DNA from: Lonicera japonica
Lineage: Eukaryota; Streptophyta; Magnoliopsida; Dipsacales; Caprifoliaceae
Assembly: GCA_021464415.1 (NCBI GenBank)
Contig: CM038470.1
Coordinates: 37,814,099 to 37,878,098 of the forward strand
Direction: 5' to 3'
Length of the DNA stretch: 64,000 bases
The notes under the pieces were generated by a model. The model was not told the DNA's origin and made no database searches. It saw nothing but the letters and a program-made list of their open reading frames with translations. Below are positions 1 to 64,000 of this stretch, piece after piece (the first letter of the stretch is position 1; each line of letters starts with the position of its first letter). The translations under genes and the position numbers were made by a program.

Positions 1-871
1 ATTTTTTTTATTTGTAAATAATCACTACACCAAACTTTATAAAGAAACAACTTATAGTTTTAGCAATTCAATTGCCTCTTTCAATAGTTTTAATAGTTTT
101 AAAGCCCTTTTTATAAATATAAAAAATATATATTATATACTTGAGGATATCCTATTTATATTTGGTAATGGAAACATATAATTTAACATTGATACAAATG
201 TCACATGGTTGAATGTAAAAGTTCAATTTTTTTGGAAGTCTCAAATTGGGTATCTCAATTTTAGCATAAAACTCACTTAACCTCTTTTACTATTTTAATA
301 TTTTTAAAGTCACTTTATAAATCTAAAAAAGTATATTTTATATATTCTTGAGAATATCCTATTTCTAATTGCTAATGGAGAATTCAATTTAAGATACAAA
401 TGTTAGATGGATGGATTTGTGTAAAAGACAAAAAAAATAGCTATAATTTTGTACTGATGAATTTAATGATAGTAGAATTTTTTTTTTTCAAAACTAAAGA
501 GAGAGTTTGAGTAAGAATACATATCCTTCTCAGATTTGTGGTTAAAAGTTGTTTGCAAGTTTAAAAACTTACAATGTCTTTTATGCTAGCAAAGTCCTTT
601 CCATAATGTTGATGCAAGATTTTAACATTAATTTTAACCGATTGATAAAGGGTATAGTCAGTCAAAAAAATTATATAATTAATTTATGGGTTTTAACTAA
701 TTAAGGTAATATAGTATTACTAACACCTAATAAAGATTAGTATTTAGGGGTGTAAAACTAATTTCCCTTATATTTTATCCTCGCATCAAGTAAAAGAATT
801 TGAAGAATCTTGCTCAAAAGTCTTTTGTCGAGCAATATTATGATCAAATATATATACACATAGATATATAC
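1..871. other. AT-rich edge region, probable WAK intron or 3' flank
   Basis: No coding sequence is recognised. If the WAK-like gene continues on the minus strand, this is its first intron. It contains an imperfect direct duplication listed separately. A CACTACACCAAA sequence at 23-34 resembles a CACTA-type transposon terminus; its reverse complement recurs near 61673-61684. Confidence 0.5.
76..440. repeat. Imperfect tandem duplication, about 205-bp period
   Basis: The stretch from about 76 (cctctttcaatagttttaat) is repeated from about 281 (cctcttttactattttaata). Both copies continue through a shared 'tttataaat', 'gaggatatcctattt'/'gagaatatcctattt' and 'gatacaaatgt' order. The copies are well diverged. 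Confidence 0.55.
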
Positions 872-1832
872 CTTGGCATCCTTGCGGAAGATAGGGGTTG
901 CCTTCGTATCCGCTTTTGCAAGAGCAAATATATCCTGGGCCATTATAGGAGTTGTTGCATTTGGTATTTTCACCACAGGCGTAATACGATTTATTGGAAT
1001 GAAGATGAAAGGATTCACATGTGTCCTCTCCCACAACCCAGTCAAGCACCGCAGGCGACATATATGTATCAACACTGTACATGTCCGTCGGATCGATGTT
1101 AGTGAAACCATACCAGTCTTGGTCGGCCAAGAAGGCAAAGCCACACGGGTTAAAATCCTTTACATATGAGAAGTTGTCGAATGTGTGGACGGTTGTGTTT
1201 AAGTACTTGACACCCTTGGGTATCTCGGTGCGGCAACACCCCACGCCGGAACAACCACCGTCCTCCTTGTCTGTCAAGTTGACCCGGTCGTAGCACAGAG
1301 ACATACAGCCGCTCGTGAAGCGCGTGCCCTCCCCATCCACCATAAATGCTGCAGTGTCACAGCCGATAGCAATGAATTTGTTTTTGTCTGGTGAAAGGGT
1401 GAATGGGGTACCTCTCAAGTCGACTGTGTGGTCGCTAGCCATGAGCCTACCTTCCGTACTGTTGTAGCAATCGAAAGCCCTGAAAACGTTGGTGACGGCT
1501 GTCCCAGTCTCTACAGATATATTCAGGATTTCAAAGCCACCAAGCCAAAGCCTCTCTTTTTTGTTTTGGTCATCGCCACCATCTTCAATTCCATATCGGT
1601 CAGTATAAGCGCATCTTAACTTGAAATCTTTGTTCTTGTAACACCCTTTGACAATCCCAAAAGGGTATGGGACAATTTCATTCCCACATTTATCATCGCA
1701 TTCGGGCTTTACAGTTTGCGGTGGTGGGGGTGCTACTACAGCGGGTGACTCAGCCGCCAGTAGAAGTACTAGAAAGACGAACCTCACCAGACTCCAATGT
1801 TGTTGCTGGATTTGGTGGATCACTACTTTCAT
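872..1832 (-). CDS. Wall-associated receptor kinase-like protein, first exon only
   Basis: First exon (320 codons plus one base) of a WAK/WAK-like receptor, a plasma-membrane protein whose extracellular part binds cell-wall pectin. The ATG at 1832 is followed by a hydrophobic signal segment (about residues 16-34). A galacturonan-binding WAK domain starts at CDDKCGNEIVPYPFGI (45-60). Next come a cysteine-rich region with GVGCCRTEIPKG (197-207) and an EGF-like cysteine module ending NPYLPQGCQ (about 286-320). After Gln320 the sequence reads AAG|GTATAT, a good phase-1 donor site at 872/871, as WAK exon 1 usually ends; reading on gives low-complexity residues and a stop. Several N-x-S/T sites are present. 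The transmembrane segment and kinase domain are not in the window: downstream exons must lie beyond position 1, or the gene is truncated. No frameshift is seen in the exon. Family assignment is firm; whether it is WAK or WAK-like is not. Confidence 0.87.
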
Positions 1833-1910
1833 TGTAATTAAATTTAACTACCCGAATTGTTTAATTGTTTTATATGCATCTCCTGTTCTTGATTTCGTTG
1901 CTTTCTTTAC

Positions 1911-1920
1911 GTATATATAG
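1911..1920 (-). promoter_or_regulatory. TATA box of the WAK-like gene
   Basis: On the minus strand this reads CTATATATAC, about 80 bp upstream of the ATG at 1832. That leaves room for a start site about 30 bp downstream and a 5' leader of roughly 50 nt. No other TATA-like element is as well placed. Confidence 0.6.
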
Positions 1921-1984
1921 AGAGAAAATTAAAGATCATTGAAATGCAGAAAAAAAAAATGGAGAGGGCCGGGGCGGGGCGGGT

Positions 1985-2102
1985 TGGCTTTTAAGGTACT
2001 TAAACAAATGCCGAGAAAAATGCCGTTAAAACTTTTAACGGCATTTGTACTGCTTATAACGGCATTATGTTAATGTCGAGAAAACCCACTTTTTTTGTAG
2101 TG
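1985..2102 (-). mobile_element. CACTA-type transposon terminal remnant
   Basis: On the minus strand it begins CACTACAAAAAAAGTGGG, the typical start of plant CACTA (En/Spm) termini. It is followed by inverted and direct copies of the subterminal motif ATGCCGTTA. Positions 2018-2046 form a 29-bp palindrome (14-bp arms around one base). Only one end is visible; the mate and transposase are absent. It sits about 65 bp upstream of the WAK TATA box. Confidence 0.6.
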
Positions 2103-3799
2103 TTGTTTGAATTCAGTAGCGGGCCCACACGCCAGAAACTTATTGCAAGGAATTAAGTCGCAAAGAAATTAACGTTTGAAACATCGACGCATCCTAAATG
2201 CATTTTACATATTTTTTTCATAATTTTATCTAGAATTTTTTATGCATAATTTTGTATTAATAATGAATCTTGTTTTATAGGTTTTTATGACTCAATTTTA
2301 AATTTATAATATTTATTAAAATATATATATTTTGTATTAAAATAAATCAAATTATAATTTTTTTATAAAAAATATTAAAAGACAAAGACGACGTTACTTT
2401 TAAAAGACCTTTGGAAATGCTCTAACAGTGTACTTTGCATCTGTTGGTTTATGCGTAACTTTTTTTTTCTATTTTTTTTCTGTGTGTAATTATATATAAC
2501 TTTAGAAAAATCAAAATTTCACAAAAAAAATGTATTTCAACGCATATTTTAAAGAACAGAAATTGAATTACCGAAACTAAAATTTGTTTGCCACTGGTTT
2601 TAAATTATTTTGAGCTCTATATTTTTGACAACAAAATAATTTAAACAATATTCCAAAGTTAGTAAACATATATATATATATATATATATAAGATTTCAAC
2701 TAATTCTCTAAAATTTTGGTTTTTGAAATTTAACTACTCATTCTTTTAATTGGACGTTTTGGTGTTGAAAATTTAATCATTACAATTTTTAGATAGACAA
2801 ATATAGAGTGAAAAGAAGAATTTTTAAAAAAGATTTCTAGTTATTTTCTATAAAATTATTACTATTTTTTTTTTATTTTTTAAGAGGAAGGGCGTGTGGT
2901 TATATAAAATTCTTACACGGCCCTCGTTGAAAATAGTATACTTTTACATAAATTATTTCACAACAAAATTTATATGAAATATTGCAAAAAATTTTATGCA
3001 AAACTAAAATAAAATTATAGCTAGACATAGAGGTGACAACTAAAATTAAATCTTAAATTCCTTCTTTTGGGGGGACTTTAGAATTTGGTACCTGAGTTTG
3101 ATCATTTTTATTATGTGGTCCAGATTTTTTTTTCTAAGGGTGTAATCCCTAGACAATATTCCTCACATAGTTTTTTGAAATATTAACTTTAGTAAGGACC
3201 AGAATCGGGAGATACTGGTTGTAAAACTAAGAGATGCTTTTGCAACCGGGAGATACTATGAGTTCAGTGACCACATCCTTTAAAAACCAATATATTTAAG
3301 AGACCACATTCTTTGAAAAAAAAAATCACATCTTATTAATTTTCAAACTTAAGGGAGCATATCCTAATTTTTTTTTCTAAAGAAAAATTATATCATAAAT
3401 TCAAAAATCAAAAGTATTGGTTTGGAGAAAGAATACTTCAAGTTGTAACAGCAAGGGATCCGCTCTTTGGTTTGAGTCTCCTTTTAAAATTTGTAAAGAG
3501 TTATTTATATTTTAACTCCACCCACCCACCCGCACCCACACATAAAGTTTGACAGCTTTTGCAGTTTCATTCATGAAATTTATTTTGTATAATATCCGTT
3601 CCTAATGTTTGCTGCCGTTTTCACTTAAATCCAAAACTAATCCCAAAGTTAGGTTTTTTGGATAGAAAATGCACGTCTTACTTTGATTTTCAAGCCGCTT
3701 AGATATACATGGCATTTTCTGTCCAAGAAAAAGATAGTGCATTGGATTTTGGACTAAAATGAAAATAGGAGCAAACTGTAAGGACGGGTATTATGAAAA
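2103..3799. other. AT-rich intergenic DNA without recognised genes
   Basis: Contains short homopolymers, an (AT)n run and a CCCACC-rich stretch near 3519-3541. No ORF of note and no recognised transposon end. Confidence 0.6.
2668..2691. repeat. (AT)n microsatellite
   Basis: About 12 uninterrupted AT units. Confidence 0.9.
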
Positions 3800-4180
3800 A
3801 TGAACTTCATGAACAAAAGTGCAAAAGGAGTCAAACTTCATGGCAATAAATATAAATTTAATATCTGTAAAATTTTTAAGAAGACATTAATCGTAAAAAA
3901 TACAACTTATATATGTGTTTTAATATATTTATTATGTGTGAAATATAATGATTGTATAGAGTTTCATTTTAAAGTAAATGAAAATGAAAAAGCCAAAGCC
4001 ATTTTGATACATAGACGACCTGGTATACCTTTGAGATTTGTTTCATTTTTTGGTTCGAGGGTTACTCCATGGGGTGTCCAGTCCACCTTTCGTACTCCTC
4101 GATTAATCTCCGCTCGCGGTGCGTGCTTACCGCTAGCTAAGCATTATTTTGACAACACTGGAAATCAATCTCAGAAGTGA
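3800..4180 (+). other. Unrecognised open frame, probably not a gene
   Basis: An open frame of about 120 codons with no recognised domain. The first half is AT-rich and lysine/isoleucine-rich. The second half crosses the GC-richer SINE-like stretch on the other strand, which explains the lack of stops. I do not consider it a supported protein. Confidence 0.15.
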
Positions 4181-4300
4181 CAAGTTAACCTTAAAATTGT
4201 CTCAGTGGCAGCCTTGTATTGAAGGAAATTGTGATAATTAATATCCTTTTTGGTTCTCCTTCGGTGGTTTGAACCTGCTGTCGGACATGCTTGCCATTAT
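4040..4300 (-). mobile_element. Possible tRNA-derived SINE remnant
   Basis: On the minus strand GGTTCAAACC (about 4265-4274) resembles the B box of a tRNA-type polymerase III promoter. It is followed after about 130-200 bp by a GC-richer body (GCGGTAAGCACGCACCGCG, GGTGGACTGGACACCCC) of a kind I associate with plant SINE bodies. The A box is poor and no clean target duplication was found, so this is tentative. Confidence 0.3.
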
Positions 4301-4440
4301 CGACGACATCAAGCTAGAAATTTTCTATTAAACTTGATGTTTCTTATATTTTTTTTTCACTGTGTAGATCCGTTAATCGAGAGGCCTACTGGGTAGTCAA
4401 GCACAATAAATATACGGGCTACCTAGACTTTTGAGCTAGG

Positions 4441-5240
4441 GATGGGGCCACTCTTAGAATAGTGGGGCCAGTGAGGCCCCTTAATATAAAATATAAGTGT
4501 AGATAGGGTGAATTTTGGTTACATTTGGGTGGGTTGAATATAATTGACACCACTTAACTTTAGAAAAATTAGTTAAGAGTTTGGTCAAATTATAAAAAAT
4601 AATTTAAAATTATGTAGCACAATCATATTTTTCTTAAAAATCACAAAACATGTCCAAAGAATTTAAAAAACTATGTCCCAAATGCATTTTGAATGCTAGA
4701 GAAGCATTTAGACCTGTTTTTGGGTATGTTGTACTTTTTTGACCCGAGTAGCATTGCTCATCATTTTCTTCCATTTATAATTTAATTATTATAGTTGATG
4801 CAAAATTTGGTAATTCATTATTAAATGATTCCACTCAACAAGATTTTCTAGCTACGCCAGCTAAGCTATTTATATGTGCCCTTTATCCTAAAGTAAAAGT
4901 AATATTGCTTTGATATGTGACACTTAAAATCAAAAGAGACATTTTAAATCAAAAGGTCTAAAGTTACAGTAGGAAGGAATATTAATACAAGGTCAAAAGG
5001 AAATTTCAATATGAATAAAGACACAAATGGCAATTTGCAGTCATTGTTTTGTGTACTTTTCCAAAGAGCAAGACAAACTCTACTGAAAAGGAAATTCCAC
5101 GCACGAGGAAGATGAGGACGACTTGGTATTTAGATTTACATGTTTTGTTGACTAGGTCAAATTAGAAATTTAGTTAAGAGAGCAATATCCCATTGACGAG
5201 AAAAAACTTAGCAAGCAACCACAACATTTCAAAAGTGTGA
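4441..5240 (+). repeat. Dispersed repeat R1, copy 1
   Basis: A unit starting near 'gataagtgtatatagggtg' and running through 'ggtcaaaaggaaatttca', 'caaatggcaatttgcagtca' and 'gaggaagatgagga'. Related copies lie at 6170-6480, 12514-13364, 15365-15655, 38613-38938 and 59264-60275. No coding capacity. In later copies it directly adjoins a Helitron, so it is the sequence the Helitron inserted into or moved next to. Confidence 0.75.
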
Positions 5241-5757
5241 TCGCACACTAATCGCATTGTTCGTCTTGAAACCGTGATTTAAACCCTTCTATGGGTACAA
5301 GAGAGCACCGTATTTTTCTTGAATTCTTAACAAACCATGATCCCTTATAAACCTATCAATTTTTTCACAATGTTCTCATGTGGGATGTACAATTTTTTAA
5401 TTAATTTTTCCATCTCAAGTAGCTCACTTTGGGTTACAATTTCTCATTCACCCCATAATCATTTTGAGTACATAAATATACAATTTCGATATCCTCACAG
5501 AGGAGAAGACAAATCATAAATAACTTTTCACAACCGAGTATGAGATTCCATTGAAAATTACCCTAAAAATGGTATTTTTTACCCATTTTTCCAACACTAC
5601 CAAGGTAAATCCTTTCTTAAAACTTCTTTTTAATATTAGTTATATTTCTTGATTAATTGCTTAATATTATTAATACTATTATTTTTGCATTGTATTGTTA
5701 TAATTTATCGTAATTGTTCACATTTGATATTTGAGTATATGATGTAGTATTATTAAT
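5241..5757. other. Intergenic, no recognised feature
   Basis: AT-rich with short ORFs only; nothing supported on either strand. Confidence 0.5.
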
Positions 5758-6045
5758 AAAATTTTATGCCTCTAAATATGATCTTTATGTGTTTTGAATT
5801 TTGCCAGACGCACCCCTCTCCCAACCACCACCCCCCCCCCCCCCACAGCTATTTCTGGGTCTGCCACTGTGGGGTGGGTGGGTGTTGGTTTGGTTTTCTT
5901 TGATTAGAGCTTAAAATTTTATGCCTCTAAATATGCTCTTTATGTGTTCTGAATTTTGCCAACCCACCCTCAGCTCCTTGCCCAGATTTCTAGGTCTGCC
6001 ACTGTGGGGTGGGTGGGTATTGGTTTGGTCTTGTTTGATTAGAGC
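5758..6045 (+). repeat. Two-copy tandem repeat, 130-155-bp units
   Basis: Unit 1 (5758-5911) and unit 2 (5912-6045) both run from 'aaaattttatgcctctaaat' to 'tttgattagagc'. Both contain 'ggtctgccactgtggggtgg'. Unit 1 additionally carries a long poly-C run (about 5829-5844). A more diverged third copy lies near 6520-6590. Confidence 0.75.
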
Positions 6046-6169
6046 CGACCTCCTCACTCACAGCTGACCTCTCTTGTGTCATACAACTTGAGCCGGACTG
6101 TTTTACTGGTGTTGAACAACCAAAGGAAGACCTCTATCATACCGGACAACAAATACCGAACACTTCAAC

Positions 6170-6480
6170 CACCGGACCACTGTGCAAGGAAATTTCATTA
6201 TGAAAAAAGAAACATACCCCAATTTGTATTTATTGTTGTGTACTTTTCCAAAGAGCCAGACAAATTCTACTAAAAAGGAAATTCCACTGACAAAGAAGAT
6301 GAGGACCACTTAGAATTGAGATATATATATTTTGCTAATTAGGTCGAATTAGAAATTCAGCTAAGAGAGCGACGTCCCATTGACGAGGAAAATGACGAAG
6401 ACTTGTTGTTTAGATTAGATATATTCTCACTATAACAAAAAGCGCTAACTAACACACCGATTTGATACTGTCTTAAACCA
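6170..6480 (+). repeat. Dispersed repeat R1, copy 2 (3' part)
   Basis: Matches the later part of R1 ('aaggaaatttcattatgaaa', 'gacgaagacttgttgtttag'). It ends with a CACTA-like segment (tctcactataacaaaaagcg) followed by the 'taaaccatgttaaatttt' block seen in the other copies. Confidence 0.7.
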
Positions 6481-7260
6481 TGTTAAATTTTCGAAAATAA
6501 ATTTATTAGGACCTCAAGTCGGGTAGGGTGGGGTGAGGGTCTGTATTTGTTTGGTTTGGTTTTGTTTGATTATAGCTTACCCCCTCACTCGAGCCTGTCA
6601 ACCAGAGATGACCTCTTTACTTGTGTGGGATAACTGATCAAAGCCGAACCTCTATCAGCTGAACATCTAGAGCCGAACTCCCGAACTACTAGACCATTAT
6701 GCAGGATCGCTCAAGCACCTTTGTGCTCGCTACTCATGCCCTTAAGTGCTCAATCCCACGCTCACATGTGCTTGCCACTCGAGCTCGTCCACATGCTCCA
6801 TAATTTCACTTTCAAACTCAATTTGATCCCTTGTAACGATCTTGAGTTTGAGGAAGGATGTTAACTTATATAATTCAATTATATATTTGAATATCCTTTA
6901 GTTGTATAATTGATTTTTTCAATTTGATCCTCCCAAAATCCTCTACCAAGATTAAATGACAATGCTATTGTACGTGTATTCCATATATATCTCATGTATA
7001 GAGCCTATATAAAGGATCTTTACGTGCACAATTCAATAATCAATCCAATACAATATAATTCTCTGTTTTCTTTTTATTAATAGATTTAGTTATGTTCTAA
7101 GTAATTATTGTTTTTACACTTCGATACAATGGTAGAATAATAAAAAAAATTAGCTAAGGCAAATATAACTCTTCAAAAATAAATTTATTATGGGCCGGTG
7201 TGGTGAGTCCCATTGAAAGATGATATCATCTTGTTATTTAGATTTAGTATACATATCCTA
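6481..7260 (+). repeat. Duplicated block, copy A (pairs with 25348-26135)
   Basis: Colinear with 25348-26135 in the same orientation. It starts at 'aaataaatttattagg', continues through 'ctagaccattatgcaggatc' and 'gtgcttgccactcgagctcg', includes the short LTR at 6859-7117, and ends at 'gatatcatcttgttatttag'. Confidence 0.8.
6859..7117 (+). repeat. Short LTR (3' LTR or solo LTR), about 259 bp
   Basis: It begins TGTTAAC directly after a polypurine-like GAGGAAGGA and ends ...TTTTTACA. It contains a TATA box in 'gcctatataaaggatc' near 6995. This layout (PPT, TG...CA, internal TATA) is that of a small Copia-type LTR. The paralogue at 25710-25983 has lost the terminal TG. Confidence 0.6.
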
Positions 7261-7330
7261 ATACAGAAAATGATGAACCTCGCCTTTTGTTTAGCCATCG
7301 AACTAGAACAAAGGAAGCCTATAGACCCGA

Positions 7331-7603
7331 CATTGTAGTACTATGACATCTGGAATTTGCTGAGAGAAAATCGGTATCCCAAAAATGCCGATAAGGGAAC
7401 AAGGGTTGCCCTCTATATGTAGATTAGCTGCACGATTCATCATCTACGCCGGGATATTATATCGAAGGAAACATGAAGGCATCCACTTACAGTTCTTGAG
7501 GGAAGGCCAATTTTTACCAGTGATCGAGAAATTCATATTGGAGATTGTGGGCCTCACATGAGGGGACACGCCTTGGAAAAGAAGATCCTACAACAAGGTT
7601 AAC
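7331..7603 (+). pseudogene. Ty3/gypsy integrase zinc-finger fragment, frameshifted
   Basis: Three successive frames read as the stretch between RNase H and integrase core of Tat-type Gypsy polyproteins: YYDIWNLLRENRYPKNADKG from about 7340; then after a frame change IYAGILYRRKHEGIHLQ (about 7442-7495); then after another EIHIGDCGPHMRGHALEKK (about 7529-7585). The last part matches the E-x-H...G-x-C-G-x-H zinc-binding motif of these integrases. An in-frame TAG follows the first segment. No catalytic core, LTRs or other domains are nearby, so this is an isolated relic of about 270 bp. Confidence 0.65.
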
Positions 7604-8025
7604 GCTAGTCAACAATAAAACTAGACTACAACGAACATGTTCGCGAGTGCGCCAAGTAATTAATTCTTGAGTTTCTAAGTATAAATAGACTTTTTATCAA
7701 CAATCAAAAACTGTGAAATTGCATAAGAAGATGGCTTCACTAAGAAACTATACATATGAATTGTCTCTATTAATTAATTCTTCCCTTGAGAAAAGAGTCT
7801 ATAAATTATAAAGCAAGGCGTTTGGTTTTTTATTTTTTGGTGTCAATTAAAATATTGCTTTGCTGTTTTCCCAGAAGAAAATTGATATATATGGAAAATA
7901 AAATAAAAAGTACTTCTGTTGCAACATAAGATTCTTTTTCTTCCGTTGAGAAATGTTTGTTCTTTTTTTTTTTATTGGTTCAAAAATTAAATGTGGATCG
8001 CACGTATTACATATTTGTAGTTACA

Positions 8026-8051
8026 ATATATATATATATATATATATATAT
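8026..8051. repeat. (AT)n microsatellite
   Basis: About 13 uninterrupted dinucleotide units. Confidence 0.9.
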
Positions 8052-8994
8052 CTGTGACTTTATATGTGCATGTATTATATATTTTTAGTAACTTTATATG
8101 TGCATGTAGTGTGAACTTCAAAGGAGAAAAGATATAGAACTCATTCAAAAAGATCCAAATACAACAACCGAACTCTAATTTTCTCTTGACTTAATTATCT
8201 GCAATTATGTTTCTTCGATTAATTGTTGAGAATTAAACTAATTACATGAAATCTCCTCCACCGTTGTATGACATTATTAATTTTAATTTGGGGTTATTAA
8301 TTTTGACTTTAGGTTATGTTAATATGTTCCTCTTAATTAGACTTTGGATGCCAAAGTATTAAATAATATATATTTCGAGTCCAGTATAGCTGGATTCCAT
8401 TGATCAAAGGAGTCAACCTTTAACTCTTTTAACAAATTGATTCGATTTGCCTATTTTGCCCCTCGATTTTTGTTTTTGATAAAATGGTATCGTATGAGGG
8501 GAAACACAGGCGAAATAAATATGTGCGTCAATAAAACTAAACCATATTCATACGTCGCATCTGCTTTCGTATCTCATAAATAGGATGTAAAGAAGATAAA
8601 AAAGGAAGGAAGACTTAATAAAATAAGTAAATGTTTACATGTGGGCTCCACAAAACTGTCACATACATGCAAATATAAAAACTATGTTAAAAAAAAAAAG
8701 CTTTACATACCAGAAAAAATTGATAACATTCAAATTTTCATTGACCTAATAATAAGTGAGTAGGTGTATATTATTCAATTCATGAGAAGCTAGTATAAGT
8801 TTACATAGTCACTGTTTATGGGCCAATACGACATTTTTACACTTATACTCGCTCTTCATGATTCGAGTAACATATAATTACACACTTATCATCAGACGAA
8901 AGAAAATAGAATTTTATCAAGTATTTTTTGATACGCAAATAGCGGCTGTTTAAGAAATATATCATTATTAGCATGCAATTAGGAAAAAAGGAGA

Positions 8995-9015
8995 GGGTGG
9001 GGGTGGGGGGTGGGG
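8995..9015 (+). other. G-quadruplex-type G tract
   Basis: Four runs of 3, 5, 6 and 4 guanines separated by single T residues. This meets the strict G4 consensus with minimal loops, in otherwise AT-rich surroundings. Confidence 0.8.
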
Positions 9016-9304
9016 TTGGAAGACCAGCAAAAGTGGAGGAGACTTTTGATGGAGCATCAGCCATGTGAAAAGAAGACACAAAAGCAGTAGGACCGAATTT
9101 TCTTCGTCAAACTCATGTCAATATGAAAATAACATTTTTCTAGAAAATTAAAAATAATAATTATTCTGGATCACGAAAAATTCAACTTAGGTAGTGTCGT
9201 TTTCATAAAATTTTAAAAGGTGCCCTTTTTTTATCAAGGATAAAGTTTGAGACTTTTTTTTTTGGTTAAAGGATAATAATTTCATTGCATCAGTTCGAAT
9301 GACA

Positions 9305-9615
9305 TAATTAAAAAAAAAATCGAATCCAATTATATGTTCCTAGCTAATTTTCCAAATAAATATTTAACAATAGTATATTTCCAAAAAGGTCCCTTATTAA
9401 ATGGATTTACACAATTAATTCAAAATCGTAAAATCAACCATCAATTTTTAATAACATATTCATCATATATCCAAATTCAAATCTAAACTAATTTGTCAAT
9501 ACAAATTCAAAAACTTTTTAAAAAGAGTCAGCTAGTAAATATAGCAATTACAACTTTCCAGCTAACTTGGTGGGTGAATATCAACATTTCAGCATTAGAA
9601 CCATAAAAATATTTC
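9305..9615 (+). repeat. Diverged copy of the 60-62 kb tandem repeat
   Basis: Shares 'ttttccaaataaatattt', 'aaatggatttacacaatt', 'gtcagctagtaaatatagca' and 'agcattagaaccataaaaa' in the same order as 60309-60590 and 61177-61450. Confidence 0.75.
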
Positions 9616-9854
9616 GTAACAAATGACAACATTGAAAATAGTATCACCTCACAATTCAGATATAATGATGGAAAAGTGACTATTACACAAAATACATGTG
9701 GACAATGCAACTAAAAAATATTAGAAGTATCAATGAAAAATGTCGTAGTGCCCAGAAAAAAAAAATGTTTTACGAACAAAATTAATGGTTAAAGGAATGA
9801 GGTGATCAAAAATGTTGATGGAATAAACATGATATTGTAAAAGCATGTAATATA

Positions 9855-10015
9855 TTTAACATAGGTCCATTACTGTTAAAATATATATATATATATATTT
9901 TAATATTATGGTTTAAAAATAATTTGTGTATGACTTCAATTTAACATAGGTCCATTACTGTTAGATTATTAATAAATTTTTTAATAGTATGCGTTAAAAA
10001 AGAATTTATGTATGG
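9855..10015 (+). repeat. Two-copy direct repeat, about 85-bp period
   Basis: 'ttaacataggtccattactg' occurs at about 9857 and 9941. Each copy is followed by an AT-rich tract and a 'tta..tatg..ttaaaaa' segment. Confidence 0.6.
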
Positions 10016-11488
10016 ATACAAAAGGCACGTGTGGGTTCGCTTGTTATGGAAAAAAATAAAATTAAATTAAGTACCAGGCTAATCCAACTACAAAGAACAA
10101 ATTAAATTATGACCAACAGCGCAAAAAAAATAAAAATTTGTATATATTAACATAATTGGTATATATCCTATTACCAGTTTACAAGCATACCCCGTCAAGA
10201 ACCGAAAAACAACAACCCGTAAAACTTTGTGCCATCTACAAAAGTTGTAGAGGACAATTTGCCCACATCTTTTATATAACAAAATATATATGTTGCAAAG
10301 ATGTACTATCGAACTATCTAAGAACGAATTATATCTGAGTTGAAAAAGATATGCAACAACTCTGAACATAAAAAGATGTGTAATTAAATGAACAAGTTAA
10401 ATATATTTGAGTTGCAAAAGTTATGCAACAATATTTATGAATGTGGGTAACTAAATCAAAAAGGTAAAGATATCTGATGAAATAATGTGCAATATATTTG
10501 TACATCACTAGATAACTCTTCATATACGTTACCAACCTAGTTAGTAGCAACAAACTAGGAGAATATTACTTAAAGCACAAGGGTCAAAATTGGTAAAATA
10601 CCAAATATAAACCCAAAACTAATAAAAATAAATAAAAAATTCAGGGTGTCCTTGTGCCAAAATATGGTTATTCATCCCAATGCTTGGACTTAGAACTAAT
10701 ATAGGTTAAACGGATTGTCCTTTTGTCCTTTAACCTAATTTTCTAAAAAAAATAAAAATTAAAAGAGGAGGAATGACATTTACTCATAAAATAGGTATGA
10801 AATTGAGAGTTTACTCTAACTTATTTGTCACCTGCTCACCAAAATCAATTCTTTCGCTATCATTTTCAATCATGTTATTAAATGAAACCATACTACGTAC
10901 ACAATTCATATTTTTATACATACCGAGAAATTAAAATGAATGTATGACATGAAATGGTTTGATTGTATCTTGCACTATGCGCATATTTTATCTAGCTTCT
11001 CATCTTGCATAATCTTCAAACGAAGGTAACTAAATCAACAAGGTAAATATATCTTACGAAATGAAATATATGAGTTGCAAAAGTTATGCAACAATATTTA
11101 TGAAGGTTGGTAACTAAATCAAGAAGGTAAATATATCTGACGAATTAATGTGCAAAGGAAAGGTCTAAAACTTTTTTTTCCCTTAAGAATTATATAAATC
11201 CTATGAGAAGGGAAAAAATATTATCACATAATCGATTTACTGCATTTCTATTTGTAATTACATATTATTGGTGTAACGTTATTTTTGTGTGCTTCCAGAG
11301 TTTTTGTTTTTATTTTTAATTTTTTAATATAGTTTACTTAATTACATAAATAATTATGCAATTATAATTACCCAGTCCCGTTCCCAATTTATTAATTTTT
11401 TTTATACATGGGGTACATAGACATGTTGAGCCTGGGATGGGGCCACTCTTAGAATAGTGGGGTCAATGAGACCACTTAATATAAAAAA

Positions 11489-12513
11489 CTAGGTTTTGCC
11501 CGTGGCGAACCGCACAACTAAATAAAAATATAAACATTTAGAAAATAATGAAATTGGAAAAAAATAAAAAAATACTATCTAAATAGCATGCAACCTAAAA
11601 GATATATTTGACCCTATCAGAATGAGACGGCTTTCAATAAAAAACTCAAATTTACCATTATTTATGATATACTTAAATTCGAACCCGTTTCGCTACCTCA
11701 GTAATGTCAGGTTGGGCCATTTTGTCATTCCTAATTATTCACCAATATATACAAAAATAAATATTTTAAAAATTAATGTACCTATTATAAACAGATGTTA
11801 CCATTGGTGGTAACATTGGTTTACAAAAATAATGTGCTTTAAATTAATTTTTTTATCATTCACTAATATATACAAAAATAAATATTTAAAAATTAATGTA
11901 GCCTATTATAAAAAGATGTTACCATTGGTGGTAACATTGGTTTACAAAAGTAATATGCTTTAAAAAAATTAAGTTTGTAAAATATTAAATAAATTATTAT
12001 TATTTTTTAAAATAAAGGAAGGTTTGGGCCATTTGCCATTACTAGTCATTCACTATATATACAAAAATAAATATTTCAAAAAATTGATTTACCTTATTAT
12101 TACGATACTATTGGTGGTAACTTGATTTACAAATTTTCTTTTTTAAAAAGTAAATAAATAAATAACTTATTTTTAGCTTCTCTTAAATTCTTTCTTTTAT
12201 GCATAACTTTATAATGATAATGAATCTTATTTTATAGGTATGAATAAGTAGATTTTAAATATGCAAATTTTAAGAATTTCTTATTTTTGCATTTAAAATT
12301 AATGTATTTTAAATTTAAAAAATGAGTTAATAAGAGAGAAATGTGAGAGATTAGTTGGTGGAATAAGTGAGAGAAAAACAATGTTGACTTCATTGATTTG
12401 ATAGTTTGAAAACACATCTAATGATCCAAAATTTATCTTATTTATTTTAACTAAATATCAGCCATTGATTTAATAAATTAGTGATGTGATGTTTCTTTCC
12501 CTTATAATATAGA
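11489..12513 (-). mobile_element. Non-autonomous Helitron, copy A
   Basis: On the minus strand it starts TCTATATTATAAGGG directly after an A (12513) and ends GGGCAAAACCTAG followed by T (11489). These are the TC...CTRR termini and A/T target of Helitrons. The subterminal region near 11500-11515 is a degenerate GC-rich hairpin. At about 1.03 kb it has no Rep/helicase coding sequence. Inside is a 121-bp tandem duplication (about 11735-11955), each unit carrying the hairpin GTTACCATTGGTGGTAAC (11797-11814, 11918-11935). Homologous copies: 37638-38612 and 38989-59263 (split). Confidence 0.7.
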
Positions 12514-13364
12514 TAAGTGTATATAGGGTGAATTTTGGTTACATTCTGGTTGGTTGAGTACAATTGGCATCACTTAACTTAAAAGAAATATTAGTTAAGA
12601 GTTGGGTCAAATTATAAAAATTAATATAATTTTAAAATTATGTAGCACAATCATATTTTTCATAAAAGTCACAAAATATGTCCAAATAATTTTCAAAAAT
12701 TGTGTCCTAAATACATTTTGAGTGCTAGAGATGTATTTAGACTTACTATTGGATATGGTTGTACTTTTTTTAGCCAAGTAGAATTGCTCATCATTTTCTT
12801 CCATTTATAATTTAATCCTTATAGTTTATGTAAAATTAGTGATACATTATTAAATGACTCAACTCAACAAAATTTTCTTACTAGACCAGCTAAGCTATTT
12901 CTAGATCTCCTTTATCCTAAAATAAAAGTAATATTAATTTGAGATGTGACACTTAAAAGAGACATTTTAAATCAAAAGGTCAAAATTTACTGTAGGAAGA
13001 AATATTAATAAAAGGTCAAAAGGAAATTTCATTATGAATAAAGACACAAATGGCAATTTGCAGTCATTGTTTTGTGTACTTTTTCCAAAGAGCAAGAGAA
13101 ACTCTACTGAAAAAGAAATTCCACGGACGAGGAAGATGAGGACCACTTGGTATTAATTTAGATTTAGATGTTTTGTTAATTAGGACAAATTAGAAATTTA
13201 GCTAAGAGAGTGACATCCCAATGACCAGAAAAACGACAACCACTTGTTATTTAGATTTAGTTAGATTCTTACTACATCAAAATGTGCTAACTGGGACGAC
13301 GACGTGGCACTATCTAACACCATGCCAAATTTTAAACTTTGATGGGCCAAAGCTCAATAATAAT
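12514..13364 (+). repeat. Dispersed repeat R1, copy 3
   Basis: Fullest copy of R1: 'tgtatatagggtgaattttg' to 'ccaaattttaaactttgatg'. It is broken at about 13364 by the candidate DNA transposon; R1 sequence resumes at about 15003 ('aatatttagcaagcaaccat'). Confidence 0.75.
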
Positions 13365-13378
13365 GCTTCCATATAATC

Positions 13379-14970
13379 TGTCTTCTCACCTTACCAATAT
13401 TTAAAGTTAGGTTAATTTTAACTTAAAATATAGTGTAAAATCCTTTCTTTTCACCCCGCTTTTTATATTTTGAGAAAATAGCCACGAATTTGTTTTTTCA
13501 CCCATTTAAATTATTAAAAATTAATTAAAAAACTTTATTCTTTCCAACAAACAAACATCTACTATTTTCACTTAAATTACATATATCTCATAGATATAAC
13601 CTTATAGTAACTATCATCATAATTTTATACGGAGTGCTAGACTTTTATTTTCGCTTGCATCAAAAAATGATATTTTCTTAATTTATTCAATCATTTTATT
13701 TGTGCATGCATGCATAACTCAATCAAATTAACTCATGTTAAGTTATCTAATGTCAAAATTAGAAAATGTATATTAACATGTGCCTAATATGTCATAAAAA
13801 ATACGTATTTTATGTTATAATTTTACTGTTTCAATATTTAAATTCTTAAATTACTCTTAAAAAATATTAAAAAATAAAATAATTTGGTGATAAAATCTCT
13901 ATCCTTTTAATATTTTGCAAGGTAATCGATTTTCTTGAGTACGTCTCCAAAAAATTAAATATCATAGAAATCGAAAGCAATAATATATTTTAATAAATGA
14001 TTTATTTTTATTAAAACTATTTTATTTTTTCAATTCATTTTCCTATTTTTCACGAAAGATAACATTTTTTGAAAAGAAAGAAGAATGTAGTTTTAAGTCA
14101 TTAGAATAAAAAAATTGCGATGAATTTACATGTAGATTTTTCCCACGTTATAGTTTTCATTCTCTATGTTGATTACGACATAGTTAAGGTTCACAAGTAC
14201 TACTATCTCCTATATGGCTTTCTATTGAATTAATTTTCATGCACTGAATTACTACATAGTTAAGCCAAGTGTTAAATTAATTCATGCACACAACAACTAC
14301 ATCAATAAAGCTTTTAAGTTTTAAGGTAGAGACAACATCCTTTTTTTTTTTCAAGACTCTTTTATTATTAATAGTACTTTTAGTTTTAGCTTAACACAAA
14401 TTTCTTTATTTTTGTGTGTTTTGGTGTTAGTTCAATTATAGGAGTATGAATCAGTTTAGTCATGATTTGTATGGAATCAAATTTACATATTATTGTTGGG
14501 TGTTGCAGTGGTTTTTTTTATTTTTTTTTGGTATAGTGAATTAGAATTTATATTTACTTATTTTGCAAAAATAAAAAATTATAGACAAATTTAAAATACA
14601 AATTAGAACCATTTGAGAACAAGGAATAGTAATTTTTAAAATTTTTAAATTTTTTATATTGGTACTGTGACTTATATTTGAGAACAAATTTAAAATTGTA
14701 TTTATTACAATTAATATTTTAAATTTTTTATATTGGTACTGTGACTTATATTTAATTTTTAATGAAATTTATTAAGAATGATGTAAATTTTTTTATTATG
14801 TATATTTTAATGCAAAAGTTAATATTATTTACTATTTTTACTTTTAGTAACTAAACTTTATCATCCCCGCATTATTTTAGTAATCTCACCCACCACTGGA
14901 GTGAATTGCAAGTTTTTTCAGAAAACTGGTGAGGTGAGAAGAAAGTATTCTCACACTGGGTGAGAAGACA
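13379..14970. mobile_element. Candidate non-autonomous TIR DNA transposon
   Basis: A 12-bp perfect inverted repeat, TGTCTTCTCACC at 13379-13390 and GGTGAGAAGACA at 14959-14970, bounds about 1.6 kb of AT-rich non-coding DNA. The sequence interrupts an otherwise continuous R1 copy. Further 'ttctcacc'/'ggtgagaa' motifs lie inside both ends, as in subterminal repeats. No transposase is present and no clean target duplication was identified, so the superfamily is unknown and the true ends may lie slightly further out (13365-15002). Confidence 0.5.
14645..14755 (+). repeat. Short direct duplication inside the TIR element
   Basis: 'ttttatattggtactgtgac' occurs at about 14652 and 14719 with matching flanks, a two-copy repeat of about 67-bp period. 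Confidence 0.65.
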
Positions 14971-15002
14971 AATTTTGTAGATACATTTAAAAACATCCCA
15001 AA

Positions 15003-15655
15003 AATATTTAGCAAGCAACCATAACACTTAAAAAAATAACCTTATTAGGACCTGGGGTGGGGTCAGGGTGGACCCAGTATGGGCGAGGGGGGAGGGGGCA
15101 ATCGCCTCTCCTTGGATTTTATTTTTTCATTAAATATGGAGTATTTTTTAAAAAAAAATATGAATATAAGGGCCTATGTGTTCAATTTAAAATTTTAGGG
15201 TATCTAAATGTAAAAGTCTAAACTTCAGGAGCCATTTGAATTGAAAATAGTAAAGTGAACAAATCTTAGCATCAACCCCATCTCTTTTTTTTCCACTGGC
15301 TGTTATAAAATGGAAAGGAACTGAAAAATAAATTCAAATGTAAAACATGGCCCCATGAGGGCACATTCGTGTCCGCAAGGAAATTTCATTATGAAAAAAG
15401 ACACAAATGGCAATTTTCATTAATTGTTGTGTACTTTTCCAAAGAGCAAGACAAGCTCTACTAACAAAGAAATTCCACTAACGAAGAAGACGAGGACCAC
15501 TTGGAATTTTGGATTTATATGTTTTGCTAACTTCGTCAAATTAGAAATTTAGCTAAGAGATGGGCATCCCATTGATGAGAAAAACGATGAAGACTTGTTG
15601 TTTAAATTAGTTATACTCTCACTACAAGAAAAAATCGATAATTGATATGCCGATT
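15003..15655 (+). repeat. Dispersed repeat R1, copy 4
   Basis: Begins 'aatatttagcaagcaaccat', passes a G-rich segment (15054-15095) and continues at about 15365 with the R1 3' part to the CACTA-like 'ctctcactacaagaaaaaat'. It is cut at 15655 by the outer LTR. The last 70 bp recur at 24621-24690 on the far side of the insertion. Confidence 0.7.
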
Positions 15656-16446
15656 GAAAGAGATATGTCCTAGGACTATTCATAGATTATGATTTGTACT
15701 TGAATATCTTATGCTTATTTTCATAGATTATGATTTTATTTTACTTTATATTCTTTTGTAAATAATATATATTAATACTAGTTCATCAAGTACGTGACTT
15801 GGTTGTGGGATACTAGTAATGTTATAATAATATTATTTAGATGTCCCTAATCATGTGTCAATAACCTAGGATCACATTGATATAATGATTAGAGTATGGG
15901 TCAGCTAATGACTATGTTCCACAAGTCATGGATATGGAGATATCAAGCTGAACACATTGATATTTGTTAGGGAACAAAGTATTGGACCGACCCACTTTGG
16001 GGACACTGCGAGGAATGTTACATAATGTCATCAGTGATGTTTCTCATTTGTGATATCGTATTATCCTCAGACCTGAGATCGTCATGGTTACCAACATAGG
16101 GATTAGTATGTCAGGTATCATCAAACGTTGCTCTTGACCGAGTAATTATAAAGATGATGATCAAGCATACTATAAACTATGTAGAGGTATGTGGTTGATC
16201 AAGATGGGATTTGTCACTCTCATATAATGAGAGAGATATCTTTGGGGCCCTTGATAAGTATAATTAATATTTGCATGGCCATGAGCAAATGAGGTGTCAT
16301 TTGTATTAGATTAATTATACTCGGAGATCAAGAAATAAAGATTGAACTATACAAGAATGACACTTGCCTAGTCTTGTGTTCAATCTAGATATCGGTTGAC
16401 AAAAGGAATTAATATGTGGAATATCAATTTAAGGTTGTGTCGTTTT
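15655..16446 (+). mobile_element. Outer LTR, left part (interrupted)
   Basis: Begins TGAAAGAGATATGTCC and runs to the insertion point of the SIRE-like element. It continues at 24087 after the duplicated GTTTT. The joined LTR would be about 1.3 kb. No internal retrotransposon domains accompany it, so it is best read as a solo LTR, probably Copia-type. The lineage is not established. Confidence 0.55.
16442..16446 (+). repeat. Target-site duplication of the SIRE-like element (left)
   Basis: GTTTT; the matching copy is at 24082-24086. Confidence 0.9.
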
Positions 16447-17959
16447 TGTTGACCTTAAAGTCAATTAATCTTATTTTGATAATTACAATAAGTTAATATA
16501 TTGTTATTTAACTCGGTTGTTCCAATGATGATAGCCATTAGCCGATATCTATTCCAACGAAGTGTGACGTCAAACCGATATAGTCAAACTCTCACACAAA
16601 GCTCCACAAATGCTTTCACTCACAAGAAATGAACTCAAATGATCTCCATGTGCTTCACAAAGAATCAAAACCAAGAAAGGATCAAGAACATCAAACAAGT
16701 AAAGATACGCACAAGAAAATCAAGCATCACGAAGACTCGAATTATCATTAAATGGAGTGAGTGCTTAGATTTTATGTAAAGATACTTTATTGATCAAATT
16801 CCTATAGCTCAAACATATTCTTGCATCTTTTAAAGATTGATTCAAACAAGCTTGAAATTGAATTTATTTGAAAAACATCATTTTACAAAAATCGAGTTTC
16901 AAAATAAATTCATATTAATTTTAAATGATCATATTTTAAGCTCTAATAAAAATATGTCTCTTAGAAACATATCTTTGAGGTTCAAAAATTATTATAATTT
17001 TATTTGGAACTAAAATTGCTAAATTGCAAAAATAATTTTATTTTACATATAAAATTCGCTCAATTTTTGCCCAGTTTTGATCTAACGGTGAAATGGAGGC
17101 CTTCTCGAACTCCGATCATTTTGAAATTTTTACAGTAATTAGATAACATCTTCTGGAAATTTTGACTAAAATTTGAGCATGATCCAACGGTTATATTGGG
17201 AGAAATTAACAAAACAAATTTGAATTTTTTTGTCAAAACTAGCTGTTGGAAAGTTTGAAAATGTACACCTTGGAGCCTAAACCTCTCTTAATCATCCCCA
17301 ACGGCCATATGATTTTGCAAGCTATAAATATGATGTCTTAGACATGTTTTAACACACTTGAATCATTCTACAAACTCATTTTACATATATACAAAGTTAT
17401 TCAAGTATTCAATTCATTTAATTGATCAATCTTTCATTTTTGAGCTATATATTTTGATCAATTTTGATATCTCTTAGTGTGAGCTTCATTTGTATTTTGT
17501 CATATACAAGAGAGATATTGTACATTGGTGTTTGTCACCAAAACTCATTTGAATCATAATTGTGAGAGGTGTATATCATAGATTAGCAAGAGGAATTTCT
17601 TGTGAAAGTATTGAAGGTGTTTTCAATACTTATGAGAGTGTGTGATAAGAATACACTTGTAGAGGTTTGATCTTCACTCGGAAGGAGATCGGTTATAGTG
17701 GAAATTCTCGGGGAACTAACCGAGCGTGGAGTAGGGGAACAAGCCGAACCGTGTGGACAAAAAATCTTCGACTTTAATCGGTTCTATCTTTCTATCCCTT
17801 GCTTTATTATATTGTGCTATTTATTCGTTGTGTTTGGATTTAACTTTGTTGTTGATTGCTTGATAAATATAGACATAATATTTTTCAATTAATTTTAAAA
17901 ATCCGATTAAGTTTTAAAATCCCTATTCACCCCCCCTCTAGGGTATTTTTCGACCTACA
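16447..17959 (+). repeat. 5' LTR of the SIRE-like element
   Basis: 1513 bp from TGTTGACCTTAAAG to TTCGACCTACA, equal in length to the 3' copy. A 64-codon open frame at 17698-17892 is also present in the 3' LTR and has no recognisable domain. Confidence 0.92.
17322..17330 (+). promoter_or_regulatory. LTR TATA box (SIRE-like element)
   Basis: CTATAAATA about 875 bp into the LTR; the same sequence is at 23444-23452 in the 3' LTR. Transcription would start roughly 30 bp downstream and define the U3/R border. Confidence 0.6.
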
Positions 17960-17961
17960 AT

Positions 17962-17973
17962 TGGTATCAGAGG
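17962..17973 (+). other. Primer binding site, tRNA-Met type
   Basis: TGGTATCAGAGG lies two bases after the 5' LTR. It is complementary to the CUCUGAUACCA 3' end of plant initiator tRNA-Met except at its last base. Confidence 0.85.
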
Positions 17974-18015
17974 TTGTACTCTTATTTTGATTTAACAATC
18001 TTAGAGTTTACGATC

Positions 18016-21000
18016 ATGTCTATATATCAAGGAACCTGTCTTTCCGAAGGTCTCTCCACCCATAGACCACCTCTATTTGATGGTAAAAATTATAGCTATT
18101 GGAAAAGTAGAATGAGTGTATTTTTACAATCTAGTGATTTTGAACAATGGAGAGTTATACTTGAAGGACCCCATGAAATTACCAAAATAGATGATAGTGG
18201 AAAAATTGTTCCTAAGAAAATGTCCGAGTATGATGAAAATGATATTAAGAAAATTCAATATAATGCTAGAGCCTTAAATGCTTTAAATTGTGCATTAAGC
18301 ATGGATGAATATAACAAAATTTCTAGTTGTAAAACGGCCAAAGAAATTTGGAATAAACTTGAGGTTACCTACGAAGGAACGACTCAAGTTAAAGACGATA
18401 ACATAAATATGCTTGTTCATGATTATGAATTATTTAAAATGGAGCCTAATGAATCTCTTGCTTCCATGTATAGTAGATTTTCTATTATTACTAATGATTT
18501 GGATCTTCTTGGAAAAGTTTATTCTAATGAAGATAAGATAAGAAAAATTCTTAGGATTCTTCCAAAGAAATGGCGACCGAAAGTGACGGCGATTCAAGAA
18601 GCAAAGAATCTCAAAACACTTAGCATGGACGAGCTTTTGGGTTCACTTAAAACCCATGAGAAGGAATTGGCGAGAGAAGAAGAAAGTGATTCAAAAGCCA
18701 AAAAGTCACTAGCTCTCAAAGCAACTCAAGTAGAAGAACTGATGGTAGGAGATGAGGATATGGCTCTTCTTTCTAGAAAATTCATAAAATTTCTAGCTAA
18801 GAAGAAGAAGTTTCAAGGAAAAGGAAACAACTTTGATCCTTCATCAAGAAGGAACAATGATCGATCTATTCAACCAAGAGTTGAAAACGAGGAAGAAAAG
18901 AAGTGTTTCCATTGTCATGAACCAGGGCATTTCAAAACAAATTGCCCGGTTAGAAGAAAGGAAAGAAGAGACAAAAGAGACAAAGCTTTCAAGCAAGTAA
19001 GACACGCCCTCAAAGGCACTTGGAGTGATTCCGAAGAAGGTGAGTCCAATGTCGATTCTAGCGACGAGGAAACGGCAAATCTTTGCCTTATGGCAAGAGA
19101 TGATGAGGTGTGCTTGAAAGCCAAAGGAAGCAAAACCAAGTGGTTCTTGGATAGTGGTTGCTCAAAACACATGACGGGAGATAAGAACAACTTCTTAAGT
19201 CTTATTCCCAAGAAAGGAGGGAATGTGACTTTCGGGGACAACGCCAAGGGCAAAATCATTGGTATAGGTAAGGTTGGTAATAAATCTTCTTATATTGATA
19301 ATGTTTTACTTGTTGACGGTTTAAAACATAACTTGCTTAGTATTAGTCAATTGTGTGATAAAGGTTATGAAGTTATCTTTAAATCCGAATGTTGCATTGT
19401 TAAAAATATTAGTGATAATTCTATCTTGTTTGTTGCTTATAGATCAAATAACGTATATACTCTTGAACTTGATGATTTATCTCAACAAGATGTTAAATGT
19501 TTATCTGTGTTAAATGATGCTTCTTGGTTATGGCATAGAAGATTAGGTCATGCTAATATGGATTTAATTAATAAATTATCTAAAAAGGAATTAGTTAAAG
19601 GATTGCCTAAAACTAAATTTGCTAAAGATAGAATTTGTGATGCATGTCAACTTGGTAAACAACACAAGTCTTCCTTTAAATCTAAGAAAGATATCACTAC
19701 TATTAGACCACTTGATATGTTACATTTAGATTTATTTGGACCTAATTCGGTTGCTAGTTTAGGTGGTAAATTGTATGCCTTTGTGATTGTTGATGATTTT
19801 TCTAGATTTACTTGGGTATTCTTTCTTGCTCATAAAAATGAAACACCTTATGTATTTGCTAAATTCTGTAGAAAAGTTCAAAATGAAAAGGGTGCTTCTA
19901 TTATACATGTTAGAAGTGATAGAGGTAGAGAATTTGATAATATTGATATTGAGAATTTTTGTGATGAGCATGGTATTAATCATAACTTTTCGGCACCTAG
20001 AACTCCTCAACTAAATGGTGTGGTTGAAAGGAAAAATAGATCTCTTCAAGAGATGTCTAGAACCATGTTACATGAACATTCTTTACCGGAATATTTCTGG
20101 GCAGAAGCCGTTAATACCGCATGCTATGTAATTAATCGTGTTATTATTCGTAAAAAGTTAGATAAGACACCTTACGAGTTATGGAATGACAAGAAACCTA
20201 ATATTGCATATTTTAAGGTTTTTGGTTGTAAATGTTTTATTTTAAATGATCGTGATCATTTAGGAAAATTTGATGCTAAATCCGACGAAGGAATATTTCT
20301 TGGATATGCTACTAATAGTAAAGCTTATCGTGTTTATAATAAGAAAAGTTTAGTTGTTCAAGAATCTATGCATGTTGTTTTTGATGAATCTAATCCTTTT
20401 ACACCTATAGTGCATTCCGATGATGATGTTGAAATTATCCAAAAAGTTTCGGATATACAAATTAATGATACATCTAAGGAAGAACCATCGAGTGCTCAAA
20501 CTTCTTCTAAAGAGATAGAAAGTAAGACCGAGCAAAACTCAAATGATTTACCTAAGAGTTGAAAATTTGTGTCCAACCACCCTATTGATCAAATTATTGG
20601 AGAGCCATCTAGTAAGGTCATGACTAGATCATCCTTAAGAGATGTTTGCAATAATGTGGCATTTGTTTCTCAATATGAGCCTAAAAACATAAATGAAGCC
20701 GAACAAGATGAATCTTGGATGATGGCTATGCAAGAAGAGCTCAATCAATTTGAGAGAAATAAAGTGTGGACACTTGTTCCCAAACCAAATGATCATACTA
20801 TTATAGGCACTAAATGGGTATTTCGAAATAAAAAAGATGAAAATGGTGTTATTGTTATAAATAAAGCTAGACTTGTTGCCCAAGGATACAATCAAGAGGA
20901 GGGCATTGATTATGAAGAAACATATGCACCCGTTGCACGTTTAGAAGCTATTCGCATGCTACTTGCTTACTCTTGCTTTAAAAATTTCAAACTATATCAA

Positions 21001-22209
21001 ATGGATGTGAAAAGTGCTTTCTTGAATGGTTTTATTGAAGAGGAAGTTTATGTGAAACAACCTCCCGGTTTTGAAAATCATATTTATCCGGATTATGTAT
21101 TTAAATTATCTAAAGCTTTATATGGTTTAAAACAAGCACCTAGAGCATGGTATGATAGATTAAGTTCGTTTTTGATTAAAAATGGGTTTGTTAGAGGTAA
21201 AATTGATACTACTTTATTTATCAAAAATCATGACAATGACATGCTACTTGTACAAATTTATGTTGATGATATTATATTCGGTTCTACTAACGACAATCTT
21301 TGCAAAGAATTTTCTACTTGTATGCAAAAGGAATTTGAAATGAGCATGATGGGAGAAATGAACTACTTCCTTGGATTACAAGTGAAGCAATGCAAAGAAG
21401 GCATATTCATTAATCAAGAGAAGTACGTAAAGGAGCTTTTGAAGAAATTCGACATGGAAGGCGCAAAGTCCATGAATACTCCTATGAGTTCAACATTAAA
21501 ACTAGACAAGGACGAGAAAGGTAAAAGTGTGGATATCAAGAAATATCGAGATATGATCGGTAGTTTATTATATTTGACGGCCTCTAGACCGGACATTATG
21601 TTTAGTGTATGTCTTTGTGCACGATTCCAAGCGGATCCTAAAGAATCACATTTACTTGCCGTAAAATGAATTTTTCGTTATCTTTCTGGTACTAGTTCAT
21701 TGGGTTTGTGGTATCCAAGAGAAAACACATTTGACCTAATAAGTTATTCCGATGCGGATTTTGCGGGTTGCAAAATTGATAGGAAAAGCACTAGTGGCAC
21801 ATGTCATTTTCTAGGACACGCACTAGTATCTTGGTCAAGTAAGAAACAAAATTCGGTGGCCCTTTCAACGGCTGAAGCGGAATACGTGGCGGCCGGAAGT
21901 TGTTGTGCACAAACTTTATATATTAAACAACAACTAGAAGACTTTGGAATTAGTCTTAGCCACATTCCCATTAAATGTGACAACACAAGTGCCATAAGTT
22001 TGACCAAGAACCCCATACAACACTCACGTACTAAGCACATTGAGATAATATATCATTTTATTCGTGATCATGTGCAAAAAGGTGATGTTGATATTGAATT
22101 CGTTGGCACCGAATCGCAATTTGCGGATATATTCACTAAACCACTTTCGGATGATCATTTTTGCACTATTCGACGTGAACTCGGTATGACTAGAGCTTGT
22201 GATATCTAG
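18016..22209 (+). pseudogene. Copia gag-pol polyprotein, two in-frame stops
   Basis: One reading frame runs from the ATG at 18016 to 22209, with TGA stops at 20560-20562 and 21667-21669. Order: capsid-like gag (about 18080-18800); CCHC zinc knuckle CFHCHEPGHFKTNC (18904-18945); aspartic protease site WFLDSGCSKHM (19141); GAG pre-integrase LWHRRLGH (about 19526); integrase core with DLFGP, RSDRGREF and NGVVERKNR; reverse transcriptase with YVDDIIF (about 21258); RNase H with SDADFAG and STAEAEYVA. Catalytic motifs look preserved. The second stop falls just after the reverse transcriptase, in a position normally occupied by a sense codon in this family; both TGAs fit single C-to-T or G-to-A transitions. 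Translation from the normal start would give gag, protease and integrase only. No env-like ORF follows. Confidence 0.92.
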
Positions 22210-22568
22210 TTTATTCTAAAAAGTTCATAAAAGGGATTGATAATGCTTAATTTTGAGCATACATTATTTTATGCTTAATTTTCTTTTATTTTTATTTTAT
22301 AAAATTTGCTTGCATTAATTTACACATTATTATGAGTATTAACAAATATTTTTGCAGCTTTAAATTGATAATTTCTGATTCCCTACTTTTTGATGAAGAA
22401 AAAGGGGGAGAAGTATGTGTGTTATGCAAGTATTTTTCATTTTAATAATTGCTTGTATATTTTTATCTATGCACCTATTTAGGGGGAGCATATTATTCAT
22501 ATGCTTAAAATTATTATCTTTTTATAAACACACATTAACTCTATTGTCATCATCAAAAAGGGGGAGAT
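22210..22568 (+). other. 3' untranslated leader to LTR with three polypurine tracts
   Basis: Non-coding. AAGAAAAAGGGGGAGAAG (22396-22413), AGGGGGAG (22481-22488) and AAAAAGGGGGAGAT (22555-22568). The last abuts the 3' LTR and is the expected plus-strand primer. Confidence 0.75.
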
Positions 22569-24081
22569 TGTTGACCTTAAAGTCAATTAATCTTATTTTG
22601 ATAATTACAATAAGTTAATATAGTGTTATTTAACTCGGTTGTTCCAATGATGATAGCCATTAGCCGATATCTTTTCCAACGAAGTCTGACGTCAAACCGA
22701 TATAGTCAAACTCTCACACAAAGCTCCACAAATGCTTTCACTCACAAGAAATGAACTCAAATGATCTCCATGTGCTTCACAAAGAATCAAAACCAAGAAA
22801 GGATCAAGAACATCAAACAAGTAAAGATACGCACAAGAAAATCAAGCATCACGAAGACTCGAATTATCATTAAATGGAGTGAGTGCTTAGATTTTATGTA
22901 AAGATACTTTATTGATCAAATTCCTATAGCTCAAACATATTCTTGCATCTTTTAAAGATTGATTCAAACAAGCTTGAAATTGAATTTATTTGAAAAACAT
23001 CATTTTACAAAAATCGAGTTTCAAAATAAATTCATATTAATTTTAAATGATCATATTTTAAGCTATAATAAAAATATGTCTCTTAGAAACATATCTTTGA
23101 GGTTAAAAATTTATTATAATTTTATTTGGAACTAAAATTGCTAAATTGCAAAAATAATTTTATTTTACATATAAAATTCGCTCAATTTTTGCCCAGTTTT
23201 GATCTAACGGTGAAATGGAGGCCTTCTCAAACTCCGATCATTTTGAAATTTTTACAGTAGTTAGATAACATCTTATGGAAATTTTGACTAAAATTTGAGC
23301 ATGATCCAACGGTTATATTGGGAGAAATTAACAAAATAAATTTGAATTTTTTTGTCAAAACTAGCTGTTGGAAAGTTTGAAAATGTACACCTTGGAGCCT
23401 AAACCTCTCTTAATCATCCCCAACGGCCATATGATTTTGCAAGCTATAAATATGATGTCTTAGACATGTTTTAACACACTTGAATCATTCTACAAACTCA
23501 TTTTACATATATACAAAGTTATTCAAGTATTCAATTCATTTAATTGATCAATCTTTCATTTTTGAGCTATATATTTTGATCAATTTTGATATCTCTTAGT
23601 GTGAGCTTCATTTGTATTTTGTCATATACAAGAGAGATATTGTACATTGGTGTTTGTCACCAAAACTCATTTGAATCATAATTGTGAGAGGTGTATCTCA
23701 TAGATTAGCAAGAGGGATTTCTTGTGAAAGTATTGAAGGTGTTTTCAATACTTGTGAGAGTGTGTGATAAGAATACACTTGTAGAGGTTTGATCTTCACC
23801 CGGAAGGAGATCGGTTATAGTGGAAATTCTCGGGGAACTAACCAAGCGCGGAGTAGGGGAACAAGCCGAACCGTGTGGACAAAAAATCTTCGACTTTGAT
23901 CGGTTCTATCTTTCTATCCCTTGCTTTATTATATTGTGCTATTTATTCGTTGTGTTTGGATTTAACTTTGTTGTTGATTGCTTGATAAATATAGACATAA
24001 TATTTTTCAATTAATTTTAAAAATTCGATTAAGTTTTAAAATCTCTATTCACCCCCCCTCTAGGGTATTTTCCGACCTACA
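22569..24081 (+). repeat. 3' LTR of the SIRE-like element
   Basis: 1513 bp, TGTTGACC...CCGACCTACA. It differs from the 5' LTR at roughly 20 scattered positions and no indels were noticed. Confidence 0.92.
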
Positions 24082-24086
24082 GTTTT
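24082..24086 (+). repeat. Target-site duplication of the SIRE-like element (right)
   Basis: GTTTT, identical to 16442-16446. Confidence 0.9.
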
Positions 24087-24619
24087 GACCTTTATACCCT
24101 TTGGGTAGTAGTAATATTTTACTAGAGACTGCTTACTATTGGTATAATAAAACGGGCTTTTAATTCTACTGCCAAAGAGTATAAACCTACAGGGTCGCAC
24201 ACCAAAACGAGTTGGATCAAAACGAATTAAAACGGACCAAGTTGGACTTGGGCCTAATTTGTTTGTTGCTTAGGGTTCTCACTAGGGTTTCCCTTTAAAA
24301 GGGAACCTTTATTCTTCTTGGCCGTTAAGGAAACTTAGAGAGGCTAGAGAGGCAAAATAATTGAGAGAACCCTAGAAGGCGCTAGTACACCAAGCAAGGA
24401 TCTGATCTCGTTCGTGTGTGCATACCGTAGAGACGTCGTATTTTCTACGCTAAGGACGACAACAACAGAAGGATCCGATCCATCCTGTTCGTTTCATTAA
24501 CACCAAATCTCATATAAGGTATGTCTTCTGTCGATTTTATTGAACAGCATAGATCATAGGATTTAATGATTAGCGAACAAATTATTGTATGTGATGCGTG
24601 TTTGTTGCCCTAATTCCCA
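24087..24619 (+). mobile_element. Outer LTR, right part
   Basis: Continuation of the LTR broken at 16446 ('gacctttatacc...'). It contains 'cctttaaaagggaacc' as a TATA-like element (about 24291) and ends near ...CCCTAATTCCCA. No primer site or coding domain follows, consistent with a solo LTR. Confidence 0.55.
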
Positions 24620-24620
24620 A

Positions 24621-24755
24621 GATGAAGACTTGTTGTTTAAATTAGTTATACTCTCACTACAAGAAAAAATTGATAATTGATATGCCAATTTGGTACTATC
24701 TTAAACCGTACTAAATTTTAGACTTTGATAAAATAATGGTCAATAATAAAGAAAC
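24621..24755 (+). repeat. R1 3' part with 70-bp duplication
   Basis: 24621-24690 repeats 15586-15655 at 68 of 70 positions. It then continues into the R1 block 'taaaccgtactaaattttag' and is broken at about 24755 by a small insertion. Confidence 0.8.
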
Positions 24756-25347
24756 TTGTAGTAAAGACGGACGAAAGATCGTTTCACAATTAGATTTGAA
24801 TGGCACCGGGACCCATTGTTTATAAAGAAGGAAGAACCTTGGTATATAAGGGTATAAAGATTGATAAACACCTCATAAAGACATGAGAACCTTGGTATAT
24901 GCAAGTGATGCCACAATTGATGATGCATGATGAGTCAACTGATAAATCGAACAAACAATATATAAAACCCAATTTTTTCAAGATGCTCTTAAAGAACAAA
25001 TTAGAAAAGCTCTCACAGTGTTATTAATCAATCCATAGCTCTAATTAAAATAATACAACCATCCCCTTTAAATAGAGTGTAGAAAAGAAATACTAATCCA
25101 AACATAATAAGGTAAATACTAATCTAGATCCTAATTGACTAAGGAGAACATTCCTAATTGAATAATGAAAACATTCCTAATTGAATAATGAAATAATAAA
25201 CAGGTTCTTTAATTTAAAAGTAACTGAAATACGATCTTCTTTGGATTTCCTTGCACGAGATCTTGTAACTGGACAAATGAAAATTTGAATTGGGCCTATG
25301 TATGCTTCAATCCATGTACTTGAGCTTGTACTAGCCTTGTTCACATC
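24756..25347. mobile_element. 592-bp insertion in R1 with 7-bp direct repeats
   Basis: Bounded by AAGAAAC at 24749-24755 and 25348-25354, which with the broken R1 sequence marks it as an insertion. On the minus strand near 25200-25365 an open frame reads GPIQIFICPVTRSRARKSKE, resembling the C-terminal tail of Gypsy polyproteins. It is followed (minus strand) by a TATA-like 'ctatttaaaggggatgg'. It may be a chimeric retrotransposon fragment; the class is uncertain. Confidence 0.45.
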
Positions 25348-26135
25348 AAGAAACAACCATAACATTGCAAAAATAAATTTATTAGGACCTCGGGTGAGGT
25401 GGGTGGACGTTGGATTGGTTTGACTAGTGATGACCTCCTCACATGAGATAGTGAACTAGAGATGACATCTTTACTTGTGTGGGAAAACCAGAGCCGGGCC
25501 TCTATCGTGCCGAACAGCCAGAGCCGAACTCTTAAACTACTAGACCACTATGCAGGATCTGTCACACACCTATGCACTCTCTACTCGCACCCTTAAGCGC
25601 TCAATCCCACACTCACGTGTGCTTGCCTCTCGAGCTCGTCCACGTGCTCCATAATTTCAGTTTCAAAATTAAGTTGGTCACTCATAACCATCTTGAGTTT
25701 AAGGAAGGATACTAACATATATAATTCAATTATATATGTTAATTATATATTTGAATATCCTTTAGTTGTATATTTGATTTATTCAATTCGATGATCCTCC
25801 CAAAATCTCTTACCCAGATTAAATGATTATGCTTGATTGTGTATTCCATATTTACCTCATGTATATAGCCTATATAAAGGATCTTTACTTGCACAATTCA
25901 ATAATCAATCCAATACAATACATATCTCTCTTTTCTATTTATGAATAGATTTAGTTATACTCTAGATATTTATTGTTTTTACAATAGGATATAATGGTCG
26001 AATAATAAAAAATTTAGCTAAGGCAAATATAAATCTTCAAAATAAATTTATTAGGGGCCGATGTGGTGGGTCCCATTGACAACGAAGACGATATCATCTT
26101 GTTATTTAGATTAAGTTATGTTCCAAATTATTATT
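25348..26135 (+). repeat. Duplicated block, copy B (pairs with 6481-7260)
   Basis: Same order of landmarks as copy A. It includes the homologous short LTR at 25710-25983, whose first bases read TACTAAC instead of TGTTAAC and which carries a small 'ttaattatatatg' expansion. Homology ends after 'ttgttatttagattaagtta'. Confidence 0.8.
25710..25983 (+). repeat. Short LTR, paralogue of 6859-7117
   Basis: About 274 bp, preceded by AAGGAAGGA and ending TTGTTTTTACA, with 'gcctatataaaggatc' inside. The terminal TG has mutated to TA. Confidence 0.55.
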
Positions 26136-26289
26136 TGGTGCTCTTATTTGCACCTTGTAATTTTTACTCACCCACTTATTTCTAAAAATTTAATTGAATT
26201 AATTTTAACTTTTAACAAAACATCCCCTATTTGACTTAGTAAAAAAATAATTCAAAGGAAGCTTAAGTTCCTGAAAAATTTGGGCACTA
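26136..26289. other. Short AT-rich gap
   Basis: No feature recognised between the duplicated block and the LINE 3' end. Confidence 0.5.
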
Positions 26290-28258
26290 AAGCGTTATAT
26301 TATTAAAAGAAAAATGGAGTCTGAAAAGCCCAGACTCGGAGGCACACAACGAAATGAAAATTCAAACCAATAGAATTGAGCAAACCAAAAAGAGACCACT
26401 ATCAAAAGCAAATAAAATATAGAGAGATGATAACTAGTGGAATTGAAATATGTAGTTAGGAAGAATGGACATGTCTTTCCCCACTAAAGTAATTGTTTGT
26501 GGGGGAGCCGAATCCCACTACAAAGGAGTTCGTTGATCCAGCCCTATAGAAGCGATAGAGTCTGCTATAGTATTGCCCTCTCTATGAATATGAGAGCAAT
26601 AAATTACATGTCCAAAAGAAGCTGTTTGCAGTTGTCCCATGTCGTGACAACACGCCAAGGGGCCAATAAGAAGAGGACTGCAAACATTGAAGAGCCGCCA
26701 ATGAATTGAGCTCAATCCATAGCCTTCGCCAACCATGTTGATGGGCGAACTCAATACCCTGAATAAGAGCCGAGATTTCTGCAAGAAAGGCTGTACCAAT
26801 CTTAATAAAAAAAAACAATATGCACCAATAACAACCCCCATGTGGTTTCTAAAAACTCCCTCAGATGCAGCTTTACCTGGGGCCCCTTTAGCCGTGCCAT
26901 CCGTATTTAATTTCACCCACCCAATCTAACGGGGAAGCCAATGAACCGGGACAAATAAGGGGGCTCGATGAGGCTTACCCTGCACACCAAGACCTTGATG
27001 AATATAAAGGTTTGGCACAACATGACCAATATTACCCTTGGCAATGACTAAGACCTTACGTAGCCATCCTGTCAAGGAAGTTTGGTAATGATGAAAGGTG
27101 AATTGGGGCTTTTGGAAAATTTGCATATTGCGAGTCTACCAAATGAAATCCCACATATGTAACATCGTAGCTACCCATAACTGAAAGATTTGAGAACAAA
27201 ATGATTGACTCAAAACGAAGAGCCACATATCCATAATTGTGTCAAACATATGAATTGGCACAACAAAAAGCCCACACAAAGCTCACCAAGTCTCCACCGC
27301 AAAAGGGCAAGTAAGAAACAAATGCGATATAGATTCCAAGCTACTATGGCATATAGGGCACCTATTAGCCATATGATGGCCGTACATTTGTAATAAATCC
27401 AGGGTAGGTAGACGCCCATATAATAACTTCCACACATAGGTAGAAATACATGGTGGGATATGAAGGCTCCACAGGTGATGTGCCCAAGTAACCTAAATAG
27501 GCGGCTAAAGAAACTGAAAAGCATCTCGGAAGGACAGGTCGCCGGTAGAGGAGTATGACCAAATAAGTGTATCCTCAACATCACGAATAAGAAGAGGAAC
27601 CTTTCTAATGCTGTCAACAATATTCGAAATAGTATCTGAAAATTCAATTGGAATATCCCATTTCCCATTAGTAATAATGTCGCGAACATGGGCGAGAAAG
27701 TCCATTTCATCCTCAATCTGAAGTGTGTGTAAAAAGGTATCACCAAGCCAATTGGAGCACTAGAACCTAACAGAATAACCATTTCCAATTACCAATGATC
27801 CATCAGACCTTCAACTTGATGATAGAAACAGCCTCACGAAAATCCGATCACAAAGTAGAAGTCTGATACTTGGTCTTTAAGGAAAACCCAAAATGAGCAT
27901 GTATGAAATCCCGCCAATTGGACGAATTGTGGATAGCGTTCCACATAAATCGAAGAATGCCCACTCTATTGAGAGGATCCAGGGCACGAATAGCAAGACC
28001 ACCCACCTCTTGTGGAGTACAAACCTTATCTCAAGCGACTGTAATCAGCTTCAAGACTTGAGGATCACCCGTCCAAATAAAAATGCACATCCATGTGTCT
28101 AACTGGAGAATAAGAAAAGATGGTCACTTAGAAACCATAAAGCTGTGGAGGAGAATAGGCTGAACAACTGCCTTAACCAACTGCACTCGACCTGCCATAG
28201 AGATCAACTTCCTCACCCAACTAGCCATCTTAGCTTTGGCACGATTTACCAAGTCTTG
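26290..28258 (-). pseudogene. 3' part of a dead LINE (non-LTR retrotransposon)
   Basis: Read on the minus strand from 28258 downward: the linker after reverse transcriptase (SMAGRVQLVKAVVQPILLHS, about 28205-28146; later EVGGLAIRALDPLNRVGILR); the zf-RVT zinc-binding module (STYVWKLLYGRLPTLDLL, then CPICHSSLESISHLFLTCPF at 27301-27360); and an RNase H-like domain (KLNTDGTAKGAPGK at about 26870-26911, HIHREGNTIADSIASIGL near 26540-26595). In-frame stops interrupt the linker. The RNase H frame shifts near the A-run at 26810-26818 and shifts back later. The endonuclease and reverse transcriptase are missing, so the copy is 5'-truncated, as is usual for LINEs, or cut by the LTR at 28259. The 3' end is in 'ttaataatat'-type sequence near 26300. 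Confidence 0.82.
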
Positions 28259-29530
28259 TGACTACGCGCAAAAAGTGCGAAGTATTACATCCAAGTGCAG
28301 GTGGTCAAGTTATAGTATACCTGGGGAAGTCTAAGGTCGAACCACAGGGAATGTAAGGAATATATTTCTTCTAGGTATCTCTTTAAGGGGGAATAAGGGA
28401 AAAACAAAAAGAAAACATGATAGAAATAAGGAAATAAGGAAGAAAATGAAACTAAATTAAAACTACTAACTAACAAAACTAAAACTAAAGGCAAATACAA
28501 TCCTAAGGTGCAAAAGTAAAGGGAATCCACAAGTGCAAGTTATCTACCTAAAAGGCTTTCTAATTGCACTAAGGGAAGATACAAATGAACTAAAAATAAA
28601 TTAATTAATTAAAATAGAGTACTAACTAAATAAATTAGAATATTAAATGAACTTAAATCAACAAGAAAAAAACGTTAGGGGTATTCGTAGTTAGGGAGTA
28701 TGAAACTAATCCAATCGGGTAATCCAAATCTAAGTTTAAACAAGATTTTTCACTACAATTTAGCTCTTAGATCTTCCAACTATCCAATTATGTTGCTACT
28801 ATAATTATATGATAGGCCATGCATGAAAAAGACTATATAGACTAGCTTTGAGCAATTGAATTCGACAGTGAAGCTTTTTAACTTTAAAAAATTGTAATTT
28901 AGAACCTAGTATTGCTAGTGCGTGATAAAAACAATCCAAGTTGATTAAACTTCTCAAAAATTAGTAGCTTAACACCCTTATAAGGTATGAATATATTTGA
29001 ACGCGATTCAAAGAAAATCCGTCTTAAAAGAATGCCGAAAGTCAAAACTATCACTTTTTCGGCGCTTACATGAATAAATACCAAAACATCGCCAAATCAA
29101 CCAATTCACTTAAGAAACTAACCCAAATAAATAAAGGATTAATACTATCCTCAAATCATCCACGTTAGGGTTTTGGTGCAAAAATTTGTGAATCAATGTT
29201 TTACGGCTCTTAATCAAATGAAATTTCTGAGCTAACTTATGAAAACATGTTTGTAACGCATGCCAAGATAAGAAAATATTTATACATTCATTAGGTGATC
29301 TATAACCAATGAAAAAATCAAATTCAAACTTAAATTGAATTACATTCAAGGGTTAATTATGCATCTTTCACTATAGACCCTTAACTAACGATTCAGTTAG
29401 ACATAATCAAACCAAACATGAAAATAATCTTATAAATCATGGAAAATATAAGAAAATTACCTAGTAATATGAAAAATCAAATTCAAAAACTTTGGCTTTG
29501 GAATTTCTCAATTCCGATTTAAAACGAAGA
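28259..29530 (-). mobile_element. Athila-type Gypsy LTR relic
   Basis: The plus-strand start TGACTACGCGC, 'ccaagtgcagg.ggtcaagt' and 'aaggtcgaaccacagggaat' match, in order, the reverse complement of the end of the intact Athila LTR at 43070-43170. This is therefore an LTR lying in minus orientation, with its 3' end at 28259. The remainder is AT-rich and diverged, and the other terminus is not clear. No internal domains or primer site adjoin it, so it is a solo or truncated LTR. None of the CATGATCGATCATG palindromes of the young element occurs here. Confidence 0.55.
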
Positions 29531-29545
29531 TTTTATAGCAAAAAC

Positions 29546-30370
29546 AAAATATATATGTTACAAAGATGAACTATCGAACTATCTAAGAACGAAATAAATT
29601 TGAGTTGAAAAAGATATGCAACAACTCTGAACAACAATAACTAAATGAACAAGGTAAATATATCTGGCCAAATGAAATATATTTGAGTTCCAAAAGGCAT
29701 AACAATATTTATGAATATAGGTAACTAAATCAAAAAGGTAAATATATCTGATGAAATAATGTGCAATATATTTGTACATCACTAGATAACTGTTCATATA
29801 CATTACCAACCTAGTTAGTAGCAACAAACTAGGAGAATATTACTTAAAGCACAAGGTTCAAAATTGGTAAAATACCTAATATAAACCCAAAACTAATAAA
29901 AAAATAAAAAATAAATCAGGGATGTCCTTGTGCCAAAATATGGTTATTCATCCCAATGCTTGAACTTAGAACTAATATGGGTTAAACGGATTGTCCTTCA
30001 TTAGAACTACACTAGATATTCTATCCTTTAACCTAATTTTCTAAAAAAAATTAAAAGAAGATGAATGATATCTACTCATAAAACAGGTATGAAATGGAGA
30101 GTTTACTCCAACTTATTTTCCACCTACTCACCAAAATCAATTTGTTCTCTATCATTTTCAATCATGTTATTAAATGAAACCATATATACTACACAATTCA
30201 TTTTTTTATACATACCGAGAAATTAAAATGAATGTATGCATGAAATGGTTTGTTTGTATCTTGCACTATGCGCATATTTAATCTAGCTTCTAATCTTGCA
30301 TAATCTTCGAACGAAGGTAACTAAATCAACAAGGTAAATATATCTTACAAAATGAAATATATGAGTTGTA
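29546..30370 (+). repeat. Segmental duplication, copy B, left part
   Basis: Colinear with 10289-11087. Homology stops abruptly at 'gaaatatatgagttgta', where a Copia element has inserted, and resumes at 37222. Confidence 0.8.
30366..30370 (+). repeat. Target-site duplication of minus-strand Copia (left)
   Basis: TTGTA, versus TTGCA at 37222-37226. The uninterrupted paralogue at about 11084 reads TTGCA, so the left copy carries the change. Confidence 0.75.
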
Positions 30371-30552
30371 TGTTGTGGGAACAATTCTACTCACTTTCAT
30401 TAGATAATTCCCTTTAAATAAGGCATCGATACACTAGTAACTAGAGTTTACAAGGAAGTCCAATATGGCCCATAGTACATAATCTACACAGGAAAAGCCC
30501 TTATATATACTCTGTCTAGATGGTAGCACACCACATGTAATTTCCTTCAATA
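30371..30552 (-). repeat. 3' LTR of the minus-strand Copia element
   Basis: 182 bp. On the minus strand it starts after the purine tract as TATTGAAGGAAATTACATG (the canonical TG has become TA) and ends ...GTTCCCACAACA. Confidence 0.8.
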
Positions 30553-31639
30553 CTCCCCCTTGTGCTGAGTCGGAGATAGAGTGGTACATGTCTTGTTGCC
30601 TCATTAAAACCTTGTCAAGTAACAAAAATCCTGTGGAAAAAATAACCTTGATTGAAGGGAAAAAAGTACAACATTATGATAATTATGTTGGACTTCCTCC
30701 ATTGAGTCTATATTTCTATTTGATCCTTACTTCGATCAATAGAGTTTGCACGTTTCTTTACCTCATTAAAAACCTTACCAAGTAACAAAACCTAGTGGAA
30801 AAAATAAACTTTGGTTTAAGAAAAAGAGTATAACGTAACATCGTTTGGATGTTAGACTCCCCATCAAGTCTACAGCTCCCCCTAATGTTTACATTAATCA
30901 AGGAATTTGAAAAGCTTATGCATGTATCATTGCCTCGTTAAAAATCTTACCAAGTAACAAAACCCAGCGGAAAAAATAAATCTTGGTTTAAGAAAAAGAG
31001 TACAACTCCATCATACCTCACACCTTCCCTTGATCATTACTTTGATTATGAGAGTTCGGAAAGCCTAAGCACCCCTATGTTTTTCACATGCTTTTCAAAT
31101 ATGGCCTTGGGGCAAAGACTTGGTGAACCATTTGCCATATTCTTGTTAGAACTTTGTCTGCACTAGATAGATACCTAACATTAACAAAATCTATCAAGAT
31201 TTTATTTGGGATTTCAATGTAAAGGGGTGGCCATTTTAGCATCATCGTTTACTTAAAATGTTGATGTCCCATTCACTTTTTCGTTTCTGCAGGGAAAGAA
31301 CAATCACAAGCCAATAGTTCCTTTTATGTATTTAATTATGCTGCGTTGGTGTTAAGCTAAATCTAGTTAACAAGTTCAATGTGAATGTTATGTCTGGTTG
31401 AGTATACTGTGTTAAGTGCAATAATGCGCATATTGTATTTAGATAGGAAGTTTCATCTCCCAACACATTTTCGTAGTCTTACTTTTTATGAAATTGATCT
31501 TTCCTTTGATCTAAACTTCGACTGACTATGGTAGTGCTAGTAGAGTGCGTTTTGTCTAGGTTAAATTACCTGATGATCTTTTGAATGTACGCAAACTAGT
31601 GGATTAATATTCCACAAGCTCAATATTCTATATTAAGAT

Positions 31640-34600
31640 CTAAACAAAATTCGAGCTTTCCTAAGATTCTTTATCTCAAATTTGGATTTCAAGTAGCTTG
31701 TGGTTTCTCTTACTTCATCAAGAGTGCTTATATGTTTATATCATCAACATATAAAACTACAATTGTGAATTCGAAACTTGTTTTCTTTATGAATACGCAG
31801 GAGCATAATTCATTGTCCGTATATCCCTTCCCAATCAAGCAGTCACTTAGATCGGTAAGCCACATCCATTTGGATTGTTTCGTAAAGTGAGCATTTCAAC
31901 CTAATTACAAACATACTCCGTAGTTTAGAGTCACTTGACTTGGGTAATATAAGGCCATCAGGTACTTTCATATATATCTCTGAGTTAAGATCCCTATAGA
32001 GATACATAGTGACCACATCCATAAGCTGCATTTTCAGTCCTTCGAAAACTACAAAGCTAATTAAGTAGCGGACTGTTATAACATTTAGGCAATTCCAAAG
32101 CGTCTGTGAAAAACCTTGCGCCACAACGTGAGTCATTTACTTCAAAACTTCTTTTTTCTCATTTACGCTCTATGGCAAATAATTGTTTATGTCCTACAAG
32201 CTTTATACTTAGCGCGATTAGCACTACCGGACCAAATACCTGTCTCTTTGCCAGAGAACCTAATTTTGTTTGGATTGCTTATTTCCATTTAGGCCAATTT
32301 TTCCCTTTGTTGACATTTTGCAACAGAGCGAGGTTCGACATCATCGTGCTCTTTGATTCCTTGAGCAACAGTGTATCATTAATGCATATAGAGAATCTTT
32401 TAATTAATTCATATGCCCTCTTAACCCATTGAAATTTATTTATTCTCTAAAATCATTTATAACTTCGGGGCGTCCCTCAGTATTGATTCATGGATATAAG
32501 TATAATCAGAGATAATCTCATGAAAAGAGTTTTTACATTAATGATTAATTGATCAATTTGTGCCTTGATCTACCTCTTCTTTTGTGTGGGTATTTGTCGA
32601 ACTAAATGGCCTCCCTTTATTCCTTTGGGGAGCCATGGCCTCAACCACACATCCACTGAGTGTAGTTGTAGTGTCTTTTTCTGTGATATTGTGCCCCTTG
32701 TTTGAGAAATTCTAACCTTACACGCATATTGTAGCTGGTATGTTTGACCTCGTCACTTTTCGATATTAGTAAATGCACCAGGCATCAAATCTGTTATATT
32801 TTAAAGATCGATTATTCTTTTTCACTTCACTATACTTTGTGATGTGTGTGGTGATCAAGATGAGAGAAAGTGGGGATTACGAAAATTCATGTCGTTCCCT
32901 TGGAAATCTATTTTCCTATCTCCCCTTAATGACGGGAAGACCGTCTCATCAAAGTGACAATCTGTAATTCTTAGCTGTAAAGAGATCACCTGACAAGGAT
33001 TCTAAATTGCGGAATATCGTTGAGAATTCGTATTCAATGTTATTACTTAGTTGTCTCAGCAGGTCCAGATTAGTGCGTCGTGGGGGCGCAATCGGCACAT
33101 ATGCATAAAATATCAGACTAATATTTGGTTATCAACTGATACGCATATAATAGTTTTCTAATATTTGGCCTTGAAACAAAAAAGTAAAGCTGCTTACAAT
33201 ATTTCATAAATCCCAGACATATATACAGGCAATATGGTGCGCATAACCAATGCCCTATCTACCTTCTATATCCTTTTGATGATTGCTTTTGTGAGACCTT
33301 TTTGCGTATGCATATGGAGAACGGGATTCTTCATTCGATTTTATGCAATAATCATCAGGTACTTTTGATGTAAACTCTCCAGTGTTATCAAGTCTTATAG
33401 ACATGATACAGTAATCAGGGTGGTGAGCCCTTAAGGGTATAATATGTGCTAAGGAGTTTGTGAATGCAGCCTTTCTTGTAGACAATTATTCAACGTGTGA
33501 CCAGAATGTCGAATTATCCACTAGATCCATAAAGTACTTTGAATGGGTCCGCACTCTGGATGGACTAATTTACAAATATATCATTATATTCTTTGTAAGA
33601 ATGGTATATTTTATTTTGTATCTTTAGTATAAGAAGGTCTCGATCTTATTTTTGTTAAAAGTAAGCTTTGAAAAATCGGGTGTCGTTCTTTTGACATGGT
33701 CAATGAGGCATAATAGGAAGGAGGATATTGCTTCCAATACTTCGGAATTCAAGGATTACTTTTGAGTATTACTAATATCAACACTTTGTAATGTGTTGAA
33801 TTTTTATCCCATTTATTTGTTACTCGGAATAAGAGATATTCGTATAAGTACTTTAACACATTGATCATCATGACCAAGGTGCACTAGGCAAGCATGCCAA
33901 AGCCTGTATGAGTCAGTGTCCCACAGTACATTATTGGTGACATCATAGGATTTGACAATCCTTATTGTAGTGGGGTACATTCCACTAGAATGACTCAAAA
34001 GTTTCTCTAAAATGTATTTCTTTGCGCATTTGTTTAGAGGCAAAATAAATATATTTTTGTTCCATTCTTACATTTGGTTTTTGTATGACTACTGTTGGTA
34101 TGAATATCATTAACAAAGTTCGGGTCGCTCTGGGTGCATATAAAACATACGTGTCTTTAAACACTGTTTTAACAACAAAATGGTTGAGCAGTTCTTCACT
34201 TTTATGATGATTTAATCATCATAGTCACATATTTATTATAGGTCATTAATTGCCTTTTCGTTGAATGGTTATGGTGTTTCCACTATCAACTAATCATTAA
34301 AGTTATCCTCGATTCAATTTTACAGTAATGAAATCGAGTATAAACTCTGAACTATGTAGTAATAAAACGAATAAATTCAATTACTTTAGAATAAAATTCT
34401 AATAAAACCAACAATAATTAATCCAATATCTTGTGTAGAAATCTAATTCATCAAATCAATCATAACTTTAAGACAAAACCATAGTCTAATTAAAAATTAG
34501 GCAATGTACTTGTTCAACTATTTCTGAAAAATAACATGAATAAAGCAGATCAGTCAAAATCGAGTGCATCCATTGACTGAGCAAAGTCCTTCTTACCACT

Positions 34601-34890
34601 AAAGTTTGCGATTGTGAAGTTAATATCAGCGTCATTATCTTCTTCATTGATAAAATGAGATTCTTGTTCTTTAGACTCTCAATATCTCTTGTAACTCGCT
34701 GCTACATTAGCGCTTGCATGGCAGTTTTTGTACCATTGCCCAGCAACTTCACACTTGTAACAGGGCTCATCGCCAACTCTTTCCTTTTTGATCAGAGGGT
34801 TCTTAAATGAATCTTGAATTTTTTGGCCATTAGGTGTAGTTGCACGAACTCTTTGCCATACTTCGAAAGAGTCTCCACACCCCCACATTA
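31640..34890 (-). pseudogene. Degraded Copia gag-pol coding remnants
   Basis: Minus-strand segments in retrotransposon order: a gag zinc-knuckle relic (EPCYKCEVAGQWYKNCHA, about 34715-34770, not a clean CCHC); GAG pre-integrase LWHACLVHLGHDDQC (within 33813-34043); integrase core SIRLDNTGEFTSKVPDDYC (within 33255-33485); reverse transcriptase VAQGFSQ, RYLISFVVFEGLKMQLMDVV and LYRDLNSEIYMKVPDG (within 31843-32136); and a catalytic YVDDINI near 31735-31757. Stops and frameshifts separate every segment, and protease and RNase H are not recognisable. No functional protein can be made. Confidence 0.78.
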
Positions 34891-37043
34891 TGACCCTTTC
34901 ATTCCCATCCTCGTTGTGTATTATATTGCCTTTAGGGTTGGGGTTAGCACATTCAGTCCCCTTGCATTGGGTGTTTTTCTACCATTGACCTTGCCATAAT
35001 TCGTTTTGAGAACTTTATTTATCCTAACAGGTCTAATATTATTGCTCAACAGAACAATAATGTTGGTTATACTGGTTCATTAGTATAAGAGTTGAAATAA
35101 GGAAGGTGAAAAAGTTAAAACGTGCAGTACAACGTATCTTTGTTGAAATTATTGGCCCCCCATTTTTTTTCCTTTCTTTTTTGATCTAGCAAGAAAATTT
35201 CATCTCACTGCATTATCATATATAGGAGAATAGTATCATGGATATTTCCAAAATGTCCCTTTAGAGCATCCCATTTTTCTTTGTGGGTTATCAACTAAAG
35301 ATATCCTCAACATAAGTCGGGATTTACACGTCGCCTAAGAAATATTAATGTACGTACGTTTACCTTGCCAAACGGTTCTTTGTCTATTGGGTCTTTGGGA
35401 GTTTCAATTATGACAAAATGTTCTTTTGCCACAAAAGAGATTTCTATATTAGAATACCAAATCATGAGTACATTCATTGTAATTTATTTTCTAGGATTGT
35501 AAATTAGATTTCAAAATATAAGATTGATATGGTCACATACATTTTTTTTGGATACTATATATGAATGTACTTTATTATATATTAATGTGGATGAACTTGC
35601 TTTATCATGAAAATATATTGTATGCTTGTAAATAAGCCGATAAACGTACTTTATCATGACAATTTATTACAATCAATACAAAACGATATATACGAATATG
35701 CTCAACTATTCAATATAATAAATTGGACATATGCAACAATAAATTTATAACATGCTTAACAAATTAAATAATCATATGCCAATAATATATTTACTAAAAT
35801 TGTATATATTACACCAAATCTAGCAAAACTGCAATTTGAACATATCATCAAATATAATGTAGATAAACAAATTCATAAACTTAAGATGCTGCGACTACTC
35901 CCAAGTCATAATAATGTTCTAATTTTAATAGTTTGACACCACTTTAATAAAAATTAGACAAATACATTATTATGCTAATAATAAATCAGAGATTTATAAT
36001 ATTAATGGGATCAAATAAAAAAAAAACTGATTTTGCAAGGCAACACATAAACTAATTTGCTCCCAGAAAATACATATACATATATATATATATATATGAA
36101 GCATTTTGCAAATACACGTAATTATACTATATATCAATTAACCCAGTTATACATGTATAATATATTAACATAATTTATGGCATCAAAAAAATTTATAGCT
36201 TTAAAATTATTTTAGCAAACTACTACACACAAAAATTGTAAAATTATAATTAAAAAATTAAATACGAAAAAATTCTTTATAGGCCCATATATATGTATTG
36301 TACGAAACGCATGTATAAATATTTATATATACAGCAAATTGTGCCCTAGTAGAAGAGAAAAAAAATATTTTTTGCTGATGTTTTCCCCTTCTTTTTCTTT
36401 TTTTTTCGAAAATTGTGCCCAAGAAGATTGGGGAAAAAATAAATTGTTGCGGTTGTTTTTTCCATTATTTTTTTTAAAAAAAAAATTCGTGGCCAAGAAG
36501 CTTCTTTTCTTTTTTTTTTAGATAAATCGGCATGGCAAAAAAATAGACATACATTTAGTTCGGTCACAAACTCACGTGAGAGAGTTTGGCTGCTTCTCCA
36601 TATACATAGTTACATATACATTACATATATATACATTACATAAACATATATATATATATATATATATTACATAAACACAGAAATAAGGAAATTTATACAT
36701 ATAGAATATATATATATATATAAAATACAAACAAACAGGTTACATATATATATTCATATGTATATTAACGTAAATTATATATATTATTAAATTTAAATGA
36801 GCACTTAGTTAACAATATCACTTGATAATGAATCGTGATACCCTTAATCTTGATAGAAGTGTGAAGGTATTACCTTAATTTAGAGTCGCCAGAATCCACA
36901 AGTAAATTGAATCACACCGTTTGACGCTTTAGTTTTGAAGGTTGGGCGATGAGAGAAAAGACCAGTGCTGAAGGTGGTTGGCGGCTAGTTTTTTTTTTTT
37001 TTTTTAAGAGTTAGGGCTCTTAACTCTGAGCGTGCTGATAAAG
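34891..37043. other. AT-rich 5' region of the old Copia element, simple repeats
   Basis: Non-coding, with several (AT)n runs (around 36070-36098, 36643-36667 and 36704-36722) and poly-T/poly-A stretches near 36360-36535. No gene recognised. Confidence 0.6.
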
Positions 37044-37221
37044 TGTTGTAGGAACAATTCTACTCACTTTCATTAAATAATTCCCTTTAAATAAAGCATA
37101 GATACAATAGTAATTAGGATTTACAAGGAAGCCCAATATAACTCATAGTATATAATTTACACAGTAAAAGCCCTAATACATAATCTGGACAATAGCATAC
37201 TACGTGTAATTTCCTTTAACA
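37044..37221 (-). repeat. 5' LTR of the minus-strand Copia element
   Basis: 178 bp, plus-strand TGTTGTAGGAACAATTC to TTCCTTTAACA. It retains both TG and CA ends. Flanked by TTGCA (37222-37226). Confidence 0.8.
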
Positions 37222-37637
37222 TTGCAAAAGTTATGCAACAATATTTATGAAGGTTGGTAACTAAATCAAGAACGTAAATATATCTGACGAATTAATGTGC
37301 AAAGGAAAGGTCTAAAACTTTTTTTCCCTTAAGAATTATATAAATCCTATGAAAATGGAAAAAAATATTATCACATAATCGATTTACTGCATTTCTATTT
37401 GTAATAACATATTATTGGTGTAACGTTATTTTAGGGTGCTTCTAGAGTTTTTTATTTTATTTTTTTAATAAAGTTTACTTAATTACATAAATAATTATGC
37501 AATTATAATTACCCATTCCCATTCCCGTTCCCAATTTATTAATTTTCTATACAGGGAGGGGGTACATAGACCTATTGAGCCAGGGATGAGGCCACTCTTA
37601 GAACAGTGGGGTCATTGAGCCAACTTAATATAAAATA

Positions 37638-38612
37638 CTAGGTATTGCCCATGGGAAATGGCACAACTAAACAAAAATATAGACATTTAGAAAATAATGA
37701 AATTGGAAAAAATAGAACCTAGTATCTAAACAGCGTGCAGCCCAAAAGATATATTTAACCCTACCAGAATGAGACGGTTTTCAGTTAAAAAACTAGAATT
37801 TGCCGTTGTTTATTGTATACTTAAATTCGAACCAGTTTCGCCACCTCATTAAGGTTAGGTTGGGCCATTTTGTCCTCCCTAATTATTTACCAATATATAC
37901 AAGAATAAATATAAAAAATTTAATGTACTTATTATATTGGTTTACAAAAGTAATGTGCTTTAAAAAAAATTATCATTTACCAATATACAAAAATAAATAT
38001 TTTAAAAAATTAATGTACCCAATTATAAACAAATGTTACTATTGGTGGTAACATTGGTTTTACAAAAGTAACGTGTTTTAGAAAAAAAAATTAAGTTTGT
38101 AAAATATTAAACAAATTATTAGTATTTTTTAAAATAAAGGAAATGTTGGGCCATTTGCCATTACTAATAATTCACTATATATAAAAAAATAAATATTTCA
38201 AAAAATTTATTTACCCTATTACTATGATACTATTGGTAGCTAGTAACTTGATTTACAAATGTGCTTTTTTAATAAATAAACTTAAATTCTTTCTTTTACG
38301 CATAACTTTAAAATGATAATGAATCTTATCTTATAGGTATCAGGAAGTAGATTTTAAATATGAAAATTTTAATAATTTCTTATTTTTTTTTTTAAATTAA
38401 TACATTTTAAATTTTAAAAAGAAGTTAACAAGAGAGAAAAGTGAAATAGTAGTTGGTGGAATAAGCTAGAGGAAAAAAATGTCGACTTCATTAACTTGAT
38501 ATTTTGAAAACGCATCTAATGGTCCAAAATTTATGGTATTTATTTTAACTAAATATAAGCCATTGATTTGATAAATTAGTGATATAATGTTTCTTTTCCC
38601 TTATAATAAAGA
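37638..38612 (-). mobile_element. Non-autonomous Helitron, copy B
   Basis: About 975 bp. The minus strand ends GGGCAATACCTAG followed by T (37638) and starts TCTTTATTATAAGGG (38612). It contains one hairpin GTTACTATTGGTGGTAAC (38034-38051). It lies at the same site as copy A, so the Helitron predates the duplication. Confidence 0.65.
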
Positions 38613-38938
38613 TAAGTGTATATAGGGTAAATTTTGGTTATATTTCGGTTGGTTGAGTATAATTGACATCTCTTAACTTTAAAAAAAAATAGTTAAGAAT
38701 TGGGTGAAATTATAAAAAATAATTTAAAATTATGTATGACAACCATATATTTCATAGAAATTACAAAACGAATTTTCAAAAATTGTGTCCTAAATGTATT
38801 TTGAGGGCTAGAGATGCATTTAAACTTGCTATCGGGTACGGTTGTACTTTTTTTAACCTGAGTATCATTGCTCATCCTTTTCTTCCATTTAGAATTTAAT
38901 CCTGATAATTAATGTTAAATTGGTGATACATTATTAAG
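38613..38938 (+). repeat. Dispersed repeat R1, truncated copy 5
   Basis: Equivalent to 12514-12880. It stops at an inversion breakpoint. Confidence 0.7.
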
Positions 38939-38988
38939 TGTCACATCTCAAAGTAATATTACTTTTAATTTAGGATAAAGGAGATCTG
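38939..38988 (-). repeat. Inverted 50-bp segment of R1
   Basis: The stretch 'tgtcacatctcaaagtaata' to 'aaaggagatctg' is the reverse complement of the next part of R1 (about 12905-12953 and 59645-59693). It joins a truncated R1 to a second Helitron copy, so it marks a rearrangement junction. Confidence 0.8.
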
Positions 38989-39577
38989 TAAAAATAAATA
39001 TTTTAAAAAATTAATGTACTCTATTATAAACAAATGTTACTATCGGTGGTAACATTGGTTTTACAAAAGTAATGTGTTTTAGAAAAAATTAAGTTTGTAA
39101 AAAATTAAACAAATAATTAGTATTTTTTAAAATAAAGGAAATGTTGGGCCATTTGCCATTACTAATAATTCACTATATATAAAAAAATAAATAATTCGAA
39201 AAATTGATTTACCCTATTATTATGATACTATTGGTTGTAACTTGATTTACAAATGTGCTTTTTTAATAGATAAATAAATAAATAAACTTAAATTCTTTGT
39301 TTTACGCATAACTTTATAATGACAATGAATCTTATCTTATAGGTATCAATAAGTAGATTTTGAATATGAAAATTTTAATAATTTCTTATTTTGGTTTTTA
39401 AAGTTAATGTATTTAAATTTTAAAAAGAAGTTAATGAGAGAGAAAAGTGAGAGAGTAGATGGTGGAATAACCGAGAGAAAAAAATTGTTGACTTCATTGA
39501 TTTGTTGTTTTGAAAACGTATCTAATGGTCCAAAATTTATCGTATTTATTTTAACTAAATATGGGCCATTGATTTGA
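38989..39577 (-). mobile_element. Helitron, third copy, left part (interrupted)
   Basis: Closely matches 37985-38570, including hairpin GTTACTATCGGTGGTAAC (39036-39053). It is broken at 'gccattgatttgat' by the decayed Copia element; the remainder is at 59232-59263. Confidence 0.65.
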
Positions 39578-40249
39578 TAATAAGTATTTAATAATAAAGA
39601 GTTCGAAATATAATTTTGAGATAAGGACGGGAGTGCAATTATAATTCTTTAGTGGTGTGAATTATAATTTATGGAATGAACTAATTCATAGTGGAATTAG
39701 GATTCCAACTTTCCATAGGAAGCCCAAATACTTATTTCTCCTTAAGGCCCCTATCGTAGCCTTATATATACGCCGGCCTTGTCTCTTCTCATTATAACAA
39801 TAATTCTCATGAGTTATCGTTTGTTCTATTGAGAGATGAGAAAATCTTGGTGATACTGTAACCCACACTCGGTGCAAGATTTGATGGCGGAAGGAATATG
39901 ATAGAAGATCTTTAGGTTTTTTGGCACAACAGTTGTAAATTAATCGTAACTTTTGATCGCACCATTGGATCGGATTAATTTTTGGATATGTCGTTCGAAA
40001 CGCAAAGTTATTATTATTAGGACGATCAGAAGTCGTTTCGGTGGCGAAAAAAATCGATTTTCGCAGCCCAGCGAGAATTAAAAAATCTGACCAAATCGCA
40101 ATCTGATGCTTTCAAACTCTAGTCTTCTCATATGGATCCTCTACATGATCCACAAAAGTGAAATCCCTTTATTCTTATAGGATTTTAGCAAAAGTTTTTT
40201 GTTCAATCTATACGCAATATCAAACGATCCTGTATTTATGTCTCCATCA
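39578..40249 (+). repeat. Truncated 5' LTR of the decayed Copia element
   Basis: Corresponds to the last ~660 bp of the 3' LTR (from about 58571). The break at 'gata|ataagtattta' shows short microhomology with the LTR, suggesting a deletion after insertion. Confidence 0.82.
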
Positions 40250-40251
40250 AT

Positions 40252-40263
40252 TAGTATCAGAGG
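40252..40263 (+). other. Primer binding site, tRNA-Met type (mutated)
   Basis: TAGTATCAGAGG two bases after the LTR. It matches the Copia tRNA-Met primer site with one change in the leading TGG. Confidence 0.7.
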
Positions 40264-41511
40264 GATTGATTTTCTTTGATACTGCGTACGGATTGAACTA
40301 GCCATGTTGTCCAGTTAAATCTATTCATGCATGTTGTTGTTGGATAGAACGTAGAACTCGCTAACCCTTGTTTTGCAGTGTTCTAGTCCCGCTATTATGG
40401 TCACGTAATTATGTTTTATGTGATTGGATCCCACGATGTTTTTATTCGTGGTTAATTTTAATGTGCATGATGATTTGGGTTTTATTAATGGTTGCAAATT
40501 AAATTTAGATCAGATTTGTAAACTTCTTAAAAGGAGGCATAGGATCTATGTAATTTTATTTACAGTTTAGATATAATAGTTTATGTGTGAACTTCTTAAA
40601 TGGAGGCATAGGACTTTGTATCTAAGATTGCAATTTCTTTAACGAAGAACGTTGAAGAAGGCGTTTCCACCAAGGTTGATTCCCGACATAGTCAGTGAAG
40701 TAGCGACGTAGGTCGTGACTAGTTTTTCAACGGACTAGGGATGATAAAGATTGGACCATAATAGCAAGGATTTAATTATTCTTATTATTGAATGGTTTAA
40801 TGCTTTGTGTGATTGTGTGTTGGTCATATGTGTTTAATTATTAGGTTTCCTTATAATTTTGGACAACATGGATACATGACCATACCTAAATCACCTTTTA
40901 TTTTATGTTTAGTTCTTGTCAAATTAAAAAAAGGGTATATAAATATAAATTTGCGTAATTGAAAAATATAAGGTTTTTTTTTTTTAAAAAAAGCAGCAAA
41001 ATAATTTTATTGCACATGTCTTTTATATTTCATACCCTTGTATTTTAGTTGACTAGAATTTAATATAAAATTTTCTTAACCCTCAGAAAATAATATTTTA
41101 AATACTAAGTGGGTGAGGGATTTTTTCACATAAAAATCCCATGGTCTGCATCATTGGTTTGTAAATGATGTAATTTATTCTTCATGTGAGTTATAGTGCT
41201 CACCTCCATATCGGAAAGAATAGATTGCTGAATCATTGTACAAATTTCACTGACTGATAATTTTAAATGATGTGATTTATTTTTCGTGTGGGTTTTAGTG
41301 CTCACCTCCATATCGGAGAGAATAAATTGCAGAATCATTGGACTAAATTAAATGATGGTATACACTTAGATATAAATAATAGTATGCTCTCCAACTGAGT
41401 CTCTACTATTATTTGTAGGACCAAAGGAAGTCGGCTATTTAAATTTTACCTGACAATAAATGATTGCATAGATAGTATGTATTGCTTGACGATAAAGGAT
41501 TGTCTAGATAG
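40264..41511 (+). other. Untranslated leader of the decayed Copia element
   Basis: No ORF. Contains a direct repeat of about 125 bp ('gtgctcacctccatatcgga' at about 41199 and 41300, with 'aatgatgtaatttattcttc'/'aatgatgtgatttatttttc') and 'gatagtatgtattgcttgac'/'gatagtaacatg' echoes before the Athila insertion point. Confidence 0.6.
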
Positions 41512-41516
41512 TAACA
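41512..41516 (+). repeat. Target-site duplication of the Athila element (left)
   Basis: TAACA, identical to 53608-53612. Confidence 0.93.
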
Positions 41517-41771
41517 TGATAAACGCCTAATATTGTCATGCATAAGCTCTCTCTCAGAGTCGCTTGACGCGTTTATTGCATTAATTCTGCCTAATTATCC
41601 GCTTATCTTGAGATTAGTGTCTTAGCGAGTTTTGTATCTAATATTGTCCCGCTAGGTGTGCTTTTGTTGTGTTTCTGTGTGTTTATAGGCATAGGATGCA
41701 ATGGCCTTCGAGGAATTGATCAACTACTAGCCAAAAGCTACAAAAGTGCTGATTTAGAGAATTTCCAGAAG

Positions 41772-41868
41772 CATGATCGATCATGGAATCCCATGATCGA
41801 TCATGGTGCAAATAATCTTCAGGCAGAAGACCCCATGATCGATCATGGGTTGGCCATGATCGATCATG
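41772..41868 (+). promoter_or_regulatory. Four-copy palindrome cluster in the U3 of the 5' LTR
   Basis: CATGATCGATCATG, a perfect 14-bp palindrome, at 41772, 41792, 41834 and 41855, i.e. steps of 20, 42 and 21 bp. Some copies extend to 16 bp as CCATGATCGATCATGG. The cluster ends about 95 bp upstream of the TATA-like run, an enhancer-like position. Function is inferred, not known. Confidence 0.75.
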
Positions 41869-41960
41869 GCCCTGGCAACTTGGCCATTTCACACCCAAAA
41901 TGGGCTATTTTAGTGGTTCAAGCTATTTTAGATATTTAGTTAGATATTTTTCTACCTTTT

Positions 41961-41974
41961 TAATATATATATTA
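41961..41974 (+). promoter_or_regulatory. TATA-like run in the Athila LTR
   Basis: TAATATATATATTA, followed by an A/T-rich then purine-rich stretch. It is the best core-promoter candidate in the first part of the LTR. Weak evidence. Confidence 0.4.
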
Positions 41975-43176
41975 TTTCTTTTACATAGAGAAGATATTAT
42001 CTAGTTTTTACATTTTTAGAGTTCTAGAGAGAGGGGAGAGCTCACTTGTTGATTGTTCTTCATTTCTCCATTGTAAGTGCTTAATTTGTAAGAATGATTT
42101 CTTCTTCTATGATATTTGTTCTTGCATCTATTATGGAGTAGTCTATTTCTAAGGTTACGGAGGTTGATTGTGATATGATTTTTGGTGATTAATGGCTCAA
42201 TCCATATCTAAAGTTTGATAAATATTTGTGAATCTTCTTCTTCTTCATCATATCTTCCATTATTTCAAGCTTTCTAGGTATTTTCATATTAAGTTAAGAC
42301 TTTATATGCCTTGTATATTTAGTTCTTGGTTGTTAATGAGCATACAACATATTTCTATGGTTCTAGAAAGCTTGTAGTCCCTTTCCCCCATCCATGGAGT
42401 TTTTCCCTCTTCATAGAAATTATGAATAGTTCTTAAAACTCCATAGATGGATTTTAAATTTGTTTAGCTTATCTTTGATTCATTTATTGATATATTGAGT
42501 GCTTCTTACACTTTATGTGATACTTAGACTCTTTATGTTCTACCATATGTGATAAACGATGAGTTGACTAATTTGTCCCATAAACTTTATTCCGTTTCAT
42601 TGTTAGGATTCACTTTATAATTTTCATTCTTTAAATCATGAGATTACTACACTTGCTTTATGTTAAATCGTTTAATGATGAGTTTGTCATATCTATCTCG
42701 GATTAGCTTCATCGGGAATGGGATGCCTTGCTTCACACCCGTAGCTAAGAGGTAGGAATGATAACCCCGTCTTTGGTGGAATGTCGTATGTCTCTTTCTC
42801 GATATAGCTTCAACTCGGGAATGAGTCGCCTAGCGTCGCACCCTTTGCTATTGAGAGATACACCAACATTCCCCATATTTTGAGAAATCTTGTGTTATAA
42901 TCTTTGTATGAGCTAGTGATCACCGTCTCTTTAATCATAACTAACCTCCAACTACCTTAGTGCTTTCTTATTAATTTTCACAACCATTTTACATTTACGT
43001 TGTTCGATAACCGTTTCATCTTACAAGAATCAGAAAACACTTTAATCCGTAATCCATTCCATTCCTTTTCACTTATCCCTGTGGTTCGACACTCGGACTT
43101 CCGAGACTATATTACTACTTGACGAGCCTGCACTTGGGCTTTAACACAACACACTATTTCGGTTGCGTCAAGTTTT

Positions 43177-43194
43177 TGGCGCCGTTGCCGGGGA
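43177..43194 (+). other. Primer binding site, tRNA-Asp type
   Basis: TGGCGCCGTTGCCGGGGA, complementary to the CCCCGGCAACGGCGCCA 3' end of plant tRNA-Asp, six bases after the LTR. It is the standard primer of Athila elements. Confidence 0.92.
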
Positions 43195-43390
43195 TAAGGC
43201 AAAAAGGCGAATTTCGGGTTTTGTACAAAACCCTTCTGTAAGTATTTCTCTCCATTTAATTAATTTATTTTTCTCCCTTATTTTTGTTTGATTTTGTAGA
43301 ATTCCCGAGGAGCGATTCGAATCGTTGTCCAAGCTCATGCAAGGGCGACTGTTTGTGGACATTCGAATTAGCCCTCCCACATCTCCAAGA

Positions 43391-46300
43391 ATGGCAAACC
43401 AAGGTAGAAACGAGGATCTCGAGAGCGATAATGAAGGGGAAGGGGCCAACAATGTTCCTCCTGTTAGGACCATGAGAGACTACCTTCAACCGCCTCGGGC
43501 AACTTCAAACTCATGCATCGTGCTTCCTGCTGGCCAAGCCGGAGCGTTCTCTTTCAAACCTGGTATGCTTCAACATATCCCTTCTTTTCATGGTATGGAG
43601 TCGGAAAACCCATACTTGCACTTGAAAGACTTTGAAGAAGTCTGCTCCACATTTCGTGAGGCAAATATTAATGAGGATGTCATGCGTTTAAAGCTCTTTC
43701 CTTTCTCCCTAAAAGACAAAGGAAAAATTTGGTTAAATGCTCAAAGACCGCAATCAATTCGGTCTTGGCAAGAGCTTCAAGCGGAATTTCTAAAAAAATT
43801 CTTCCCCGTTCATAGAACCAATGCTTTAAGAAGGGCGATATCAAATTTTTCACCAAAAGAACATGAAAGCTTTTATAAATGTTGGGATAGATACAAGGAC
43901 CTTCTAAACGCATGCCCTCACCATGGTCACGAAACGTGGAGCCTTGTTAGTTTTTTCTATGAATCTCTCACCCCTGAGATGCGTACGTTTGTTGAGACCA
44001 TGTGTAATGGTCAATTCTTGAGTAAGAATCCCGAGGAGGCTTTATTGTATTTTGATGAATTAGCGGAAGGTGCTCAAAATTGGAACACCTATTCCGAGGA
44101 ACCCAAAGCAAAAACTCAAGGAAGGGGTGGGTTGTACCAAGTGTCCAATGAGGATGACATGGGGGCAAGGTTATTCCAATTGTCTAAAAAGGTAGAGGCA
44201 ATGGAAGCAAGTAAGCTTAAGGAGGTCAATGTAGTATCCTCGAGTCAGTTGTGTGTCATTTGCGAAAATTCAGGACACACTACCGAGGATTGTCCTACCA
44301 TTCCCGCTTTTCGGGAAGTCCTCAAAGATCCCGCCCAAGTCAATGTTTTGCACCAGTACAACCAAAATAGCAACCAAAATCGTAACCAAAATGATCCTTA
44401 CTCTCAAAGGTACAATGAGGGATGGAAGAATCACCCCAATTTCAGTTGGGGAGGAAATCAAAGTCAGAACCACAACCAATATCATCAGAACCAAAGGCAA
44501 CAACAACCTCAAAACTCTTTTGTTCCACCTCAAAATCAAAACCCCAACCAAAACTTGGAAGCTTTGTTGAGGTCATTTGTGGACAAAACGGATCGTGATG
44601 TAGGTGAGTTAAAAACTCAAATGTCTAAACTCACCACCGCCCTAGCTACTCAAGAGAAGGGAAAATTCCCCTCTCAACCTTTAGTTAATCCTAGAGGGCA
44701 AGTTCAAGTCATAGAGGGAGGAGAGTCTAGCACCAAGATAGAAGAACTCAAATCTATCACGATCCTGAGAAGTGGAAAGGAGGTAGACAAGACTATTGTT
44801 CCTAAAACCCCCAAGGTGGCGGACATAGTTAAATCTACTAGTGTTGAGGAGTCGGAGGTTGAAAAAGTTGTGAGTGAAGAAAAGAAGAGAGAGGAAGAGA
44901 GACAAGGGAAGGAGGATCTTGAAAAGATCAAAAATGGGATCAAAGTCCCATTTCCGGAGAGATTGAACCAACCATCCAAATCTAACACTGAGATATTGGA
45001 TGTCTTTAGGCAAGTGAAAATCAACATTCCATTGCTTGACGCGGTCAAGCAAATACCTTCGTACGCTAAGTTCCTCAAGGACTTATGTACTACCAAACGA
45101 AGGTTGAATGTCAAGAAAAAGGCCTTTATGGCGGAGCAAGTGAGCTCCCTCATGCAAGGCACGAGAGCCCCCAAGTTTAAAGACCCCGGTTGTCCCACAA
45201 TTTCGTGTATCATAGGAAATTGTAGGATCAAGAATGCATTGTTAGATTTGGGAGCAAGTGTGAATGTGCTCCCATACTCGGTATATCAACAATTGGGGTT
45301 GGGTGAGTTGAAACCCACGAGGGTTACTATTCAATTAGCGGATCGATCCGTTAAGATCCCAAGAGGGATAGTCGAGGATGTGCTTGTCCAAGTCGACAAG
45401 TTTTATTTTCCGGTTGATTTCATCATCCTCGACATGCAACCTGTGTCAAATCCCACCAATGAGATTCCGGTCATTCTCGGACGACCATTTCTTGCTACTT
45501 CTAATGCCATAATAAATTGCAAGAATGGAATCGTGAAGTTAACATTTGGCAACATGACTCTAGAGCTAAACGTGTTCTCTTTGAGCAATCAAAGAGATGA
45601 CGATGATAATGAGGAAAATGAACACGTGAACATGATAGAGTCATGTATCCAAGACCACTTTGTGGCAAATTTTGAATCGGAGTCAACGGAAGGTTATCTA
45701 ACCACTTCCGATGAACCCGAGGATTGTATGCAAGTGTTTTCTTTGTCTGACAAACAGGTTGAATCTTCGGAGAGAGAGGAAAACACATCGTCGTCCACCA
45801 AAACGCACGAAGGAAAGATGGACCTTAAGCTATTGCCGAGCAACTTGAAGTATGCCTTTTTGGGAGCTTCAGACACTTACCCTGTCATCATCTCGTCCGA
45901 ACTTTCGGATGACCAAGAAGGAAGGTTAGTTCATTTGCTTGGCAAATACAAAAAAGCTTTTGGGTGGACTCTGGCCGACCTCCAAGGCATAAGCCCTTTG
46001 ATTTGTACACATAAAATTCACCTGGAGGATGGGGCAAAAACATCGAGACAATTTCAACGCCGGTTGAATCCTAACATGCAAGAAGTGGTTAGGAACGAGG
46101 TGTTGAAATTGTTGGATGCAAAGATCATCTATCCAATCTCGGATAGTAAATGGGTTAGTCCAACTCAAGTGGTACCGAAAAAATCAGGTCTTACGGTAGT
46201 CAAGAACGAATCAAATGAGTTGATTCCGCAAAGAGTCACCACCGGGTGGCGAATGTGCATTGACTACCGTAAACTCAACGAGGCAACTCGTAAAGATCAT

Positions 46301-48712
46301 TTCCCACTACCCTTTTTGGATCAAACTCTAGAAAGAGTAGCGGGCCATGAATATTACTCTTTCCTCGATGGTTTTTCCGGGTACAATCAAATTGAGATTG
46401 ACCTAGATGATCAAGAAAAGACCACCTTTACATGTCCCTTTGGTACCTTCGCTTATCGAAGAATGCCCTTTGGTCTATGTAATGCACCGGCCACTTTCCA
46501 ACGGTGTATGCTGAGTATTTTTAGTGATATGGTGGAAAGGACTTTGGAAGTTTTCATGGATGACTTTACCGTCTATGGTAAGTCATTCGACAATTGCTTG
46601 ACTAACCTGGAACAGGTTTTGGGAAGATGCGTGGAAAAACAATTGGTGTTGAATTGGGAAAAGTGCCATTTTATGGTTACCAAGGGAATTGTTTTGGGGC
46701 ACATCATTTCGTCTGAAGGAATTGAAGTGGATAAAGCTAAAATCGATTTGATTGCTAAACTTCCTACGCCCAAGAATGTCAAAGATGTCCGATCATTTCT
46801 AGGACATGCTGGGTTTTATAGAAGGTTTATCAAGAACTTCAGTTCCATTTCCAAGCCAATGTGCAATCTGCTTCTCAAGGACGCACCGTTTGAGTGGAAC
46901 GCCAAGTGCGAGGAAGCTTTCGTCTCTCTGAAGCATATGCTCACCACTGCACCAATTATGCAGGCACCGGATTGGAGCTTGCCATTCGAGCTCATGTGCG
47001 ACGCAAGTGACTACGCGGTGGGAGCGGTTCTTGGTCAAAGGAAAGACAAGAAACCGGGTGTGATATACTATGCAAGTAGGACTTTGAATGATGCGCAAAT
47101 GAATTACACCACGACAGAGAAAGAGCTCCTAGCAATTGTCTTCGCCCTAGACAAGTTTCGATCCTATTTGATAGGATCGCCAATTGTGATTTTCACGGAT
47201 CATGCGGCGTTGAAGTACCTATTCACAAAGAAAGATGCCAAGCCGCGGCTTTTGAGGTGGATACTCCTATTGCAAGAATTCCATTTGAGCATCAAGGACA
47301 AAAAGGGAGTCGAGAATGTGGTGGCCGATCATCTGTCTCGACTCACTTTTACGAACAACATTGAAGAAAGTCCGATCCAAGATTCGTTTCCAGACGAGCA
47401 ATTATTGGCAATCTCAACGCTCCCATGGTATGCAGACATAGTAAATTATCTTGTAACTGACAAGATACCAAAGTCATGGGGCGCACAAGATAGAAAAAGG
47501 TTTTTGAGCGAAGTGGGTCGATTTTACTGGGATGAACCGTACCTATTTAAATATTGTGCGGATCAGATCATCCGACGGTGCATCCCAGACGAAGAACTGG
47601 AGAGAGTTCTGTCCTTCTGCCATTCCGAAGCTTGCGGAGGACACTTTTCAGCAAAAAAGACAACCGCTAAGATTTTGCAAAGCGGATTGTACTGGCCGTC
47701 GCTCTTCAAGGACGCACAACGCTTCTGCAAGGCATGTCAGAGATGCCAAATGCTTGGAGGGTCCTCCAAGAGGAATATGATGCCTCTCAACCCAATTCTG
47801 ATGATCGAAATCTTCGACTGTTGGGGCATCGACTTCATGGGACCTTTCCCATCATCCTACGGTAACCTTTACATTTTAGTTGCCGTAGATTACGTTTCAA
47901 AATGGGTAGAAGCCCAAGCGTGCAAGAAAAATGATCACAAAGTGGTGATCCGATTTCTGAAAGAACACATTCTTGCACGTTTTGGCACCCCCAAGGCAAT
48001 AATAAGCGATGGCGGTACTCACTTTTGCAATAAACCGTTTCAATCATTAATGCAAAAGTACGGTGTAAATCACAAAGTATCGCTTGCTTATCATCCTCAA
48101 ACTAATGGTCAAGCTGAGTTGGCAAATAGGGAGATCAAACAGATTCTAGAGAAAACGGTAAACCCGAACCGCAAAGATTGGTCGTTGAGACTGACCGATG
48201 CACTTTGGGCTTACCGTACTGCGTACAAAACAACTCTAGATATGTCTCCCTATCGTATAGTGTACGGAAAACCATGTCATTTGCCAGTAGAGTTGGAACA
48301 CAAATCATACTGGGCAATTAAGATGGTTAAGTGCGATTTGACAAAAGCCGGGCTTGACCGTAAGTTGCAAATTAATGAAATTGAGGAGTTAAGAAGAGAT
48401 GCTTATGATAATGCAAAAATAAGCAAGGAACGTGCCAAAATCTTTCATGATAAATCCATTTTGAGGAAAGAATTCAAACTTGGGCACAAAGTTCTTGTTT
48501 ATGACACTCGGTTGCATCTCTTCCCCGGGAAGTTAAAGTCTCGTTGGACCGGCCCCTATGTTGTCCGTCAAGTATTTCCTTTTGGGGCTGTGAATGTTGA
48601 GGATCCCAAAACCGGCTACATTTTCAAGGTGAATGGACAACGTCTTAAGCCGTTTTTGGAATTCCCAGTTCGAGAGGAGTCCACCCCTCTCGAAGACCCG
48701 ACTTATGCCTAA
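43391..48712 (+). CDS. Athila gag-pol polyprotein, intact
   Basis: A 1773-aa polyprotein (ATG at 43391 in a good context, AGAATGG; an in-frame ATG at 43337 is an alternative). It supplies the structural and enzymatic proteins for retrotransposition in cytoplasmic particles and nuclear integration. Visible in order: gag capsid-like region (about residues 40-240); a CCHC knuckle [14 protein letters not shown] (288-301); an Asn/Gln-rich linker; an aspartic protease with [14 protein letters not shown] (DLG in place of the usual DS/TG; Asp about 619); reverse transcriptase with [11 protein letters not shown] and FMDD (about 1055-1058); RNase H from [13 protein letters not shown] (about 1201); integrase zinc module [13 protein letters not shown]...CKACQRC (about 1410-1452) and core with [16 protein letters not shown] and [12 protein letters not shown]. 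Integrase after RNase H is the Ty3/gypsy order. No stops or frameshifts, so probably functional. Confidence 0.95.
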
Positions 48713-48813
48713 AGGCATGGGTCGATTTTGTAAATAATGTTTGTTTTTGTTAGTGTTTTTGAGTTTCAGGAATTGTCATCGAAGAGTCGGGTGTCATTAA
48801 GTCTGAACGGACC

Positions 48814-48825
48814 AAGTTGAGGGGA
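48814..48825 (+). other. Internal polypurine tract 1 (Athila)
   Basis: AAGTTGAGGGGA, about 100 bp after the pol stop. It shares AAGTTGAGGGG with the tracts at 50884 and 51940. Confidence 0.7.
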
Positions 48826-48883
48826 GAAATAAGGTGTTTTAGATCAAAGAAAGCAAAGAAAATTTTTGGCTGGCAGATTGGTC

Positions 48884-49107
48884 CATGATCGATCATGCCC
48901 TACCCATGATCGATCATGGGTGAAAATTTTCTCAGGCAGCATAGAGCATGATCGATCATGTAATTCCATGATCGATCATGGAAGATGGAGCATTTGGTCA
49001 GAAGGCAGCATGATCGATCATGGAAATCCCATGATCGATCATTGTACAAAAGATCAACTGGGCAGAATGACCCATGATCGATCATGGGTATACCATGATC
49101 GATCATG
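48884..49107 (+). promoter_or_regulatory. Eight-copy phased palindrome array
   Basis: CATGATCGATCATG at 48884, 48905, 48947, 48967, 49009, 49030 (last base T instead of G), 49073 and 49094. Steps are 21, 42, 20, 42, 21, 43 and 21 bp. Repeating unit of about 63 bp: palindrome, 6-7-bp spacer, palindrome, 28-29-bp spacer. The long spacers share only a GGCAG core and are otherwise diverged, while the palindromes are almost invariant. It lies about 300 bp upstream of the env-position gene. Confidence 0.8.
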
Positions 49108-49403
49108 GTCCCGTAATAAAACAGGGGCGCCGTTTCTAAAACCCCCATTTTGCACTTCCCCTTCTCCCAAATCTCTTCCAAACCCTAGCCCCCCCCCCTT
49201 TTTGATCCCAAACCTTCCCCAAACACCATTACCAACCTCCCCCACCTAGAATCAACCCTCAAATCTTCCAATTTCAAACCCCAATCATCAAACCCATCTC
49301 AAAAATCACCTTTTCCCTCTCTCATCACCATTTTCGAGCCCTAGCATCTCAAGGCTTCAAATTCCTCCTATCCACCTCCTCTAAAGCATAGCACTCCTCC
49401 ATT

Positions 49404-50603
49404 ATGTCTTCCTCAAACCCTCCCACTAAGCCGCTTACCATTGAAGCCGCGAGAGGCGGCTATCGCGGATTTCGGAGCCGTCAAGAATTTGAGTGGTGGA
49501 ACTATGCCTTCAAAACGAGGACGGTAGTGATAGAGAGGCCGGTATTCATCGGTACGCTGGACGATTTCCCCCAGCGAGCAACGTTTGAGCAATATCCGGG
49601 GTGGATTAACTACTTGCGTCAACCAGGTACTCAATGTAATCTCACCATTTGTCGTGAATTTATTGCAAGTTTGATTCAAGTTCCCGATACACCATATACA
49701 TATGTAGCTCATGTTCGAGGCAGAACGGTTCCGTTTAACCTCGAAGTTTTGACTGAGATTACGGGAATCTCAGCTTTGCCACCTAATGCTCATGACCTCC
49801 CCTATTCGGACACTACCAACTATTTAGAGCCGATGCCTAACGATCTAGCCACATTTCTAGCCGGTGAACCCAGAGAATGGATTGGGAACCAATTCGATAG
49901 GAGCCACATACGTGAGGGATTTAGAACTCTTTGGCTGGTAATTGCCAACGCTTTGGACCCAACTTCCCATACCCAGCACATTTACCCGTCTCAGGCTTAT
50001 GTACTATACGCCATAGCAACGAACAAGCGCTGCTGCTTGTTGCGTCATATCATCGGGCGAATAGCGCGAATCATCGATTTGGTCGCCCACAATGAAACAA
50101 TCAAATTTGGATCGTTGATCACTAAGGTCTGTTTGCGAGCGGGGGTAATTGAGAGAGCCGACGATGAGAAGAAAATGCCTAGGGCACCGCTGAATAGGTC
50201 CACCCAAACTCGAGCCGCTGGTCAACTGAGGAACAGGCCGAGTTCTTCCACAGCCGCACCACAACAGGGTGATAGCGAAGAAGAAGGGGCTGAAGAAGCA
50301 GGAGCGGATGTTCCGGGTACATCAAGGCGTAGAAGAAGGGCAAGCTCTGGGCCTGTGGATGACAATAGGGAATTCATGAGAGAGCAGTTTGAGCAGATGA
50401 CTGCTTTGATGCAGACCGGGTTTGCTAGCGTCAATGAGAGGGTAGAGATTATGGTATTGCGTCAGGACCGTTTGGAGGCCGATATTGCAGCCCAGGTCGA
50501 GGCACGAGTTGCAGCTCAGATGGCGACCCAGCAAGAGTTCATACGCCAGCAGTTCGAGGCGTTGTATGGTCGTTTTCCACCACCCCCACCTCCCGACATG
50601 TGA
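49404..50603 (+). CDS. Third ORF of Athila in the env-like position
   Basis: An intact 399-aa protein between pol and the 3' LTR, where Athila elements often carry an env-like gene. The N-terminal half (about residues 10-235: RGGYRGFRSRQEFEWWNYAF, ICREFIASLIQVPDTPY, VLTEITGISALP) resembles the 'putative plant transposon protein' domain of retrotransposon third ORFs. A low-complexity acidic/Arg linker follows (about 270-310, with RRRRR). The C-terminal 80 residues are Gln/Glu/Ala-rich and likely a coiled coil (MREQFEQMTALMQTGFASVN), ending in poly-Pro. I see no signal peptide and no clear transmembrane segment, so an envelope role is not supported. The basic linker and coiled coil would fit nucleic-acid binding or oligomerisation, but that is inference. 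It may be expressed from a spliced or separate transcript. Confidence 0.85.
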   Translation: MSSSNPPTKPLTIEAARGGYRGFRSRQEFEWWNYAFKTRTVVIERPVFIGTLDDFPQRATFEQYPGWINYLRQPGTQCNLTICREFIASLIQVPDTPYTYVAHVRGRTVPFNLEVLTEITGISALPPNAHDLPYSDTTNYLEPMPNDLATFLAGEPREWIGNQFDRSHIREGFRTLWLVIANALDPTSHTQHIYPSQAYVLYAIATNKRCCLLRHIIGRIARIIDLVAHNETIKFGSLITKVCLRAGVIERADDEKKMPRAPLNRSTQTRAAGQLRNRPSSSTAAPQQGDSEEEGAEEAGADVPGTSRRRRRASSGPVDDNREFMREQFEQMTALMQTGFASVNERVEIMVLRQDRLEADIAAQVEARVAAQMATQQEFIRQQFEALYGRFPPPPPPDM

Positions 50604-51953
50604 TGCGATTTGCCAAATCCTGAAAACTCTTTTATTAGTTATATTTACGCTTAGCTTTATTTTATTTCTTTTTGGGTTGTATTAGAACTTTGACATGATG
50701 TTAACTTTAAAACTTGGTTTTAATGATTGAATGTTATGGTTTTTGCTTTTGAATTCTAATTCTAACCCGTTTTGTGAATAGTTTTTGTTTATGTCTTATT
50801 TTTGTCTCATGGGAAGCAAAGCCAAAGTAGCCCTTCCGTGCGTTGTTATTTATTCTCTTTACATTGAGGACAATGTGTGTTTCAAGTTGAGGGGGGTACG
50901 TTTATTTTGTGTTTATTTTGTTTGGCTTGCTATCAGTCATTCCCATGAGTAGAAGAGATATGTTCAAAATTTTTTTTGAGAAGTTTGAAAATTGATGATT
51001 GATTGATATTTTGTTCGATGTAGATTATTATTTCATTAGCTTTTGGCTTGAAATCTTTGATCTAGATAGGAATTTGAATGATAATCTAAATTGCCTTGCT
51101 CCACTTAGTCTCATATCCCGTTATATTCTCTTGCTCCACATGCTAGATTGCTTTGGTTGTTTCCAATTCGGTAATAACACTTAGATTTATTTTCATTGAG
51201 AGAAGAGGAATTTTTGTCCAAAAATGATGGAAGCTCTTTCGAAAAGATCCTCCAATGAGAGGACAAAAGCATAGCACTTTGATAACTTGGATGACTTTTA
51301 TCCTAATATTGACTTAAAGCTTCACTTGACTAAATATTAAGTCTCTTTGTCTAATATTACGGATGGGTAAAGGTTACCATATGGGAAAGGGTGAATAGCT
51401 TCCTTTAAGCTCCAATGAATGAGCAGTAATGAGAAATTTCATAAGTGAGACCGCTGCCCCTCATAGAGATGAAAACCGCCCTGATCTAATTTAGCAAAAA
51501 TTTCCAAGAAAAGATAAAGAAAGTGTTTAGAATTGATAAATCTCGGAGCTTTTGTTTTTGAAAAAGTTCTCTCTTCCTTCTCAAATGACTATGACTCTTT
51601 GTGTTTATATTGAATTGCTTGAATCGAAGTCTAGTATATGAGCATTGGAGAATATGGGATTGTGTTCTAAAGGAGATAGGCGAATTAGACAATCATTCAA
51701 AAGTCCATCGTTCTGGAAAATTGATAGTAATGCCTTTTGCTTTGCAAATTGAAACTTGAATCTTCATTCTCATCATTCATCATGATCAAACTCCTAATGT
51801 TTGTAAGTATCATTTCTGAAAACCTTCACGAGATGCAACTCGTCTTCTTTGGGAACTTAGAAGTTAACAACTTTTTGTATAGCGTAGTGCTTTTGTAATT
51901 ATTATATATTTTTGTCTTGCTAAGGGACTAGCAAGAGATAAGTTGAGGGGAGT
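50604..51953 (+). other. Athila 3' non-coding region
   Basis: About 1.35 kb without an ORF of note, bounded by polypurine tracts AAGTTGAGGGGGG (50884-50896) and AAGTTGAGGGGAG (51940-51952). The second abuts the 3' LTR and is the plus-strand primer. Confidence 0.75.
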
Positions 51954-53607
51954 TGATAAACGCCTAATATTGTCATGCATAAGCTCTCTCTCAGAGTCGC
52001 TTGACGCGTTTATTGCATTAATTCTGCCTAATTATCCGCTTATCTTGAGATTAGTGTCTTAGCGAGTTTTGTATCTAATATTGTCCCGCTAGGTGTGCTT
52101 TTGTTGTGTTTCTGTGTGTTTATAGGCATAGGATGCAATGGCCTTCGAGGAATTGATCAACTACTAGCCAAAAGCTACAAAAGTGCTGATTTAGAGAATT
52201 TCCAGAAGCATGATCGATCATGGAATCCCATGATCGATCATGGTGCAAATAATCTTCAGGCAGAAGACCCCATGATCGATCATGGGTTGGCCATGATCGA
52301 TCATGGCCCTGGCAACTTGGCCATTTCACACCCAAAATGGGCTATTTTAGTGGTTCAAGCTATTTTAGATATTTAGTTAGATATTTTTCTACCTTTTTAA
52401 TATATATATTATTTCTTTTACATAGAGAAGATATTATCTAGTTTTTACATTTTTAGAGTTCTAGAGAGAGGGGAGAGCTCACTTGTTGATTGTTCTTCAT
52501 TTCTCCATTGTAAGTGCTTAATTTGTAAGAATGATTTCTTCTTCTATGATATTTGTTCTTGCATCTATTATGGAGTAGTCTATTTCTAAGGTTACGGAGG
52601 TTGATTGTGATATGATTTTTGGTGATTAATGGCTCAATCCATATCTAAAGTTTGATAAATATTTGTGAATCTTCTTCTTCTTCATCATATCTTCCATTAT
52701 TTCAAGCTTTCTAGGTATTTTCATATTAAGTTAAGACTTTATATGCCTTGTATATTTAGTTCTTGGTTGTTAATGAGCATACAACATATTTCTATGGTTC
52801 TAGAAAGCTTGTAGTCCCTTTCCCCCATCCATGGAGTTTTTCCCTCTTCATAGAAATTATGAATAGTTCTTAAAACTCCATAGATGGATTTTAAATTTGT
52901 TTAGCTTATCTTTGATTCATTTATTGATATATTGAGTGCTTCTTACACTTTATGTGATACTTAGACTCTTTATGTTCTACCATATGTGATAAACGATGAG
53001 TTGACTAATTTGTCCCATAAACTTTATTCCGTTTCATTGTTAGGATTCACTTTATAATTTTCATTCTTTAAATCATGAGATTACTACACTTGCTTTATGT
53101 TAAATCGTTTAATGATGAGTTTGTCATATCTATCTCGGATTAGCTTCATCGGGAATGGGATGCCTTGCTTCACACCCGTAGCTAAGAGGTAGGAATGATA
53201 ACCCCGTCTTTGGTGGAATGTCGTATGTCTCTTTCTCGATATAGCTTCAACTCGGGAATGAGTCGCCTAGCGTCGCACCCTTTGCTATTGAGAGATACAC
53301 CAACATTCCCCATATTTTGAGAAATCTTGTGTTATAATCTTTGTATGAGCTAGTGATCACCGTCTCTTTAATCATAACTAACCTCCAACTACCTTAGTGC
53401 TTTCTTATTAATTTTCACAACCATTTTACATTTACGTTGTTCGATAACCGTTTCATCTTACAAGAATCAGAAAACACTTTAATCCGTAATCCATTCCATT
53501 CCTTTTCACTTATCCCTGTGGTTCGACACTCGGACTTCCGAGACTATATTACTACTTGACGAGCCTGCACTTGGGCTTTAACACAACACACTATTTCGGT
53601 TGCGTCA
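51954..53607 (+). repeat. 3' LTR of the Athila element
   Basis: 1654 bp, no difference from 41517-43170 detected on reading. The palindrome cluster is at 52209, 52229, 52271 and 52292. Confidence 0.94.
52209..52305 (+). promoter_or_regulatory. Four-copy palindrome cluster, 3' LTR
   Basis: Same four CATGATCGATCATG copies and spacing (20, 42, 21) as in the 5' LTR. Confidence 0.75.
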
Positions 53608-53612
53608 TAACA
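53608..53612 (+). repeat. Target-site duplication of the Athila element (right)
   Basis: TAACA, after which the decayed Copia leader resumes ('tttaataggtttacatatg'). Confidence 0.93.
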
Positions 53613-53859
53613 TTTAATAGGTTTACATATGTCTAAGAAATAATGAATAATAGACGACCTCATTAACGGGGCATGTTGTTCAAAGTCTTAGGCTACTGGC
53701 GAACGCCTTTTGAAATGATAGAGGGTACCATATTTAAAATATGTGTTCAAAGTTATTATTGTCCATCATAATTTGTATGTGATTCTCAAGTTTTAAAATG
53801 GCAAACTTTTTCGATCCACTTTTAATTATTCTCAATTAAAACAAATTGATTGGACCTAA

Positions 53860-56800
53860 TTATATTGACTGAAAAAGGGAACTTGAACATTATGCTTACT
53901 GTTAAAGAGTACAAGTTTGTGCTCACTGAGTCTTGTCCAGCAGAACCTGGTAAGGGGGCGACCGATGAGGAAACCCAGGCTTGCCGGAGGTGAAAAAAGG
54001 CTGATGAGATGGCGTGGTTTTACATTCTGGCATTTTTGTCAAATGTGCTACAACATTAACATTAGTCTTTTACCACCACCTATGACATAATGCTGAACCT
54101 TAAAGATATTTTTGGGGATCAGGATCATGCCGCAAGGTAGGTTTCGATGAAAGGCCTCATGAACACAACTATTGCTGAAGGAACCTGAGTTAAGGATCTT
54201 GATTTGAAGATGATCGGTCTTTTGAATGAACTAAGAGATCTTTGGGGCTGAAATCGATGGGGAAACTCAGGTCGATATCGTTCTTCAGTCGCTGCTGGAT
54301 TTATTTAAAAGATTCCGACAGAATTACAACATGAATAAGCTTTATTCATTGTTCGAACTTCTTAATGAATTCCAAGCAGTTGAGGAACTCCTTGGTAAGC
54401 TGGCTAGAACTCTAGTAGCTGAGAAAGCTTCAACTTCTATGCCCAAAAGCAAGAAACGAAGAAGAAGAATGCATAAGCTGCAGTCCCGCAAGGAGCAGTG
54501 TGTGCAGCAGTCCCTGAACCTCTAGGAGGAGTGAACAAGCCTCTGGGCCAATGTTTTCATTGTCAGTAGAAAGTGCATTTGAAGAAAGATTGTCCCTGTT
54601 TCTTAAACCGTTATAACAACATATGTAAATTTCATCTATTTGTTGTGGTATCTTGTTTAGTGGTCCGATCTACCAGTAGCTGGTGTGTAGATTCGAGAGC
54701 CACTAATCATGTCTACAATACTTTGCAGGGGTTCCAGGAAACTAGACAACTTAAAAATAGAGAAAATTTACATATGGGCAGCTACGAATGTGGCAACAGT
54801 TGTAGTAGAAGATATTTATCTTCAGTTTAGTCAGAATAGGATATTTAATGATTAAGGAATGTCTATATGTATCTTCCATTAGAAGGAATTTGATTTATAT
54901 TTCTAGATTGGTTGAGGACAAATATTTTGTTTATTTTAATGATAAATCAGTTATCATTAGAAAAAAATAAATAGTTTGTTTGTTCTGGAACATTAGTGAT
55001 TGATCTTTACATTATTAAATCATGCCTTGTCAGTACTACAACTGAGTGAATTGAATAGTATTAATAGTTTACCGATTAAGAGAAAGGAACCTTCAAAATG
55101 AACCAAATATATTTTTGGCATTTACGCCTTGGTCATATTAATCTAAAAATAATTCAAAAACTAGTCGAAAATGGGCCATTAGATTCAGTGGAAGTGGAGG
55201 GACTTCCAGTTTGTGAATGCTGTTTAGAAGGTAAAATGACTAAGAGATCATTCTCGGCAAAAGGCTATAGCGCTAAAGAATAGTTAAAACTGGTTCACTC
55301 TGATTTGTATGGTCACATGAATGTCCAGACTAGATGAGGCTTTGAGTATTCATCACATTTGTAGATGATTATTTAAAGTATAGATACATTTACTTAATGC
55401 GACGTAACTCTGAAGTCTTTGAAAAATTTAAAGAATTCAAGACAAAAACGGAGAAGCGTCTAAGAAAATGTATCAAGTCACTACGATCAGATCATGGTGG
55501 TGAATACCTCTTGAGAGACTTCAAGGAATACTAATTAGAGAATGGGATTGCATCCTAGTTGTCTGCACCGAGGATGCCACAACATGATGGTGTAGCAGAA
55601 AGAAGGAATAAGACTCTTATAGAAATGGTAACATCTATGATGAGTTATTCAGACATACCTGATTCTTTTTGGGAATATGCTTTAGAAATAGCTGCATATA
55701 TTTTGAACTTGGTACCATCAAAGTCAGTACCTACTATACCCATAGAATTGCGGACTGGGCGTAAGCCTAGTCTGCGGCATATTCGGGTATAGGGTAGTCC
55801 AGCACATGTGCTGAAAGGTAATGCAGATAAGTTGGAATCAAAGAACGAAAATGTGTTTCTTTGTTGCATATCCAAAAGGAACCAAGCGTGGTTTATTTAA
55901 TAATCCTCAAGAATATAATGTTATTATTATCAATGCCAAATTCTTAGAAGAGGATTATATCATAGACCATATGCCCAGGAGTAGTGTTGTTGTAGTGGAA
56001 ATGAGAGGAGAGAAAAACAGGGTAGAATTCGTCTATACCTTTAGTACAAGAGAAAATACCACAATAAATGGATATCGACATTCCATTACCTCGTCGTAGT
56101 GGGAGGATTGCAGATACTTGTGCACATCTTGAATAAATCACTAATACGTAGGTTCTTCAACCAGCACAACGTGTGGATAGTGAGTTAGTATGTTCAATAG
56201 TTGCACAATGTACACAAACACAAGTAGTGCCTCGTCGTAGTGGGATGGTTGTTCATCAACATGGTCGTTTTGTGTTCTTGGGAGAGTCTTATGATAAGGT
56301 CCCAGATGAACAAGAAACGAACCCTTTTAACTACAACGAAATACTTCAAGATAAAGATACAGAGAATGGTAAAAGGGTTATGAAATCTGAAATAGAGTCC
56401 ATGTACTCTAACAAAGTATGGGATCTTGTAAAACCACCAGAAGGGATAAAACCTATCGGATGCAAGTGGGTATATAAGAGATAGAGAGGATTAGACGGGC
56501 TTAAATCAAGGCTTGTTGCTAGGGGATCACTCAGAAAGAAGGGGATCGATTATGATGAAACCTTTTTGCTGGTAGCCATGCCAAAGTCTATTTAGATTCT
56601 ATTATCCATTGCAACTCATCTTGATTACGAGATTTGGCAAGTGGATGTCAAGACATGTTTCCTTAATGGAAGTCTTGATAAAAGCATCTATATGATGCAA
56701 CCAGAAAGATTCATAGCAAAGGGTCAAGAGCACATGTTGTGCAAGTTCAAGAAGCCCATTTATGGGCTTAAGTAAGTGTCTAGATCTTGGAACATCTGTT

Positions 56801-57760
56801 TTGACCATGCAATCAAATCTTTTGATTTTGATCAATATTCTGATGAGTTTTGTGTGTACAAAAGGCGCAAAGGAAGCGCGGTGGTATTCCAGGTATTGTA
56901 TGTGGATAATATCTTACTTATTGGAAGCGATATGTGAATATTATCTTCAGTGAGGGTATAGTTATCAAGTCAGCTCGATATGAAGGACTTGGGAAAAGTT
57001 AGTCACATCCTTGGTATTAAGCTTATGCGAGATCGAAAAAACAGGATGTTGGACTTATTGCTAAGTACTTATATCAATACAATTATTGCCAGATTTAGCA
57101 TACATGATTCCAAGAAAATGTTTCCCCCTTTTTAGGCATGGAATCACTTTATCCAAGATCAGTGTCATAAGACACATGATGAGATAGAGATGATGAAGGT
57201 AGTTCCTTATGCTTCGGCAGTAAGAAGTCTCATGTATGCTATATTGTGTACTAAACCAGACATCTGCTGTACCATTGATATGGTTAGCAAATATCAGTCT
57301 AATTCAGGGAAAGAACACTGAACTGGGATAAAACATAAACTTAAGTACCTTAAAAGGACTCAAGATTTTATATTGGTTTACCAGGCAAACAGTATAGTAC
57401 CTGTTGGATACACAGATAAAGATTTTTAGTCAGAAGTTAGGATTCTAGAAAGTCAACTTCAGGTTATGTGTTTACTTTAAGAGGTGGAGTCATTGGTTGG
57501 AGGAGTATCAAGCAGTTAGGCATTGCTGACTCCACCATGAAAGCTGAGTATGTGGCTGCTTTAGAAGCAGCTAAGGCAGCGGTTTGGCTCAGGAACTTCC
57601 ATATGAATCTAGATGTGGCACCTTCAGTGTTATAAGCTATTTCACTTTATTTTGATAAAAGTGAAATGGTTGCGAATTCAAAAGAGCCGAGGATTCATAA
57701 GAAGAGAAAACACATAGAGTGTTCACATTGAGGGAATGGGAGTGAGACGCATAGCTACAT
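53860..57760 (+). pseudogene. Copia gag-pol of the decayed element
   Basis: Recognisable but broken in order: gag (TVKEYKFVLTESCPAEPG near 53899; DEMAWFYILAFLSNVLQH near 54004); a zinc knuckle interrupted by a stop (CFHCQ*, then HLKKDCP, about 54552-54595); protease WCVDSRATNHV (about 54681), with Arg where the catalytic loop normally has Gly; GAG pre-integrase FWHLRLGHINLK (55107); integrase end APRMPQHDGVAERRNKTLIE (about 55562); reverse transcriptase start VWDLVKPPEGIKPIGCKWVY, then VDVKTCFLNGSLDKSIYM (about 56642) and YVDNILLIGSD, with Asn in place of the second catalytic Asp; RNase H traces to about 57700. More than ten stops and frameshifts. Dead. Confidence 0.85.
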
Positions 57761-57783
57761 GGCTTTGAGTCTAAGTGGGAGAT

Positions 57784-59231
57784 TGTTAGAGTGATATACT
57801 AAAAGTCATAATTTTCTTGTTGATTTGGATATGTTATAAACTTGGTTTTTGCTATTTTAATGAGAATCTTTATGGGCAATGGTTGCATTATATTATTTAT
57901 TTAAATATTGTGCATGTGTGTTTGTTATTCCATATAGTAAATGATTTGGTGTGTAGAGTATAACTTACACACAGAAGATCATATCATCGATTTTTGTGGA
58001 ATATAAGTTTAATGGTTCACAGTCTTAGATGGAATTGGACACCCATCAGTAGGATTGTAGCACAAGTTTTAGTAATTTATCTTGACTACAGAAAACTATA
58101 TAGTTTTAACTCGTTGTGCTAGTACACTTTGTGTGTATTGAATAGGACCAGTTTGGGTTAATTGTTTTTATACTGACTACATAAAACAATTTAAAATCCC
58201 ATGGTTATTATGATTACTTATGCTCTTAATCTTGAAATAATTAATAGACATATATATGTAGTGTTTGTTGTTTTGACTCATTATGAGTGAGATTCACTTA
58301 TGGATCAATAATCTTCGTGAATTAGATGACGACACTATATGTATGATGAATATTAATTATTGATGGAATCCACATCCCGTTATAGGGATTGATGATAGCC
58401 CCTTGAGAAGCTTATAAGTTTTGATCATGTCAAACCCTGCAGGTAGATTATGTTAATCCGACATGTCAAATAAGTTAAGTGGTAGGCTCAAGGATTAAGA
58501 AGTCATTTAAATATAATTGTCAGTAGTTTAATTTAAATGACGGTTATCTGTAATCTTAACGTGGGGAGAATAATAAGTATTTAATAATAAGGAGCTCGAA
58601 ATATAATTTTGAGATAAGGACGGGAGTGCAATTATAATTCTTTAGTGGTGTGAATTATAATTTATGGAAGGAACTAACTCATAGTGGAATTAGGACTCCA
58701 ACTTTCCATAGGAAATCAAATACTTATTTCTCCTTAAGGTCCCTATCGTAGCCTTATATATACGCCGGCCTTGTCTCTTCTCATTATAACAATAATTCTC
58801 ATGAGTTAGGGTTTGTTCTATTGAGAGAGGAGAAAATCTTGGTGATACCGTAGCCCACACTCGGTGCAAGATTTGATGGCGGAAGGAATACGATATAAGA
58901 TCTTTAGGTTTTTTGGCACTATAGTTGTAAATTAATCGTAACTTTTGATCGCACTGTTGGATAGGGCTGATTTTTGGATATGTCGTTCGCGCGAAGAATT
59001 AGGACGATCATATGTCGTTTCGGTGGCGAAAACAATCGATTTTCGCAGCCCAGGGAAAATTAAAAAATCTGACCAAATCGCAATCTGATGCTTTCAAACC
59101 ATAGTCTCCTCATATGGATCCTCTACATGATCCACAAAGGTGAAATCCCTTTATTCTTATAGGGTTTTAGCAAAATTTTTTTGTTCAATCTATACGCAAT
59201 ATCAAACGATCCTGTATTTATGTCTCCATCA
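57784..59231 (+). repeat. 3' LTR of the decayed Copia element
   Basis: 1448 bp, TGTTAGAGTGATATAC to GTCTCCATCA, preceded by the polypurine tract AAGTGGGAGAT. Contains 'gccttatatatacgccgg' as a TATA candidate (about 58752). Confidence 0.85.
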
Positions 59232-59263
59232 GATATGATGTTTCTTTTCCCTTATAATATAGA
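59232..59263 (-). mobile_element. Helitron, third copy, right end
   Basis: Completes the copy broken at 39577. The minus strand begins TCTATATTATAAGGG at 59263 after A. About 10 bp of Helitron appear lost at the insertion junction. Confidence 0.6.
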
Positions 59264-60275
59264 TAAGTGTATATAGGGTGAATTTTGGTTATATTTTGGT
59301 TGGTTGAGTATAATTGACATCTCTTAACTTTAAGAAAAATAGTTAAGAGTTGGGTCAAATTATAAAAAATAATTTAAAATTAAGTAGCACAATCATATTT
59401 TACGTAAAAATCACAAAACATGTCCAAAGAATTTTCAAAAATTACGTCCTAAATATATTTTGAGTGCTAGAGATGAATTTAGACTTGGTATTGGATATGG
59501 TTGTACTTTTTTTTAACTGATTAGCATTGCTCATCTTTTTCTTCCATTTATAATTTAATCCTTATAATTAATGTTAGATTGGTGATACATTATTAAATGA
59601 CTCCACTCAACAAAATTTTCTTACAACGCCAGCTAAGCTATTTCCAGATCTCCGTTATCCTAAATTAAAAGTAATATTACTTTGAGGCATGACACTTAAA
59701 AGAGCCATTTTAAATTAAAAGGTCTAAAGTTACTGTAGGAAGAATTAATAAAAGGTCAAAAGGAAATTTCATCATGTGTAAAGACACATATGGCAATTTG
59801 CAGTCATTGTTTTGTATACTTTTCCAAAGAGCAAGACAAACTCTACTGAAAAGGAAATTCCACGGACGAGGAAGATGAGAACCACTTGGTAATTTTTTTT
59901 GATTAATTATTTTAGTTAATATTTTTTAAACCACAAACATTTACATCCAAAACAGTTAAACATACTTAATTTAACAGAACACACAGAACAATACTAAAAA
60001 GATCCAACCTTTAGTGATGTCGAGTGAGAACCACTAGGTATTTAGATTTAGATGTTTTGTTAAGTAAGACAAATTAGAAATTTAGCAAAGAGAGCGATAT
60101 CCCATTGATGAGAAACACCACAACCACTTATTATTTAGATTTAGTTATATTCTTACTACATCAAAATGCCCTAACTGACACGTCGATGTGGCAGTATCTT
60201 AAACCCTGCCAAATTTTAGACTTCTTTGAGACAGTGGTCAATAATAAAAAATATAGCAAGCAACTATAACACTTC
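59264..60275 (+). repeat. Dispersed repeat R1, copy 6
   Basis: Full R1 unit: 'tgtatatagggtgaattttg' through 'caaatgg'-type motifs to 'tagcaagcaactataacact'. It is interrupted by a 133-bp insertion at 59892-60024. Confidence 0.75.
59892..60024 (-). mobile_element. 133-bp poly(A) retroposon-like insertion
   Basis: Flanked by a 16-bp direct repeat (TGAGAACCACTTGGTA at 59876-59891; TGAGAACCACTAGGTA at 60025-60040) absent as a duplication from other R1 copies. On the minus strand the insert ends in AATCAAAAAAAATT. A long target duplication and terminal poly(A) are hallmarks of target-primed reverse transcription. A GGTTGGATC near its 5' end faintly resembles a B box. It could be a SINE or a retrocopied RNA fragment. 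Confidence 0.6.
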
Positions 60276-60308
60276 AAAAATGTTCCACAAAAAAAATAAA
60301 AAAAATCC

Positions 60309-62066
60309 CAATTCAATTATGTGTTCCTAATTTTCCAAATAAATATTTTAGCTATAGTATATTCCGAAAAAATCCCTTTTTAAATGGATTTACACAATTT
60401 AATTCAAAATCCTAAAATCAAGCAGCAATTTGGAATAACATATTCACCATATATACATCCAAATTCAAATCTAAACTAATCATCCAATACGAATTCAAAA
60501 ACTTTTTCAAAAAAAGTCAGCTAGTAAATATAGCAATTATAACTTACCAGCTAATTTGTTGGGTAAATAAGCATTAGAACCATAAAAAAATTTATAAAAC
60601 TGGGATAAAGGACCATATATCTAGCTTGGTTCGTGTAAAGGGCAACTGTTTTTACCCATTAGTTTTAACTTTAAACTTTATAATGCAGGACTATATTTTG
60701 AATAAAGGACTAAGCTATTTCGGGTATTATTTATTTAATTAATTGTCTTTAGTCAATTATATATATATCCGAACGAAATTTTCATTAGGCCAAAACCTTA
60801 TTGTAGGATGTTTTTCACGTGATCATTAATGTGTTCTCTGTATCTTTAAATATTTTAGGTATACATTTATTTTTTATTTCTACCTATGGATTTACTTGAT
60901 AGTTATTAGGTATATTAAAAATTTTCATTAAAATGTTACACCTTTTCAAATATAATTATTTCGTAGGCATATTATATTTGTTTCTCTCAGACGTGTTATA
61001 CTTGATTCATTATACACGTTTCATATTAGACATATTACACTTGATTGATTATACTTGTTCTATTCCAAACATATTAAACTCGCTACCGTACACATTATTC
61101 CTCCTAGACATGGTTAAATTTGTAAAGGAGGGTTGTGTAAATAAGTATATATACTGGAACTCTTGTTGAGCTGTGACAATTCAATTATGTGTTCCTAATT
61201 TTCCAAATAAATATTTTAGCAATAGTATATTCCCAAAAAATCCCTTTTTAAATGGATTTACACAATTTAATTCAAAATCCTAAAATCAAGCAGCAATTTT
61301 GAAAAACATTATTCACTAAACATCCAAATTCAAATCTAAACGAATCAATCGATACGAATTCAAAAACTTTTTCAAAAAAGTCAGCTAGTAAATATAGCAA
61401 TTATAACTTATCAGCTAATTTGTTGGGTAAATAAGCATTAGAACCATAAAAATATTTATAAAATTGGGATAAAGGACCATATATCTAGCTTGTTTCTTGT
61501 AAAGGGCAATTGTTTTTACCCATTAGTTTTAACTTTAAACTTTATAATGCAGGACTATATTTTGAATAAAGGACTAAGCTATTTTGGGTATTATTTATTT
61601 AATTAATTGACTTTAGTCAATTATATATCCGAACGAAATTTTCATTAGGCCGGCCTAATGAAAATTTGCTCATTTTGGTGTAGTGGCCAAAACCTTATTG
61701 TAGGATGTTTTTCACGTGATCATTAATGTGTTCTCTGGATTTTTAAATATTTTAGGTATGCATTTATTTTTATTTCTACATATGAATTTACTTGATAGTT
61801 GTTAGGTATATTAAACATTTTCATTAACATGTTAAACCTTTTCAAATATAATTATTTCGTAGGCATATTATACTTGTATCTCTCAGATGTGTTATGCTTG
61901 ATTCATTATACACATTACATATTAGACATATTACACTTGATTGATTATACTTGTTCCATTCCAAACATATTAAACTTGCTACCGTACACATTATTCCTCC
62001 TAGACATGGTTAAATTTGTAAAGGAGACTTGTGTAAATAAGTATATATACCAGAACTCTTGTTGAG
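60309..62066 (+). repeat. Tandem duplication, 868-bp period
   Basis: Copy 1 at 60309-61176 and copy 2 at 61177-62066, both starting 'caattcaattatgtgttcct' and ending 'actcttgttgag'. Similarity is high with scattered changes; copy 2 holds an extra 37 bp at about 61652-61688. Each copy has an AT-rich open frame near its end (60933-61169; 61799-62065) with the same C-terminal sequence and no recognisable domain. Confidence 0.85.
61636..61667. repeat. Perfect 32-bp palindrome
   Basis: Arms AAATTTTCATTAGGCC (61636-61651) and its exact reverse complement (61652-61667) with no loop. Only the left arm exists in copy 1 of the tandem duplication, so the right arm was added by an inverted copying event. 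Confidence 0.9.
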
Positions 62067-63681
62067 GTTGCTCCGAGAGTGCTTAGTAAAGGAGAGTGTC
62101 TTGTTAAGATGATAAATTTATACATTTTTAAAATATGTGTATTCAACAATCAGGGAGGAAATCTGACAAAAACTTTTTTTATCTGGCACATTCCAAACAC
62201 ATGGTTGGAATATTATATCTCATCCATGCACTTAATTCGAGACATCTCCAAATGCATGATGGTATATAATTTGTCCGGCACACCGTTATTATATTATGTC
62301 ATATCTCTATATATCCTAACTCTGTCCGATCTTTTTATTAGGCATACTAAACAGACCCTTAGATTCCTTTGGATGGTAGTTAATTTCAACACTCAGTAGG
62401 ATATTTGTTGTTTATGGGTTGGGTACTTGGGTCGGGTCTCCTTAGTGGACTCAATTATTTTTAGAATTGTCCGGAACTTTTTATGTGGGCTTTTTTGTCC
62501 TTGCCCAGGTCAGGTTAGTTTACTACACCCTTAGAATGCTACGTGGTGTTTGTTTTTTTCAAATATTTGCTAATGAACATTTCTACGCCTAATATATTAT
62601 TATTGTCCAATAAACTATGTTGCCTAATTACCATTCCATCTTTGTGAAGATTGCATCATTTTCATTAATTCATTTCTACAATAATATTTCATCTTCTCCA
62701 TTTTGGCGTGAGGTTGCACTTTGTTGTTTAGTGCCCGTTAAAGGCGTGGTTGTATTGACCCTCTTATAAAATCTATTTGAGTGATTTTGTTTCTATTCAC
62801 AAGATTTGTAACCTCATCCACCTTAAAAATAATGACATAACGTTTATATTTTTACTAATGTACCACTAGAAATTTATCAACCAAAACAAAATTGATATCA
62901 AAATTAGAAAAAAGGCATATTTCTCTCAAAATGGCCTCATTGATCTTTCCTGCTGCAACAAAATTTGGCCCTTGCATTTACGTATATCTATAAATTGGCA
63001 TATTATACATATATACGCACATAATATATCTACATACCGTCAATTTCGAATTTTTTTCATTAAAAAAAAGTATTGAATTTTTTTATAACTAAGCTTTGTT
63101 GCAAAATGCATTGATAATTGGAATCAAATCCAACAGAGAATGATAACTACCTATTGCCTTGTGCAAGTAAAAAGAAACAAGCAAAAATTACAAACCATGA
63201 TTTATGATGTAAATTATCTATAGAAGAAACAGGAAAGGAATTAATCGTTTGGAGATGCACTGTTTGGTTTATTATTCCTATTTCCTCACGTTTGAATGCC
63301 AGTTTTTAATCAGTTAAAATACACCATTTATTTTGTAAATTTCTCTTAATCAGAACAATGTAGTTTATTCTTTGCCTTGTTAATAATAGAATTTAGCAAG
63401 GGACCTCGATCATACACAATAAAGATGGTACATCACACTTTTAGAAATTAAAATTAGGGTTTTGAAACGAAGAAGATAGGGTCATTTTTGGAAAATCACA
63501 TTCTTTAAATTTAAGATAAAATATATTTTAAAATATTGAATATTATTAATTTTTGTAAATTAATCTGATCAAATAGGTAAACTAAAATAAAAAAGTGGAT
63601 TAACTTACAAAGGGGATGAACTTACATATTTAGTGGATGGATTCAAAATTACCCAATCTATAACTCAATGTGTGATTCGAA
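62067..63681. other. Intergenic DNA, no gene recognised
   Basis: An open frame of 106 codons at 62079-62399 has no recognisable domain or homologue that I can name. The rest is AT-rich with short ORFs only. Confidence 0.5.
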
Positions 63682-63999
63682 TCAAGGTAACAAAAAACCT
63701 TCTTTGCCCAAAATACGCTTCTTGTGCATTTTGTGGTGTTTGTTCATCCCAACAAACACCGCAAAAGGCCTATAATTTTTATTTGTTCTAAAGGTTGTAT
63801 CAAGTGATGCTACAACCCCATAAACATTATTAACTACTATCATCTTTGTATCAGCCCAAAATACATTAGGTATTAAGCCATCAGCATCCAAATGAAGTGA
63901 AAAGTGTGAAGCATGATCTTCTAATCTCCGTTTCTCAAAATAATTTAATGTACTACCTGCTTCCCTGTGCTTTAGGTCCTTTTTCCTCTTATCACGTAG
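63682..63999 (-). pseudogene. FAR1/FHY3-like (MULE transposase-derived) fragment
   Basis: The minus-strand frame is open from the right window edge: STLNYFEKRRLEDHASHFSL, LDADGLIPNVFWAD, YGVVASLDTTFRTN and PFAVFVGMNKHH. This is the start of the MULE transposase core shared by FAR1-related transcription factors, where FWAD and the D-T-T-Y/F-R-T-N block are diagnostic. After NKHH the usual continuation (G-Q-S/T-hydrophobic, then D/E-E-T) is absent; the frame runs on briefly and stops at 63682. So the domain is broken there, or an exon ends. The N-terminal DNA-binding domain would lie beyond position 64000. It may be part of a Mutator-like element or a dead FAR1-related gene. Confidence 0.72.
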
Positions 64000-64000
64000 A

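What the first reader, a model, noticed from the sequence alone, without database searches (positions are those of the whole stretch)
48884..49107. Helically phased array of eight near-perfect 14-bp palindromes inside a young Athila element
CATGATCGATCATG occurs eight times in 224 bp, seven exact and one with a terminal change. Start-to-start steps are 21, 42, 20, 42, 21, 43 and 21 bp, i.e. close to two or four turns of B-DNA, so all sites face the same side of the helix. Spacers are diverged apart from a GGCAG core in the long ones, while the palindromes are conserved. That is what repeated dimer-binding sites under selection look like, rather than a simple decaying tandem repeat. The array sits between pol and the third gene, an unusual place for such an element. 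A self-encoded or host factor binding these sites would be a new regulatory system for Athila-type elements.
Basis: partly seen in the sequence, partly recalled or inferred. Interest (0 to 1): 0.9.

Follow-up and report, generated by a model that had tools for sequence, protein, structure and literature searches.

The report
Shared palindrome doublets in plant retrotransposons
A 14-base palindrome, mostly in pairs two DNA turns apart, is repeated thousands of times in this plant genome, at the places examined mainly inside the control regions of unrelated jumping genes, which points to a common switch protein that several kinds of retrotransposon depend on.

Summary
The array is real: eight CATGATCGATCATG sites (seven exact) at 48884-49107. 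The element is a Ty3/Athila-type retrotransposon, 41517-53607, with identical LTRs. In the window's copy and 20 others (of 104 scored ORF3 matches), 4 of 112 palindrome columns vary against 57 of 112 spacer columns, so the sites are conserved in the replicating lineage. After insertion they decay like the rest of the LTR. The genome holds 17,576 exact palindromes, reversed control 9, and 6,300 exact doublets with 6-8 bp between sites. Doublets also lie in Ty1/copia LTRs without detectable flank similarity to Athila. So this is not Athila-only: the conserved unit is a doublet two helical turns long; spacing between doublets varies (41-43, 47, 50-51 bp). Best reading: sites of a dimeric, probably host-encoded regulator in LTR enhancers, reused before ORF3 as a likely internal promoter. 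Sirevirus palindromic repeats have the same architecture, so this is a new variant of a known kind. The factor is unidentified; ORF3 itself stays possible.

The parts
41512..41516 (.). 5-bp target-site duplication TAACA, 5' copy
   Evidence: read from the sequence printed
41517..43170 (+). 5' LTR, 1654 bp
   Evidence: identical to 51954-53607
41772..41868 (.). LTR array: four exact CATGATCGATCATG in two doublets, steps 20, 42, 21; starts 255 bp into the LTR, ends 95 bp before TATATAT
41964..41972 (+). TATA-box-like sequence of the LTR promoter (role inferred)
43292..48712 (+). gag-pol open frame: gag, protease, RT, RNase H, integrase in Ty3 order
48814..48824 (+). polypurine-tract copy AAGTTGAGGGG upstream of the internal array
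   Evidence: exact match
48884..49107 (.). internal array: four doublets, eight palindromes, seven exact
48884..48918 (.). doublet 1 (sites 48884, 48905)
48947..48980 (.). doublet 2 (sites 48947, 48967)
49009..49043 (.). doublet 3 (sites 49009, 49030; the second ends in T); with doublet 4 the half closest to the LTR array
49073..49107 (.). doublet 4 (sites 49073, 49094)
49108..49403 (+). C/T-rich, G-poor stretch without ATG between array and ORF3; candidate 5' leader of a separate ORF3 mRNA
   Evidence: role inferred
49404..50603 (+). ORF3, 399 aa, PF20167 (Transposase_32, putative plant transposon protein), C-terminal long helix in a low-confidence model
50884..50894 (+). second polypurine-tract copy
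51940..51950 (+). terminal polypurine tract next to the 3' LTR
51954..53607 (+). 3' LTR
52209..52305 (.). array of four palindromes in the 3' LTR
53608..53612 (.). target-site duplication TAACA, 3' copy
   Evidence: read from the sequence printed

Best explanation
The array is one instance of a genome-wide cis-regulatory module of LTR retrotransposons. The unit is a doublet of the dyad site CATGATCGATCATG with 6-8 bp between the sites, so that two protein dimers can sit side by side on the same face of the helix. One or more doublets lie in the LTR of Ty3/Athila and of unrelated Ty1/copia elements (before a TATA box where one was found), where a dimeric DNA-binding protein, most likely host-encoded, would act as enhancer factor. 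In the Athila element the module also stands between pol and ORF3, where it would drive a separate ORF3 mRNA starting in the ATG-free leader after the array. Shown: sites, spacing, conservation, presence in both superfamilies, position. Inferred: protein binding, host origin of the factor, internal promoter.
For: Conservation in the replicating lineage: 4 of 112 palindrome columns vary against 57 of 112 spacer columns in 21 sequences; LTR array against homologous internal half 1 of 56 against 12 of 41 substitutions, one-sided p 1e-4. No special protection after insertion: the LTR pairs of five elements differ at 5 of 182 palindrome and 67 of 3174 other positions, p 0.59, so conservation arises among copies that replicate. 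Present in unrelated elements: an open copia polyprotein frame with RVT_2 lies between two LTRs that each hold a doublet in L021; the L021 polyprotein matches 11 of 20 fetched loci, over its whole length in five (L017 96%, L018 80%, L019 70%, L020 94%, L021 itself); and no flank match links the copia and the Athila groups at E <= 1e-6 and 60 bp or more. Fixed doublet length with diverse spacers: of 59 steps in 29 arrays 39 are 20-22 bp, none 23-40; 21 distinct spacers among the first 50 of 6,300 doublets. Dyad symmetry runs on into the flanks with different base pairs: 58 distinct flank pairs, permutation p 0.006. The leader has no ATG in 19 of 21 copies, while the array upstream of it has 17 in the window.
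Against: No binding protein is known and no expression, footprint or methylation data were available. The copies are related by descent, so the p-values overstate. Exchange of LTR modules between superfamilies, rather than repeated selection, may explain part of the sharing: GGCAG lies beside 13 of 29 arrays against 1.6% at random places. Only the 20-22 bp step is general; 47 and 50-51 bp steps break array-wide phasing. No clear TATA box follows the internal array (only TAATAAA at 49114), and the motif used found none in the LTRs of L017, L020 and L021. The leader is G-poor, so lack of ATG in the window alone is not significant (P0 0.26). A splice-acceptor-like sequence before the array (48764-48770) leaves a spliced ORF3 mRNA open. 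The loci come from the first listed places on one contig, not from a random sample.
Confidence: 0.55

Rival explanations
1. Self-encoded factor: the ORF3 protein (or a relative) binds the palindromes as a dimer and counteracts silencing or activates transcription, as VANC proteins do on their motif arrays; copia elements with the same site exploit it in trans.
Confidence: 0.17
2. RNA function: neighbouring palindromes pair in the transcript to form hairpins that act in packaging, translation or small-RNA production; DNA binding is incidental.
For: Two neighbouring sites are also an inverted repeat with a 6-8 nt loop. The array folds far better than shuffles: z -11.7 internal, -6.75 LTR. Palindrome-rich LTR regions of maize Sireviruses are small-RNA hotspots (PMC5311732, passages).
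Against: A hairpin needs complementary arms only, not twelve copies of one sequence nor a fixed 20-22 bp step. In the window's element the LTR array lies upstream of the TATA-like sequence, so the 5' copy would not be transcribed from that promoter (the 3' copy would). Dyad extension is within single sites; across the two sites of a doublet it is 0-1 bp.
Confidence: 0.12
3. Mutational homogenisation: reverse-transcriptase template switching between palindromes keeps them identical; no function.
For: Two of 20 copies have seven sites, with step lists that fit loss of exactly one doublet step; palindromes as template-switch sites are recalled. Symmetric flank extension is also what palindrome correction gives.
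Against: It does not explain one and the same sequence and spacing in copia and Athila LTRs, nor divergent spacers beside near-invariant 14-mers.
Confidence: 0.1
4. Spread of one LTR module by recombination between families, maintained as a neutral passenger.
For: Similar spacers and boxes in both superfamilies (GGTATAC, GGTTGCC/GGTTGGC, GGCAG).
Against: A passenger would diverge with its spacers; it does not.
Confidence: 0.06

Closest known systems
Sirevirus repeated motifs (RM), Bousios et al. 2010, PMC2829016 (abstract and sections 6, 9, 10, 19 read)
   Same: Many near-identical palindromic boxes in the LTR upstream of TATA, additional boxes before the env-like gene, diverged flanks, and several polypurine-tract copies between pol and 3' LTR. 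Tobacco Tnd-1 has ACAATCGATTGT, with the same ATCGAT core.
   Different: Those are Ty1/copia Sireviruses and all but Tnd-1 have a CGG-CCG core; there most extra polypurine tracts lie after the env-like gene. Here a Ty3/Athila and a compact copia family (about 5 kb) share one identical ATCGAT-centred palindrome in a fixed doublet.
[quoted passage not shown] 2016 (not held; known from passages in PMC5311732 and PMC10760457)
   Same: Palindrome clusters in the LTR regulatory region.
   Different: No internal array is mentioned in the passages seen; the small-RNA role is untested here.
VANC/VANDAL anti-silencing systems, PMC5735166 and PMC10398659 (passages)
   Same: Arrays of a short motif in non-coding parts of a transposable element that also encodes an additional protein; an unrelated element may share the motif.
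   Different: VANDALs are DNA transposons, the motifs are not palindromes, and binding by the encoded protein is shown there but not here.
Maize Grande gene23 with its own promoter (title in reference lists; passage in the review PMC7264820)
   Same: An accessory gene between pol and 3' LTR with a promoter of its own.
   Different: Antisense gene; no palindromic array is mentioned in the passages seen.

Membership tests
Athila (Ty3/gypsy) | RT and RNase H before integrase | tested here: met
   Pfam order RVT_1 979-1139, RNase H 1202-1330, rve 1510-1602
Athila (Ty3/gypsy) | third ORF between pol and 3' LTR of the PF20167 type | tested here: met
   PF20167 reported for a sunflower Athila ORF in PMC11728184 (passages)
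Athila (Ty3/gypsy) | placement in the Athila clade by RT phylogeny | not tested
   no tree was built; the primer-binding-site type was not tested either
Sirevirus RM system | repeated palindromic boxes in the LTR and before the env-like gene | tested here: met
Sirevirus RM system | CGG-CCG core | tested here: not met
   core is ATCGAT; the Sirevirus Tnd-1 also lacks CGG-CCG
Sirevirus RM system | element is a Ty1/copia Sirevirus | tested here: not met
   the window's element is Ty3-type
Sirevirus RM system | multiple polypurine-tract copies after pol | tested here: met
   AAGTTGAGGGG exact at 48814, 50884, 51940; not the Sirevirus octamer
VANC-type anti-silencing system | encoded protein with a DUF1985 domain, by sequence profile | tested here: not met
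   Pfam at E <= 10 lists only PF20167 for the first 282 residues of ORF3, at E <= 0.001 for the whole of it; weak matches can be missed
VANC-type anti-silencing system | shared fold with VANC21 | tested here: inconclusive
VANC-type anti-silencing system | encoded protein binds the array and removes methylation | not testable with these tools
   needs EMSA, ChIP-seq, bisulfite sequencing

The most novel reading that the evidence does not exclude
A single cis-regulatory code, a doublet of one palindrome with a 20-22 bp step, has been adopted by retrotransposons of both superfamilies in one plant genome, so that a single dimeric regulator, of the host or encoded by Athila ORF3, controls thousands of LTRs and, in Athila, an internal ORF3 promoter.
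Probability: 0.4. Interest if true: 0.85.

Novelty: new variant of a known kind. Interest (0 to 1): 0.72.

Why it matters
How unrelated retrotransposons come to obey, or exploit, the same regulator is an open question, and the 2010 Sirevirus paper could name no common binding factor for its palindromes (PMC2829016, section 19). Here one short sequence with a fixed doublet geometry is found in two superfamilies, is the least variable part of the 604-bp region compared, and can be used directly as bait. Finding the factor would tell whether the host's own regulator or a transposon-encoded one acts on these LTRs.

Tried and rejected
Relatives outside this genome: a palindrome-pair scan of viral contigs gave nothing, of genome contigs one Streptomyces stretch; gag-pol and the ORF3 alignment found no relatives in viral contigs. 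A protein search with the frame that runs through the array found nothing. Protein searches gave five ORF3 relatives, three of them from Lonicera macranthoides; their DNA could not be reached, so conservation in other species is untested.

Array-wide helical phasing as the general rule was rejected: resultant length 0.96 at 10.5 bp for the internal array and 0.97 for the LTR array of the window, but 47 and 50-51 bp steps elsewhere. ORF3 as proven binder was rejected: the VANC21 match did not recur. Foldseek gave no other trustworthy match. Rfam gave no family over the arrays at gathering score. A whole-genome count of doublet spacings from 1 to 30 bp could not be had: the genome search did not complete.

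Full report
What is there. The eight palindromes are as described. They belong to an LTR retrotransposon of 12,091 bp, 41517-53607, with LTRs identical over 1654 bp and a TAACA duplication on either side (sequence printed). One open frame carries gag, protease, RT, RNase H and integrase in Ty3 order, and a second, ORF3, the PF20167 domain. Each LTR holds four more exact palindromes, 255 bp from its 5' end and 95 bp before TATATAT. Both halves of the internal array align with the LTR array, the second half better (86% over 107 bp against 81% over 102 bp; alignment), so the arrays have a common origin; the direction of copying is unknown. AAGTTGAGGGG occurs three times on the plus strand of the element, each time exact and with no one-mismatch copy: before the internal array, after ORF3 and at the 3' LTR.

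Is it under constraint? Of 104 scored ORF3 matches in the genome (1,564 candidates) I fetched the upstream 604 bp of 20, chosen by hand over 94-100% identity (one of the 20 ORF3 copies has a stop). Eighteen keep eight sites at up to 3 mismatches and two keep seven, with step lists that fit loss of one doublet step. With the window's copy, nucleotide diversity is 0.0042 in palindromes, 0.223 in short spacers, 0.162 in long spacers, 0.111 upstream and 0.094 in the leader. Four of 112 palindrome columns vary against 57 of 112 spacer columns. The 29 palindrome columns with gaps were counted on the remaining letters, so lost sites and end deletions do not enter. The copies are related by descent, so the p-value (4e-17) overstates. 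Between the LTR array and its internal homologue 1 of 56 palindrome and 12 of 41 spacer positions differ. The opposite result belongs beside it: between the two LTRs of single elements, palindromes differ as often as the rest, 5 of 182 against 67 of 3174 positions in five elements (two aged elements, L018 and L020, give all five). So copies decay freely after insertion, and the constraint acts on the lineages that go on replicating.

Not only Athila. The genome (886 Mb) holds 17,576 exact palindromes, the reversed control 9, and 6,300 exact doublets with 6-8 bp between sites, control 0. Twenty loci of about 10 kb around the first listed places on one contig (not a random sample) were fetched. 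With the window they hold 29 arrays at up to 2 mismatches, several of them the two LTRs of one element and one a single site. By flanks they fall into a copia-type group (17 arrays), a second LTR group (5), the Athila LTR (3), the Athila internal array (2) and two single arrays. Arrays stand in both repeats around a copia polyprotein in L017, L018, L020 and L021. No match of 60 bp or more at E <= 1e-6 links the copia and Athila flanks. The second group may be another Athila-like family (a 57% identical gag-pol piece about 3 kb away in L032); this is unsettled.

Geometry. Of 59 steps, 39 are 20-22 bp, 15 are 41-43, two are 47, three are 50-51, none 23-40. A 20-22 bp step is present in all six flank groups, though two arrays (L024, L033) show none. 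A doublet of two turns is thus general; array-wide phase holds in the window (resultant 0.96 and 0.97 at 10.5 bp) but not in all families. Among the first 50 listed doublets 34 have 7, 10 have 8 and 6 have 6 bp between sites, with 21 distinct spacers. Symmetry runs on into the flanks of many sites with different base pairs: 12 sites of the window, permutation p 0.007-0.02; 58 distinct flank pairs, p 0.006 overall, position 10 p 0.006, position 9 p 0.06, position 8 p 0.18, position 11 p 0.80. GGCAG stands beside 13 of 29 arrays against 1.6% at random places.

Relation to what is known. Sireviruses have palindromic boxes in LTRs and before the env-like gene, and several polypurine tracts (PMC2829016; abstract and sections 6, 9, 10, 19 read). 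The architecture is the same; superfamily, core sequence and presence in both superfamilies differ. Searches of the open library for the motif itself (0 papers), for Athila with palindromes (24 papers, 20 listed) and for Lonicera, Athila, LTR retrotransposon and palindromes (26 papers with at least three of the four, 10 listed) showed no title describing this. Papers under other licences were not searched, and passages of other papers named here are what I saw of them.

Host.

Noticed in passing
window 43823-43928, minus strand: Rfam snoR71 (RF00097) match, 48 bits (gathering score 40), antisense inside gag.
   Followed up: no
window 16446-24081: Second LTR element with 98.7% identical 1.5-kb direct repeats; three consecutive open stretches of one frame, separated by two stops, that look copia-like by eye. 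No palindrome copy within 3 mismatches in it.
   Followed up: no
L001 2148-2181: Streptomyces stelliscabiei has an exact CATGATCGATCATG pair 6 bp apart, about 15 bp after a TAG that may be a stop codon (frame not checked); perhaps a terminator hairpin.
   Followed up: partly
window 48814, 50884, 51940: Three exact polypurine-tract copies in one Athila-type element; multiple copies are described for Sireviruses.
   Followed up: partly
window 48884-49107 and L037-L056: Spacers inside the array vary more (pi 0.16-0.22) than the flanks (0.09-0.11).
   Followed up: no
window 11797 and 11918: GTTACCATTGGTGGTAAC, an 18-mer with 7-bp inverted arms, in a 121-bp tandem repeat; related repeats near 38000 and 39000.
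   Followed up: no
L025 4904-5081: Six decayed palindromes with steps 20, 51, 21, 50, 21 in an array that groups with no other by flanks.
   Followed up: no
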